Source: Effrenium voratum (taxonomy: Eukaryota; Sar; Dinophyceae; Suessiales; Symbiodiniaceae). Taken from it: a stretch of 64,000 nucleotides of DNA. The position numbers were made by a program, and so were the translations under genes. The stretch is taken from positions 1,146,033-1,210,032 of the forward strand of contig CAUJNA010000458.1 of the NCBI GenBank assembly GCA_963377175.1. Reading direction: 5' to 3'. Positions 1 to 64,000 of this stretch are shown here, piece after piece. Numbering within the stretch: position 1 is the stretch's first letter; each line of letters opens with the position of its first letter. A model generated the notes under the pieces. The model made no database searches, was not told the origin of the DNA, and saw only the letters and a list, made by a program, of their open reading frames with translations.

Positions 1-439
1 AGGTTGTGACAGTAACTTCAGCACCAGCATCCGCGATGCTCTTTGGATGAACCAAAATCTCTCCGGTACATTCGGATTCAGAAGGTGTGCAAGGACTGCT
101 CAATCCGATTTTTGGCAGCACTAAAATCTGAACTAGCTTTGAAGACACTTCTCAATGCTATCAACAGACCGCCCTGCCGGCAATGACTGCAACCAGCCGA
201 TCGCTTTGCGCCTCTTCATGTCGACAAGTCTACGCAGGAAAGCTCGGATGCTGCTGCTCGTCCCCCACAACGTCATGATCTGGCTGCTCTGCCTGAGATT
301 TGAAGCACAGAAGCAATACTAAGAAGGCTATGGCTGGCGACTTTTGAGCTATTCCAGCATTTTTGCTCTAGTTGCTTGCTGAACGTCGTCAGCACTACGG
401 GAGAGCTACGGCTTTCACTGCCACATGTCTCATGTCAGA
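1..439. other. No recognisable gene
   Basis: Unique sequence with no long ORF and no motif I recognise. It lies 3' of the last minus-strand exon I can support, so it could be intron or 3' flank of that gene. Confidence 0.4.
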
Positions 440-553
440 AATGTCGTGGGAGAGTCGCCTGACACCGATCCAATCCTCGGAGCGTGGACCCGCCGGCGGC
501 TTCCCTTTGCCAAGGGGCTGCTTGGTCACCTCGCGGGCCACGTCCAAGATGTC
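440..553 (-). CDS. Probable internal exon, unknown protein
   Basis: After an acceptor (ATTGCAG, minus strand) the frame is open and has coding character: DILDVAREVTKQPLGKGKPP, then AGPRSEDWIGVRR. A GT donor (GGTGTCAGG) is possible near 444. The GC-rich block stands out from the A/C-rich flanks. I do not recognise the family. It could be the C-terminal part of the cyclase gene to its right or a separate gene in the same minus-strand cluster. The left end is approximate. Confidence 0.45.
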
Positions 554-774
554 CTGCAATACATGGCTCAATCAAAAAATTGTGGCCAAAAAGGAATCCT
601 GGTAAATGGAAACACGGATCACCTGCGGTCCAATTTTGACCCATACCCACATGGTGCGGGCCTTAAGCCAGACCTCGACATCTCCATGGACAACTCATCC
701 GCTCAGCTCAGCAGCTCAAGGGATTCTTGGGTGATGAGCAGTGTAGAACTGCTTCTGGCAAAACAAAATGCCCA

Positions 775-840
775 TCCTCGCCTCTCCATCGTAATCGGAC
801 TCCATCTGGTCATTCATGCCCAGCAGCTCCTTCATGAGGC
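775..840 (-). CDS. Probable internal exon, unknown protein
   Basis: The acceptor GCCGTTAG is followed, in incoming phase 2, by LMKELLGMNDQMESDYDGEA, a helical acidic peptide. A GC or GA donor follows at about 775. It lies upstream of the 440-553 exon on the same strand, so the two probably belong to one transcript. Family not recognised. Confidence 0.4.
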
Positions 841-1151
841 CTAACGGCCAGCTGGGGCTGGCGAAGCCAGCAAGCTCACGCCTCTGTAGACCGTGGATGA
901 AGGTGAAGGTGTCACACAAAGGAGAAAACAAGGAGACAAACCAACCATACCAATCTGGAAAAACATAGCTGGGCGATGTTCTGGGAACGGATCATTCCAA
1001 GCCTGCACGGTGAGATTCTGGCAGCTGAGCAATCATGGGTTCACCCAGCACTACCAATAAGGCAAATCACCAAGTGCGCAGCTCTTGCTCCAAACCACAC
1101 AAGCATTGATCCCTCCAGCCAAAGCGTCCATGCAACACACTTAGAGTTCGA

Positions 1152-2013
1152 CTCCGAGTAAGAGAGGGAAAGAGAGAGAGAGACAGAGAGAGAAAGAGAG
1201 CAGGAGAGAGAGAGAGAGACAAAGAGACAGAGAGACAGAGAGACACACAAAAAAAAAAGAGAGACAGAGAGACAGAGAGACAGAGAGACAGAGATACAAA
1301 GAGACAGAGAGACAGAGAGACAGAGAGACAGAGAGACAGAGAGACAGAGAGACAGAGAGACAGAGAGACAGAGAGACAAAGAGACAGAGAGACAGAGAGA
1401 GAGAGAGAGAGATACAGAGAGACAGAGAGAAAAAGAGAGAGAGAGAGAGAGAAAGAGAGAGAAAGAGAGAGAGGGAGAGAGAGAGAGTCAAGGAGAGCGA
1501 GGGAGGGAGTCAGGGAGAGGAGCGAGGGAGCAAGCGAGGGAGCAAGCGAGGGAGCAAGCGAGAGGAGCGAGGGAGCAGGGAGGGAGCGAGGGAGCGAGGG
1601 AGCGAGGGAGCGAGGGAGCGAGGGAAGAGAGCGAGGGAGCAAGGGGCAAGGGAGCAAGGGAACAAGGGAGCAAGGGAACAAGGGAGCAAGGGAGCAAGGG
1701 AGCAAGGGAGCAAGGGAGCAAGGGAGCAAGGGAGCAAGGGAGCAAGGGAGCAAGGGAGCAAGGGAGCAAGGGAGCAAGGGAGCAAGGGAGCAAGGGAGCA
1801 AGGGAGCAAGGGAGCAAGGGAACAAGGGAGCGAGGGAGGGAGGGAGGGAGGGAGGGAGGGAGGGAGGGAGGGAGAGGAAGCGAGAAAGAGAGGGAGGGAG
1901 AGAGGGAGGGAGCGAGGGAGGGAGGGAGGGAGGGAGGGAGGGAGGAAGAGAGGAAGCGAGAAAGAGAGGGAGGGAGAGAGGGAGGGAGGGAGGGAGGGAG
2001 GGAGAGAGAGAGG
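1152..2013. repeat. Polypurine microsatellite block (GA/GACA/GGGAGCAA)
   Basis: About 860 bp almost free of plus-strand pyrimidines. It starts as GAGA/GACAGA repeats (about 1152-1490), passes through GAGGGAGC units, then a regular 10-bp GGGAGCAAGG array (about 1635-1830), then GGGA runs to about 2013. The ORFs seen in it are low-complexity artefacts. It lies in the minus-strand cluster, so the sense strand there is C/T-rich, probably intronic. Confidence 0.9.
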
Positions 2014-5000
2014 AATCAACTCGCAGCGGGCTGAAATGCGGCTTTGCGAGAATGTCAAGCATCAAGGATACGGTAAGCTATTACCCACGACGTGCAGTGA
2101 TAATCACACCATTGTGAATCCAACTAACTGTTGATTCGTACATGTGTCACTGGCAGTTGAGAACCAACCTCCTTTCAAACCCCGCAACTCATGACTGACA
2201 ATGAAGCAGGAGCTAGCACTGAAAAGGAGATGAGGCCAACCCCTTTGCCATGCTTTGAGTGGCACTGACCCAAAATTCTGAAAGCCAGCGTGAGCCGCAC
2301 GAGCGCTGCTTGAGGTGGTGGCACACAAGTCACTGGCCCTCACACCCGAGCCTGCCAATCGATGCGGGGTGGCGCTGCGCTTCCGGTCATTGGACCTCGC
2401 CTGCGCAAGAATAACCAAACAAAAGGGAAAAACTTCTTTGCACGAACGGTCTTTAGCATTCCCTTCGCGGCCACCTAGGCGCACTGCTATCAAACAGTTG
2501 CCACCACCTAGGTAGGAGAAAACCGCTCTGAACAAGGCCTGGGCACGTCTTGCAATCAACCTGCCATAAAATTGGATTTGCAATTGTCACATATAGCTGA
2601 ATCAAATTCGAAACATGAGTGAACTTTACGCCCGTCCGAAGCTTGAGGGCGGTCGCTGCACGTGCACATACATCTTCAACCAAAAGCTAATGAAGATGCC
2701 ACTGCTACCGTCTTTGAGATTGTCTTGATGCATCAGTCATGGATTGATTCGGGGGTTGAATCGGGGGACTACATCAAATAAAGGCAAATTGGGGTTGAGC
2801 CAGGATTGGTTTAGCAATGGCTCAAAGCTTGTTCAAGGTTGGGCTTCGAGCTAGAGCTAATTGTTGGCTAGTCCAGGATGCTCAAGATCTCTCTTGTGGC
2901 GGGTATTTTGTTGACCTTGTTGACCTTGATGGGCGGCTTGCACCAGGATCATCACGGAGTCTGCCTTGATCTACTAAGAAGGTTGTTAGTTGTTTTTGAT
3001 ACCGAAGCGCATCATATTCTGTGTGTGTGTGTGATCTAACATGCTTGACCCCACACCCCTTGCTGTTATGGCCGGATTCTGCGTGCTTCGAAACCAGCCG
3101 TCAACAGCTGTCAAGGTATGCAGTGTCACAACATAACTCAAACGGGTACTGGCAATGTGTCAATATTGCGTGGATCAAAGGCATAGAACCGGCGGCGGTT
3201 TCTTGTGAAGGTCTCTTGGGAGGTCCTATTTCGCAGAGCCACAAGGCAACAAGGCATGGCCGTGGTGCACAAAGGGGGCAAAACTTAAAGGTATCAGCCG
3301 ATGTTTGTGTAAATGGTGCATCCGAAGAAGAGTAAAACGAGATCCTGCATGTACCCCCCAACCTGGCAAATGTCACTTGCCTGGAATACTGTCCTTACAA
3401 AGGGCATGTTCAAGTCTTGCCAAACTCGAACGTGCCTCCCATCGTTTTCACCCTCGCCCCCGCCTGCGGGCTGATTGTGCTACCCTGGGGCTCCGTCTTG
3501 GGCCGAAGGTCCAATCGCCTGCACAAGGGATTAGTCATCACCCTTTGCCTGGAGAAGGATCCTTACATTAGACACCTGATCATTGCCTTGTAAATGGTGG
3601 CGTCCCTTTATTTTGGTGGAAAAAGCCATGTTTCAAATGGGCAAAATGTATCTTTTAAGGAGCCCTGCCACCGGAGAAGGCTGGTTTGGCAGTGTGATTG
3701 ACTGTTGGCGAGAAGCCCCAACAGAATGGCACCATGAAGCCATCGGCAAGCCTTCCTCCGACAGAACACTCATGAAGGTGCGTGTCACCACCAATCCCGC
3801 GCATGGAAACAAAGTATATACACAAACCTGTATTTGCAAGAGCCCCTCACCTCCAATTGCCCAGGCGTGTAGGCCAAATATGAGCTTTTCTGGAATAGGA
3901 CAAGAGAAGCATGACACACGCCTAGCAGCAAATAAGATCAATTCAAGGGCCCAAAGAAACATGCAAATTTGGCTGAATAAATATCCGGCTCATTTAGCAC
4001 ATGCATTGCCGCAAAATAGGCTTCCGTGTTGACTCAACAAGCTCTCAGTTCCCCTTTGAAATCAAGCAAGCCTGCGCTCAAAGCCGGGGAAGTGTTTTGT
4101 CATATCTTTGTCTCTTGTTCTGCAAGCCCAACGCATGAAGCACTTTAGCCAGCTCAAGGGCGTAGAAAATGCAAGGGTGCGGTTTATACTCCTGAGCCGT
4201 CGCTGCCTCGCAAACATTTGGCATTCAGGATATTTTGTATGCCTAGACAAAGAAGTCAATTGAAGTTGGCTCTGGTGCCGGGTCCGCTCTTGCCCGCCTC
4301 TCCGGCGAGGGGGGCGCATATTCTGTGGCGGCGCGCTGGCGCGACCTGTCCGCCAGCAATTATTCGACGACCTTCAGGAAACCGCAAATTGCACTGAACG
4401 CTGAAACGCGATTGTTGATCAAATTCATGGAGAACAACTCCCGTCAAACACTGCCATCTATTTCTTGTTTGCCAGCCTGCGAATGGCACACCGAGGCTGG
4501 AGTGCTGACTTGCCCAACACTGGTGTTCAGTCCGTGCCCGCTCACCCTTCCCAAAGCCTCTCCGGGGAAGCCGTACTGCATCCCAAACTGTAGGCGCGTT
4601 CTGGTGTCCTAGCGGCGAGCACCATGAACAAATCCAGCAAGCAACCGAGCGAGCAAGCAAAGCTGAACAGCCTCCCAGCGAAGCAACCGGGCAAACAGGC
4701 AATTGCAATCAAGCAGCGTGTCTCACAAACCCAGCAACTAGGCAACCAACCAGGCGGCAACGGCATGGGAGTTGTACAGAAACTTGCGGATGCAGAAAGC
4801 ATCAGAAAGAATAGTGCAGAATCCAGTCAGAGACGGTCGACAGACCACCCTTGAATCCACCAATCGAGGCTCAAGTATCCGGGGCTGAAACATCTGCTCA
4901 AGCAACCCAGCAAGGCCAGTCGGCAAGACCCGGCCTGTTCTCGGGAGGGCTGGACCTTGCTCTGACAAACCACATTGACTGGTGTCCAAGAATCTATCAA

Positions 5001-5509
5001 GTACCTGGCAGTTTCATTCAAATCTCAGGCGCACCGTTTAGACTGCTTTGAAAACTAAGTGCCAATCCAACTGTCTCCAGCACCTTGCCTCAGAAAGCCT
5101 GAAAAGAAGCTGTGAAGCAGCTCTTTGTGTTGGACGCAGTTCTAGCAAACAAAACAGTTGCCCTGAGGTTGCCCTGAGTCTTTGAGGTTCTTGTGTCCAA
5201 AAAATACCCTTTGCACGCCTGAGTCGCTAAGGCCAAGGCCGGCCGTCTAGGATGCCTGTGGGAATGCCTGCGGCGCAGAGTTGTTCCATGGTCAAAACTC
5301 CCTACTGCCATGGGCATCGCCCCTCTGGGAACCTATCACTGTCTACATTCCCCAGTCCATGACTGTCACTGCGAACCACGCAGACGGGCGAGAGACCATG
5401 GCGATGTGCGACACAGCTTGGTGCAAGAGCTTCACAAAGGAAACAATCCTAGATGTCACCTCCATCTGCACCACGCATTTCAAGTGAAGCGGGAAAGGAC
5501 GGCAAACAC
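2014..5509. other. Mostly non-coding; no gene assigned
   Basis: Probably introns or spacer of the minus-strand cluster. Short frames with some coding look occur near 2340-2400, 4260-4600 and 5180-5280 (minus), but none has a family match or matched splice phases. I found no long repeat here. Confidence 0.4.
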
Positions 5510-5720
5510 TTGGCAGTTCAAGTGAGGTAGGCTGGCGCATAGAAACTTTCGAAGCCACGGGAGCACTTCCATTGACACGTTGTCATCGGGGTTGTAGCTC
5601 AAATATTGCCATAGGGTGCGCGGGGTGTGGAGACCCGTGCTCTGGTTTACGGTGATCCTGAACTTGAATGAGCGTTGCACAACCATGGGGAGTTTGGCGA
5701 AGGCCCGCGTGACATCGATG
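5510..5720 (-). CDS. Probable exon after cyclase domain
   Basis: About 70 codons with good coding texture: IDVTRAFAKLPMVVQRSFKF, RITVNQSTGLHTPRTLWQYL, SYNPDDNVSMEVLPWLRKFL and CASLPHLNCQ, ending at a GT donor. Not a domain I recognise. It could be the end of the cyclase protein or part of the next gene. Confidence 0.55.
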
Positions 5721-8700
5721 CTACTACAATTCCGTAAGCAACAACAAAAAAGCGACAAGCAGCAAAACCAACAGCAGCAAGTGAAATGATGCGCAAGCAC
5801 AGAAACCACCTCACCACTCAGAAGGGACCCCAGCATTCCCGCCAGGGCACTCAGGTATTCGCCGCCAGAGCGGGCGCCCTCCAGCCCTGCAAGCTCCTCT
5901 GGGAGCTCCCCGCGCCTGCGACCCGATCCAAACCCCCTCACTCGCGCACCCGGATGCGACTCATCTCAAAGATCCGTAAGCCGCAAAACCTACGCTCGTT
6001 GATTCTGAAACCTGACTCTTTCGGGACTTGAGGGGCGAAATCTACGCAAGCGGTTTTCGGCCCACGATGCCATCTGCTTCAGAACATAGAATACGTGTAC
6101 GTGTGGGTGTGTGGGTGTGTGGCTGTGTGGGTGTGGGTGTGTGTGTGTGTGTGTGTCACAAAGCGCCGAACATGAACGGCTGCAGCAAAAATCCATGTTT
6201 CACCAACCTGTCTGATGTTGCAGCCAGGCTGCAAAAGATATGTCATGACGTTGCCTTTGCCCTTCATCTCCTCAGATGTCGACAGCTGCTGTTGGACGGC
6301 GGGGAAAATTGAGCAGTGCTGCACAGGGGATATGCGGTATAACCTTCGTGGGCAGAAGCAGCCATGCCCTACAAGCAGGGTTGTTTTGCGACGTGTCAGT
6401 GCATCGAAGAGCTTAGAGACCAAGGCTCAACGTAGCCTCGTCTCTTCACCTCCGCCCAGCTGGGCAAATATTTCATCGTCTCCTCACCAAACTGAACCTG
6501 AGGCGCACGTGATGCGTCGAACAGCATCTCCCTGCGTCAAGCACACGGCAAACATAGTGTGAATTGCATCATTATTGATGCTGTCCTCGACTGACGTGAG
6601 AATTGGACCAGCAACCCTATTCTCCAGATGGTAATTTGGTGAGTGTTCCTAAGGTCAACCAGTTCATACAGTTCTAAACCAAAAGTCTCAATCGTGGCCA
6701 ATATCCGACAAATTCAGCTGAACCATCAAGGCCAGCCTTAGCCCAGCCGACCCCACAATTTGCAGTACAAGGAAAACCAGGCTGCAGTGGCAAGTGAACG
6801 TGGCCGGTGTTGACCCAGGACACATGGCTGGCAGCCCAAACCTACTTGCACTTCCTTGATCGAGCTACTGTCAGTAAGACACCAAGGGGCGGGAGAGAGA
6901 AAGAGATAGAGAGAGAGAGAGAGCGAGAGACGTAGAGGTAGAGATAGTGATATAGAAACATGGACAGAAAAATTGATGAAAAGATAAAGATATGGAGAAA
7001 AGAGAGATATAATACGGAGATAGAGAGATAGCAAGATTGGAAAATAGAGAGATAGAGAGATAGAGAGATAGAGAGATAGAGAGATAGATAGAGAGATAGA
7101 GAGACAGAGAGATAGAGAGATAGAGAGATAGAGAGATAGAGAGATAGAGAGATAGAGAGGCAAAGAGATAGAGAGGTAGGGAGATGGGCAGATAGAGGGA
7201 TAGAGAGGTAGGGAGATGGAGAGATAGAGAGAGATGGACAAATCCAGAGATAGAAAGATCGAGATCGAGAGATCGAGAGATCGAGACGGAGAGAGAGGTA
7301 GAGCATAGAGATCGATACATAACTCGGGAGAGGAAGAGATGGAGAGATGGAGAGATGGAGAGATGGAGAGACAGAGGCATGAAGAGATAACGATGGAGAG
7401 ATAGTGCGAAATATAGAAATCACAAAAAAAAAAACAAGGAAGGAAGGAAGAAAATGTAAGAAACCAAGAAACAAAAGGAAAGAATCAAGAAGGCAAGCAG
7501 GGAAGAAGGAAGGAAGGAAGGAAGGAAGGAAGGAAGGAAGGAAGGAAGGAAGGAAGGAAGGAAGGAAGGAAGGAAGGAAGGAAGGAAGGAAAAGACGAGA
7601 TGGATAAAGAGGGAGAAAGAGAGAGCTAGTTTTATGTCGAGAGGGAGAGAGGCACAAACCGAAAGAAAGAGAAAGTCTGCTATAAAGAAAAGCTTCCCAG
7701 CAACGCAAAGACTCCACACCGTGGCCCGGATCACGTCCGCTCCCCCGCCTCGCCCGGCAGGCTCTTCTGCATCATTCGGGCTGCCATGTTCATGGTGTCC
7801 CCGAAGAGGCGGAAGCGCGGCAGCCTGCGGAGCCACGGTCATTTGCGCCTTCGCGGTACGACCTTTGCGCCTGCTCGTGCTTGCCAATGATTGCCCTAAG
7901 CAAGCTTCTTGGTTCTGATGACGTCTGACAAACCAAATGCAAGATCTAAGGCAAGGCCGCAGCAGAGCAACGGCATCTGGTTAAGCCTTGACAGTCGCTG
8001 ATTCGACCCTCTACCAATGATTCGACCCTCTACCAACGCCCATTGACCTAGACATTACATGGCGTCATGGTGAATGACAAGCTTGAAAAGAAGAACACCC
8101 TGGCCTTTTGCCAACCACCCCGGCCACCACTGGGCCAGTGTGGATGCCCATCTTCACCTGAGCACCGACCACTCAGATAGGTGTCAAGAAACGGCCGCTT
8201 AAACAGATTCGCAGGACAACTTATGCAAAGGTTGGTGCTTGCGTGCTTGGCTGACACTGCAAATTGATGGTTTGATGGACGCAAAGATTTTCAATGGCCA
8301 AAGAAGCAGCGTCCAGAATTCACGACGTCTACAAGAATCGGTCACAGCATCGGTATTTGGTTTGTAGATGTTGCAAGTTGCATCTTTTGGGCTGTGGAAA
8401 AGAGGCAAAGCACCTTACCTAATACGTTGTAAGGCCGAATCATGTTGGAGAAACATAGGGCGCCTCCGATCCTGTACTGTGAGTAGTCCGTCCGACCCTC
8501 CCTCTGCGGCAACAAATGGGAAATCGGGTCGCCGCGTCTTCTTGACATGGACGCTTGACTATGACTACCAGCAGGAATGAGGCCTTGGCCTGGCCATGTC
8601 AAGGTTCGACGGAGGCAACCAGCAAGCCTTGAGGGCAGGCCTTTCCTTGTGGAGAGAGGAGTTTCCCGCTACAAGCCATGCGCGCATATCTCTTCTATGG

Positions 8701-10894
8701 GAAGGTCAAACAGGTCAGCCAGTTCCACATTGCCGGTCATTAAACTGTCTGCAGTCCAACACTTGCAACCTTCAGAAAAGCCGACGCACACGCACACACA
8801 CAAAGCCTTCATGCAACTGTGCACTTACTCATTCAACCGAATCGGGCGAGGGCGATGTAGAAGACTCCTGAGCTAGAATGGCCTGCATGCTGGCACAGGC
8901 TTTACACCTTCAAAATGCCCGAAGTTTTCATGATCGCCTTTGACTCTTTACGCATGTGCTTGACAATTCTTCCGCGAGTTGGACTTGTGATGTCAGGCAG
9001 CGAGATTGTCCTCGGCAGACCTGCAGGGCAGCTACCAGGACATGTCGCTGAAAGCCATGCTAGCTGCTAGCATACATAAATCAAGAAGCTAGCTCGGAAT
9101 GACAAAACTGGTCCATGCTAGAGACAATGGAAAAATGACGCGTTCGTCTTTGCAAGCACTTTTCGAAAGATGATACAAACCCGCACACGTAGAACAGGCG
9201 TGCGGCCATCTGTGGTGCTGGTGGCCTGTCCTGTGTGTTCTCTTGAGCAAGTGCTTAATGTTAACATTTGCACCTGGAATCAACACTAAACCCAGCAAAC
9301 GACAACATAAGACATGTGTGACAAATGATGGCCACATCTTATGTCCATCTTCTTTCACACCAGCCCATTGCATCCAAACAGTGTCAAGGAACTCGTTGAT
9401 GCCTAACGCCTACGAGTTGTGTGGAACCTCTGGAAGTCATCCAACAAAGCCTGGACTGCGTCAGGGATTGGCAGGGCCAATCCAAAAGAGGAGGCAGGGG
9501 TGCCGGCTGAGCAAACCTCTCAAATGCGGGACCCTCGTTTGAATGTCTTGGGAAGAATATGAAAGGATTTTGAGACATGTCTGTGGCCGCCAATCAACAA
9601 AAACTATCTCAAACAACACGAAGTGCAAACACGATTGACAAAAATCCATCCCTCTCAAAAGCAGCGCCTCCCAGATCCATCTCATCTCGCTCCCCTCACG
9701 CCTGGGGATGCGCTGCAGCTCGAGCGCCACCGCCAACAGACGCCCCAGGCAGTGCTGGTGGCCCTCCAAGTTGTCCTGACAGGAAGGTAAACTAAGTAAT
9801 CAAAACTCGGTATTGTTTTGTTTTCAGAATTATGTGAAGAATTAAGAAGGCAGCTATTTATGGTTGGGAGTATCCTTTAACCTTCATCTATCGGGTTTTT
9901 TTATTGTGGCTCAACTGACTTCTGGCTTTGGTAGAGATGGCTGGACTTCTCCCCTTTGAGAAGATGCAATAAGCCTTCAAAGGCAGGACCTCTGTGGGGA
10001 AAGGGGCCCTATTTCCCCGAGTGAAAAAAATCTGCATCAGCTTCGCCCGACTCCCCGAAGCTTTGGTGCGGGAGCATTCCTGGCCACCTCGAGAACTGCC
10101 CTGCGGCAGAGACGCTCCTCATCCACGTCGCATGGTGACACTCCAACGCCGCACACATACTCTTCACCTGGCCAGGCCCCTGCTGAACTCACTGACTGAT
10201 GCCTCTTGGGAGAAGAAACATGGAAACATCCCTGGCGGTATCTAGAAAGGCCAGTGTTTACTGAATGCTCAGATGCAGGGTGGGGATTGGATTGGGATTC
10301 TACCTGAGATGCCTATGGGCAATTGATGAAAAGTTCCATCCACGCTGACGTTGCCAACCAGCCCAGGCCACCAATTCTCAAGACAAAGGCATCCAGGCAT
10401 CCAGGCCACGGCTCACTGCCGTGCATTCAGAAGCAGATTTTGACTCCGCTCAAAAGAACAAGACTGCCCGGCTGTCCCGGAAGTCACAGCTATCAAATTC
10501 CTGAGTCGCCGGCCCACTGTTTCAATCTTTGTGACGCCGTGTGCGGCACATATCACATCGATGTGAGTGAAGGCTTCCTGAGTACAGGATGCGTACAAAC
10601 TTTGGTGTCCCAGCACACAACCACACACTGCCTCTTAAATATAACATTGCGAGACTCGAACAAATCAACGCCTTCACCTTGTTGCTGCCTTCCACCAAAA
10701 AACACGAAGCACGTATAAACTAACCGCAAACCACTTATGAACCCCGCTCCCAGCCCGAGTCCGAGCTCAGGTGCATTCAGAAAGTGAAAGAGCTTGGATG
10801 GGCTCATCGTCTTCGAGTGCTTCTCGAAGTCCAGCAACATGATGAAGAGGATGGAGGCACGCTCCACACCTCGCAACTTCCCACTTGTGAATGC
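5510..10894 (-). CDS. Class III nucleotide (guanylate/adenylate) cyclase, multi-exon
   Basis: Nine consecutive minus-strand exons (10894-6208), listed separately, join in phase into one class III cyclase homology domain. In order they give the ILF start strand with TMSPSKLFHFLN, the KIETVG segment, GVGVSP, a helix like DNLEGHQHCLGRLLAVALEL, MGIHTGPVVAGVVGKRPG, RFRLFGDTMNMAARM, FGEETMKYLPSW and MKGKGNVMTYLL. Known for the family: conversion of ATP or GTP to cAMP or cGMP by paired domains. The Asn and Arg of NMAAR (transition-state residues) are present, and the Glu of KIETVG is guanylate-cyclase-like. Both usual metal-binding Asp residues are replaced (Met in the ILF strand, Glu in VGEEY), so this domain resembles the non-metal C2 half of a cyclase pair. 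Three further in-cluster exons follow to 5510 and three precede it up to 13.5 kb; membership of those is inferred. Confidence 0.88.
5819..5915 (-). CDS. Probable exon after cyclase domain
   Basis: Acceptor GGTCGCAG, then RGELPEELAGLEGARSGGEY and LSALAGMLGSLL, helical and Leu-rich. A GA donor within the LLSG codons would join it in frame to the next exon; the exact 3' end is uncertain. Confidence 0.5.
6017..6073 (-). CDS. Probable exon after cyclase domain
   Basis: Acceptor CTGAAGCAG, then MASWAENRLRRFRPSSPER to a GT donor (GTCAGG), 19 codons in phase 0. It follows the cyclase end in phase. Function of this C-terminal extension is unknown. Confidence 0.5.
6095..6160. repeat. GT microsatellite
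   Basis: GTGTGGGTGTGT grading into pure GT. It lies in the intron between the 6073 and 6208 exons of the cyclase gene. Confidence 0.9.
6208..6270 (-). CDS. Cyclase exon 9 (MKGKGNVMTYLL)
   Basis: 21 codons: EMKGKGNVMTYLLQPG then CNIRQ, the usual end of the class III domain (vKGKG.v.TY.L). GT donor (GTTGGTG). Confidence 0.9.
6429..6497 (-). CDS. Cyclase exon 8
   Basis: 23 codons: VQFGEETMKYLPSWAEVKRR then GYV. It matches the iqvs.eT...L......+RG.v segment. The only donor that keeps the frame is GA (GTT then GAGCCT), with acceptor TCTGAG before the next exon, so GAG is repeated at both ends of the intron. Confidence 0.85.
6890..7400. repeat. GAGA/GATA microsatellite
   Basis: About 500 bp of GAGAGATA-type units (mainly AGAGAT) with interruptions. 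It lies in the intron between cyclase exons 7 and 8. ORFs on the opposite strand are low-complexity artefacts. Confidence 0.9.
7437..7593. repeat. GGAA tetranucleotide microsatellite
   Basis: An imperfect start at about 7437, then an uninterrupted (GGAA)n run of about 90 bp at about 7500-7590. Intronic in the cyclase gene. Confidence 0.92.
7749..7824 (-). CDS. Cyclase exon 7 (LFGDTMNMAARM)
   Basis: One base plus 25 codons: LPRFRLFGDTMNMAARMMQK SLPGE (split here only for length). It carries the Asn and Arg that stabilise the transition state. The donor is GC (GAG then GCGGGG). Using it gives LPGE-VQFGEET, which matches the family. Confidence 0.92.
8099..8157 (-). CDS. Cyclase exon 6 (GIHTGPVVAGVVG)
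   Basis: A 59-nt exon encoding VKMGIHTGPVVAGVVGKRP plus two bases, a near-perfect class III signature. GT donor (GTGTTC). The split Gly codon is completed by the first base of the next exon. Confidence 0.92.
8908..9020 (-). CDS. Cyclase exon 5
   Basis: Acceptor CCTGCAG, GT donor (GTGTAA). It encodes LPRTISLPDITSPTRGRIVK, HMRKESKAIMKTSGILK. This is the variable segment before the GIHTG strand; it ends in phase 0 and joins directly to VKMGIHTG. Confidence 0.8.
9700..9775 (-). CDS. Cyclase exon 4
   Basis: Acceptor TGTCAG, GT donor (GTGAGG). It encodes DNLEGHQHCLGRLLAVALEL then QRIPR plus one base, matching the family helix with HA....a..AL.Mq. It ends in phase 1 and joins the next exon to give RRLPRT. 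Confidence 0.85.
10118..10167 (-). CDS. Cyclase exon 3
   Basis: Acceptor GGCCAG. With the previous exon it gives VGEEYVCGVGVSPCDVDEE. The family motif here is iGDaYm; the second metal-binding Asp is replaced by Glu. The 3' end is at 10121 or 10118, both using a GA-type donor (GAGGAG or GAGCGT). Confidence 0.75.
10514..10577 (-). CDS. Cyclase exon 2
   Basis: Acceptor TACTCAG; EAFTHIDVICAAHGVTKIET then V plus one base. It matches the F..fD.l...hGV.KiETiG segment. The Glu of KIET is the residue found in guanylate cyclases (Lys in adenylate cyclases). The donor must be GC (G then GCCGGCG) to keep the frame. Confidence 0.85.
10775..10894 (-). CDS. Cyclase exon 1 of catalytic domain
   Basis: Exactly 40 codons, from AFTSGKLRGVERASILF to TMSPSKLFHFLN. 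It aligns with the class III start strand (vsvLFaDIvGFT..S...sp..Lv..LN). Where the family has the first metal-binding Asp, this protein has Met (ILFIMLLDF). The donor is GC (AAT then GCACCTG). Confidence 0.85.
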
Positions 10895-10994
10895 CTTCAA
10901 GCTGGGAGTTGTTGAGAAAAGTGTGAAAAATCAGCGTCCGGCTTGGAAAGTCGAGAAAGTTATCAATAGTGGTGAACATTGTTGCTCAACTTCC

Positions 10995-11118
10995 GCTTCT
11001 CGTCTTCCTCTTCTGCTTCTTCTTCTTCTTCATTTCCTCTTCCTCTTCTTCTTCTTCTTCTTCTTCTTCTTCTGCTTCTTCTTCTTGCTCTTCTTCTTCT
11101 TCTTCTTCTTTGGCTTCT
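10995..11118. repeat. TTC/CTT microsatellite
   Basis: About 120 bp of TTC/CTT on the plus strand, opposite in strand bias to the other purine-rich tracts of this cluster. It lies between the 11768 exon and cyclase exon 1. Confidence 0.9.
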
Positions 11119-11767
11119 TCACGCTCTGTTACCACTCCACAAAGGCTCGGTACCTGTCTGAGCTCTTGCTAGTAACCACGTTTGGCCGATAGAAATCGGG
11201 GATTCTTGTTGTGCTATGGGTGACGAGCTTTCAAAACAAAGCAACAGTGGTTCCAGGAAATAAAGCAGGTAAGTTGACATACATCCAGGCCATGGTAGTT
11301 TGGATGAAAGCCAGACAAATCAGACGCGAATAGCAAACACCAGTACAGGCAGCCTGCGTTTAGAGTATCGACTCAAATGCACAGGAGAAGACAGCACAGG
11401 ACAGGCAAGGCAGGGGAATCCCAAGACGAATATCATAAAGTCTGTCTTACGATGCTGTATATCATGAAATCGAATCCATTACGCACAACTTGAAGTACCA
11501 TAAAGTGACCTGGAAGTGACCAGCAATGAAGTAAGCAAGAGAGGAAAGGTAGATCTAAGCTGTCCACTCCTTGACACGTGAGCCACAAAAGGTTTTCTGG
11601 CAGCCAAACCAAATGATCAGAACCAGAAACTCAAAAACAAATGAAAAACACGAAAAGTGGAAACACATGACAGAAAGAAGGGTACATGAGTATGTTTTTG
11701 TTCTACAAAATGTGAAGCAAACAAGCAACAAGTCTGCGTACTTGGAAGCAGCACATGGGTTCTGTAC

Positions 11768-11917
11768 CTCCAGCCGCCGCCATAAGCCTCTCTTCAGCTG
11801 CAGCCTCCCCCCCTTGCAGAGGCCCGCACGCTGCGCCACGACCATGCCGGGGTAGCGGAGGATCCGCTTCACCAGGAAGGGGGGCACCATGAAGTTAAAG
11901 ACCTCGGGGCATTCTGT
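11768..11917 (-). CDS. Probable exon just upstream of cyclase domain
   Basis: Acceptor GCGACAG; frame TECPEVFNFMVPPFLVKRIL, then RYPGMVVAQRAG and a basic stretch ending RRLE at a GT donor (GAGGTACAG). It ends in phase 0 and the first catalytic exon starts in phase 0, so they join cleanly. In this family the position corresponds to the linker before the catalytic domain. Confidence 0.55.
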
Positions 11918-12236
11918 CTGTCGCAAGGAGCAAAGCAAAATATGATCCAGCTTATCGGTTAACATGTCAAAACCTGGCAACTACAACATGAGCAGGGATA
12001 CAATGCTTCACGTGAATCAAATGATGGCTGCATCGACCTGAACTTTGCCCAAATGGTTGATTCTTGTTGCGTGCACACTAGCCGTCTCTCGCCTGTTTCC
12101 ACACCGAAGGACGCATGCAACTTGCTGATCAATTACATACGTTCACCACGCAGCACAAATGGAAACAAAGCAATACAAATGATTTTCGCAAGCTTGGTCG
12201 ATTGAAGGGCTGCAAACTGCAAGTGTCTCTACACAA

Positions 12237-12835
<599 letters not shown>

Positions 12836-12962
12836 AAAGACGTAGGACAAGTACATGCTGTTTACCATGCCTACCACCCGATGCAGAATATGTTCACATC
12901 GGCTAGGAAATGAAGAATTCTGCTCAGCAGGCGCAATGCCTGCAATAAACAACCCTTAAGAC

Positions 12963-13021
12963 CTTCTCGACCCAGGGGCATTGAACATCTTGGAGCAGAC
13001 GTAGCGGCGCTTGAGTTCCAC
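12963..13021 (-). CDS. Probable exon upstream of cyclase
   Basis: A clean 59-nt exon between CTGCGCAG and a GT donor (GTCTTAAG), encoding VELKRRYVCSKMFNAPGSR and ending in phase 2. It lies 5' of the cyclase catalytic exons on the same strand. Its phase does not match the next exon I can see (11768-11917), so at least one exon between them is missing. Confidence 0.45.
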
Positions 13022-13439
13022 CTGCGCAGAGAAAGCTGGGGTTTAGCCAAGGTACAAACAATCGGCGAAACAGGAGGAAACAACATGACACATCGTAGCT
13101 GTGGCTGGTCGCGCTGCTAGGTAGGCAGGCATGTTAAATCGAACACGTGGGCAGAAATTCAGGAAGCCGGGTAAGATTCTGAAATTTTCCAACTAGTAGT
13201 GACTGAGTTGCACGCAAGGAATGGGAAACTGTGTATTGCCATTGTTCGCAAGAAGGATGAGTAGACAACATTCCTAAAATAGTTCCTTCCGAATTGGCAA
13301 AACAGTAGCCTGTTTTCGGGATGAGCAGGCCCTTGGCAATGATACTAAAAGGCGCTTGCTTTTCTCCCTGCAACGACCATAGTCAGGCGTTTCCGAACCT
13401 GCAGTCCTCCCCATCCGAAGCAAATGACTGCGTCCCTGC

Positions 13440-13526
13440 GCCTGCGTTTGGGTCCTCTGGAGTTTCCCCAAATGCCGTTTTTGCGCGATGGCAATCATGT
13501 TGACCACCAGCAAGGCCAGGGATCCT
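13440..13526 (-). CDS. Possible membrane-segment exon upstream of cyclase
   Basis: Acceptor ATCGCAG, then SLALLVVNMIAIAQKRHLGK and QRTQTQAQG. The start is hydrophobic enough for part of a membrane helix followed by a basic stretch, which would suit the membrane region that precedes many protist cyclase domains. The donor is not fixed and could be a GA or GC site. Assignment to the cyclase is by position only. Confidence 0.35.
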
Positions 13527-13711
13527 GCGATGGCTTAGCCGGCCCTCTAGGATTCGACCACAGAACGAGCACAACTGCCTGGGTCACCAATCATACTTTA
13601 TTTGGAGGGTCACAAACGTATCACAGCAAAGCTTGATAAAAACAATCTATCTGCGGCCCCCGAGCCCGCTAGGGGCCCGCGAGCCCACGGGCCAGCCTGC
13701 CCTTTGACACT

Positions 13712-14395
13712 TGTGTGTGTGTGTGTTGTGTGTGTGTGTGCGCGTGTATGTATATATGTATGTACGCGTGCATGTATGTATGTGTGTATGCAAGGAAATA
13801 AGTTTGCGCGCACGTGCCCATACAGGTGCACATGTGTGCATGTGTGCACGTATGCATGTATGCATGTAAGCAAGCAAGTCAGCAAGCGAAGAAACAAGCG
13901 GGAAGAAAGTAATGTAGTGTAACGTAACGCAACGCATGTTTCATGCAAACCCGCATGTGCGTATGTTTGTATGTTTGTATGTGTGTATGTGTGTATGTTT
14001 GTATGTGTGTATGTTTGTTTGTATGTTTGTATGTTTGTATGCGTGCAAGCTTGTAGGTTTGTATGCATGTATGTATGTATGTATGTATGTATGCATGTAT
14101 GTAAGCATGTATGCGCGCGCGCGTGTAACTGTGAATTCATCTACGTATGTACGCTCGTACGTATGTGTATTTGTGTATGTACCTACGTAATAATAAATGC
14201 TTGTCCGTACGTATGTACGCAGGCATGTATGCAGGTGGGTATGTGTGTGTGTATGTATGTAAGCGCGCATGTGTGTATGTGTGTACATGCATGCATGCAT
14301 GTGTGTATGTTCGTATGTGTGGGTGTGTGAATGCAGGCACGCATGTACGTCTGCATGCGCATGCGCGTGTCAATGTGTGTGTGTGTGGGTGCGCG
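13712..14395. repeat. GT / ATGT satellite at the divergent boundary
   Basis: GT runs (13712-13745), then ATGT/GCATGT tetranucleotide arrays to about 14395. It lies between the minus-strand cluster on the left and the plus-strand cluster on the right. Both edges carry the 14-mer AAAGTAATGTAGTG (13907 and 14412). Confidence 0.88.
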
Positions 14396-14459
14396 AACGC
14401 AACGTTGCTCAAAGTAATGTAGTGCAGCATAAGGTAAATTAATGTGGTAAACTTTTGCG

Positions 14460-15890
14460 GTCAAAAAGGGGTGCTTGGAAATCGATTTTGGGTGTTGCAG
14501 TTTTTGGAACTGCTAGATTTGGGTGGGGTGGGGTGTGGATGCAATTATTTTATGGGGAAAGGAAGGGGGCTTGGGTGGAGCTGGCTGGCTGCTGCTGCTG
14601 CTGCAGCTGCAGCAGCTGCTGGCCACGCTGCTGCCACTGCCAAGGTGGCTCCTTGCCCGCACCAAGAGGGGTTCTGCCTTGGATGGACACTAGACATTGT
14701 GCAATTCAGTTGTCATCCTTAATATAGGATCCCAAAGTGGACTGTTAATTGTAACCAGAAAGATGTTTTGATCGTAGGGGCATTTAAACTCCTAGTAGTT
14801 GAAGAGAAGCACAGGTGCAACATGAATTTTGTGGCAATGTGAATTGATGGAAAGCAACCTGTTGTAAAGTGTTTGAAGGGTGAGGGGCACTTGTGGCAGC
14901 AGAAGTTGTGCACTGCCAGACTGGCAGCTGTAGGCCTGCACTGAGACTTCTGGTCGTCATTGCGTTGGCACCATAGTGGAGTTCTTCTGTCAGCACACGG
15001 CCATTTGATTTGCATGGTCATCACTGACCATGTCACCTTGACATTGCCACTGTTTGTGGACCATCATGCCCTGCCCACGCACCTGATGCGCTGGGAGGCG
15101 TTTGGTAGTTGCACTTTGTGATGCAGAACTTCTGCAAGTAGTTCCAATTCATCTGTGTGTCAATGAATCAGCCTGTCTATTTGCCACGGTGACCCATACA
15201 CTGTATGTCTGGGGAAATGTTAGCATTAATAGTTCTTGTCTGGGTGGGTCCTTTAGTGGGTCCTCTTTTGGGAAAACATGGAATTGAGGTTCTTGAGTGG
15301 GTTGTCATTGTGTTGATTGTTTTTTTCTCCATATGGACTTGGGGACATCGCTGCGCTTGCCTAGGTTGCCTGACGCACTGGCTACTGTGAAGAGCTAAAG
15401 GCCGCTATAGGGTTGGGTTGGGTTGGGTTGGGTGGCTTGGCGCTTTTGAGTAGTAACATGTTGAAGCAACCATGGGGTGCTGCCGTGATGAGTGATAGAC
15501 TATCATTGTGCAGCCATTTTGGATGACATGGAGGGGGCTTGGGGTTTGCCCTCATTGCAACAAAATATGATTGGCATTAAACTGACTCTGACACTCACAA
15601 AGCTGAGTTTGACTATCAAAGGGTCATCCCAGAACAAGTTCATTGTGCCATTCTAAGTGCTGTGCAATGGAACTGCCCAGCGATGATGAAACGGGGGTGA
15701 TGATTCCCCTGTCCCTGGGGTCCTTGGCGATGACACATGCGCCTGACCTGATCACCCCTGGACGAATGAGGGTGCCCCGTGAGGCAAGCCTGCTCCTAGG
15801 TTCAAAATGACTGTAGTTTGCCCTTCTTTAGTCCTGTACTGTACCTTCCCTTCCAAGAGAAAGTCCCAAATGGTTGATTCTCCATGCCCT
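14460..15890. other. Divergent spacer, no gene assigned
   Basis: Plus strand becomes G/T-rich here. It contains a CTG/CAG run at 14588-14622 and a GGGTT repeat at 15411-15436. No convincing exon was found before 15904. Promoter or trans-splice acceptor signals for the plus cluster would be expected here, but dinoflagellate promoters have no motif I can call safely. Confidence 0.45.
15411..15436 (+). repeat. GGGTT pentanucleotide repeat
   Basis: About five GGGTT units in a row, ending GGGTGG. It resembles a telomere-type G-rich repeat but is a pentamer and short. Confidence 0.8.
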
Positions 15891-15903
15891 TAATTTATCC
15901 CAG

Positions 15904-18900
15904 GCTTCTGTCTGGGGAGAAGGTGGACCAGATCAAATGCTGCAGCAAGAGCTGCATCTATCATTTCCGTGGAAGCCATGCGCGTGCTTCACATGTGGAG
16001 GACAGCTATTTCTTTCAAAATGGAAGACTTTGTTTACTCTCATTAAGTTTTAGTTTTGCGAAGAAAACAATGTTGAGTTGTTATTATATATTTTTGTTGC
16101 GCACTGCTTTGAAGGAAGCTGGCAAATCTCAAGATGAAGTCAACCGCTACATCCTGGGCTTGCTTGGAAAAATGGAGAAAGAAGCTTGGTCCTGGTATGG
16201 CTTCCCCTTATTGCTAAAGGGTCTGTGGGGTAATCAAACTTTGTTGTCAGAGTTGGGGACATGCCAGTGGCTGAATCCAAGGATGCTGCTGGCCGCATGA
16301 AGTACAACCTGTGTGGCTTTGAACTGTGCCTGCAAGCATTCTGCACATTGCTCCACATCAATGAGAAGAGGGTTCCCAGGGTGATTCCAAAATACACATT
16401 GTGTCAATTCAACAGTGTTACATGCAATGGGGGTGTTATGTACTCTGTCACTCCCTGGCCCTGCAGGTGCATCGCCTATTAGCGGGCCTGGACATGAACA
16501 CGGTGCCGCAGGACAAACGGAAGTACAATGGCATGAACCAGCAGGCCATAAAGAGTCGAAGTGTGGACACATACATGAACTATGTGTATCATCACCTGGC
16601 TACTTGGCAGTGGCAAAGCAAATGCTTTGGTCATTGATTGAAACATAAACCTGGTTGTCATTGTGTTTGTTTTCAACTAGTTTTGCCTTTAAACCCTGTT
16701 GAGGCTGAACCTCTTGCGGAGACCCCTGCACTGCTGGAAGACCCCTATGTGGCGAATCTGCATGTCTCTGGCCTATTTCTACCAGGCTATTGGGGTTTCT
16801 TTTTTCTGGGTTTAATATTTTATCCACCATAAAAACCATAAACCAGTTCCCGTGCCCCATTGCCCTGCCCTGGTCCAGGTGACACCTCTGCTGAGCTGCC
16901 GCCCAGTGTTCTGGGCCAGGTGCCGTCCTTGAGTGATCGCAGCTGGGTAAGCACCAACATTGCTGCTTCCTGTGCCTTGAAATGTTACTGAGTGGCATTT
17001 GGTGGCTTTTGTTTTAAATGCAACTTGTTAGTTTGGGGAAGAAAGTTTGTGTTAAGTCTCCTTCTGGTGCCAAACATTCAGTTAGGTGGCTTGCAGCCGC
17101 GGCATATTGGGCACATGACAATGGAAGCATTCTTCCAGAATTACATCCTTTGGTGCGATGGGGCGGGCTTGCCATCTGAAGAGCGGGCTGGGTGTCGCAC
17201 ATTCCGTGAGATGTATGAGGTATGGAAAGATGTTGTACCAATGCGGACCCTTTCCCAACATGCAAGGAGCCTGGGCCTATACTTGGGTAAGATTTGAAAC
17301 TTGATTTGTTTCCTTTTTGGGCTTTGCATTTACTCTTCTGTTTGTCAATGCCAACTCTTTGAACTAGGCAACCATGTATATAATATAATATTGTTGGACC
17401 TGGAACTCAGTGTTTTATTCAGGTGCACGCAGTGTGCAGAGTTTACAGCCCGCATTGGCAAAACCACTGACTCCAAACTCATCAGCCAACTGGAAGCTGC
17501 ACAATCTGCCCACATCCACAATGTGAAAGCCTATCGCCTACTTCAGGGGCGCTTGAACTCATTATCGGAGCAGTCTACATCAGCTGCTGGTGGTGGAGTA
17601 AGCCCCAAACAATCGCTGTTGAAAATAGACCTTGATGGTCTTGATCAGTCGAAGACTAGATACCCGCGCAACATGACATCCGCAAAAAGCCTGGAGAAAA
17701 CTTGGCGGCCGCAAATACACTTGATTGCAGTGATTTGCTGGGGGGTGACTTTGCTTGAGCTGAACAATTTTTGATGTTTTGAAACCCTATTTGTTGGACA
17801 ACACAGCTGGCTTTCCCAAGTATTGTGAATTCCCCAGGTATTGGAGGGCTACATCCTGCTGGAGCCGGACCTGCCCAAGGATTCTTCAATGGAAGCAACG
17901 ATTGTGGTGAAGGCGCTTGATTGGGTGGAGGAGGAGCTCAAATCCCGAAACATCCCCATGCCAGAGAATCTTGTGGTGGAGGCTGGGGGGAGTGACAAAC
18001 ATGTAAACAGTATTGGTGTCAATGGATAGGCAGATTTGCCGTTTTGACTCCGTCACGAGCACTGCCCGGATGTAGGTACCCCCTTGATTCATCAGGAAGT
18101 TGCCCAGCACAAAGGCATCAGGCCCTTATGTGTCCATCTCGTTGGTGTCCTCCTCCATTCTTGTTCTGCCGTGGAAGAGTTTCTGCCAATTGTCATTTGG
18201 CAAGGCAGCCACATTTTGAATGATGGGTGGGGTATGGTGGGGTAGAAACAAATTGCAAGTATATATGTTTCATGCAATGTGCCAAGTAATGAAATCATAT
18301 TATTTGGCAGCAACCAATTTTGTGTGTAATTCCTTGTTGGAATGGGTTGGTGATCGTTTGTGGTGTTGTTTTTAGGTGTCATGTATTTTAAGGGGTCCCA
18401 AACAATTAACCAGGTCCAGTGATTGAACTAATATTCTTTGGGGCCAATGTGTTGGGTTGTTAAAATCAGTTAGAAGCTGGTCTTGGCCCTGCAGACAGAT
18501 AACACCTGCCGGGAGGGAAAGAACCAGACTATGGCCAAGGTAACAGCAGCAGCAGTGGCTTCGGGCAGGCCCTTGGCCTGCAATGTGATTTTTGCTCTTC
18601 TTGTTTGACATCTTTTCATTTTTTGGGGGGGCATCTGAAAAGGGTTCCTGGGATTGAGGTTCCGCAGTGCAAGCCACGTGTTTGCTGAAGTGGGACATAC
18701 ACATTCAGCAATTGATCAGCGGCTATCAATGGCAGTGTCAGCTTTCCAAGCAGCGGATGTCATTCAGGAACCCAAGGAGAATGGTGCTGACATATTGGCT
18801 TGTTTTGAAAGAAGGGCTAGCCAAATGAATCATACCCATTGGAATTTCCTTTTGTGTGATTAGCTTTAAACCAAGTTCTTCTTGGGAAGAGGACTTTGAG

Positions 18901-20643
18901 GACATCATCAAGGCTCGGATTACCCCCTCCCGTGGCCGTGTTATGAGAACAGAGATCCTGGATGGGGCACTGGACTTCAAGAAGTATTATGAGCAGTTGG
19001 GGCTGAACATTTCAGGGCTAGTCCCAAATCCTCGGGGTGATGAACATCATGTCAATCACTGCTGGAGATTTGTGAGGCGATGTGACTCCTGGCTTAAGTG
19101 AGCCCCCCAACCCTCGTCCCTGATGCCAAGTCTCAAAATGGCCCAGTGTTGGAGAACACCTGGCGGGTTGGAATCTCAATTGAATCTAAGGACCTGCCAC
19201 TTTATGACCACAAATCTGGGGAGAGGTGGTTGCCTGAGGAAATCTCTGAGGAAACTTGGCATAAAGTTGTGATTCAACTTTTGAAACCTACTAGATTGAA
19301 CTTTACAGGGTTTGGGGTTTCGGTGTGGTGGACATTTGACACAGTGTAAGGGTGGGTATGATGCCAAAGACAATGATGCCATCATGCTGACCAAGCACTT
19401 GGCCAACTCAGAGAGCCTGAGCCAACAGCCATTGGTGATTTTACCTGTTGATTACCTGGCCCGGCTAACCAAGCAACCTGCAGCCCTGCCTCGCAACCTT
19501 CTACCCGACCGTACCCGGAAAGAGCCCCAAGGTGGCAATGCTTTGGTTGACCTTGTCTGTTTTGCTTACATTGACTTTGAGCATCGTGCACAAACTTGTT
19601 GTCTCAGGTTTCTGAAAACTGCCTCCATTGTGGAGAAAGAACCTTGGGAGCTGCATCGAGCTGCAAAATCACTTCGGGATTGGGTGGACATTCCCTTAGT
19701 TGTCTGGAGTTTTCACTATCAACAGTGATGGCCATTCTTAAGTAAGAGCAATGATGGTTGACTGAGGAAGCAAATGTCTCTGAATCATGGCCTGCTATCA
19801 GTATGCCATCCTGGTTTTTCTCACCATCGCCTCGGGAGTTGGGAGTCACACCTAATCCTGCTGGGTTTCTTGGCTGGAGTGTGTGGGGTGAGTGTTCCCC
19901 TTCGCCTTACTTCTGTTGTTGTTCAATTTAGCATTTGAATATCAATATAGAATTGTGTGTGTGTTCTTTTTGGGCTGCCAAGGTGGGAACAATTTGCACC
20001 TGGGTCAGTTCGGCTGGTGAAAGTTACTGAGGATGGCAAGCGTTTGGCAAGTGTAGGACCTGTGGATGGGCATGTGGAAGATGCAGAGCGCCCCTTGAAA
20101 GCAGCTCGCAAAGAGGGTGGGCGTGGAGGTCGTGGAGGCCGAGGTCGTGGCTGTGGAGGCCGTGGAGGCCGTGGAGGCCGTGGTGCAGATGTGGAAGTTG
20201 AAGGTCCAGGTGATCCTGGGCGTGGTGGTCGAGGGCGTGGTGGTCGAGGGCGTGGCCGTGGGCGTGGCCGTGGGCGAGGTGTGAGGATGGGCCAGGACCA
20301 GGAGGAGGTCCCTTCGAGTGAACTTGCTCTGCTTGTTCCACCTGAAGTGACTGTGGAGGACATTCCACAGCTTGTGGACATGGATGGCCCAGAGCATGGG
20401 CCAGAGTTGCCACCCAACCTGCTCCAGGATGCAAAGCAGAAGGACCAGACCTTTGGTTGCCCAAGGTGCTACCACAGCAAGAATGGATGCTCTACCTGCC
20501 AGAGACCTGGTTACACACCGCGAGGGCCGAAAGCACGTGCCAAGCCAAAGGCAAAGGCTTCCAAGCAGAAGGAGCCAGGGAGAGGACGCAGCAAAGGGCG
20601 TGGCCGGGGCCGTGGACGAGGGCATGCCAGTGCAAAGCACTGA
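15904..20643 (+). CDS. DUF7869-like transposase-related protein (unit A), multi-exon
   Basis: A series of plus-strand exons matches, in family order, the large eukaryotic group annotated DUF7869: CCSKSCI (from 15904); QDEVNRYILGLLGKM (16115); RMKYNLCGFELCLQAF with INEKRV (16268-16380); PQDKRKYNGMN (16467); the C-rich HARCTQC..F segment then IDLDGLDQSKTRYPRN with RPQIHL (17423); DLPKDSS (17838-17981); TDNTCREGKNQ (18495); FAEVGHTHSAIDQRLSMA (18659-18776); DFKKYYEQLGL (about 18890). The DG(L/M)DQ, DNT..E.KN and VGHTH..ID motifs are the hallmarks. The tail (19980-20643) adds an RGG-rich stretch and CPRC..NGCSTC before the TGA at 20641. Known: this group is transposon-associated and its catalysis is unproven. 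Several junctions need GC or GA donors. The start codon is not identified; exon ends are approximate. Confidence 0.7.
17097..17266 (+). CDS. Unit A exon (MTMEAFFQNYILWC)
   Basis: Acceptor TTGCAG, then RHIGHMTMEAFFQNYILWC and REMYEVWKDVVPM, ending at SQHA plus two bases with a GA donor (AAG then GAGCCT). It joins the next exon to give SQHARCTQCAEF, a conserved HaxCxxC segment, which supports the GA donor. Confidence 0.6.
17423..17738 (+). CDS. Unit A exon (DGLDQ motif)
   Basis: Acceptor TTCAG; CTQCAEFTARIGKTTDSKL, then a helix, then SLLKIDLDGLDQSKTRYPRN and EKTWRPQIHLI. DG(L/M)DQ followed by PR and RP.LH is the most typical stretch of the DUF7869 group. The 3' end is uncertain. Confidence 0.65.
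17838..17981 (+). CDS. Unit A exon
   Basis: 48 codons: VLEGYILLEPDLPKDSSMEA to MPENLVVE, bounded by CCCCAG and a GC donor (GAG then GCTGGG). In-phase joining to the next exon gives VVETDNTCREGKN. Confidence 0.65.
18495..18568 (+). CDS. Unit A exon (DNTCREGKN)
   Basis: TDNTCREGKNQTMAKVTAAA then VASG plus two bases. DNT.rE.KN is a strongly conserved motif of the group. GC donor (CAG then GCCCTT), joining in phase to RFRSASHVF. Confidence 0.65.
18659..18776 (+). CDS. Unit A exon (VGHTHSAIDQ)
   Basis: FRSASHVFAEVGHTHSAIDQ then RLSMAVSAFQAADVIQEPK. VGHTH..ID with conserved His and Asp residues is the third hallmark motif. It ends at a GA-type donor (AAG then GAGAAT). Confidence 0.65.
19978..20643 (+). 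CDS. Unit A last exon: RGG-rich, Cys-rich tail
   Basis: From WEQFAPGSVRLVKVTEDG onward. About 60 residues of GRGG repeats (20110-20285) typical of RNA-binding tails, then an acidic linker, then FGCPRCYHSKNGCSTCQ (two CxxC pairs, possible zinc ribbon) and a Lys/Arg/Pro-rich end. TGA at 20641-20643. Intronless from the acceptor to the stop. Confidence 0.7.
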   Translation, partial: PRWEQFAPGSVRLVKVTEDGKRLASVGPVDGHVEDAERPLKAARKEGGRGGRGGRGRGCGGRGGRGGRGADVEVEGPGDPGRGGRGRGGRGRGRGRGRGRGVRMGQDQEEVPSSELALLVPPEVTVEDIPQLVDMDGPEHGPELPPNLLQDAKQKDQTFGCPRCYHSKNGCSTCQRPGYTPRGPKARAKPKAKASKQKEPGRGRSKGRGRGRGRGHASAKH

Positions 20644-21060
20644 CTAAGTCTGATTTGGGGGGCGGGTTGAATCTAATTCTTGGATTCAAGCCCATTTGCC
20701 ATGAATAGAATGGCTGGGGGTTGTAAGATTGCATCTGAGCAGTTGGTGCCTTGCAGGAAAATCTGACCTTGCTTGCTAGCAGACCCTGACTTGATGGTGG
20801 ATGTGCAACTGGCACAAGGCCTCAATATGTTAGTTTTGCCAATTTCTTTGTGACTGTTGCACCTTGGATTGAACTGACAAGTCAAGTCTTTGCATTGGGA
20901 GATGGGCTCAAGGATTTCTTGCTGCGCAACTAGGCTTTTTCACAAACCCCTGTGTTGAACCATTCTGAAATAGTTCCATGAACCCGACCTGTCACTTTCA
21001 ATGCTCAATTTGACATGGGTGTGTATCCCTTTCCCATTGTGCGCACAGTGCCCTGCCATG

Positions 21061-24000
21061 GATTTGCCACCTGATGATAATGGTGAAGAGCTTGGCTTGG
21101 GTTGGGGATTGGGTCTTGATGAGCATCCAATAACTTTGTTTGATGCAGTTCTACCTGAAAGTGATGACGGAACCGGCGATGAACTGTTTGGGCAAGCTGC
21201 AAGTAGTGCTGATGGGGGCAAAGGCAAGCAGAAGCTCTCCCGACCCAAAGCCAAGCAGAAAGCAAAGCCCAAAGCCAAGGCAGCTTTGGTACCTTCTGGG
21301 AAATCAGAGCCCAAAGCCAAGGTGCTACCTTCTGGGAAAGCAAAGCCCAAAGCCAAGGTGCTACCTTCTGGGAAAGCACAACCCAAAGCCAGGACAGCCC
21401 GCAAACGTGCCCCGGAAAGGAATGATGATGATGAGCTTCCCATCCTGAACTGTGAGGATGACACCTTGAAGAAGGCAGCCAGTGGTATCCCATCAACAGT
21501 CAAGATGCCCCACTCAGATTTGGAAGCTCTCCTGCAGAACCCACCTGGCCTAACTTCCTTGCAGAATGATCCCTGCAATGTGTGGGAGGTCTTCACTATT
21601 CCAAGGCTGGGCCCTGTCATGAGGGAATTGGGAGGCAAGTGCAAGCGCTCCTATGACATCCGCCACTTTTGGGATCTGAATGAGGAAAGCTACCAGCGCA
21701 CACTACTTCAAGACATAGCATTGTTTACACCTTTGTGTGTAATGATGAGTCCTCCTTGTACTTATCTATGCCAATTGATGCATTCCAACTGGAAGCGTAT
21801 GCAGCCGCAGAAACGCCTTATGAACCTGGTGCAAGCCTGTGCCCACATAGACCTGTGCATGTGGATTGCAAAGTTTCAAATTACCCATCGTCACTTCTTT
21901 GCCCTTGAGCACCCAGCTGGATCATTGATTTGGGAAAGGGAGTCTGCAGCCCACCGAAAGTTGAGTAGCATTTATTTTTTCTGCTTTGCTTGCTGGTACT
22001 GTATGTTGGTTAGTTGAGATTGCACAGGACTTGCTACTGACTGAGTTCTTGCCTGCTCAGGTGAAAGCAATCAGCCAATGCCCAGGAGTCTTTAAAGCGG
22101 TTTTTGATCAATGCCAGTTTGGACTTGTTTCTGTGGAGGCAAAGCTTCCCCTTAGAAAGCGCACATGTGTCCTCACCAACTCAAGTGTGCTGCACAAGGT
22201 GCTACACAATAACCTGTGTACAGGGAACCATGAGCATCAAGCAATTCAGGGGTCTGAGGGGGGGCGTAAGCGCAGTGAGGCTGCTGCGGAGTACCCCGAA
22301 CCCCTTGTCCGTTGCCTTTGTGAAAGTTTCTTACAGGAGGGGAAACACTTGAGGTGATACCAGTGCCAGAACAGGAAAAAGAGTCTGCTGCTTTGTTTTG
22401 AGGGGTAATTAGTGTCCTGATCCCACCAAGTTGGAACCATTGATCCCTGTTGCGGTCAATTTGGGGGGTCCAATTCGGCAGATTTCGATTGAAACCCACG
22501 GACAGAGGGATCGTGAGAGGGGTTGCCACTGAAAACCTGCGGAACTCAACCTTGCAATTTTGATGGGTGGGGATCAGCAGATTTCATTTGAAATCTGCAG
22601 AACATCCTATTGACAACCCTGAATCTGCGGATCTTACCCCCCCAACTTTGCTAGGGTGACTTCTGCAGATTGATATAACCCAGAAGGAAGATCTGCAGAA
22701 TTCAATTGAAACCTGCGGATCTAGGGGGTGCAAATGTGCAGGAGTGACTTCTGCAGATTTTGGCTGAAGTGGTCTTAGTGCTGGCTTCAAGTGGTTGAAT
22801 GCTGGTTGGCAATTGGTTTGCAATCTGGTCCCCTGGTCCAGCTGTGAAGTGATACAGGGTTGGTGGTTTGGGTGACTTGCGCCCATGGATGCTGAGCCTG
22901 GCAATGTGGAAGACCCTGCTGAGTTGGGAGAGGCTGGGTTGAATGCAGCAAAATTAAGCTTGATGTCTAGTTACTGACATTATACTTTTGAACAGTTTCC
23001 TTTGCCTGGTAGGTTTTGTTTGTATTTCGTTGCTTCCCACACAATACCAATCCCTTGAGGACCGGGATGCCAAACGCAGCCTGATGTTTGAGACCGCGAT
23101 GGATGATGAGGATGTTGATGCCAAGTCCTTGGCAACGACAGTGGGTGGAGGAGACATGTCCTTGTTGACATCCCCTGGGAGTACTGCTACTGGGGCAACA
23201 TCCATGGAACATGCTTTTCTGGATTCGCAACCGCAGCAGCTTATAGAGGATATCTTGGGGGAGATCAAGCGCTACTTGACACTATTGATTTTTAGTATAG
23301 TAAGCTGGTTTGGGTGTGGAACAGGTTCAAACTAGAATGGGGAGTTGGACCACTTAGGCTATGGTGGTGCTCGCCAATACTTGCATGCTATGTATCCAAC
23401 CCAGAAGATGCGTCAAGAAGCTCTGCCAATGGATTTGAAAACAGCTGTCCCACTTGGTCCTTCTGTGGCCTACACCCTGGACTACCCCTTGCCAGCTTGT
23501 CTCTCAGGTGACTTGATTGATTTGGGAATCCTACTGTTTGTGAGAAAACCTGGTTTGACAAAATCCTCCTTCAAACCTTCAAACATGGGCAGCCTTGACC
23601 ATCTGAAGCCTTCTGGTAATAGAGTTGTGAGCCCACTGGCTGCCTCAGGCCAAGAAGATGACCAACTACCTTTCTCCATTCCACTGCACAAGTTTTCTGT
23701 GGAGAACGAATCCAGCCTTTGGGAGCCAACTGGCCCAGCACTTCAGTGTGGATGGATTTGTCACCACTGGGGAGCCTATCATGATTCGCTTGCAGGCTGA
23801 CAAACTTGTGACCTTACCCCCTATCTTTGTTTTGTGAACTTGAAGTCAATCCTTTGATTTGGTCATGTGATCAATTGAAACTGGGCAGGCGAATGTGCTA
23901 CTCAGCGAAGGAGCTATTGCCGATGGGTCAATTTGGTTGCTCAAAGGGGCTGCAAGGATTCACTCTGCTATGGCTGTAGTGATTGGACTTCTTCGAAAAG

Positions 24001-27000
24001 GCCTTGAGGTGGGGGGTGTTGTGTTCTTGGGGGCTATGGGGTAGTGAATTGAATGACATGTTTTTTGTCTCTTTGTCTCTTTGTCCCTGAGGTGCCTTCT
24101 TTGCTTCTCTCTGGCCTTCAGCAGATCAAGTGCAAACATGTGCGGCTGAAGGATCGCCAAACAGAGCTGTTGCTTATCTTTGCAATAATGTGTCATATTA
24201 TAATTGCAATCTTTACTAGGCTTTTTGCCTTGTTGCCCACCAAGGTTTTGGAACATGAAGAAGTCCACCCGTGGAAGTATCCGCAAGGCCCCGAATGCAG
24301 TATCCTGGGTTTTCTCCTTCATCAATTTGCAAGCTTGGGGACACTCAGATCCTGGATTCCTGATTCGTGCTTGGAAGCTTGGCAATACTTGGGCACTGAC
24401 CTCATAGTGAAATGTTTGCAATGTTTTTAGAGAAATAACCAGGGCTTGGTTGGGGATTGGAGGTGTTGTAGTCTACCTCAGGAATGATGAAGCTGCTAAA
24501 CCGGACCGTCTTCTGGGTGCAAAGCAAATGGCTGTGAAAGTCATTTTGGATATGCCCCCTGCAGCGCGGAATGCCATCCTCAAGACAGTGAGTGCATATG
24601 GATGGGAAGGTGCCTCATCCTATTTCTGGACCTTTTGGCCCTTTATTTATCACCCTTATTTTACCTGTTTTGGGGTTGAGTTGTAGCAAGGGGGAGGGTT
24701 CTTTTTTGGATATGGCTGAGGTTGCCCGTATTCTGATGATTGCCTATCAAGCAAAAAGCTTCTTCCTGGATTCAACTTCAAGCCTACCCGTGCTGTGAAG
24801 AACAGCCCCTGGCAAGATCGGGTGAAGGTATCGCATGCATCGACCGAGCTTTTGTTTCAGCTTGTGGATTCCCAATGGGGTGCTACCATCATTGGGCTTC
24901 GGCGCAAGCTGACTAGGCAACAGCTAGAGGAGAAGGCGGAAGTGTGCGCCCTTGCGTGCCCCTCGATCTGATTTGTCCTTCCACTTGTCCAAGTATTTCT
25001 GAATTTTGTTACAGGGGGGTTTTTGCTCCATGTGTGAACTTGTGCCTTCATCTCAGGCAATTTGGTGAACGAGGTGGCCTCGCAGGTCCCCAATGTGGAA
25101 GAACTGCTGAGGAAACAGCTTCTGGGCACTGCATATGGCTACCTCACCCAGGAAAGACCACCATTGATTTCATAGCATCCCAAATTGCAGTACTTTTTTG
25201 GTCTCCCGTGGAACCCAAAACCTTTGGTTTCACACCCTAAGTTTACGAAGTTCTCACCTTGTTTTGTGTCCCAGTGCTCCTATTTTGCTGTCCAAGTTGT
25301 AGTGTATGGAAGTTCTTGGCCAATCACAGAGCTCAGGTTTCTTGGGAAACTACTTGAGGGGGACTTACAGCTGGAGTGTCAGCTCAGTGCTACATGTTCA
25401 GCGAAGGATGACAAGTTCAACCCCAGGGACAATGCGTGTGTCTTGACAACATACTTTAATGGCCTTTCTTGGGGAGGTTAACTTCATGTGGTAGCCCTGT
25501 GCTTGTGAGGCATTTTGGAAATCCTGAACTTGGCAGCTCCTGGGGAAAAGGGGCAGCAAGTGGTCCTGATGGACACCCTGGATGCCAAATCGAGGGACCT
25601 TGAGAATGCCCAGTTTGAACTCTTGAAAGAGGAGTTGCAGTATGACCAGAAGTGCCTGGGTGTTCATTTGCAGAAGATTCAGAACCACACTGTGAGGGTT
25701 GCCCACTTGAAGGATGAGTGGCTGAAGAAACGCTTTGACCGGGCCCGACAGGGAGTGAACGCATGGTGGGACAAGAATGTTTCAGAATTTGTGTGGCCTG
25801 ACAAGTTCAATGCGGGCACAGGCTTGTCAATGATGAAGGACCTAGAAACATCTGGTGAAAAATGGCAAGCTGCCCTGGGTTGTCGCCAGATTGCATCTCT
25901 GCTCAATGGCAAATGTTTTTGGAACCCTGGCTCTAGTGAATTGTGCATTCTTAGGTACCTACCTGTCCCTGATGCCCTCAATGTCGCTTAAGACTTACAA
26001 TCATCCAAGGCAACAGTGTTCATCTTGAACTACAGTGCGCCGTGCTTGATCAAATCGGACATCACAGTGTGCAACTGTCAATTGCTAGGCCGCTTTGTGG
26101 CCACACGTGCTTCGTTGACATGTGGGCTTTTGGTGGCGCCGGTCTTCAGCTACAAGCCTGGGACCCTTTTCATGGAAGAACACACCCTCTGCAAGATGAT
26201 GAACCAGAATGGGTGTTCTGTTGACCTGGCGTACCAACTGCTTTTTGACCCCAAGAGCAAGACTGACACTGAGCTGATGGTGTCAATTGTTTTTATTGTT
26301 ACATGTTGCTTGCCATTCAATTGAAAAACCACATTGGATGCCAGATGGAAACTCAAGCTGAGGATGGGCGTGATCAGCGACCATTGGCTTACCCTGGCCG
26401 AATCTTGGCCCCCGCATTCTTGGATGAGGAAACCTCTGGCCCTTGGATCTTCAAGACGAGCAGCCTTGCGAAGAGCCGCAGAACCCTCGAGGATGCAAAG
26501 CAGCTCCCTGGGAAGGCTTGGGCTTGAGGGGGGGGTCAGACAATTGTTGGTGTTATGTTGGTGTCAACTCAGCTACTTTTAACCTTTGACTAAGCTAGCT
26601 TTGAGGGGCCCCGCCAACAGGACATGGTCCAAGTGGAGGCCTTGCACAAACCGGATGCAGTGACAATGCCGTCAACAGACACAGGCCACTTGCATGGAGC
26701 TCCCAAGTACAGCCAACTGGGAAAGGATGCAGCATGGAAGCTGTTGAAGTCTACTGTGGAAACTTGGCCTACTATTGAACAAGAATTATTTTGGAAGGTC
26801 CTGCTTGGGATTTGGTGACCCTGGGGTAAAGTGGCTGGGACTGGATCCTGGCACTTTAGGATGGTGTGGGCTTTGACAACCACACCTGCCTGCGCTTTGT
26901 GGACCTGACCCCCATGACTGGCAGTTTCTTTGAGGGCTTTGTGGAGCTAAGCAAGGAGCTCAACATCCCGCTAACGTATGCGGCAGTGTTTGCTGATCAG

Positions 27001-28494
27001 GGCCACCAAGAATGGTTTCAGAACTTCTTTCTGGAAGAGCTGACATCAAAGTTCCAGGAGGGTGATTTGGTTGTTGCCAACTGTGCAAGGACAAGGGTTG
27101 GGAACAAAAGAGCAGTGAATTGATTACTGAAGTTCAGAAGTTGAAACAAGTGGTGTGTGCTCAGGCTTTGAACTGCAATATTAAAGGTGTAACACAATCT
27201 TACACCCTGGAGGCTTGCAGAAGAACCCCCAGCTGAACACATGGAAGCAGCGCCTGAACCTCCTGCGCTCAAGCGTTGTGTTTGGGGCAAGGCCTGGGTT
27301 GACCTCAAGATTCAACATTGTTGATTGCTTCAGTAATTGGACTCTGTGAAACACAGTTGTTGAGTCAAACATTGGACCAATTGTTTCCACTAATTGTTTC
27401 TACAATTGCTCCAACAAGTTGCCCCCATTTCCTTTCACTTACCCTTGTAAGGTGGATGGCCAGGCTGTCACCATTGAATTGCGTTCACCAGCAAGCATGC
27501 CACTGCCAAAACCCTCAAAAAAAAAAGGGGTGCCAAGAGTGATCCTGCAGGGCCTCAAGGACCAGTGCCTTTGAAAAAGCAGAAGCAGACCCCGGCTCCA
27601 AATGTCACAACGAAGCCTGCTGAAGAATCGCATGGGACTACTGTGATTGCTGAGTCACCCTTGGTCAACATCAAGCTGCCCTCGGGGGTGAAAGAGCAGG
27701 TCATGCTAGTGGTGTCTGACAAGGCTCCCTACATCCGCAACCAAACTGGCCATCCTGCTCCTTGTCAGTGAGACCAGTCATTTTCATGACTATACTTTCA
27801 ATTTAGTCACTCATGTTACATCTCCTTTTGTTGAGATTAGCTAAGAGAAATGAGATGACACAGAAGAAGTAACAAATAAATGAATTGAGCTCACTGAAGG
27901 TGAAGCTCGTGGCTGGAATGGTGCTTTGTGGTTGGGGCAAGGGCAAGTTCCGTCAGGGCAACCCACAGAGTGAACTTGAGCCTACCGAAATCCGGTTTGA
28001 TGCTGAACCTGATGGCCTTGTCATGGTGGATTCTCAGCCATGTGAGACTCTATCAGAAGTGCTTCAGAAAATGAAGGCGACAAAGCCTGATGCTAAAGTC
28101 TGCTACCACAATGCCGAACAGGAACCAGATGGAAGCTGGAAGTTCTCTCAGGAGGGGTGAAGGGTGAATGTTGAGTTTTGAAACTCAATGCTCTGTGTTT
28201 CATTCCCAAAGCCCTTGTTGATATCTAGTTCTAGGGTTGACTGACCAACTGTTGAGCGCCTGCTAGGTGAACCAGGTGATCTTTGCCCCAGCTTTGGAGC
28301 AGAACAAGGTGGTGGTTCAATCCCAGATTGCAAAGATGGTGCCCAATGTGGCCATGTGGAAAACTTCTGTGACGAATTTGGGGTGGCAATGCAAATGGTC
28401 AATGAATGGCTTGATGCCTACCCGCCCAATTGTTTTCATCACTGCGGACCTGGAACTGGCAGATGGCCAGCTCCTAATTCTTGAAAAGCAGTAG
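21061..28494 (+). CDS. Multi-exon protein with SPPC methyltransferase-like domain (unit B)
   Basis: The first exon (ATG 21061 to about 21960) has an acidic start, a Lys/Pro repeat linker (PKAKVLPSGKA units), then a domain with CVMMSPPCTYLCQLMHSNW and HFFALEHPAGS. The next exon (22061-22353) has DQCQFGL, TNSSVLH and GNHEHQAIQG. The same block order occurs in dinoflagellate copia polyproteins, including the one at 37-45 kb. Later exons continue at about 23040, 23345, 23665, 23890, 24440, 24740, 25060, 25515, 26016, 26340, 26624, 26870, 27215, 27455, 27890 (to 28157) and 28267, ending in a TAG at 28492. I do not recognise these later parts. SPPC resembles motif IV of cytosine-C5 methyltransferases and the Glu of LEHP resembles motif VI; no activity is shown. 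One frame break at an A10 run (27516). Boundaries approximate. Confidence 0.6.
22061..22353 (+). CDS. Unit B exon 2 (copia-pol-like segment)
   Basis: Acceptor GCTCAG; VKAISQCPGVFKAVFDQCQF, GLVSVEAKLPLRKRTCVLTN, then NLCTGNHEHQAIQG and EYPEPLVRCL; GT donor (GTGATA). DQC.fGL, TNS and GxHxHQ with YP..L recur after the SPPC domain in dinoflagellate copia polyproteins. Here it is in a plus-strand, intron-containing gene. Confidence 0.6.
22461..22780. repeat. Dispersed CTGCAGATT / CTGCGGATC motif cluster in intron
   Basis: Within an intron of unit B, the words CTGCAGATT, TCTGCAGAA and CTGCGGATC recur at least seven times in 320 bp on both strands, often next to CAATTGAAAC-like words. This is too irregular for a simple satellite. 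Confidence 0.6.
25515..25885 (+). CDS. Unit B internal exon, helical
   Basis: A long open stretch with strong helical character (DAKSRDLENAQFELLKEELQ, then KIQNHTVRVAHLKDEWLKKR) followed by VWPDKFNAGTGLSMMKDLE. Possible coiled coil at the start. Family unknown. Confidence 0.5.
27885..28157 (+). CDS. Unit B penultimate exon
   Basis: Frame from LKVKLVAGMVLCGWGKGKF to EQEPDGSWKFSQEG, with a GT donor (GTGAAGG) at about 28158 and acceptor GCTAG before the last exon. Good coding texture; no domain recognised. Confidence 0.55.
28267..28494 (+). CDS. Unit B last exon
   Basis: VNQVIFAPALEQNKVVVQSQ onward to ADGQLLILEKQ and a TAG stop. It is the 3' end of the large plus-strand gene; unit C begins about 500 bases downstream. 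Confidence 0.55.
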   Translation: MNQVIFAPALEQNKVVVQSQIAKMVPNVAMWKTSVTNLGWQCKWSMNGLMPTRPIVFITADLELADGQLLILEKQ

Positions 28495-29010
28495 CCCTGG
28501 CACCCTATGAACCATCAGAATCAGCATGAAACACGTGTCATGAAATGTGTGCAATTGTCTTGGGTTGGATAGCCAGGGTCCCTGTGGCTTTGGGTTTTGG
28601 ACAGTCATTTGGCAAGCCCATGGGTGACTGTCACCGTGTTGGATGGCGCAATTGGCTGCGAGTGATAGAAAAAAAAGTGGCTGATATTGATGGATGGTGG
28701 AACCCATTGCATCTATTTAAAGGCTTACTGAGGGTGTTTGGTGAGGGATGTGGAATTTAAGCTGGTCTAAGGGATGAGTGTGTTGTATTTTCTGGCTTGC
28801 CGCTTGCCACAGGCTTTCCTTTGCCAGCTGCTGCGCAGCTGCCATTCTCTAGACTGGTGGAGGCTGGTTCTGGGCTGGTGGCATGATTTGTTTAGTGGAT
28901 TGGACTCAGTAGAAGTTTGGGTGGCATGGTGTGTGCCTGACATTGTTGACATTGAGTGGAAATTGCGATGGTTGTGAGATTCGGATTCTGCAGCTGCTGC
29001 ATTGCTCGGG

Positions 29011-30048
29011 ATGGGGCCGAAACCAACTCCACCAAAGGGCCCCCCGCCGCCTCACCTGCTTAAGGGCAGGAACCGCAATGGCAGCAAGGTGAGCGAGACT
29101 GCGATCCTGACCCCGGAGGTGGAGCCAGAAGTGGACCTGGAGCTGGAGCTGGACCTGGAGCAGGATGGGGCCAGTGCAGGCAGTCGCAGCACAGGCATTG
29201 GCCCGCCCCTCAACCTGGCCTCGCTGTGTGTTGCAGCCATGATGGCAACACCCATCAAGCAATGGGCCCAGGACCCTTCCGCGATAGAGATGGCGATCTT
29301 CGAGAAGATGCAGCAGAAGGAGGTGCAGAAGCCGCAGGTTCAGAAGCAGCTGCAGAAGGAGGTGCAGCTGGAGCAGAAGGAGGTTCAGAAGAAGCTTCAG
29401 AAGGAGGTGCAGAAGCAGCTGGAGCAGAAGCAGCTGGAGCAGAAGGAGGTTCAGAAGCTGGAGAAGAAGGTGGTTCAGAAGCCGGAGAAGAATGTGGTTC
29501 AGAAGCAGCTGGAGAAGAAGGTGGTTCAGAAGCAGCCGGAGAAGAAGGTGGTTCAGCAGCCGGAGAAGAAGGTGGTTCAGCAGCCGGAGAAGAAGGTGGT
29601 TCAGAAGCAGCAGCCGGAGAAGAAGGTGGTTCAGAAGCAGCAGCCGGAGAAGATGGTTCAGGAGCAGCAGCCGGAGAAGGAGGTCCAGGTTCAGAAAAAG
29701 CAGCGAGTGGATTCACATGGAATCCAAGCGGCCAGCCACCTGATGCGAGAAGGCTTCACGGTGATGCGGAGCAGTGACCTTGAGGCCAATGCGGCAAAGG
29801 GTGCCAAGGATGCATCTGTGGCCATGAGCGACTCGATGAAGAAGGACTTGATGACGACTAAGCCCAAAAGCAGTGGCATCCTCCTGGTGAAGCCCAAGCT
29901 GAATAGTGACTGGGTTGCCAAAGCTAAAAGCGATGCTTTGAAAGCTCTGACGGAAAGGGCTAGGCTTAGGCAAATGTCGCCTGTGGAATCACCGTGGACA
30001 TCCGCGGTTGGCAAGAAAATTCAGCCCAAGAAGCGGCCTTTGGGGTGA
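29011..30048 (+). CDS. Gln/Lys/Val-repeat protein (unit C)
   Basis: Open from ATG 29011 (MGPKPTPPKGPPPPHLLKG) to the TGA at 30046 without an intron. An acidic stretch (EVEPEVDLELELDLEQD) is followed by about 135 residues of short repeats of the type QKEVQK and PEKKVVQK (about 29300-29700), then a normal-composition C-terminus (SHLMREGFTVMRSSDLEAN, MKKDLMTTKPKSSGILLVKP). The repeats are probably elongated, charged helix. Function unknown. It is the third gene in the plus-strand series and its stop lies just before the composition switch. Opposite-frame ORFs over the repeat are shadows. Confidence 0.6.
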   Translation: MGPKPTPPKGPPPPHLLKGRNRNGSKVSETAILTPEVEPEVDLELELDLEQDGASAGSRSTGIGPPLNLASLCVAAMMATPIKQWAQDPSAIEMAIFEKMQQKEVQKPQVQKQLQKEVQLEQKEVQKKLQKEVQKQLEQKQLEQKEVQKLEKKVVQKPEKNVVQKQLEKKVVQKQPEKKVVQQPEKKVVQQPEKKVVQKQQPEKKVVQKQQPEKMVQEQQPEKEVQVQKKQRVDSHGIQAASHLMREGFTVMRSSDLEANAAKGAKDASVAMSDSMKKDLMTTKPKSSGILLVKPKLNSDWVAKAKSDALKALTERARLRQMSPVESPWTSAVGKKIQPKKRPLG

Positions 30049-32190
30049 GAGCAAGATGGGTGAACAACAGACATATGAGGGGCCCTGTTGATTAAACAAA
30101 GAATGCAAAAGTGACCCACTTTGAGTAAGTCAGAAATGAATCAGATCTTGGACCCTTCTGATGCCTTGCACCCTGGCCCAACCTGAATACACAGGTGCTT
30201 CGATCCTGAGATGTGTGAAAAAAAGATTGCTGGCAGTGGGTAAAGCTTGAAGCCATCGTCATTTGAAACCCATGTGCCCAAAACCCATCCGCCTTGACCT
30301 GCAGGCAGCCAGCAGTGGTGGCCAGTGGTTGCCAGCAGCAGCTGCTGCTGCTGCTGCTGCTGTGGGCTAGGGTGAAAGGGTGATGTAGGGAGTTGAGGGT
30401 GATCAATAACAACTCCATTGTGGGATGGGTGATTTGTGATTTTATGATTATGGGACATCATAATTGTCTGAGATCAGATACTGAGGGAGTGTGGGACTTG
30501 AACATTGAATCTAATGTTGCCTGATTTCCTGAACTGTTCTATTTAGCAAGTTTGCTGAGTAACTTTGCTTGGGACCCTCAACAATATTGCATGCAATTCC
30601 CCTGATTGGCATCATTGCCTCTTTCTCTGGAATCATCCCTTTTGTACTCCGGCATCAGGCTGAGTATGCAGTTTGTCCCCAACGATATCCAGGGTAAGAC
30701 TTCATTGTTATTTGCCACATTTCATCTTTGTCAACCCCACAATCCTTAGCTCACACATTGTGTAACCCTCCTTGACTCCTTGAGTCCTTCCAACATCAGC
30801 CCCCCAAATTGATTTCAAAACCCCCCAAATCGATTGCAAAAGTTTTGGTGTGGGGTGTGTGTGTGTATGCATGTGGGTGGGTACGTACGAAATTATGTAC
30901 ATACCTATGCTTGCGGTATGTACGTAACCTGCCCATGCCTTGACCAAGTCAGCGGCGCAAACCTTTTGGGCTAAGCCACCCCGCGGGATGCTGCCTGTCT
31001 GGGCAGGCAGCAAAGCCCCACTTCCACATTCCGCCCCCAAAACCGGCAGAAGCGCTGCTTCTCAACATGAGAACATTGAGGAGGGAGGGCGGGACACACA
31101 GCTTTCTGCTGCGTCAACCAACCCAAACCCTTGGGCCGGGTACAGTTCGTTGCTTGCATGATATGCAACTGGCACGTGGTTGCACGCTTGTGCTTGCACA
31201 TGTGTGCACGCACGCAAGCATGTGTGCGCGGGTGCGTCTCCCTTGGTAGGGGTAGATGCAGACGTGTATGTGTGCATGAGGTGTTCAATACACACCACGC
31301 CAAGAGCACCTCCTGCTTTTTCAATGGAGCTTGAATGCACTTAAAGCCTTCCAAGCAGGGCCGTCAGGCCCACGGGCTTGCCACGGACAGGCCGCGCCCA
31401 ACACGGGCACGCCGCCGTGGGCCCGGCCCGCACCGCAGCCCAAGCCGTCTTGATACGCTGCATGATACGTGTGTGAATTCTGATTCGGGGCCCTTTAGTG
31501 GACATTGTTTTTTATGGGGATTTCTTTGACGGGGTTCCCATTCAAATTCACTGCATGCTCCCGTCCTACTGCCAGGTCCAGCGCCAGCTTCCGCATCAAC
31601 CCCTCGCGAGATCGGCGTGGCAAGTATTTAGGATGTTCCTTTTGGTTTTCACTTGAAACCCCCCACGGGTACCGTCAACAACAGCCACGCCCATTTAGGA
31701 CATGGACAAGTTCACTTGCCCGGAGCCACAGCATTGCAAATAAATTGAAATCGCGCACTTCAAGCTGGGACAAACATTCTTTGGTGATAGGGTGCAATGC
31801 CCGACTCCAATGAAAACTCAATGGGCCACGCAATGACCTGCAGGCGGCTGCTGCTGCTGCTGCTGGCTGCAACGCTCACCAATCATGATTTCTCATGTTC
31901 TTATCATCAAGTCCACTGTATTCAACTGTGGCTCCCTGACTACTTCGCCTTCTTTGAAAAGAAATTGGAACAGCTCCTTCGTTACCAGTAGCAACAGCTT
32001 TTACTTCTTGGGATATCACAATGTCGCGTGAATGGTGGCCTCTGTTCGGTTGGGCACAAGCTTCAAAGGCTTCATCTACCCTTTAAGGTCAATCAGAGAT
32101 AGGCGCTGCAGGGTCAACCAAGGTCCCCTCAGGTAGATCAGTGAGAAAATGGGGGTGCCGGAATGATCTCAGAATAGCGATCAAACTGGC
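30049..32190. other. Convergent spacer, no gene assigned
   Basis: Composition changes from G/T-rich to A/C-rich on the plus strand at about 30.7-30.9 kb, where the plus cluster meets minus-strand exons. It holds a CTG run (30334-30362), a GT/TACG patch (30845-30920) and a second CTG run (31845-31866). No exon is supported. Confidence 0.45.
30334..30362. repeat. CTG/CAG trinucleotide run
   Basis: CAGCAGCAGCTG followed by (CTG)n. Similar runs occur at 14588-14622 and 31845-31866. Confidence 0.85.
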
Positions 32191-32454
32191 ACGCGCACAC
32201 ACACACACACACTTCCCCACGTCACGCAGTCACTCTGCCAACGTAATGCAATTCGGCGCACCTCACCAAGGTGTTGGCCACAACCAAGGAGCACAATGCT
32301 GTAGTAGACACAGAAAATCAGAGTCCTGCCCAGGACCGATTGCGCCCACTCCTGCATGAACTGGTGCAAGCTGGCTTTAGTCGCTTGCCTACTGCAAGCA
32401 TTGTATTAACAAAAAGGGTAACGAGCCAACAAATTGACTTCACCCAGCCGGGTC

Positions 32455-33265
32455 ATGAACACACACACACACAGAGAAACACTCACACAAACACACACAC
32501 ACACACACACACAAACACACAAACACACAAACACACAAACACACAAACACACAAACACACAAACACACAAACACACAACACACACACACACAAACACACA
32601 AACACACACACACGCACAACACGCGCACACGCACACGCACTCGCGCACGCACACGCACACGCGCACGCGCACGCACACGCACACGCACACGCACACGCAC
32701 ACGCACACGCACACGCACACGCACACACACACACGCGCGCACACGCACACGCGCTCGCGCACGCACACGCACACGCACACGCGCACGCGCACGCACACGC
32801 ACACGCACACGCACACGCACACGCACACGCACACGCACACGCACACGCACACGCACCCGCACGCACACGCACACGCACACGCACACGCACACACACACAC
32901 ACACAAACACACAAACACACAAACACACAAACACACAACACACACACACACAAACACACAAACACACAAACACACAAACACACAACACACACACACAAAC
33001 ACACAACACACACATACACACACGCACACACACGCGCACACGCACACGCACTCGCGCACGCGCACGCACACGCACTCGCGCACGCACACGCACACGCGCA
33101 CGCGCACGCACACGCACACGCACACGCACACGCACACACGCACACGCACACGCACACACGCCCACGCACACGCACACGCACACGCACACGCACACGCACA
33201 CGCACACGCACACGCACACGCACACACACACACACACACACACCGAGAACCACAGCCACTCACAT
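32455..33265. repeat. CA / CACACG / AACACAC microsatellite block
   Basis: About 810 bp made of CA, ACACGC and ACACACAA units in alternating blocks. The order CA-block, AACACAC-block, ACACGC-block repeats at least twice, a higher-order pattern. All six frames are open or nearly so; the His/Thr/Ala and Val/Cys/Arg ORFs are not genes. Alternating purine-pyrimidine throughout. Confidence 0.93.
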
Positions 33266-33399
33266 GGAAACAGTTTGAAGGAAACTGTAACACACACCCA
33301 CACACACACATGCAAGCACACACGCAAACATACACGCACACTCAAACATACACGCACACGCAAGCAGGTGCACACACAGTGTGTGTGTGTGTGTGTATT

Positions 33400-36300
33400 C
33401 TCGGAATACGTACACGGCTCACTCTGTAGGCAGTTCAGGCCTGCCCAAGGTAAAGATTGTAAGCGTCAGCGAACTCGGGTGGTACATGACCTCGGCTTTC
33501 GGATACGCTCTTTACAACACCTGCAGCATGGATCGGACACCAACGGCTCTGCAATTCTTGCATGATGGAAGCCAATGCTGACAAATTGTACCAGGGCATG
33601 AGAAAAAGCGTGGCATAATGTTTGAAGCAGTGCGACTCTCAGCCACTGACAGGAACATACATGATGGCCAACTCAAATGCATTGAAGTGTTCTACACGGC
33701 TTGGATCCTGTGCATACTCAAATGCCCTGAAGAGTCTAGGGCTCGCGGCTGACATTAGCACATAAATCATGTCAAAGTAGAGGACTTGATAACCTTGGTG
33801 CTGGATCAAAGCGCAAAGCACGAGGCTGCGACACAGCAAGTTGCGTATTGCTATGTTGGCAGTGGAAAGTTGGACAGTTGTCCCCCACCTCAATCAAGGA
33901 CCCGAACTGGACAGTTTTCTGTATGCAGTTTAGGGTGAACAAGTGATTTCAGCACCCAGCGGCCACATCCTGGCTGGCATTGATTATCAACAGGCATCCA
34001 AAATCCAAAGCACCCACCTGCTCGTACTCGAGGCGAAAAACACGTGGCGCTACATTTCATCCGAGACGCCTGACATGTCCAATGGCTCATTGGAGATGGT
34101 CATGGGGTCAGCAGCAATCAATGATATAATCCTGATGTGGGACACGAGTTTGGAGGCAATGAGTCACACAAGCGCCGGCGTCATCCCATGTGAACTTCAG
34201 AGATTAACATCTTGTTATGCCGGTGTTGACTCCTCCAGTAAAGTGTGAAACACATGGAAGTGCACAAACAGGAAAGCACTCCAGAATCCCCTGCAAGAGT
34301 CTGCTCCTTTGGAGACCTGATCCAGACGTGACATTTGCAAAAAAAGCAATGAAGGAAGCTTGAATTGGGATCTGCTGTCTCCGCATGCTGCACGGGAGCA
34401 CCAAAATGTTGACAAGAACATTTTCTGTCGTGTGATGGTACATTCAGCAGTGAAGCCGTGCTTCAAGCTGGGCGCAAACACACTGAACGGAATGAAGAAG
34501 GAGCCGCTGCTCACATGCAGATACATGCAATATGGCTGTTGGATAAAGGTCTCATCAGGGAACAACCCTCCGTTCACGAAGATGAACCTGCTACTCCGGC
34601 CCCTCTCAGACTTTGCCAAGCGTCGCATCAAATCCAAGGATAGCCAGGTACAACAATGGCCTGGCACAACGTTGCAAAGCACAGAATGAAAAAGGTGGAG
34701 AATTGGATTGCGCCTCTGTGTTGTTTGAATGCAGAGGCGAGATGCTATAGATGTTTCGTGTGACGGGCCCGGAACATCGTGAGAGCTGGCTCGCAAACGC
34801 CAACATGCCGGGCCCACTTTGGATACTTGATGATGAACGTCAGGGCAGGCCACTCGACAGCATAGGTCAGAAGGTACCTTGACCAGGCTGGGAAGCTTGA
34901 GTGAGTGTGGCACTCTTGAATGAGGGATGATTGCAAATCAACCAGGGAACAAATAAATGACTGTCCATATCCATCAGAGTATGGATCAGCGGAAAGCATG
35001 CAAGGACAAGCTTACAAACAGCCCCTTCTGCAAAAGACCTGGGAATAGTTTCTCCAGTGTCGCGAGTCGGGCGAGCATGCAAACATGGCGAACATGCTGT
35101 GCTCAGAAAATGCCAGGATGGATCTAGCTACACAAGGACTGGCATAGCAGCAGATTCCTGGGAAGCCTTGGCCGAGATTCGGTGCCCACATGGCCCAGTG
35201 CTGCCTCTGAACGATCATGATCTCAGCGCAAGCATCGCTCGATTTGGATGTGGCATCAATATGAACACGGCCTTACCGTCGGCAGTACTCGCGCCAGTGG
35301 TGGTGCTGCTAGTGATGCTCGTGCGGCTGGTATGGCTGGTGTTGCATCCTTTATGACATTCAACATCACAAACTGGCAAAACAGGAGTTGCTCCCTGCTC
35401 CCTAGATCCTCAAAACAAACCTGTCCTCTCGGTGCCCATCGGTGCACCAGCTGGCTGTTTCAAGGACAAGCACATCGATCTGTGGCGTCGCAAAGCCTCT
35501 CTATATCAATTCGGAAACCTGGCATTATCCAACATGGCATTATCCTCTTCCTTGGTGCTAACTAGCACAATCCAGTGCCCCGTTTTGCATCATGAGGTCC
35601 TCCATTCTACACAAATTCACTTTGCGGAGGCTGTGCACCTTGTGAGGTAGCGTGCCTATCGCGACTGAAAATCGCACCTGGCGAACATGACTACATTTCA
35701 CTACCTTAAAACCAGTACGGGGACCCCCGCTTAGAGAGCGGCACACGGCACATAGTGTGGAAATCGGATTTCAGTCAGGCACTCCAATCTCCAGCCAGGC
35801 AGCTACAGTTTGGAAGGAGAGCACCACATTTTCGATGAGAATGATTGCGGCACCTCAAGGAGCCGGCCGCACCGACTTCTCTGACTTGCTCTGGCTCCAG
35901 TCGCATCTCTGACAACTGAAGCGCGAACGTGGAAGTATCCTGCAACATCTGAGCCGGCCCTGAGTTCCTCCTGCTTTTTCCAGGGTTCTGATAATCAGAT
36001 TGCAAGATCAGCTGTTTGAAGCTTGGCTGACTCTTTGGGTCCACTGTTCTCGGTGCAGCTTGTCTCATTGCTCCCTCACATGCAACCAGGCGCCGAATGT
36101 GATGTTACGGTCCACCACCTCTCGCCGCCAAAGACGCGTTCGCTCTACCAGAAAGCCTCAGAGTCGCGAATCCGAGAAGGCTGAGGCTGACAGTAGATGA
36201 CCTCGTTGTTTAGAGAGGCCCTTCGCTGCCATTGCGGCTCATTCACTACATGAGAAGGGAACAGCATAACTTCGTCTGCAGCAACTGCGTATATTTGTTG

Positions 36301-37185
36301 CATCTAATCCACGTAATGTAGTACATGCGCACTGCGAAGCATTGGTCTTCAGCTCAATTCTGTGCGTGATGTTCTGGCCAAGTTCGCATGAATCTTTCCA
36401 GCTAATAGCCACTGAGAATATGAGTAACTCACTGCTCTTGCGGAGCCTGACTGCGCTGAACCCAAACCCACGGCACTTCGGGGCTCGAATCAATGCCGAG
36501 CGGCCTGAGCTGCCTTCGGACTTGCACTCCTCATCCAGCCTCGCGTTGAACGAGTTTCTGTCGACAGGCACCCAGAAATAGAGGGCATGGCTTTGTATTG
36601 CGCTTGAACACATGAGCTGGTGTGGATCTTTGCAAACATGCAGCCATCCCATGGCAAACCTCCAGGTAGCTGACCTTGCTCTACGTCCAACTGAAGTCGT
36701 CACCTTCTAATTCACAGTGCTGGATTCGTTTGAGTGACTTCCTTCTCCAGTACTGCAACAAGGAGGCCAAGTCAGATCTACGGGACACAAGTTGCGGTTT
36801 CGGTGGTCTCAGCTCCCGCAGGTGAGATCCAATTCACCTGGCTGATGCCAAGCCGCGATGAATCGCTGCTATCCTCGGCGTGGCACCAGCGAAGGAACAT
36901 CCATGGGTGAGGTTGTTTCACCGAATGTGAAGAAGCTACAATTTGCTCACATGAAAGATGATAAATATGCCAAAACCAGCACAGGCACGAACGCCAAATC
37001 CTTATATCTTGACTCGCAAATCCTGGTTGCCTCGCCCCTTCCAGGAAAGAGCGGTTTGCACGGCGCGGCGAATATCACGCTTAAACTAGTCTTGCTTTGC
37101 GTTTACTGCCATGAATCAAGTGCCTGTCTTCGCGTTGGAATGAAGCGTCATGAAGATGTGGAAGCAGGGTCACTCTCAAACAAGC
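33400..37185. other. No supported gene; left flank of the retrotransposon
   Basis: Long but weak ORFs occur (for example minus 34215-34913 and 36239-36703; plus 33943-34248). None shows a family motif or a convincing exon structure, and their texture is like introns elsewhere in the window. Old pseudogene remnants cannot be excluded. Confidence 0.4.
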
Positions 37186-37190
37186 GCAAC
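37186..37190. repeat. Target-site duplication, left copy (GCAAC)
   Basis: GCAAC directly abuts the 3' LTR end and matches 45123-45127. Five bp is the usual length for copia integrases. Confidence 0.9.
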
Positions 37191-37304
37191 TCAAAACACA
37201 ATATCTCGGCTCTGGGGTGCACTGCGGAGCGCACCCTTTTCTTGAGCCAAAACCACACGGAGTGCAATCAGCGCATTGGGCAATTATGACTATACATATC
37301 ATGA
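37191..37304 (-). repeat. 3' LTR (114 bp)
   Basis: Identical to the 5' LTR. Its spliced-leader-like stretch is at 37241-37261 and the hairpin arms at 37215-37220 and 37231-37236. It is preceded (minus sense) by the polypurine tract. Confidence 0.95.
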
Positions 37305-37313
37305 CTCCTCCTT
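37305..37313 (-). promoter_or_regulatory. Polypurine tract
   Basis: AAGGAGGAG on the minus strand, immediately before the 3' LTR. It is the expected plus-strand DNA priming site. Confidence 0.85.
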
Positions 37314-37377
37314 GCTGGAAGAGCGTCTCTGTACACGCTCGCACAGCAATATAGGTAGCGGAGTCTGGCCAGGGACC

Positions 37378-39360
37378 TTAGCCTTCTAGTAGCTTAAGCT
37401 GTCCCTTGCTACGCTGGTTAAGGAAAACATAACCACACCTTCGCATGGTCTCAGACATCTGTACACCTGGAATGCTCTTTGTTAGAGCATCCGCCCTGTT
37501 GGACTTGCCAGGGATATGCTCCACCCTCAGATGGTCCATGCTGACCCTTTCCTGCAACCACAGGAACCTCGTCTGGATGTGACGGGCCTTTCCCAGACCT
37601 GCCCGATTGACAGTTCCTTTCGCTGCAGTCGCATCTGATTGAATCAGCACCTGGGTCTCGACCGCAAAGTCCTCCAAGAGTGACTGTAGGCCTAGACCAA
37701 CTGAACCTCCTTTGACAAGAGCATAATACTCCGACTCCCCAGTCGACAAAGCGATGGTCGACTGCACATTGCTGCTGTGCTTGAGCACATGCAACCCATA
37801 CAGAGCAACCATGCCTGTTGTGGATCTCCTCGTTATTGCGTCTCCGGCATGATCGGAATCCACCTGGATTCGGAGCTTGCTCGGCTTGGCTTGCCGTGCA
37901 AAGACCTGACACACGTCCGGCTTCTTGATGAGGTAGCGACACAGTCGCTTCAAATCCTGCAAAGATGCCTCTGTAGGAGAAACCATCTTCCTCGCAAGAT
38001 TCTTCACAGCGTGGCTGATGTCCAACCTGTCCTGTGACAGGTACGCTGCCCTCATCACGCATGAGCGATACAGGGAAGCCTGCTCTTTCGGTAGAGCTGG
38101 GCTCCGGGCTTCCTGCATCTGCAAATCCACGGACTTCTTCACGTCCGGTGTCTCCGCTCCCTTGGCATTCTCCATGCCAAGCTGCTGCACAAGCAAATCA
38201 ACATGGCGTCGATCTGGCTCGATCAGGATCGCACTCGCTCCTTGATGTTGTTCACAACGAATGAGCCGGTTGAGAAAGTGGACCTCCTTGTGGTCTCCTT
38301 CCTCATCACCTATCGTCCCGAGCCATTTCAACTCGTAGGCACTGCGAAGCAAAGTATCTACTTCCTTCAGCGCCTCGGCGTCTCCTAACGCCATGAAATC
38401 ATCTCCGTGCACCAGCACTCTTATTCCCAGTGTCGGGTGATAGAACACTGAGCCATTTGACTTTCCCCGGAGATATCCGGCTTTGATCAACAGCTGCGTG
38501 TAGTGCTGCTGCCATATGTTAGGGGCATCCTGTGTCCCGTACATCGACTTAGTCAAACGACCCACCATTCCCGGACTGGCGTCCTCGTCCGGCAACTGGA
38601 TGTATATGCGGCGTTTGGGTACGCCATAGAAGTGGGCTCTTGATATATCCCAAAGTCCGATCTTGAGTGGTCGTCCTCCATGGGATACACGCTCAGTGGC
38701 CCATAGGCTACATAGCAGCCTCATAGCCTCTAAAGGCGGTGTTGACGAAAACAGCATGTTCTGAGGAATCCTTTCCTCTGGACTCTTCCGGGCCTTGATC
38801 TCCCGGACCACCAATCTCGACCTGAAGTTGGGATTGGCGGGGTCTCCCTTGTTGGTGTCTATCCAACGGGTGGTGATTGGACCCTTCCCGTTGGTCTCTC
38901 TGAGGCATTCCTCGAGCGGCACCTTCTCGTAAACCTCTTGCTTCCTAAGATAGTCCAACTCGAGCTGACGTGCCTCCCTGACTCGGTCTGGTGGCAAAAA
39001 CCCACCATTCACGTCGTCCCAGTACTGCTCCACGTCTTCCGGCGTCACGAAGCTCTCCTCTGGGATTGGACCTGCAACTGCTGCATCCAATGCACTCAAC
39101 TGGCCACTCTCTACAAGGTGGCTCTTCAAAGTCTTCAGGACCGCTCGCACTAGCGCTGGCGGATAATGGGCCGCCGGTCTAGCGAGTCCTCCGATCAGGT
39201 GGATGTGCCGGTGCCATGGTTTCCCGGCACATTGTTGGTGCATTCGCCCTCCAACAGTTGGGCCAAACCTGGATGGTTGGTCATCCAGCCAGTTTCTTTC
39301 CGCACATATCCTGTGCCCTGCAAACCCCTCCGGTCCGTAGCGACCATAGCCCATCTGCAC
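37378..39360 (-). CDS. Reverse transcriptase-RNase H
   Basis: True coding starts near 39237 (AGKPWHRHIHLIGGLA) and continues the upstream domain in the -1 frame; the first ~45 residues of the open frame are out of frame. Copia RT: SSTPPLEAMRLL, LWDISRAHFYG (D238), SMYGTQDAP, VLVHGDDFMALG (D320-D321). HGDDF replaces the usual YVDD. RNase H: IQVDSDHAGD (D501), LSTGESEYYAL (E542), QSDATAAKG (D576), KARHIQTRFLWLQE and GKSNRADALTKS. Stop at 37378, 64 bases before the polypurine tract. Confidence 0.93.
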   Translation of the reverse strand: MQMGYGRYGPEGFAGHRICAERNWLDDQPSRFGPTVGGRMHQQCAGKPWHRHIHLIGGLARPAAHYPPALVRAVLKTLKSHLVESGQLSALDAAVAGPIPEESFVTPEDVEQYWDDVNGGFLPPDRVREARQLELDYLRKQEVYEKVPLEECLRETNGKGPITTRWIDTNKGDPANPNFRSRLVVREIKARKSPEERIPQNMLFSSTPPLEAMRLLCSLWATERVSHGGRPLKIGLWDISRAHFYGVPKRRIYIQLPDEDASPGMVGRLTKSMYGTQDAPNIWQQHYTQLLIKAGYLRGKSNGSVFYHPTLGIRVLVHGDDFMALGDAEALKEVDTLLRSAYELKWLGTIGDEEGDHKEVHFLNRLIRCEQHQGASAILIEPDRRHVDLLVQQLGMENAKGAETPDVKKSVDLQMQEARSPALPKEQASLYRSCVMRAAYLSQDRLDISHAVKNLARKMVSPTEASLQDLKRLCRYLIKKPDVCQVFARQAKPSKLRIQVDSDHAGDAITRRSTTGMVALYGLHVLKHSSNVQSTIALSTGESEYYALVKGGSVGLGLQSLLEDFAVETQVLIQSDATAAKGTVNRAGLGKARHIQTRFLWLQERVSMDHLRVEHIPGKSNRADALTKSIPGVQMSETMRRCGYVFLNQRSKGQLKLLEG

Positions 39361-41783
39361 ATTGGGCCTCGGACAGTGTACACGTCCGGTCTCTCAGTGA
39401 GCTCACGGACCTCCGGGTCTTTCCAAGAGGTAGCACTCCACGGTGCCTCATGCAAGAAGAACCTACCTGCCTGCAACTGCTTCCTGTAGAACCTACAGGC
39501 GGTATGCAAATGAGCAACTGCTCTATCCATCTTCTCGCGCCTCTTGTCTGGGCTCACCCTGTACTTGTTGATGTTCTGGAGCTGGGAGAATTGGTCACAA
39601 GGTGGGCTCCCTGTGAGCAATGTCGGCTCGACCTCGTCCACATACTCCTCGAGCTCTCGGACGTCCTCAGTCTTGCTGAGATCCCAGTAGGAACCGTCCG
39701 GTTTCTGCTCCTCAAGGTCTACCGCAAAGCCCGGCCTCAAGCCATACTGCCCGGCTTGGGCCGTGAACCGCTTCGGGCTGTAGATCTCCATGATATCAAC
39801 AGCGCCCATCTCCACGCACAGCTTGGTGATCTGCTCCAGCTCGACCGCGTTGATCTCCACCTCCTGAGCCAAAAACGCTCTCTCTACTTTCCGTCCAACC
39901 ATGGACTTCAACATCCTCTTCAATCTACCCAGTTCAAGTCCGCCCACGTCTGGGGGCTTGTCCGGGGTGTTTGAAGTCTCGGCGTCAGCCGCCGGTTGAG
40001 TCTCCGTTCGGAGTTCTTCAGGAGATACTGCGGGCTCTCGCTTCTCACCTTGCTTCTGCTGCGTCTTCTGCTTGGCTCCGGGCGCTATATACAGCGCTCC
40101 CGGTCTCTTGATCTGCGTGGTCGGCTTCGCCTTGCTCTTTGGACTACTCGATGCTGGCGGGCCTGCTGCTGCTCTCTTGAGTTCAGCCCTCTTCGCGGGA
40201 TCCTCCACATACTCCATCACTTGTCCAGGGTCTTGCCTAGATCCTACTCCGGCCTCAGCGGCCGGCTCTCCCATGGCCTCTTGGGCTGGGAGATCTGCTT
40301 CCACTCCTACTTCCGCGGTCTCCTCTCTTTTCCTTTTGTGAGCTTCGACACGGCGTCGTCCTTGCTCATCATCCATCATGAGACCGACGATTCTCGCTCG
40401 GCACATCTCAGTGTGCGGCAACTGAGTGGATTCCCCTAGTAGCACGCAGGTGCATCCAGGACATCCATCAGTAGGTTGGTACTTCTCCACATCTGCCTTA
40501 CGGATGTAAATCCGTCGCTGCTGTGGCGGTGCCATAACAGGCACAACCTGAGGCGGAACCTCAACCCGGTCTTCACTGACCAGCAGGTCCTCCACTCCTT
40601 GAGCAGGAGTTCCCGGGGCCCTCTGCCCCGGCGTTCCCGGCGCTCGCACTGAGACCTCCCACGGGTAGCCTTTAAGGCTTTCCCATCCTTGTGGATTCCA
40701 TTGATCTTCTTCTGGAAGTCGACGAACACCAGTGCCTCTCTTCACTCCTTCTGAGGTCACAACCAGCAAAGTGCCAGTCCTTCCGTGGTGACCTATGTAC
40801 CTGCCTTCCTTGAGTGGCCTAGCTCCTTCTCCTACCTCACGGTAATACAACCGCTCTCCTATGGCGATTGCCGGCTTTCTCCATTCTCGGCCACACCTCC
40901 TTTGTTCCGGTGTCTTCCCGTCGGAACCTCTCTTGTACCTGCACATCAGGTCTGCTGCATGCCTTGGAAACCAAGACAGCACAGGGTCGTCATCCTTCAA
41001 GACTCGACCCAACTTCTCCTCCAGTGAGGATCGCAGGACTCTCACCTGCCTTTTGAGTTCTCGGCACAAGTTCTCGATTGCGCCATTCGCCCGGTGGTCA
41101 GCCACCGGCGACTCCTGTGGAACATTCTCCACTCCTGCTTCCTTGGCCGCCTGCTCCTTCAGGGCAACGATCGAATGCTCACCATCACTCTTGAAGACTG
41201 CACGACGGTAACCAAGATGCTTTATAAAGTTCGCCATGAATTTGACCGCATATGGCGTCGGTCCTTTTGCGTCCACGAAGGTGGCCGCAACGGCCAGTGT
41301 CCGACTGTCTCGGATCACCAGGATAGGCTTAGTCTTCCCATCCTCCTTTCCATCTCGCGTCATCCATGTGTAGTCGCACGAGATTGTCGCGAGCTCATCG
41401 CTCGCCTTGTCCTCTTCGGGTCGTGAGCGATGCTGCTGACCCAATCCTCTGCCGGCAAGACAATGCCGACACCAGTTGCGATACTGCACGTGACCTGTTG
41501 CCTCATGCACCGCAACCTCGGCCCTCGATGGGCCTCCTGGTGCTCTCACCAGTGCGGGCGGCGCGATCTCGCCGCTCTCATCCATCTCATCACCCTCGGG
41601 CACACCTGCGGGTCGGCCCGCCGGTGCCTCTGGGTTCCCTTGTCCGGCACCCACGGCATCATCTGCCGCTGCAAGTGGTTTGGCCGGACTTACGCCTCGC
41701 TGGACTGCCGTCCAAAACCCGAACAATCTTCCGACTTCAAATAGAAGTTGTAAACTCCTTTCTCTTGGTATATGGGCAACCAA
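39195..41783 (-). CDS. Integrase plus methyltransferase-like domain
   Basis: Read from the frameshift near 41717. Numbering is from the open frame at 41783. A zinc-type H93/H98/C105/C108 motif (HEATGH, CRHC) precedes the integrase core with D137 (CDYTWM), D200 (KSDGE) and E237 (NGAIENL), a D-D-36-E spacing. A long linker follows. At about 645-800 is a domain with DIMEIYSPKRFTAQAG, AVDLEE, TGSPPCDQFSQLQN (SPPC at 726-729) and FFLHEAPWS (E at 779). These positions resemble motifs I, II, IV and VI of cytosine-C5 methyltransferases, but this is by eye only. The frame ends in the conserved GYVRKETGWMTN...ECTNN stretch because of a one-base lesion; the natural continuation is in the next ORF. Confidence 0.9.
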   Translation of the reverse strand: MVAHIPRERSLQLLFEVGRLFGFWTAVQRGVSPAKPLAAADDAVGAGQGNPEAPAGRPAGVPEGDEMDESGEIAPPALVRAPGGPSRAEVAVHEATGHVQYRNWCRHCLAGRGLGQQHRSRPEEDKASDELATISCDYTWMTRDGKEDGKTKPILVIRDSRTLAVAATFVDAKGPTPYAVKFMANFIKHLGYRRAVFKSDGEHSIVALKEQAAKEAGVENVPQESPVADHRANGAIENLCRELKRQVRVLRSSLEEKLGRVLKDDDPVLSWFPRHAADLMCRYKRGSDGKTPEQRRCGREWRKPAIAIGERLYYREVGEGARPLKEGRYIGHHGRTGTLLVVTSEGVKRGTGVRRLPEEDQWNPQGWESLKGYPWEVSVRAPGTPGQRAPGTPAQGVEDLLVSEDRVEVPPQVVPVMAPPQQRRIYIRKADVEKYQPTDGCPGCTCVLLGESTQLPHTEMCRARIVGLMMDDEQGRRRVEAHKRKREETAEVGVEADLPAQEAMGEPAAEAGVGSRQDPGQVMEYVEDPAKRAELKRAAAGPPASSSPKSKAKPTTQIKRPGALYIAPGAKQKTQQKQGEKREPAVSPEELRTETQPAADAETSNTPDKPPDVGGLELGRLKRMLKSMVGRKVERAFLAQEVEINAVELEQITKLCVEMGAVDIMEIYSPKRFTAQAGQYGLRPGFAVDLEEQKPDGSYWDLSKTEDVRELEEYVDEVEPTLLTGSPPCDQFSQLQNINKYRVSPDKRREKMDRAVAHLHTACRFYRKQLQAGRFFLHEAPWSATSWKDPEVRELTERPDVYTVRGPMCRWAMVATDRRGLQGTGYVRKETGWMTNHPGLAQLLEGECTNNVPGNHGTGTST

Positions 41784-43396
41784 GTCTTCTTTTGGGCTTT
41801 ACTGGGCTTGTTGAGCAACTGCTGAATTTTCCTTCCTGTCGCTGAGTCTGCTGGAATCAACTGTCCACCATTTTGATCAAGAACAGCCATCCTTCCATGG
41901 TTGAGGCATTTGTAAGCTGAAACCAACGGTTTGTGTACCGGTGCTAATGGCCCTGTGACTTTACACCTGGAACCTGTTTCACTCTTACCTTGAAACGTCC
42001 CGGTTCCGGTCCCAGGGACCAGTTCCCCCGATGCTGTCTTGAACATCATCTGGGCTCCTTCCTTAGTGGGGATGCGGTCTTTCCAATCCACTGGAATAGC
42101 AGTTTGAGCAGCCCCCGTATCAAGGTTGAACCGAACCCAGTTTGGGTCTTTCGGGGACTCTCCCTGGGTGAATGCACCCAGCTCAAACATTCCCACTTCG
42201 GCCTCCGGTTGTTCTTCTTGGTCTCCAGCTTCGTAGTCGGCGTCCTCGAATCCTGCCACATGCTTCTGCTTGGAGCCAGACTTCCCTGAGCCTTTGGAAC
42301 CTTTTCCATCCTTCTTCTTGCTCCAACACTCGGCCGCTCTATGGCCGGTCTTACCACAGTTGAAGCATGCTCCTGCGGACCCTGAGCTGCCTGAACCACT
42401 GCCTTTACCTTTTCCCTTGCTGTCCTTACCTTTTCCTTTGCCTTTGCCTCCACCTTTGTCCTTTCCCTTGCCTTTGCCTCCTTTCGAACCTTTCGAGCCT
42501 TTGACCAGCGAGTTGAGCACCTTCGTGATGGCGTCCACGTCCATCGGAGCGGGGCCTTGCCCCGATCTCGAAGCCCCACTGGACCCCGGTCGATGGATCG
42601 TCCCCTTTGCTCCCGTGACTGTTTCAATCAGAACCTCAATCTCCTGTTTCATTTCCTCATAGGTTCCCAGCCGGTTCTTGTTCAGAATGAGGTGGCGCTC
42701 AATGTCGGTTGGAACCAGAAGTTCTAGGGACGTACACTTTATGTCCTGAGAGAGGATTTCCCTCTCGCCCCTTTCGTTCCTTCTGGCCTCATATCGGCGC
42801 ATCAAATCATCTAGTTGTTCCATGGCCGGTCGAACTGCTTCCCAAGACTTAACTCTTTCGGGGTTGAGGATGGCCCTTAGGATGTTCCTCTTCCTACCTG
42901 CGGTGAGGGGGTCCCATCTCCTGTTAAGCCTTCGCCATGCCTCATACCCGTTCTTGGCATTGATGACCAGATCTTCGGACTCATGAGTAGTAAGGGATGA
43001 CAACAACCTATACAGTTGGTCTCCCTTATCATCCAGTCCGGCCATTCCCAGTTCGCCTCCATGTTCCTCTTCTACCTTTTCAACAGTGATCTCCTCATCC
43101 TGATCAACTACCCATTCAAGGATTGACTGGAAACTGGATCCAAAGATTGCCGTTGTGAGGTTCACCACAGACCGGGCCCATCTACGGAAGTGGCCGTCAT
43201 CATTGGAAAAGACTTCCGGTCTTCCAATCCCTTTGGTGTCTATCAACAACTTCCTATCGCCTTTCTGCAGGCTTGTAGCTAACCTACCAAGGTTCTCTGC
43301 CAAAGCAGCTATACCTGCCTGGCCTTGCCTAAGAAGTTGATTCTCCTGTGACAACCGCTCAACTGCCTGCTGCAACTCTCGCACTGTTTCCTCCAT
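41690..43396 (-). CDS. Gag-protease
   Basis: 568 residues from ATG 43396 (MEETVRELQQAVERLSQENQ, a coiled-coil start). Residues about 50-260 are the capsid-like gag region (YEAWRRLNRRW, RRYEARRNERGER). A Gly/Lys-rich linker follows, then a zinc knuckle CFNCGKTGHRAAEC (344-357, CX2CX4HX4C). A retroviral aspartic protease follows, with FNLDTGAAQTAIP (DTG at 426-428). The TAA at 41690 comes eight codons after a -1 slippery heptamer, so downstream pol may be made by frameshifting. Confidence 0.93.
   Translation of the reverse strand: MEETVRELQQAVERLSQENQLLRQGQAGIAALAENLGRLATSLQKGDRKLLIDTKGIGRPEVFSNDDGHFRRWARSVVNLTTAIFGSSFQSILEWVVDQDEEITVEKVEEEHGGELGMAGLDDKGDQLYRLLSSLTTHESEDLVINAKNGYEAWRRLNRRWDPLTAGRKRNILRAILNPERVKSWEAVRPAMEQLDDLMRRYEARRNERGEREILSQDIKCTSLELLVPTDIERHLILNKNRLGTYEEMKQEIEVLIETVTGAKGTIHRPGSSGASRSGQGPAPMDVDAITKVLNSLVKGSKGSKGGKGKGKDKGGGKGKGKGKDSKGKGKGSGSGSSGSAGACFNCGKTGHRAAECWSKKKDGKGSKGSGKSGSKQKHVAGFEDADYEAGDQEEQPEAEVGMFELGAFTQGESPKDPNWVRFNLDTGAAQTAIPVDWKDRIPTKEGAQMMFKTASGELVPGTGTGTFQGKSETGSRCKVTGPLAPVHKPLVSAYKCLNHGRMAVLDQNGGQLIPADSATGRKIQQLLNKPSKAQKKTWLPIYQEKGVYNFYLKSEDCSGFGRQSSEA
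41714..41720 (-). promoter_or_regulatory. Candidate -1 ribosomal frameshift heptamer
   Basis: Minus-strand G GGT TTT in the gag-pro frame is a canonical X XXY YYZ heptamer. A -1 shift here gives GGG TTT TGG ACG, which is the integrase frame. The integrase ORF has no ATG near its 5' end (it opens on TTG), consistent with expression by fusion. A small hairpin (GGAC/GTCC) starts one base after the heptamer; a stronger structure was not worked out. Confidence 0.55.
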
Positions 43397-43426
43397 GCCT
43401 TATATCCGGTGCCAAGCACCGGGAGG

Positions 43427-45009
43427 TCAGTCCGCCTTCCCGGACTCTTCTGTACTATAGTACGACCCCGAGCTCGATCCGCTTTTCGGCTCCGGCGCCG
43501 GTTGATCGTGAAGGTGCACACTGCCCTCGGTCTCGCTCAGGGGTGTGGCCGGCGACGGAGTCGGTGGCGGAGGTGGCGGCCGCTTCGGCGGGTGCTTCGG
43601 CCGAGCCAGCGAAACCTTCGGCTCGCTCTTGGGCTTCTCGATGTGGGCCTTCTCCTTGAGCACCCGCTTCGGCTTTGGCGGTGGAGGTGGTACCCTTGCC
43701 TCTACAGCCGCTTTTGCAGGAGGTGGCTTCACCTGAGGCTTCGCGATGGCTTCCGGTACCGACTTTGAGGTCGTTCCTACCGGTGCGCGCCTCCTTGCCG
43801 CCCCTTTTGCAATTGCTGCGGCCCTGGCCAACAATGATGGCCTCTGAAGGCGAGTCCTCTCGTCGCACGAGGAGCACGGGTTCCCCAACCCGTCCAGTTG
43901 CAGCACACTCTGCTGGATGGCTCTGGCCACCGAGCCCGTTGCTCCGGCTCGGTATGCAGCTTCTGCCGATGCCGCCTTCCTGAGGCGGTAGTTCGAGGCC
44001 AGGTTCTGCTCGCTCGTCCCTTCACCGCGGGATGTCCTTGCCACCGCAAGCTCTTGTATGTTCCTGTGCACCGTAACCCGTCGGCCGAGAGCTTTGGCTG
44101 CCTCGGCGACCGGTGCCAGCAGCTCGGGCTCAGCGCCCGGTGAAGGCTCCTTTCCTTGGGCCTTTGTGAATCCCTTCGGCGGTGTCTTCGGAGCAGGGCT
44201 GGACTTAGGCGGGGACTTCGGTGGTGTCTTGGGCTGCACCCGGCGCCTCTTCCAGGGCGCCTGCCCGAAGTTCTCGATCTCCTCCTGGAGCTCCGCGGAT
44301 GGCTCTTCCTGCTTCTTCTGCGCGAGCTTCAGGAGGCCTTTGAGGATCCTAAAGTGCCGACTGTTTTGGCTTCTCCTCTTGTCTTTGCCAGTCGCACTCT
44401 GCCACCACCGAGATCCTGACGACCTAGGCGTGTGAGCGACCTTGGGCTCGGGCTCAGGCTGGATCCTGCCCTGGCTGCCCCAATCGCCCCACACGCTCTC
44501 GTCCTCGCTCTTCTGCTCCAGGTCGAAGTCCGTGGCCTCGGGCTCAAACTGCTTCTTCTGCGGCGGGTGGAGGTCCTCCTTCTTGTCCTCGTTGGTGTAT
44601 TGTTCCAGCTCCTCCTCCTTCTCCTCTGCCCGGCTTCCTCGAGCCGGTTCTGGGCCCCTGTGGCCACTTGGCAGAGCCTCTGGCGAGGAGATGCAGCCTG
44701 GGATCCTCCCCAGTCTGCTTCTGACTCAGCGGCAGGCTCAGCGGACAGGGTCTCTTCCTCTTCTTCACTCGGAGGGGCAACTAGTTCCGGCCTCTCCTCC
44801 GGCAGCTCTTCCGCTGCCCCGGTCTCCTCGACCGGCTCTGCGGCTTTGCCTTTGCCGCGAGCGGGCCGCCTCCACGGCGGCTCCTCCTTGTTGCTCTTGC
44901 CCCTGCCCTTCTTGCCCTTGCTCTTGCCCTTCTTGCCCCTGTTCTTGCCCTTGGGCCCCTCGTACGGCTTTCCAAACCAAATGGACCGTCGAGGCTCACC
45001 CGCTACCAT
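43427..45009 (-). CDS. Extra 5' ORF of the retrotransposon (ORF0), frame broken
   Basis: The ATG uses the last LTR base and the first two primer-site bases (45009-45007): MVAGEPRRSIWFGKPYEG, then a Lys/Gly-rich stretch, an acidic stretch and TGAQNRLEEA. At about 44625 the coding texture moves to the -1 frame (EEKEEELEQYTNEDKKED) and runs to a TGA at 43427: first a Pro/Lys-rich segment, then a helical part (SNYRLRKAASAEAAYR, CSSCDERTRLQRPSLLARA), then Pro-rich. It ends 31 bases before gag, in the same frame as gag but separated by stops. No domain recognised; basic and Pro-rich, so possibly nucleic-acid binding or capsid-associated. Without the frame break it would be about 525 residues. Confidence 0.6.
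44995..45008 (-). promoter_or_regulatory. Primer binding site, initiator tRNA-Met type
   Basis: TGGTAGCGGGTGAG begins on the base after the 5' LTR. TGGTAGCG is complementary to the CGCUACCA end of eukaryotic initiator tRNA-Met, the usual primer of copia/Ty1 elements. Confidence 0.85.
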
Positions 45010-45122
45010 CAAAACACAATATCTCGGCTCTGGGGTGCACTGCGGAGCGCACCCTTTTCTTGAGCCAAAACCACACGGAGTGCAATCAGCGCATTGGGCA
45101 ATTATGACTATACATATCATGA
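45009..45122 (-). repeat. 5' LTR (114 bp) with spliced-leader-like sequence
   Basis: It reads TCATGATATG... to ...GTGTTTTGA on the minus strand and is identical to the 3' LTR. Ends are fixed by the adjacent primer site and target duplication. The termini are TC...GA rather than the usual TG...CA. Inside it (45059-45079) is TCCGT-GTGG-TTTTGGCTCAAG, which matches the dinoflagellate spliced leader except in the middle. A 6-bp stem (GGGTGC/GCACCC) follows it. Confidence 0.95.
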
Positions 45123-45127
45123 GCAAC
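45123..45127. repeat. Target-site duplication, right copy (GCAAC)
   Basis: GCAAC directly abuts the outer end of the 5' LTR. Confidence 0.9.
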
Positions 45128-45647
45128 ACAAACATCAAGAAAAATAAACCACTCTCGCCCATGAATTGGCGCCTGGAAATGCACCTCATCACATTGATGG
45201 CTCTTTCCCCTCCAGCAAAACATCGGGAAACGGGGGTTTTCTTCCATCCTACATGGCTGAAGATCCTGGCTGTCCAGCCAAAGGCCGGGCGCTTTTGGGG
45301 CGCCCCGAGATCTTGCGAAGTGAAGCTTCTGCACAAATGGCCCGTCTTACGGCTGAGCATCTAGAGGCATGCGTCATCACTCAACTTCATACATACTGAA
45401 GCTGGACGCCTGGTGATTTTCGGAGAAAATTCGTTGAGTCCCCACGCAATGAGGTACGGAAATTAACGCATTTCCTTGATTTGGCTAGGCAACTCAGTGA
45501 AGGCAGAGAGGCGACATTGGCAACCCCAGGCTGGAGAGTGTGCTTCCCACACATCGTGGCACCAATGGTTGTCGGCATAGCTCCGTAGCAAGCTGGGAGA
45601 TGCAGCTTGCCTGTGGCTCATGGAAACTTGGAAGCCTAGAGACCCTC
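45128..45647. other. No gene assigned; right flank of the retrotransposon
   Basis: Host sequence between the element and the next minus-strand exon. A plus-strand frame (about 45260-45399) has weak coding look. Not supported further. Confidence 0.4.
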
Positions 45648-45779
45648 TCAGTTGGGTGCCAATTTTTGTGCACGGATTTCCGAAGCCATTTGTCCAGCCC
45701 CCTCCAGCCGTGCGGCTGAGTCCCGGCTGGCCTCGCTGCTCAAGTTCTCGCCCGTCTCCTGTCCAATGCCGGGTTCCCT
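45648..45779 (-). CDS. Probable terminal exon, unknown protein
   Basis: Acceptor GTGCTTAG, then 43 codons: REPGIGQETGENLSSEASRD, SAARLEGAGQMASEIRAQKL, APN and a TGA at 45650-45648. Helical, charged texture. It would be a last exon on the minus strand, downstream of the 46907-47011 exon; phases (0 and 0) are compatible. Confidence 0.45.
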   Translation of the reverse strand, partial: REPGIGQETGENLSSEASRDSAARLEGAGQMASEIRAQKLAPN

Positions 45780-46906
45780 CTAAGCACCGCTTTCGGTGTT
45801 TGTCGCCTCCACCAAAGCCCACAAATGCCTATTGATATTCATATGTGATGGATTTTTTCAACCGTTTGGGGAATTTGGCACGTCTTGAACGGGTCGCTAG
45901 GGGCACGTGCAACAAAACGGCCACTCCTCGTCGGAAGTCGGATGATTGTCCGGCGGTTGATAGTCCGCATCGCGGCCATCAGGAGGCAGCCAGGACATGG
46001 CATGAAGGCCGTGCATGTAGAGCCGATGCGGCCAGGGAACTGCTGAAGTGAAATGCAGTTTGATGTGGCTGCCTCTACACCCCAATCTCTGGACCTGTCA
46101 TACTTATTATTGTGGGAACTGGTCAGTACATCTCTGCTCGTTTTGCGTCTGTGATGCGGATGCAGGGCCTGGCAAAGCTACGGCTAAACAAAAGCTGTCC
46201 TACTGTCATAAGAAGCTGCCAGGTATGTCTTGCATTTTTGGAGGGTCTTGACAAAGCTTGGGGTGGCTACGGTTGGGCTCTTGTAGCCCGGACTGGGTTG
46301 TGGCACCTTGACCCGGTTAAACCGGGAAATGCGGAACGTGTGAGACCTTCATGGCGGCATGGGGCAGCGGCGCGGGGCTCTCTTTTTGACCTCAACCAGC
46401 AAAAAAACGCCAAAACACTGGACAAACCCAGCTAATGTTGGACGGTGACCCATGCTGACAAGTGCAAAGATGTGAGTGAGTGTGTCGGGCATCACAAACA
46501 GCTACGTCCTGCATCAGTTCAAAAACTTAACAAAGACGAAACAATTGGGCCCTGGCACGTGTCCCTAGATGCTCTGATATGTTCACGCAAAGTAGTTAAA
46601 GAGATGCAGGGCGACAGACCATATAGGTGCGTGGCAGGTGGCACGCACATGGTAGGGGGGTAAAATCCTTTCTTTGTACACTACTCAACTCTGCATGAAC
46701 CAACACCTGTGGGTGTGCTAGAAACCCCCTAATACGCGTTTGCCTCAGCAGGCACGCGCAAATCCCTGTTGCGTTCATCCAAGAAGATGTCTGCGTGAAC
46801 ATGCAAGGCATAGGCTCTTTGCTTCGCGGATGGAAACGCATTGGAAACTGCAGCGCTTCCTTTCAGCCAGTAGAAAACCCTTTCTAAGCAACGGCAAATG
46901 CGTGAC

Positions 46907-47011
46907 CTCCCCGTAGCTGTCTGGAAGCTCGCGATTGCCAAAAAGGCCATCGCGCCTGGGAGGGCAGTAGTTCTCTGAGAAGAAGCCCTGGATCTTGGAG
47001 GCCAGCTTCTC
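46907..47011 (-). CDS. Probable internal exon, unknown protein
   Basis: Exactly 35 codons between GGCGTAG and a GT donor (GTCACG): EKLASKIQGFFSENYCPPRR, DGLFGNRELPDSYGE. The texture is clearly protein-like. Family not recognised; by position it could be the 3' part of the M16 peptidase gene or a separate gene. Confidence 0.5.
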
Positions 47012-47129
47012 CTACGCCGATTGTCCGTGAAACTGCACCAATGAACGCAAGCCTTTCCAATGTTGCTCGCCTGTGCCGTGTCCAAGTTGCATACTTCTCA
47101 CATTCCGCAAGCCGTGAGTAAGACATACA

Positions 47130-47243
47130 TTTAGATATATATGTATATATATATAATATATATGTGTACAGCCTCTACACATATCTATATGTATAGATAT
47201 GTATACATCTTTATGTATGTATACACATATATATATATATAGG
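47130..47243. repeat. TA microsatellite, left of TIR element
   Basis: TATATATGTATATA-type sequence up to the first base of the inverted repeat. Confidence 0.85.
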
Positions 47244-47696
47244 GGTATACTCCCTTTTCGCGCCCCGCACCACTGTTTCTGTCCCCAATCTCCTGCCCCA
47301 GCGATCTGCTCTCGGCTCCGAGGGGGTCTGGGGGGGGGTGGGGGGTGTTTTCACACACGACCAGATGCGTGGACCAACGTACACACTTTTGCACCTTAAG
47401 CATTTTCTGCACCCTCACGCTCAGGGGGGGGTGGGGGGTGGTGGGGGGGGTGCTTTCATTCACGACCAAGCGCATGCCAGACACAGCCTACACATTCGCA
47501 GGCGACATAACTTCCCTCACATCAAGGTTTTACAAGAGCACTGCACTGATCTGTACTAGCTTGACGTGCCATGGAGCCCACAGCAGCGCAGTTGCGCTTC
47601 AGCATGGTTTTCCTTCAGCTTCTGCATATTGGGCGTTTCCGTGGCTGGGCTTCCTTGGTCCGCTTCTTTACTGCGGGGCGCGAAAGGGAGTATACC
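47244..47696. mobile_element. Terminal-inverted-repeat element between TA tracts
   Basis: The left end GGTATACTCCCTTTTCGCGC (continuing CCCGCA, 47244-47269) is matched by its reverse complement at 47672-47696 with one A fewer. Both ends sit directly inside TA-rich tracts (47130-47243 and 47697-47760). It has no transposase, so it looks like a non-autonomous MITE of about 450 bp. Inside are two direct copies (from about 47330 and 47423) of a G-rich run followed by TTTCA..CACGACCA, about 93 bp apart. Confidence 0.7.
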
Positions 47697-47697
47697 G

Positions 47698-47729
<32 letters not shown>

Positions 47730-47760
47730 GTATTTATTTATTCATGCATTTATTTATGTA
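47697..47760. repeat. TA / TTTA microsatellite, right of TIR element
   Basis: GATATATATA... then TATTTATT units, starting directly after the right inverted repeat. Confidence 0.85.
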
Positions 47761-50103
47761 TTTATGCTACCCCCCCTTTTTCACTGCCTACCTTTCTATA
47801 TACAACTACCCAAAACCTCTTATTTTGTAAAATTTGGAGCCGGGGTGTCCTCCAACATGATGAATTCCTTTCCAAATAGGATCTTCCTCAAATTGGACTG
47901 GAATTTTGAATAGATCTGAGTAAGGACATAGTTCAATGGAACTTCAAAGGTCAACCAGAATTTCAATATGATTCCTGTCCCAGCAAGTGTTGGCTCGGAA
48001 CTGAAGACGAACTTAAATACACTTTATACGGACAGAAACTAACTGACCTTTGAAGAGAAAGTAATTCCCAAGTGTGACTCAAGTTTGAATAGAACTTAGT
48101 ACGGAAAGAATTCGACTGGCCTCTGAAGATATTTGTAAATTGACACTCATTTCTCCGCCGCCTCTAGGTGAACCTGCAGTGTTTAACACCTGACCTGCTT
48201 TTTCTGCCAAGGAACTCAACCCCTTCAAGCACTCCCTCCTCCTCCTCTGAGCGGCTGGTCCACGTTGATTGCTGCTGCTTTTGGGGCTTCCTTCGCGCCA
48301 TAGACTGGGCAGGAACTTTGAAGAAGTCTTGGAGCAAGCAACTTCGCTGCCGCAAGCGTGCGCAGAGCGTTCTTCTGCGTTATTGTCGGGGCGTTGCTCG
48401 ACCAGCACCTGGCATGACACGCCTTATGGTTTTTCTTTCTGGGAGACACAGCCGAACGCACAAAAAGTTGCGCCACCAGGCTACATGAGCGAGGTTACAC
48501 TGAAAAAACTGCGGCCACAGAGCAAGCTCTGTCAGTGTTCTAAGACAAGTAGAGGTCGCGCTGAAAAAGCAATACGAAACTGCTGCCCTGACCTGTCATT
48601 GCTGGAACACGCATGACAAGGTCCCGCATCTCATTGTGGACTTCACGGCAAACTGCATAAGTTCTGACCTTCTTCGAGCCGCTCCAACTCCGTGTTGCAC
48701 TTGGTCAGAACTTAGCACACAACAGCAGGAACCAGGAACCTCTTTTCTCTCCCCTCCAGCATCTTCAGGGCCCACCCAACTGTTTGAGCCAAAGCCACAT
48801 AACATTGCGAGCCCGAAACTCAACCGCTCTTTTCACATGAACTTCTCGAAGACAGCTTACAGCCACTGTGGGCTGTCCAACTTTTGCCAAGCATCCCCGC
48901 GCAGGCTTGCTGCTAGCAGCAAGGTCAGGCTGCTCTGACTCAGCAATCTTGGCCAAGTTCAGCGGCGGGCGTCGCGACGAGCAGCGTGCGCAGTAAATTC
49001 TGGTCATTGGCTATGAAGGGCCAAGGCCCATTCTGGCTTCTTGTTGCGAAGGCACGCCCTTGGTCTCAAACAAAACGCCCGTGATTTTGGTGGCATTGGG
49101 GTGGACCTGAGCCCCCCCACAAAACCCACAAGTGAGTCGAACAAGCGTCATATGCGTCAATGCAATGGTGGTCCTACTTTGCTTTGGACCCCTGCTATTC
49201 ACTGCGCAGCCGCTTCGTATTTGAAGACACTGCGCCTGCTGCAGGACCAACCGCGCAAGTCAAACCTCAAACAAGGAAGGCCCAAGACTTGCAAGCCTCA
49301 ACGTGCTTTCAAGAGTCCCATTCCGTCGTGTATGTTGCGCCGTGCGGTTCAGGTACGCGACAGCCCCGGGCAGCCGTGAGCGCGTGTGGGCCCATTGGAG
49401 AGACACAGATGCGTGGGCAGTTGCGTTGGCAGTTGCCATTAAAGCTCAAGATAGAGTGGGCATGACAAATGATGGTTGCAAAGAAAACCCAACATCTCGC
49501 AGTCCTCGACCTTCTCTCTTACGAGGTCTTTTTCTTTTGATTTCTATATGGGCGTCAGCATAGCCTCATCCAACCTGGGATATTTTTTCCCAGAGCTGAG
49601 GTCAACTCACCATGACAACGTGAGGCTACCTTCACCCCCAAACTTCTCCGCATCAATAAAACCTAAGGAGGGTGCCAGCACTCCTGACTATCTTCCCCTC
49701 TCTCAGTTTTTGTTCAACATCAGGTTCCACAAGCCGTTTCGCTATCTTCCCCGCCAAACCCCTAAAGGTCAGGGTCACCACCAAGTAGGGTTGGAACCCA
49801 AACACCAGTTCCAGCTTGGCCTCGCCCAAAGGGGCGACTGCCTAGGCTTGGCCTTCAGCGCCTTTGGTGCATCATCACCGCCCGCGCAACCATTACTCAA
49901 GTTGGGGGAAGGCTGAAAACACTGTAAATATGCAGCAACCCAGCTGCATTGCCAGCATCGTCGGCGCTTTCGGAAGCCCCTGTGTTTCGCACATCGCCTG
50001 CAGCCCTTGCATCGCCCGCATTTCGGGCGAGCCTTCCCCAAGACGCGGGCGCGCGCGCGTGCGCCGCACACACGCACTTGCGCAATGCGCGGGCTGCACG
50101 CAC

Positions 50104-50412
50104 GCAACCAAGCAACGACCCAACCAACCAACCAACGAACCAACCAACCAACCAGCCAGCCAGCCAGCCAGCCAACGAACCAACCAACCAACCAACCAAC
50201 CATCCATCCATGCCATCCATCCATGCCTTCCATCCATCCCCCATCCCAGCCATCCATCCATCCATCCCATCCGTCCGTCTGTCCACCATCCATCTATTCA
50301 GCCAGCCATCCATCCATCCATGCATCCACCCATCCATCCATCCATCCACCCATCCACCCATCCACCCATCCACCCATCCACCCACCCACCCACCCACCAT
50401 CCAGCCATCCAC
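50104..50412. repeat. CAAC / CCAG / CATC tetranucleotide array
   Basis: AACC units (about 50104-50205) pass through CCAGCCAG into CCATCCAT and CCACCCAT units. The compound array is open in several frames; the Trp/Gly/Asp-rich or Pro/His-rich ORFs are artefacts. Confidence 0.92.
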
Positions 50413-51938
50413 CACCCATCGCGCATGGCTCGGTTTCTTCCTTCCCTGGCGCGCGAGGCCGATGCGCGGAGCGGGAACATACAATGTAGCTTTAGTGTGG
50501 CTACAAAACTAATGGGGGTTTCTGTTGCTTCTCCTTTTTTGGCATGTGCAGGTTTTAGAGCTTTCATCTTCAGGATGTGGGTCTGTTCTTGTTGGGCCCA
50601 TGCAGGTTTCCGAGCTTGAAGCTGCAAAATGCATTGTGTGTTCAATGTTGCTTGCTATGTGTATTCGAAACCCAAAAAAACAGTGTTTTCAGACAAAGCC
50701 ATAGTTGAACCCGAAATCGAAATCCATTTTCGACTTATTGCCAATCCTCAACAAACAAAAACATCTGCTACCATAGGGAAGGTACTAACTCAACAAGAAA
50801 AGACGGTGTTTTACAGTGTTTCGGACACGTGGAAGAAAGAGACATGCAGAGTAGATATGACACTGTCCAACTAGAATAGAGAAAGGTAGGCCCTGTGGGG
50901 GTGATTATATACATATACGCACACATGCTACATATACACATACGTCTATAATGTGTACATATATATATATATATATACACAGAAACATTGTCCTCGGCAC
51001 TACAACGCATTCAGGCACGCCTTGTAGTGGGAGCGCAGAAGTCTCAAAATAAGAAAACATACACATGTGTATATATATATACATCGCGATCGAGCGCCGC
51101 AGTCACATTTGTTGCATGCGCCATCCTTCAGAGCCCTTCCCTGCCGGTTCCTTGTTGGTGCGACGCAGCGTGTGCTCATTTCCAGTGTGGAATCGACCCA
51201 TCTGGCTTCCATCCTGGGCTTCAGGTTAACAAGGCAACAATTGACCCAAGTGAGCTCCAACTCTGTACAAATGTGTCTTGTCTTGTAAAAACACCTTCGG
51301 GAGCCGGTTGCGAACTGCTTGAACCCACCAGACCCTGCACCAACTCACGTCCCTGTCCTTTTGAAACTGGTAGAAGTGACTGGGGCGTGAACAAATGAGG
51401 GCCATGCTTTGCTACAGACTACCTACTTTCGGCAATATCCTTTAGTATGAGTGTTGGTGATATGAAGTCAATTGGTCTTGAGTCATCCAATGAAGCCACA
51501 GTGCAGTTGGCACACCCTGGTGGATTCCCTCTATTCTGCAGGCACTAAGACATTGCGCTACCTGAATGTTAGCACAAAACATAGTGCGCACAGGGGTTCC
51601 TGGAATCAAACCTCCAGTATCATCGTTTGTTCGCTTACTATACACAAAGCACAATTCCCTGCTTCTCTCTTCCAATCGGTCACGGAAACCAGAGGGCTAT
51701 GTGTGTATGGGTATGCCACCACCACTTAGTGCTGTGTCGGTCAGGATGAATCTGTCCGTGTTCTTGGCTCAGTGCTGACGGGTGCAACCAGCCGGTTGCT
51801 TCCAGCAATTGGGAGAAGACATGCAAAATGGAATCTGTTGTCCTGAATGGTTGGCAATAAAACTCGATCATGCGTGCGTCCAAGCACCCGACATATGGTG
51901 CTGTTGTTGATAGTCTGCTTCATTCCAGAAAATACACC

Positions 51939-51954
51939 CCCCCCCCCCCCCAAT
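51939..51954. repeat. Poly-C run (about 16 C)
   Basis: An uninterrupted homopolymer, a potential assembly or slippage point. Confidence 0.9.
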
Positions 51955-52061
51955 GATACACCATAATGTTTCCGGACCGGACCTCAAACAATGCTTGCAG
52001 TACATACTTGCCAGAGGGATCAAAGGGTTTGTGCCCCTGAATTGAAAACAAAAACACATGC

Positions 52062-52157
52062 GATCCAAGGTGCAGCTGCCATGAAGTTGATCAACTGGTG
52101 CACCTGCCACTCTTGGCTCTTGCGGTTTTTGTTGTGCTCGCTGTCCACTGCCCTCAC
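52062..52157 (-). CDS. M16 peptidase exon (AVDSEHNKN)
   Basis: Acceptor TTTGCCAG; VRAVDSEHNKNRKSQEWQVH then QLINFMAAAP. It matches Rev.AVdSEh.kN..D.wr..ql. The Glu of DSE is the third zinc ligand. The 3' edge is approximate. Confidence 0.85.
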
Positions 52158-55153
52158 CTGGCAAAGGCGCACAGCGCAGGACACTGGGAGCAACAGGTAC
52201 CTGCAATGCCTGCGCATGGCGCAAACTAGCTTTGGCTATTGCAGAGAAATCCTGAACTGGGCACGGCCGCTCGAACAGAGCTATCAATATCAACCGAAAT
52301 GCTTTTGACACACTCCATGAGTCCCAAGATTGCAACACGGCGCACCGTCACAGTTGCCAAACAAGTAGCTTTACCGAACCTTGTGATTGAGACGTGAGAC
52401 CCAGGAGCTGAGATCTCAACTGGAAGCACTAGAGGAAATCGGGAGCAGTAGTCTTCATGCCTGCATAGTGCAGGGCACACCAAAGCCTTTGCATCCAGTG
52501 GCATACAAGAATCAAACGACATAGTGCACACTGCCATTGGCGGCAAGCATGTGGAAGCTCCAGGGAGCAAGCAATGCATCAAATCATTCAGAAATGCCAG
52601 CACCGACATATTTCATGGTCTCAGGCGCTCCAGACCACCGAAATCCATCACAGTCCGCACCGCAACGACGCAATCTTCTGCTATGCCAATGTTTAGCGGT
52701 CAACCCTACGACGTGCAAATTGAAAGCAAGGTCCTTGCCCTGAAGGCTATGGAAAGCTGCACTGTCACATGCATAAGTTGAGCGACCTGCTTCTTGGCCA
52801 AGATGGGTGGTCTAACACGCGCAATAGCTAGCTAGAGAACGATCTGTGCAGCTGAAGACTTCGCATACTCTCTGTGGAGAGGCGGCGCTTTCTCCCTGCC
52901 TTCTTTGCTCGGAAACATTTGCTTGGATCATCTTCAACAAACACCCCACAAAGGGATGCTTCCCCGTCCCTTTGTTTGGATATCTTCTTTGGCTCTTTTC
53001 TGAGCTTCACGCAAATCCGTCCGTCTCCCCTCCCCTCCTCGTCCCAGATCCAGGAGGCGTTGAAGAGCGGCGCCCGGAACACGTCCGCGAAGCGCCGCAG
53101 GCACTGCTCGAAGGCCTGCCGAATTCGGGGCCCGAGGCGAGGCCCAAGAGGATCAAAGACCTCCCGTCGCACGTGGAGCAGGAGACGGGTGCCCAGCAGG
53201 GAATGAGGGAAGGATGGGCACCAGCAAAATAAGCCCGGGGGGGCCACAAGAGTTTCACTTGGAGTATGTTGCTGGCAAATGTTAGACAACTTTCCACAGC
53301 AGCTACAAACAACGGACAATGGTGTCCAGCCTTCTCACTGGTAGAGACGTAGTAGACGGTTTGCTCCTCAGACATATGCACATGTGTGCACGTTCTCTCA
53401 GGCTGACATTTGCTGGTGTCAACAACAATTGCCTTGTTGCCTGCTTCTACTCTCCCAACCAAGCAGCCACTCGCCATTGCAAAATTCAAAACAACGGTAT
53501 TTGTCAGCATGTTGCAGTGGCAGTGGCACCTAGCCGCGGCAAGAAAACCAGCGGCAGCTACCCGCCCAGCCTCGGCGGTGTAGGCGTTGCTGCTGCCTCC
53601 GTGCTGCGCCAGCCAGATGTCGAAGCCTGACCTCAGCAAAGAATCGAAGCAGCGAATCACAGGTCCTGTAATACAGTAAGGCGGTCATGGTGAGCTTAGC
53701 TGCAGGCAAGACAGCAATTCCTTGAGGACACTTGAACATGGAATCTCACTCGTTGAGTTGCGACATAATCTGCTTGCAACCCAAACGGGATGTAGCTGGC
53801 GTCTCCCCCGAGCCGGGCCAAGCCACTGCTGGGGGTAGTTCTCGGAGCCCAGGAACATGGCGTGCTCCGTGAGGTGTGCCAGGCCATCGAAGCCCTGAGT
53901 GGCTTCCCGCCCGAAGCCCCCCCCCCTTTTCCTTGCTCAACGTCAAACAGGCGCCCCGGAGTCGTTTTTGTGAGGTATGCCCTTCTACGTGGAGATAGGT
54001 GGTGTGGGGATGACAAAAAACAGAGTCAATTGGGGCATGTTCAGGTTGTGCCCCCCCCAAAAAAAAACACTGTTGGCTTCCTTTTAAAGCACACCCAAAA
54101 AGGGGTAACACCAACAAAAGATACTCCCTAAGAAACCCTGGTTGATTAGTGGGGTGTTCTTTAGTGGGGATTCATCACAGGAGAACACCCTCTTCATAGG
54201 ACGGGTCTATTAATCCGGGGTCAACGTGACCTCAGCCGATCCAGGGCTTGGATCTGCCGGACACTTGGCAACTACCTGGCTTTGGCCTCAAGGGAAAGAA
54301 ATGACTGCTGCCTCCAACTGCACACTTGTCGGTCTTTGAATCGCTGCTTGTCGAACCATTCCCTTTGCTCGACTCAAAACGCAAAACATGCTTGCCTTTT
54401 TTGCCACTCATTAGAGGGTATCTTTGCAGGGTCTGCTCACTGAGTCGTGGATTTTTCTTCCGAGTCTGCTGTTGCCCGCTCCCAACTGCCTCTGGATCTG
54501 AGAACGAGCCCACCGTCACGGCCACAGACACCGCCGCCTTCGCCAGAAGTTGCCCCAGAGATTGAGCAAACTCCAAGACAATCAACTGGAACAAGCAGAC
54601 CTTGTCCAGCACGTGGACAGAAATCACTGTCAACAACTGAACCACGAGTCGGTTCAAAAACATGCGTGAGGCAGCAATTCACACGTGGCTCGGTCAATGT
54701 CATGTGGCAGGAAAAGGGGCAGTATACAAACACCAGTACAAGCTGCTTTGTGGTCCCAGCTCCAAGCAAATTATTTGAGCTTGAGCTTCGGGTCAATTAA
54801 AACATTCCCCCTTGGCGTGATTAATGCGCTAACATGAAACTTGGGAACCATCGTTTCAAAATGTGGAGGCTTCAGGGCAGGACATCTTGGCCAGCAAAGT
54901 TGAAAGCATTTCCAAGCAGACAAGATGCTGCGTCAGTTGAACATCCCTCGGACACCTTGAAGATCATGAAACAAACGGCCACGTTGACAGATCGTAGCAG
55001 TCCCCAGTCTCCCGGAAAGACTGGCGAACCAAGACAACAAAAGCAAGCGCCTCTCGACTGGACTGCTTCCGCCCTCGCCTGGGTGGTGTTGGGGTCCCAA
55101 ATATTCACCACCCGCAGGCCGTTCTCCAGCACTGCATGCCTCAGTCTGGGCAT
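52062..55153 (-). CDS. M16 (insulysin-type) zinc metallopeptidase, N-terminal half, multi-exon
   Basis: Six minus-strand exons in order match the N-terminal catalytic half of M16 peptidases: LENGLRVVNIWDPNT (55153-55079), AAVSVAVTVGSFSDPE (54537-54490), GFDGLAHLTEHAMFLGSENY (53894-53824), GFDIWLAQHGGSSNAYT (53631-about 53571), RIRQAFEQCLRRFADVFRAP (53160-about 53041) and VRAVDSEHNKN (from 52157). The inverted zinc motif HxxEH is intact (HLTEH) and the third ligand Glu is present in AVDSEH. Known for the family: degradation of short peptides in an enclosed chamber. Three introns start with GC. The C-terminal half is not resolved; it should lie left of 52 kb. ATG 55153 may or may not be the true start, since a possible earlier exon lies at 55868-55936. 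Confidence 0.85.
53038..53160 (-). CDS. M16 peptidase exon (FADVFRAPLF)
   Basis: Acceptor ACGGGAG; VFDPLGPRLGPRIRQAFEQC, then LRRFADVFRAPLFNASWIW and DE. It matches aLdrFa.FF..Plf. The upstream frame (LLLHVRRE) also looks family-like, so the 5' edge could be earlier, although no AG is present there. GA-type donor. Confidence 0.75.
53571..53631 (-). CDS. M16 peptidase exon (QHGGSSNAYT)
   Basis: The split Trp codon is completed here, then SGFDIWLAQHGGSSNAYTAE. GGssNAyT is a near-invariant M16 motif. The 3' end is at 53571 (GC donor) or 53562 (GT donor). Confidence 0.85.
53824..53894 (-). CDS. M16 peptidase exon (HxxEH zinc site)
   Basis: 23 codons plus two bases: GFDGLAHLTEHAMFLGSENY then PQQ. 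HLTEH holds two zinc-binding His and the catalytic Glu. Donor GC (TG then GCTTGG). Confidence 0.9.
54490..54537 (-). CDS. M16 peptidase exon (VTVGSFSDP)
   Basis: 16 codons, AAVSVAVTVGSFSDPE, matching a.v.vGs..dP. Acceptor GCGAAG, donor GC (GAG then GCAGTT); joins to give DPEGFDGLAH. Confidence 0.8.
55079..55153 (-). CDS. M16 peptidase exon (LENGLRVV)
   Basis: MPRLRHAVLENGLRVVNIWD then PNTTQ. It matches the family start LeNGL.vllvsDp. Donor GC (CAG then GCGAGG), in phase with AAVSVAV. A stop lies four codons upstream of the ATG in frame; the exon's true 5' edge is uncertain. Confidence 0.75.
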
Positions 55154-55867
55154 GCCTTCTCAACCCGAGGGGGTCTTTCAATGGGGCTGCTGTGGCTTCC
55201 AAAGTACTGCGCTGGATGGCACTGCCATGTCTTTTGTTTTGCCATTTTCTAAGTGCCCACAATCGAGACATGAAGCCAAACCATGTTGAAACATAAATCA
55301 AGCAAACCGCGATGCTGGACTGCTTCGATTCTGCAGTGTTGACACTTCGGCGAAGTGTGGCCTCCAAATAGCACAAGCCACTGTTCACTGGCTTCGAGTG
55401 TAACTCAGGTCACTTGACACCTCTAGGTTGTAGGTAGTGGCAGGTAAACGCGTTGCATTCTTCTGAAGCTTGTTCATATCTGATATACCTGTCTTGTGTT
55501 GTGGGGGGTGAAGGCTCTGCCGGTTGTTTGTCGATACCTCTTGGCCAAAGGAAAGTGGATTGTAGGGCTGCACAGCACCTTCCACCGGCACATTCCCACG
55601 TGAGCTCTGCCCCCCCAGGCCACTTGCGGACACGCTTTCACACCAAGATTACATGCGCCAACAAAGTTGGAGATCTGATAAGCGACCAACAGTGGAGAGC
55701 CAGTTCACCAAGCTAGAAAGCTCTAGCAAACAGACCTGGCCATGGGTGAAAATCCCGTACCCCCAGTGAACATCCCAATCCCCACTAAAATAGGCTCTAA
55801 AATGGGTGGTGAATTCACCTACCCTAAAATGGGATCCCATTGGTTTTGAACAACCACGGCTACCTCC

Positions 55868-55936
55868 AAACCAAAGGCAGCAACTTCCGGGCTCCCGCAC
55901 TGGTACTCCCGCGGGTCACCCTTCGGCTTCTGCAAG
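55868..55936 (-). CDS. Possible first exon of the M16 peptidase
   Basis: After CTCTTGCAG: KPKGDPREYQCGSPEVAAFG then LE to a GT donor (GTAGCC). M16 proteins often start with a K.p.D.R.Y segment just before LeNGL, which this resembles. Its phase does not join the 55153 exon directly, so an intermediate exon would be needed. Left and right edges approximate. Confidence 0.4.
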
Positions 55937-55939
55937 AGG

Positions 55940-57905
55940 GCCTCCTTGCGAGAAGGCGTTTGCCGCGGCGCAGGTGCTCAAGAGCTAAAGGGGGTGTGTC
56001 TTTCTTAAGGTTGGACTCCACCAAATGCCTGGGTGTCCTATTGGAGGTCTTAAAGCCACAAATAAAGGGGTTCCCTGAAAAAACGACGCTGCTTGAGTTA
56101 GAAGCTCTAGTCAAAGGTTTGCAAGGTTTGGCAGCTTGAGTCTCTCCTTCTGATCGCCGTTCTTTCCAACATCTGCTACCAGCGGTCAGCATGTATGTGA
56201 GGGACAGCAGTTCAAGTGACTTGATAAAATCACACCTCTCGGCCACGGTTCTGCGAAACTGTTGATAATGGTCGTTCACGAATGTAAGCCACGGAAAAGC
56301 TGATAGCTGCCCATCTGGCAGATCCTTCCCGACAACGGAATCGAATACCCAGTGATGTTGACCTCACATCTTGCTAGCTGGCTTATGCAAACATCCAATG
56401 ATCTCTGTCGGGCAAACAACCACCAAAGCGCTTGGGTAGGTGTCTACAGTGCACACAATGGCTTGATTGATTACCTATACCGATATCGAGTAGCCGATGC
56501 AGTAGATTCAGGAAATGCTCAAGTTGCTCTGAAGTTTGAGGTACGCTTCCTTGCTAGCCGGTCAGCATCTTGCGTGCCACTAAAATGCCGATCCAACCAG
56601 GAATGATGCTGTCAGTTTAGACCCGTTGACTACGGCTTGCTGCCGTGGGTTTTGGACACGCACTCCGGACTGCAACCCTGGCCGGAAAAACATTTCATGG
56701 ATCCTATGATTGTCCAGTCTCAACCTGCCATCGTCCCCGTCAAATCCCCAGCGTCTCCCGCGCATCGTCTGGCCGCAGGGAGGCTCCCGACCTGCTGTGA
56801 GGCACATCTCACTTTGGGTATGCCATGAGCATGCGGCTGCCGGCCTGCGTTTTCCATGTCTACCACAAAAACAATACCCACCGTACCGAATTTGCTGACC
56901 CTTGCCATACGTGAAACATCTATAGCCAGGATAAGAATGCACCTTTACTGACAGGCCTCTGCGCAGCATCACAACCCCGGACTGCTCCAGAAAGTCGTTC
57001 AAGAAAGCTGCGACTCGCAAGTTTCTACCAGCTTGTGCCCCCTTCACAACATGTGCCATTCTCAGCAATTCGTGAGAAGCATCGCAGACTCTAACGTTGC
57101 GTGGTGAGAGCTGCCATCTCGCAGTCATGCATTCACGCCACAAAAATGAGGCCTTGAAGAAATGGCGGACACCGTGGCAGGGAACAGGCAACCTAGCTGT
57201 GTGTACAATGTTTATCTAAATGAGATATGCACGAAAAGCTCCAAGAGAAGCAGCAACTCTCAGTGTCTTTAAGCAGGCCAGTGAACGCATCCACTAGATT
57301 GTCTGCATCAACACCATCACTCCAAGGAACCCAGATGTAAAGACTGAGAACGCATGTCCAAGACATTTGACCACGAAACGATACTGATTTCCTCTCACAA
57401 AACGAGGAGCGAAGGACCACCTTCTGCTTCCGATCCATGAGGCGGCGGCTTCTCCAGCGGTAGCGCCAAGGATCTGATCGGCACTGGGGCCTGGCAGCCG
57501 GTTGCGGCTGGCATCCCTCGAAGCTTCAAGCCAAAGGCCTGTCCCAAGCCGCTTGCTCAATTTGCGCTGCCCCAAAGTGACAAGGAACCCACGACTTCTG
57601 TTTGCCAGCCGCACAACCCGGTTACGGGAAAGCCCACACTCTCGTTGTTTTTGGCTGAGGCATGGGCCAAGAGGCACCAGAGCGTGTATGAAAGCAGCCG
57701 GACCATTCCTGCGAAAGGCTAGGGCGAACGGCCGGCTGAAACGAAAAGCGGGGAACACGGGCAACCGTTGAATGCAGAGCTGGCTTAACGTGAGACCGGT
57801 TAGAGGCTTGGCCTACCCAAAAGTGAGCCCAGTGGAGATGCTATCCAACCTCAGTCCCTTCTGTCCCTTGTGTAAAACGAAACCACGAGTCAAATTAAAG
57901 TAGAA
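55940..57905. other. No gene assigned
   Basis: Long weak frames (minus 56580-57191; minus 57294-57764) lack family motifs and clean exon edges. GC-rich patches near 57430-57760 have some coding texture on both strands. Not supported. Confidence 0.35.
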
Positions 57906-57910
57906 CGCGA

Positions 57911-57947
57911 CACACACACACACACACAGACACACGCACGCACGCAC

Positions 57948-57984
<37 letters not shown>

Positions 57985-58011
57985 CCCACACACACACACA
58001 CACACACATCT
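57911..58011. repeat. CA / CGCA microsatellite
   Basis: (CA)n, then (CGCA)n, then (CA)n, about 100 bp. Confidence 0.92.
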
Positions 58012-60970
58012 TTTCTCAAACTGCGTTTCTTGAAGCTCCTGGTCAGCTGCACAGACCTGAAGAAGACAGCGGCCTCAGCTCGGGGAAGGCCCAAGAGCGG
58101 TGTTGGCGTCGAAACGGGGGCAGAAAAGGGAGCTGGAAACCGTTCTCTCCGTGTCCCCATCTCAGCCAACTACTGTATGCCGAAGACCATTGCTGCAAAA
58201 CAAAAACAAAACATGTCTGATGCATGGAGTAACTTCTGCCGTGATCACAGAAAGTTCGTCCAGCAAATCTAGGAGAAATGCGAATCAACAAGCGCTATCT
58301 GTGTCAGCACAAGAATAAAGGGGCGCTTGACAGCTCACCGAACAGTAGAAAGTGCGGAGGGTTGGAGCCTTGTAGCCTCCCAGGATCCGGACAAGTGGCC
58401 GGGGATCAAACTTCACCCGGGATTCCAAGCGGCTAAGCTGGAAAGAACGCCCGATTGCAAGCAATTGGTATCAGAAAATGTCAGACTCAAACAGCAGGCA
58501 ATCGAGTTGTATTTGATGATGATGCAGAGCTTGGGCACAAAGTGCCTCAACTGGTACCCAAGGCGATTCATCATGTAAATGGGGATGCATCTGGCAGTTG
58601 CTTACCAAGCGCCAGGCAAAGCCATATGGTCAAGCGGGACCCGCTCGACACTCGCTTCGCAGCTGAAAACAGCAAGCGACAGGCAGGCATACGAGGACTC
58701 TATCACAAACATGGAGCCAGGTTGGTTTCCGTGTGGGTGGCTCGTCCGTTTTACGAGTTAAAACCCACAAAACGGCTTCGGTTTTCCGTTTAGGTTTCCC
58801 GAATTAAAACAAACAAACAAAAACAGCCAAAAAAAAAGTAAATCCAGGAAACTGACGAGCCACCCATGTCCGGTCCAAGCTGAGGTGCATTTCGAGCCCT
58901 CTGGCTTTACCTTTGGACTCCTTTAGCTATCCCCATCCCGGAGTCATGAAGACTTGGACACTCTGAATTCCAAAAAAACGGGCCGCGCGCCCCCTTTTTC
59001 ACCAACAAATCTGTCAATCGACTCTGCCATGGGCCGATCGATGATTGAATAAGATGGTAAAACCGAGAAGCGGGGCTTGCGGCCTCGGCCGAACCTCTGC
59101 TTCCTAAACCCGGCTTTGCTTACATTCGCTGCGTGCCTTAGTGCCTCTGAGAGCAAGATCTACCAAAAACAATGCCTGTCTTTCCCATACCCCTGTGCGC
59201 CCGACTTGCGTGGCCAACCAATCGCACCTCCATTTGTTTTAAACTGTTACAGCTTGCTTCTGGAGGACTCAAGAAGTGATGTCGTTTGGCAGCACAATGA
59301 TTGCTTCCATTTGTTTGTAGCCATCACTGTCCAGACTGCACGAGTGCGTGCGCAGCCGAGCCTCATTGCTGAAGATGCCACACCCGCCAAAATCGATTGC
59401 TGTGTCTTGGTCTCTCAGCACAGGATAGCCGCTCAAACAACTAGGTTCCAGGAGACGCACTCCGACTCTAAAAGTGAAACTGCACAGAGTGGGCCATCAC
59501 CTGCGGTCCAACGCGAAGGTAGCTTCATCCAGCCGTGAAATAATGGTAACCAGAAGAGAGGCCTCAAACAAAATGGGTGTGGCTGCCAAAAAAAAAAAGA
59601 GCTAGAATTACGCAGGTTGTAGTATTTGGTTCCACTTTCTAAGATATACCAGGGTGCCATTTTGGTACATTGTTTGAGCCACCGCCAAATGTAATATCCA
59701 TTGAGGAAAAAAAAAAGGAAGAAAAAAAACATGGGACGTCCCAACGCAGGAAAACAGCTTGGATGAGTTGCCAGACCATGCGCACGACAATGTATCCACA
59801 GTGGCACACTGTTGTTGTTATTGTTCTGTCATTTGATTGTTGAGCCAAGCAAGCTCGCTTGCTTTGACACGCTGATTTGTCCAAGTAGGGCCGAGTTGGG
59901 CCGCATGCAGTTTGCCCTTTTGCCTCTGTGCGTTTTAGTTGCTTCATGTGGTTTCCTTCTAGAGAACCAGCAAGGAGGATCCTGAATGACAGTATCATGC
60001 AGCCGAATCATCGCGATGCTTCGTGCAGCACTTGGATGCTACCTCGCGGTGCTATGTGATGCGTCACAGAAACGCTGCCTGCAACACTGCCTGTCATCAT
60101 GGCGCTGCCTAAATCAATATGATTCCTCACTGCTCGCTATTTTGCCTGCGCAATTCATGCTGAGTAGCCATCTTTGTTGCCCGCAAAGAAGTTGAACACA
60201 ACCGGTCTCCATTTGTGCGCTGCTCACGGCCTACATGATAATCCTTCCTGGGCTCCTGTCCTTAACAGCACTGGGCAGCTTGCAAATATCTTCGCAAGTT
60301 GCAGTCATGAATCTCTCTCTCTCTCTCGTGCTCCATAACGAGTAGAAATGGTAGCATCTACTTGGAAAGATTGAAAAAGATCCCTGGCCAAGAGAGTTCT
60401 CCATTTCCCCCTCCCTTTCAGCCTCGTTGATGCCACGACTTTGATCGGGATCACCTTCTTCCTGGGTCAAGCGCCCACAAAAGCACCAGTAGAGCGATTT
60501 GTGGTTCTAGAAAAGGTTGGTGCGGGACGATTTGTTGGCCAGTCCCTGCTTTGTTTGAAAAAGTGTGGACTCTAGAATGATGGAATCTGGGGATTCGGGG
60601 CCACCCGCCCGACACACGAAAACCAAACTACGAACAAGGCCACCAGCCAGCACAAGCAAGCCTTAGAGTTTTGCGGGATTTCCAGTTGAAGCCCGCACTT
60701 CAGGGTGTATTGGCTACGAGCTCAACAAGAGGTTTGACTGCCGACCAGTAGAGGAAAGATTGCACTGCCCACGAGCGTTGGAGAAGCCAAGCAGTCACTA
60801 CAGAATCGGAAACGGGCAGAACCAAAGCAAGACCACAATGGGTGACTCTTTTTGGTGGTACCCCCTTTTTGTCTGGTGTTTTAAGGGAGACCAAAAGGAA
60901 ATGTTAATGCCATTTGAGGGGACCCCAAAAAAATGACGCGCCACCGTCACCTCATGCTTCTTTGCACAGC
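58012..60970. other. No gene assigned
   Basis: A/C-rich sequence with short CT (60312-60326) and A-rich patches. No exon is supported on either strand, although a frame near 58040-58170 has mild coding look. Confidence 0.4.
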
Positions 60971-60974
60971 CCTC

Positions 60975-61064
60975 CTGCCAAGCCGCTCCCGAAACTTGTC
61001 GCACTTCACCGGCTCCGCGCACAGCTTCTGGTACCACTCGATGCAATTCCCGTCATGGGGAAGC
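60975..61064 (-). CDS. Probable exon, Cys-containing protein
   Basis: Acceptor GTGGCCGAG; after one base, LPHDGNCIEWYQKLCAEPVK then CDKFRERLG. It looks like a real exon with three Cys. The 3' edge is uncertain (a GA donor is possible). It lies just left of the 24-bp minisatellite. Family unknown. Confidence 0.42.
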
Positions 61065-61132
61065 CTCGGCCACAGGTCAGTTTGGCAGAAGAAGAACGAC
61101 CCAAGTCCTCAAGGCTCAAGGGGGAAGAGCCC

Positions 61133-64000
61133 AAATATTGAACATCGAAGAGCCCAATTGGAGGAACATCAAAGAGACAAATTTTCAGAGCCCAAATGTT
61201 GAAGGAACATCGAAGAGCCCAAATATTCGAGAAACACCGAAGCGCCCAATTGGAGAAACACCGAAGCGCCCAATTGGAGGAACATCGAAGAGCCCAATTG
61301 GAGGAACACCGAAGCGCCCAATTGGAGAAACACCGAAGCGCCCAATTGGAGGAACATCGAAGAGCCCAATTGGAGGAACACCGAAGCGCCCAATTGGAGG
61401 AACATCGAAGCGCCCAATTGGAGAAACACCGAAGCGCCCAATTTGGAGGAACATCGAAGAGCCCCAATGTTCAAAGAACGTCGAAGAGCCCAAATATAGG
61501 AGAAACACCGAAGCGCCCAATTGGAGGAACATCGAAGAGCCCAATTGGAGGAACACCGAAGCGCCCAATTGGAGGAACATCGAAGCGCCCAATTGGAGAA
61601 ACACCGAAGCGCCCAATTGGAGAAACACCGAAGCGCCCAATTGGAGGAACATCGAAGAGCCCAATTGGAGGAACACCGAAGCGCCCAATTGGAGGAACAT
61701 CGAAGCGCCCAATTGGAGAAACACCGAAGCGCCCAATTTGCGAAACACCGATGCGCCCCATTGGAGGAACATCGAAGCGCCCAATTGGAGGAACACCGAA
61801 GCGCCCAATTGGAGGAACACCGAAGCGCCCAATTTGCGAAACACCGATGCGCCCCATTGGAGGAACATCGAAGCGCCCAATTGGAGGAACACCGAAGCGC
61901 CCAATTGGAGGAACATCGAAGAGCCCGATTGGAGGAACACCGAAGTGCCCAATTGGAGGAACATCGAAGCGCCCAATTGGAGAAACACCGAAGCGCCCAA
62001 TTGGAGAAACACCGAAGCGCCCAATTGGAGGAACATCGAAGAGCCCAATTGGAGGAACACCGAAGCGCCCAATTGGAGGAACACCGAAGCGCCCAATTGG
62101 AGGAACATCGAAGAGCCCAAATTCTCAGACCCCAAATGTGGAAGGAACATCGAAGAGCCCAAATATAGGAGAAACACCGAAGCGCCCAATTGGAGGAACA
62201 CCGAAGCGCCCAATTGGAGGAACATCGAAGAGCCCAATTGGAGGAACACCGAAGCGCCCAATTGGAGGAACATCGAAGAGCCCAAATTCCCAGAGCCCAA
62301 ATGTTGAAGGAACATCGAAGAGTCCAAATATTGGAGAAACACCGAAGCTTGCGCCCACTTGGAGAAACGCCGAAGCGCCCAATTGGAGAAACACCGAAGC
62401 GCCCAATTGGAGGAACATCGAAGAGCCCAATTGGAGGAACACCGAAGCGCCCAATTGGAGGAACACCGAAGCGCCCAATTGGAGGAACATCGAAGAGCCC
62501 AAATGGAGGAACATCGAAGAGCCCAAATTCTCAGAGCCCAAATGTTGAAGGAACATCGAAGAGCCCAAATATTGGAGAAACACCGAAGCGCCCAATTGGA
62601 AAAACACCGAAGCGCCCAATTGAAGAAACACCGAAGCACCCAATTGGAGGAACGTCGAAGAGCCCAATTGGAGGAACACCGAAGCGCCCAATTGCAGGAA
62701 CACCGAAGAGCCCAATTGGAGGAACATCAAAGAGCCCAAATTCTCAGAGCCCAAATGTTGAAGGAACATCGAAGAGCCCAATTGGAGGAACACCGAAGCG
62801 CCCAATTGGAGAAACACCGAAGCGCCCAATTGGAGAAACACCGAAGCGCCCAATTAAAGGAACATCGAAGCGCCAAATTGGAGGAACACCGACGCGCCCA
62901 ATTGGAGGAACACCGAAGCGCCCAACTGGAGGTACATCGAAGAGCCCAAATTCTCAGAGCCCAAATGTTGAAGGAACATCGAAGAGCCCAAATATTGGAG
63001 AAACACCGAAGCGCCCAATTGGAGAAACACCGAAGCGCCCAATTGGAGAAGCACCGAAGCGCCGAGTTGGAGGAACATCGAAGAGCCCAATTGGAGGAAC
63101 ACCGAAGCGCCCAATTGGAGGAACACCGAAGCGCCCAATTGGAGGAACATCGAAGAGCCCAATTGGAGGAACACCGAAGCGCCCAATTGGAGGAACACCG
63201 AAGCGCCCAATTGGAGGAACATCGAAGCGCCCAATTCGAGGAACATCGAAGAGCCCAATTGGAGGAACACCGAAGCGCCCAATTGGAGGAAAACCGAAGC
63301 GCCCAATTGGAGGAACATCGAAGCGCCCAATTGGAGGAACATCGAAGAGCCCAATTGGAGGAACATCGAAGAGCCCAATTGGAGGAACATCGAAGCGCCC
63401 AATTGGAGGAACATCGAAGAGCCCAATTGGAGAAACATCGAAGAGCCCAATTGGAGGAACATCGAAGAGCCCAAATATTGGAGAAACACCGAAGAGCCCA
63501 ATTGGAGAAACACCGAAGCGCCCAACTAGAAAAACACCGAAGCGCCCAATTAGAGGAACATCCAAGCGCCCAATTGGAGGAACATCGAAGAGCCCAATTA
63601 GAGGAACATCGAAGCGCCCAATTGGAGGAACATCGAAGCGCCCAATTGGAGGATTTGAAGAGCCCAATTGGAGGAACATCGAAGAGCCCAATTGGAGGAG
63701 CACCGAAGCGCCCAATTGGAGGAACATCGAAGCGCCCAATTGGAGGAGGAACATCGAAGAGCCCAATTGGAGGAACATCGAAGAGCCCAAATATTGGAGA
63801 AACACCGAAGCGCCCAATTGGAAAAACACCGAAGCGCCCAATTGGAGAAACACCGAAGCGCCCAATTGGAGGAACATCGAAGAGCCCAATTGGAGGAACA
63901 TCGAAGAGCCCAAATTTGAAAGGAACATCGAAGAGCCCAAATGTTCCAAGAACGTCGAAGAGCCCAAATTTTGGAGAAACACCGAAGCTCCCAATTGGAG
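61133..64000. repeat. 24-bp minisatellite with higher-order structure, continues past window
   Basis: About 2.87 kb, roughly 115-120 units of GAACAtCGAAGaGCCCAATT plus GGAG. Two sites alternate in linked fashion: ATC..GAG, ACC..GCG, or ATC..GCG. The unit is a multiple of three with no stop, so frames stay open on both strands (8-residue repeats RNIEEPNW / RNTEAPNW on plus; LQLGASVF / LQLGSSMF on minus). A longer spacer variant (CCCAAATTCTCAGAGCCCAA, then ATGTTGAAGG) recurs at least six times, dividing the array into blocks. Whether it is coding is unknown. Confidence 0.92.

Follow-up and report, generated by a model that had tools for sequence, protein, structure and literature searches.

Why the long terminal repeats (LTRs) of a retrotransposon should hold part of the spliced leader (SL) of its dinoflagellate host is the question raised by a 7932-bp element in the window, by which the whole 64,000-nt stretch of Effrenium voratum DNA under analysis is meant. 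The element, an LTR retrotransposon of the Copia type, occupies positions 37191-45122 on the minus strand. Its 5' LTR (45009-45122) and 3' LTR (37191-37304), both read on the minus strand, are 114 nt long and identical, and the 5-bp target site duplication GCAAC flanks them on their outer sides (45123-45127 and 37186-37190, respectively). The primer binding site TGGTAGCGGG (44999-45008, minus strand) follows directly after the 5' LTR, and the polypurine tract AGCAAGGAGGAG (37305-37316, minus strand) precedes the 3' LTR. The primer tRNA is putatively the initiator Met tRNA, an assignment made from general tRNA features; Rfam and tRNA scans of the window gave no match. The termini TG...CA are absent from the LTRs of the window type, which show TCA...TGA instead, in our view a minor deviation since the duplications fix the LTR ends; TG...CA termini are apparent by eye in some other LTR types. 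At LTR positions 107-108, TG is found in both window LTRs as against CA in 26 of 28 other LTRs of the family, and two LTRs on contig C1125 read TA.

All coding frames discussed here lie on the minus strand. The first (44329-45009) starts at an ATG on the LTR junction and runs for 226 aa in the window copy. The stretch 41690-43396 encodes a gag zinc knuckle of the CCHC type (PF00098, E 4.8e-05), in a frame upstream of that of the reverse transcriptase, together with a weak protease match below the cut-off (PF13650, E 0.018). The Copia reverse transcriptase itself is encoded by the 3'-most frame (37378-39360), where PF07727 (RVT_2) was matched with an E value of 7.8e-13 and a score of 49 bits against a cut-off of 31.6. 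Its relatives numbered 146 at E <= 0.001, 120 of them among the matches listed, and a search of viral contigs with the same protein gave no relative. Upstream of the reverse transcriptase, the frame at 39195-41783 is integrase-like, with HHCC- and D-D-E-like residues seen by eye only; it had no credible match in Pfam and none in NCBIfam or PDB. Towards its C-terminal end, past the integrase-like residues and ahead of the reverse transcriptase, this frame reads TGSPPCDQFS and later HEAPW, a stretch reminiscent of the core of C5 DNA methyltransferases; no methylase match in Pfam was obtained for the frame even at E 1. Symbiodinium Copia elements are stated, in excerpts of one report, to be without a DNMT domain (PMC5890265). 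Elsewhere in the window, a decayed second Copia reverse transcriptase fragment, split over two frames, lies on the plus strand at 21469-22354, and no LTR was found for this old piece at 21.5-22.3 kb. A long low-complexity array of the CA/ACGCAC type occupies 32423-33180 and beyond.

The window's own family is young, and its copies say little about constraint. In the LTR search 40 of 104 candidates were scored, the window included, all with 98-100% identity, and the 30 loci that were cut out and read represent three close variants. Fourteen paired copies (28 of the 30 loci, the window included) have identical LTRs in every case and an exact 5-bp duplication in 13, and the leader-derived block described below stands in both LTRs of all 14. 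In five more stretches, long segments are 93.9-98.6% identical to the window element.

The leader-like sequence TCCGTGTGGTTTTGGCTCAAG, which is TCCGTGTGG followed by TTTTGGCTCAAG, occupies LTR positions 44-64 in each window LTR, and is thus present in both repeats where the first-pass annotation had placed it (45079-45059 and 37261-37241, minus strand). Its second part, TTTTGGCTCAAG, is identical to the last 12 nt of the dinoflagellate spliced leader (DinoSL) and is referred to here as the SL block (45059-45070 in the 5' LTR and 37241-37252 in the 3' LTR, both minus strand). The first part, TCCGTGTGG, lies just upstream (45071-45079, minus strand) and comprises what had been described as the 5' block and the middle of a leader. 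When TCCGTGTGGTTTTGGCTCAAG is aligned with DinoSL, 5 and 12 bases are exact and the middle differs. The shuffling that had been proposed as a measure of chance expectation was carried out, and 34 of 100,000 LTR shuffles reached the observed alignment score (120 of 100,000 with cheaper gaps). Because this rate alone is modest and the find was made post hoc, relatives of the element were examined. Within the window, the exact 12-mer occurs only at the two LTR sites, and 12 matches are found when up to two mismatches are allowed, for a shuffle mean of 11.33. The block ends exactly at the 3' end of the SL, and no GT donor follows it.

The genome searched was the 1.156-Gb assembly. In it, CCGTAGCCATTTTGGCTCAAG has 251 exact copies (0 for the pattern read backwards), and among the matches listed many lie about 136 bp apart on contig C722. 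The SL gene copies read in two stretches of this contig (L052 and L053) have CAAG|GT in 13 of 13 cases, and the LTRs read are without GT there; the C722 array therefore consists of SL RNA genes, and the host is accordingly a dinoflagellate with the canonical leader. An upstream stretch, GCGCACTGGGGCTACCTCTTGCTGGAGCTAGATGTCA, is common to several copies of this array, whose unit measures about 136 bp. The full SL exon and following GT donor of an SL RNA gene are not found at the LTR block, and the idea that the LTR is a copied SL RNA gene was rejected on the absence of GT after the block and a weak likeness in U3. Two other SL-bearing places were observed in the assembly: near base 1500 of L004 there is a tandem relict leader, a full SL followed by a second SL from CCA, as described for retrogenes, and L005 and L006, similar units separated by 642 bp on contig C13, each contain an exact SL.

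Conservation of the block was assessed between LTR types, and it is on this comparison that the claim rests. The junction patterns fix parts of one LTR layout in one genome, and the resulting sets overlap and are not independent samples; shared descent therefore explains part of the conservation. The SL block followed by TGGTAGCGGG at 35-65 nt gave 87 matches (control 0). By using TTTTSATGGTAGCGGG, in which the block is not named, 91 junctions were obtained (control 0), including all 87 block-selected ones, and in 88 of them the SL's final 12 nt stand unaltered upstream, namely in these 87 and in L111, where the exact block lies at a shorter distance. The three that are not exact are C3118 (L112), with one base changed, and C91 (L058) and C3335 (L113), with deletions. 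The pattern GCTCCGNAGN{15,45}SATGGTAGC gave 113 matches (control 0), and among those listed there were more LTR types and a few sites unlike LTR ends. Twenty junctions were read from the sets of 91 and 113, picked mainly as new or as lacking an exact block; the block was exact in 15, altered in L101, L104 and L112, and partly lost in L108 and L113.

A set selected on the U3 motif CCCAATRCGC was obtained with CCCAATRCGCN{66,96}ATGGTAGC, in which the block is again not named, and comprised 93 matches (control 0), 87 of them with the exact block. The six others are C91 (deletion), C167 (an extra A), C1336 and C3118 (one base each), C3406 (a missing T) and C3639 (two bases). The most divergent of the 93 is C3639:110052-110157, whose block reads TTTGGGTTCAAG and whose hairpin region differs; the genome has this block variant at a single place, so that no second LTR with the same letters is present in the assembly, and the other LTR of the element was not found. 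Among the 87 exact rows, the U3 motif is joined to the block by 22 different linkers, 8-50 nt long, the window's linker being common to 41 rows. Immediately ahead of the block stands G in 74 rows, A in 7, T in 4 and C in 2, and this base is variable even inside single LTR types (T or C in place of G, or an extra T). The two bases after the block read AA, GA, TA, GC or AT. With linkers and following bases so varied, the conserved stretch is TTTTGGCTCAAG, coextensive with the SL match, and LTR types that share it differ in linker and U5.

The full 21-nt sequence, by contrast with the 12-mer, was found in only 17 of the 50 junctions whose U3 was read as well, and each of the 17 belongs to the window's LTR type or a near variant of it. 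The claim that relatives retain the leader thus holds for the 12-mer, exact in 87 of 93 junctions, and not for the whole. A full leader with an altered middle was rejected, as CCGT, and with it TCCGT, is missing from the other LTR types read, whose linkers are unrelated; TCCGT, which had been counted as part of the leader, is probably a chance likeness because it was seen in no LTRs but those of the window's type and its near variants. The first-pass annotation had named as a refutation that related elements have nothing leader-like at this place; such elements were looked for within one genome and one LTR layout, and the outcome favours the 12-mer. What stands of the proposed capture is therefore its 3' part, fixed and kept by related LTR types, and it is well supported that these LTRs hold a captured fragment equal to the last 12 nt of the host SL. 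A looser pattern (the block, then ATGGTAGC at 30-60 nt) gave 15 matches in 257 Gb of prokaryote contigs, near the roughly 14 calculated by chance with equal base use, and 2 matches in viral contigs; no Copia reverse transcriptase was matched in these 17 loci.

On either side of the block, further features are shared. The U3 motif, CCCAATGCGC in the window (45089-45098, minus strand), is common to LTR types, and of 50 junctions that were read irrespective of this motif, 45 have CCCAATRCGC. Downstream, the last base of the LTR and the first two of the primer binding site form an ATG (A|TG; 45007-45009, minus strand), which opens MVAGEPRRSIWF...; its A is LTR position 114, so that the start codon of the first frame lies 50 bases past the leader end, as had been annotated. 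The junction ATG starts MVAG in 30 of 30 loci read, with RSIW or RSMW soon after. In 12 of them the frame has no stop for more than 503 codons; in the window copy it ends after 226. Block start and ATG are 48-67 nt apart in those 29 of the 30 loci whose block is exact, and linker length is more variable than this distance.

That the 12 nt are kept by diverged related elements suggests that the leader plays a part in the making or copying of the RNA of such elements. An LTR retrotransposon depends on identical sequence at the two ends of its RNA, and SL trans-splicing exchanges one of them, the 5' end; if the element's own RNA is trans-spliced, the 3' LTR must therefore hold matching SL sequence. 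Our main reading, drawn from sequence comparison and given a probability of roughly 0.4, is that the 5' end of the element RNA would be SL-derived and that the LTR copy would restore the end redundancy needed for reverse transcription. In the simplest history, an ancestral element RNA would have gained the host SL by trans-splicing and then been reverse transcribed, leaving the SL end in the LTR. The block would be the start of R, and the variable base at its 5' edge fits a U3/R border. Most likely, read-through or LTR-started RNA would be trans-spliced at CAAG|, and the matching SL in the 3' LTR would serve the first-strand transfer of minus strong-stop DNA; were this transfer to take place before the first 10 nt of the leader are copied, only 12 nt would be kept and no full SL would be seen. 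The leader may also serve in translation from the junction ATG, which it precedes by a short 5' UTR. A more detailed version, put forward only tentatively, has trans-splicing at CAAG setting the start of the genomic RNA, the LTR carrying the 3' half of the SL so that both RNA ends match, and the R border being recopied from host SL RNA in each cycle.

The block ends in AG, like an acceptor, and is without the donor of the SL gene. The single occurrence of the C3639 block variant, the one variant for which this was examined, also counts in favour of an SL-derived end. Truncated DinoSL motifs of 13 nt have been reported on Amoebophrya transcripts, according to excerpts of that work (PMC7789003), and offer a possible parallel for loss of the leader at about the same point. 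Counting against an SL-derived end, CCATTTTGGCTCAAG followed by the R hairpin, that is, an SL longer than 12 nt, has 0 matches in the genome, and CCA stands at the linker end before the exact block in 0 of 22 linkers. The shared motif CCCAATRCGC, moreover, looks like the element's own promoter and speaks for RNA started in the LTR. It is possible, if doubtful, that transcription starts at the block and the RNA begins with the 3' half of the SL without trans-splicing, mimicking the 5' end of host mRNAs for translation, export or escape from silencing. This would be consistent with the shared motif upstream, with the absence of a longer SL joined to the hairpin, and with the variation, typical of start sites, in the base that borders the block on its 5' side (74 of 87 have G). 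A precedent is the assembly of a dinoflagellate RNA virus with a 5' dinoSL, for which mimicry was speculated in the excerpts available (PMC10235124). The distance from motif to block, however, ranges from 8 to 50 nt, which is odd for a fixed start site, and there is no evident reason why 12 nt would suffice for mimicry. An unlikely explanation, in which the likeness to the leader has no role in RNA, is that an SL fragment gave the LTR a dinoflagellate promoter element of the TTTT(G) type. Song and others proposed a promoter function, exerted by TTT(G), for retroposed DinoSLs, and excerpts of their article also state that relicts 50-100 nt before the start codon are better conserved (Song et al., 2018; PMC6050394), to be compared with the 48-67 nt in 29 loci here. 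This explanation would require just TTT(G), yet all 12 bases are kept to the exact end of the SL, in 87 of 93 junctions.

The block could also be kept because its GGCTC pairs in the RNA with a downstream GAGCC around a hairpin, although this is improbable. The R/U5 hairpin, GGGTGCGCT-CCGC-AGTGCACCC (45033-45054, minus strand), lies between block and LTR end, and in the window LTR the sequence from the block to that end folds with a z of -3.89, GGCTC pairing with GAGCC beyond the hairpin. Such pairing was found in 3 of 6 LTR types folded, part of the constraint on the block may therefore be structural, and a second type gives a z of -2.52; the third reaches only -1.64, and the three types with shorter LTRs fold without pairing of the block (0.41, -0.54 and -0.99) and still keep it. 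In an alignment of 12 variants (A1), 93.9% of cells are paired where the partner has letters, which 0 of 500 shuffles reach, and the covariation score of the hairpin exceeds that of all 500. These 12 sequences were hand-picked, partly from the block-selected set, so the invariant block columns prove nothing. Two hairpin pairs are changed on both sides, which is unexceptional (377 of 500 shuffles reach 2), and the variation of the outer pair, G-C to G-U at columns 5 and 48, is a change on the partner side. Least probable is that the likeness arose by chance, or that part of an SL RNA gene was copied into the LTR at the DNA level. The post hoc nature of the find and the LTR shuffle rate of 34 in 100,000, taken alone, would allow it, and the U3 of the window type shares CAGCGCAYTGGG, reversed, with the region upstream of the SL gene. 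Against chance, the 12-mer conserved in junctions found without it is the last 12 nt of the SL, for which our own arithmetic gives about 6e-8 for a random 12-mer; against a DNA copy, there is no GT donor after the block, and the U3 likeness is weak, being reached by 157 of 3000 shuffles in the window type and 584 of 3000 in another.

When compared with known systems, the element agrees with dinoflagellate Ty1/Copia elements in RVT_2, CCHC gag, the LTR pair, the 5-bp duplication and the primer site after the LTR, and differs from them, so far as the excerpts of their descriptions go, in that its LTR contains a conserved fragment of the host SL. The relict DinoSLs of retroposed host genes are alike in that a host SL enters genomic DNA by reverse transcription, with no GT donor after CAAG, and the LTR block likewise presents 12 exact bases of the exon without a GT donor at the genomic site. 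Relicts, however, stand at the 5' end of host genes, whereas the 12 nt here form part of LTRs, and different LTR types retain them. They have been reported as starting with CCA in transcripts and containing CCGTAG in genomes, according to excerpts (PMC6616646), and the minimum of CCATTTTGGCTCAAG retained in reported relicts is not retained in the LTRs. The dinoflagellate RNA virus is likewise a selfish RNA with a host leader and a speculated mimicry, but it is a positive-strand ssRNA virus transcript with the leader at the RNA 5' end, as excerpts describe it (PMC10235124); here the leader is encoded in a terminal repeat. Cer1 of C. elegans (Gypsy/Ty3) is also an LTR element in a trans-splicing host. 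In the available excerpts, its spliced 2.4-kb mRNA is found with and without SL1, its 8-kb RNA shows no trans-splicing at the SL1 acceptor site, and what is described is this acceptor site in Cer1, not SL sequence in the LTR (PMC3315495). No mention of an SL fragment in LTRs was found in the full-text literature searched, mostly non-subscription and represented by excerpts, including PMC3229502, PMC3942190, PMC7789003, PMC11453091, PMC12014239, PMC10235124, PMC6050394, PMC6616646, PMC5890265, PMC3315495 and PMC4558846. In the related Perkinsozoa the SLs reportedly vary (PMC9399869), and for the dinoflagellate Oxyrrhis marina a transformation vector has been reported (PMC7022241).

For the biology of dinoflagellates, the SL block makes testable the question of what lets Copia elements prosper where the host adds one leader to its mRNAs, and it provides a simple genomic tag for such LTRs. 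If the tentative version in which trans-splicing at CAAG sets the start of the genomic RNA is true, copying from host SL RNA in each cycle would keep the block identical to the host leader in every LTR type. Through the block, retrotransposon replication may be linked to the SL-tagged retrogenes that are common in dinoflagellate genomes.
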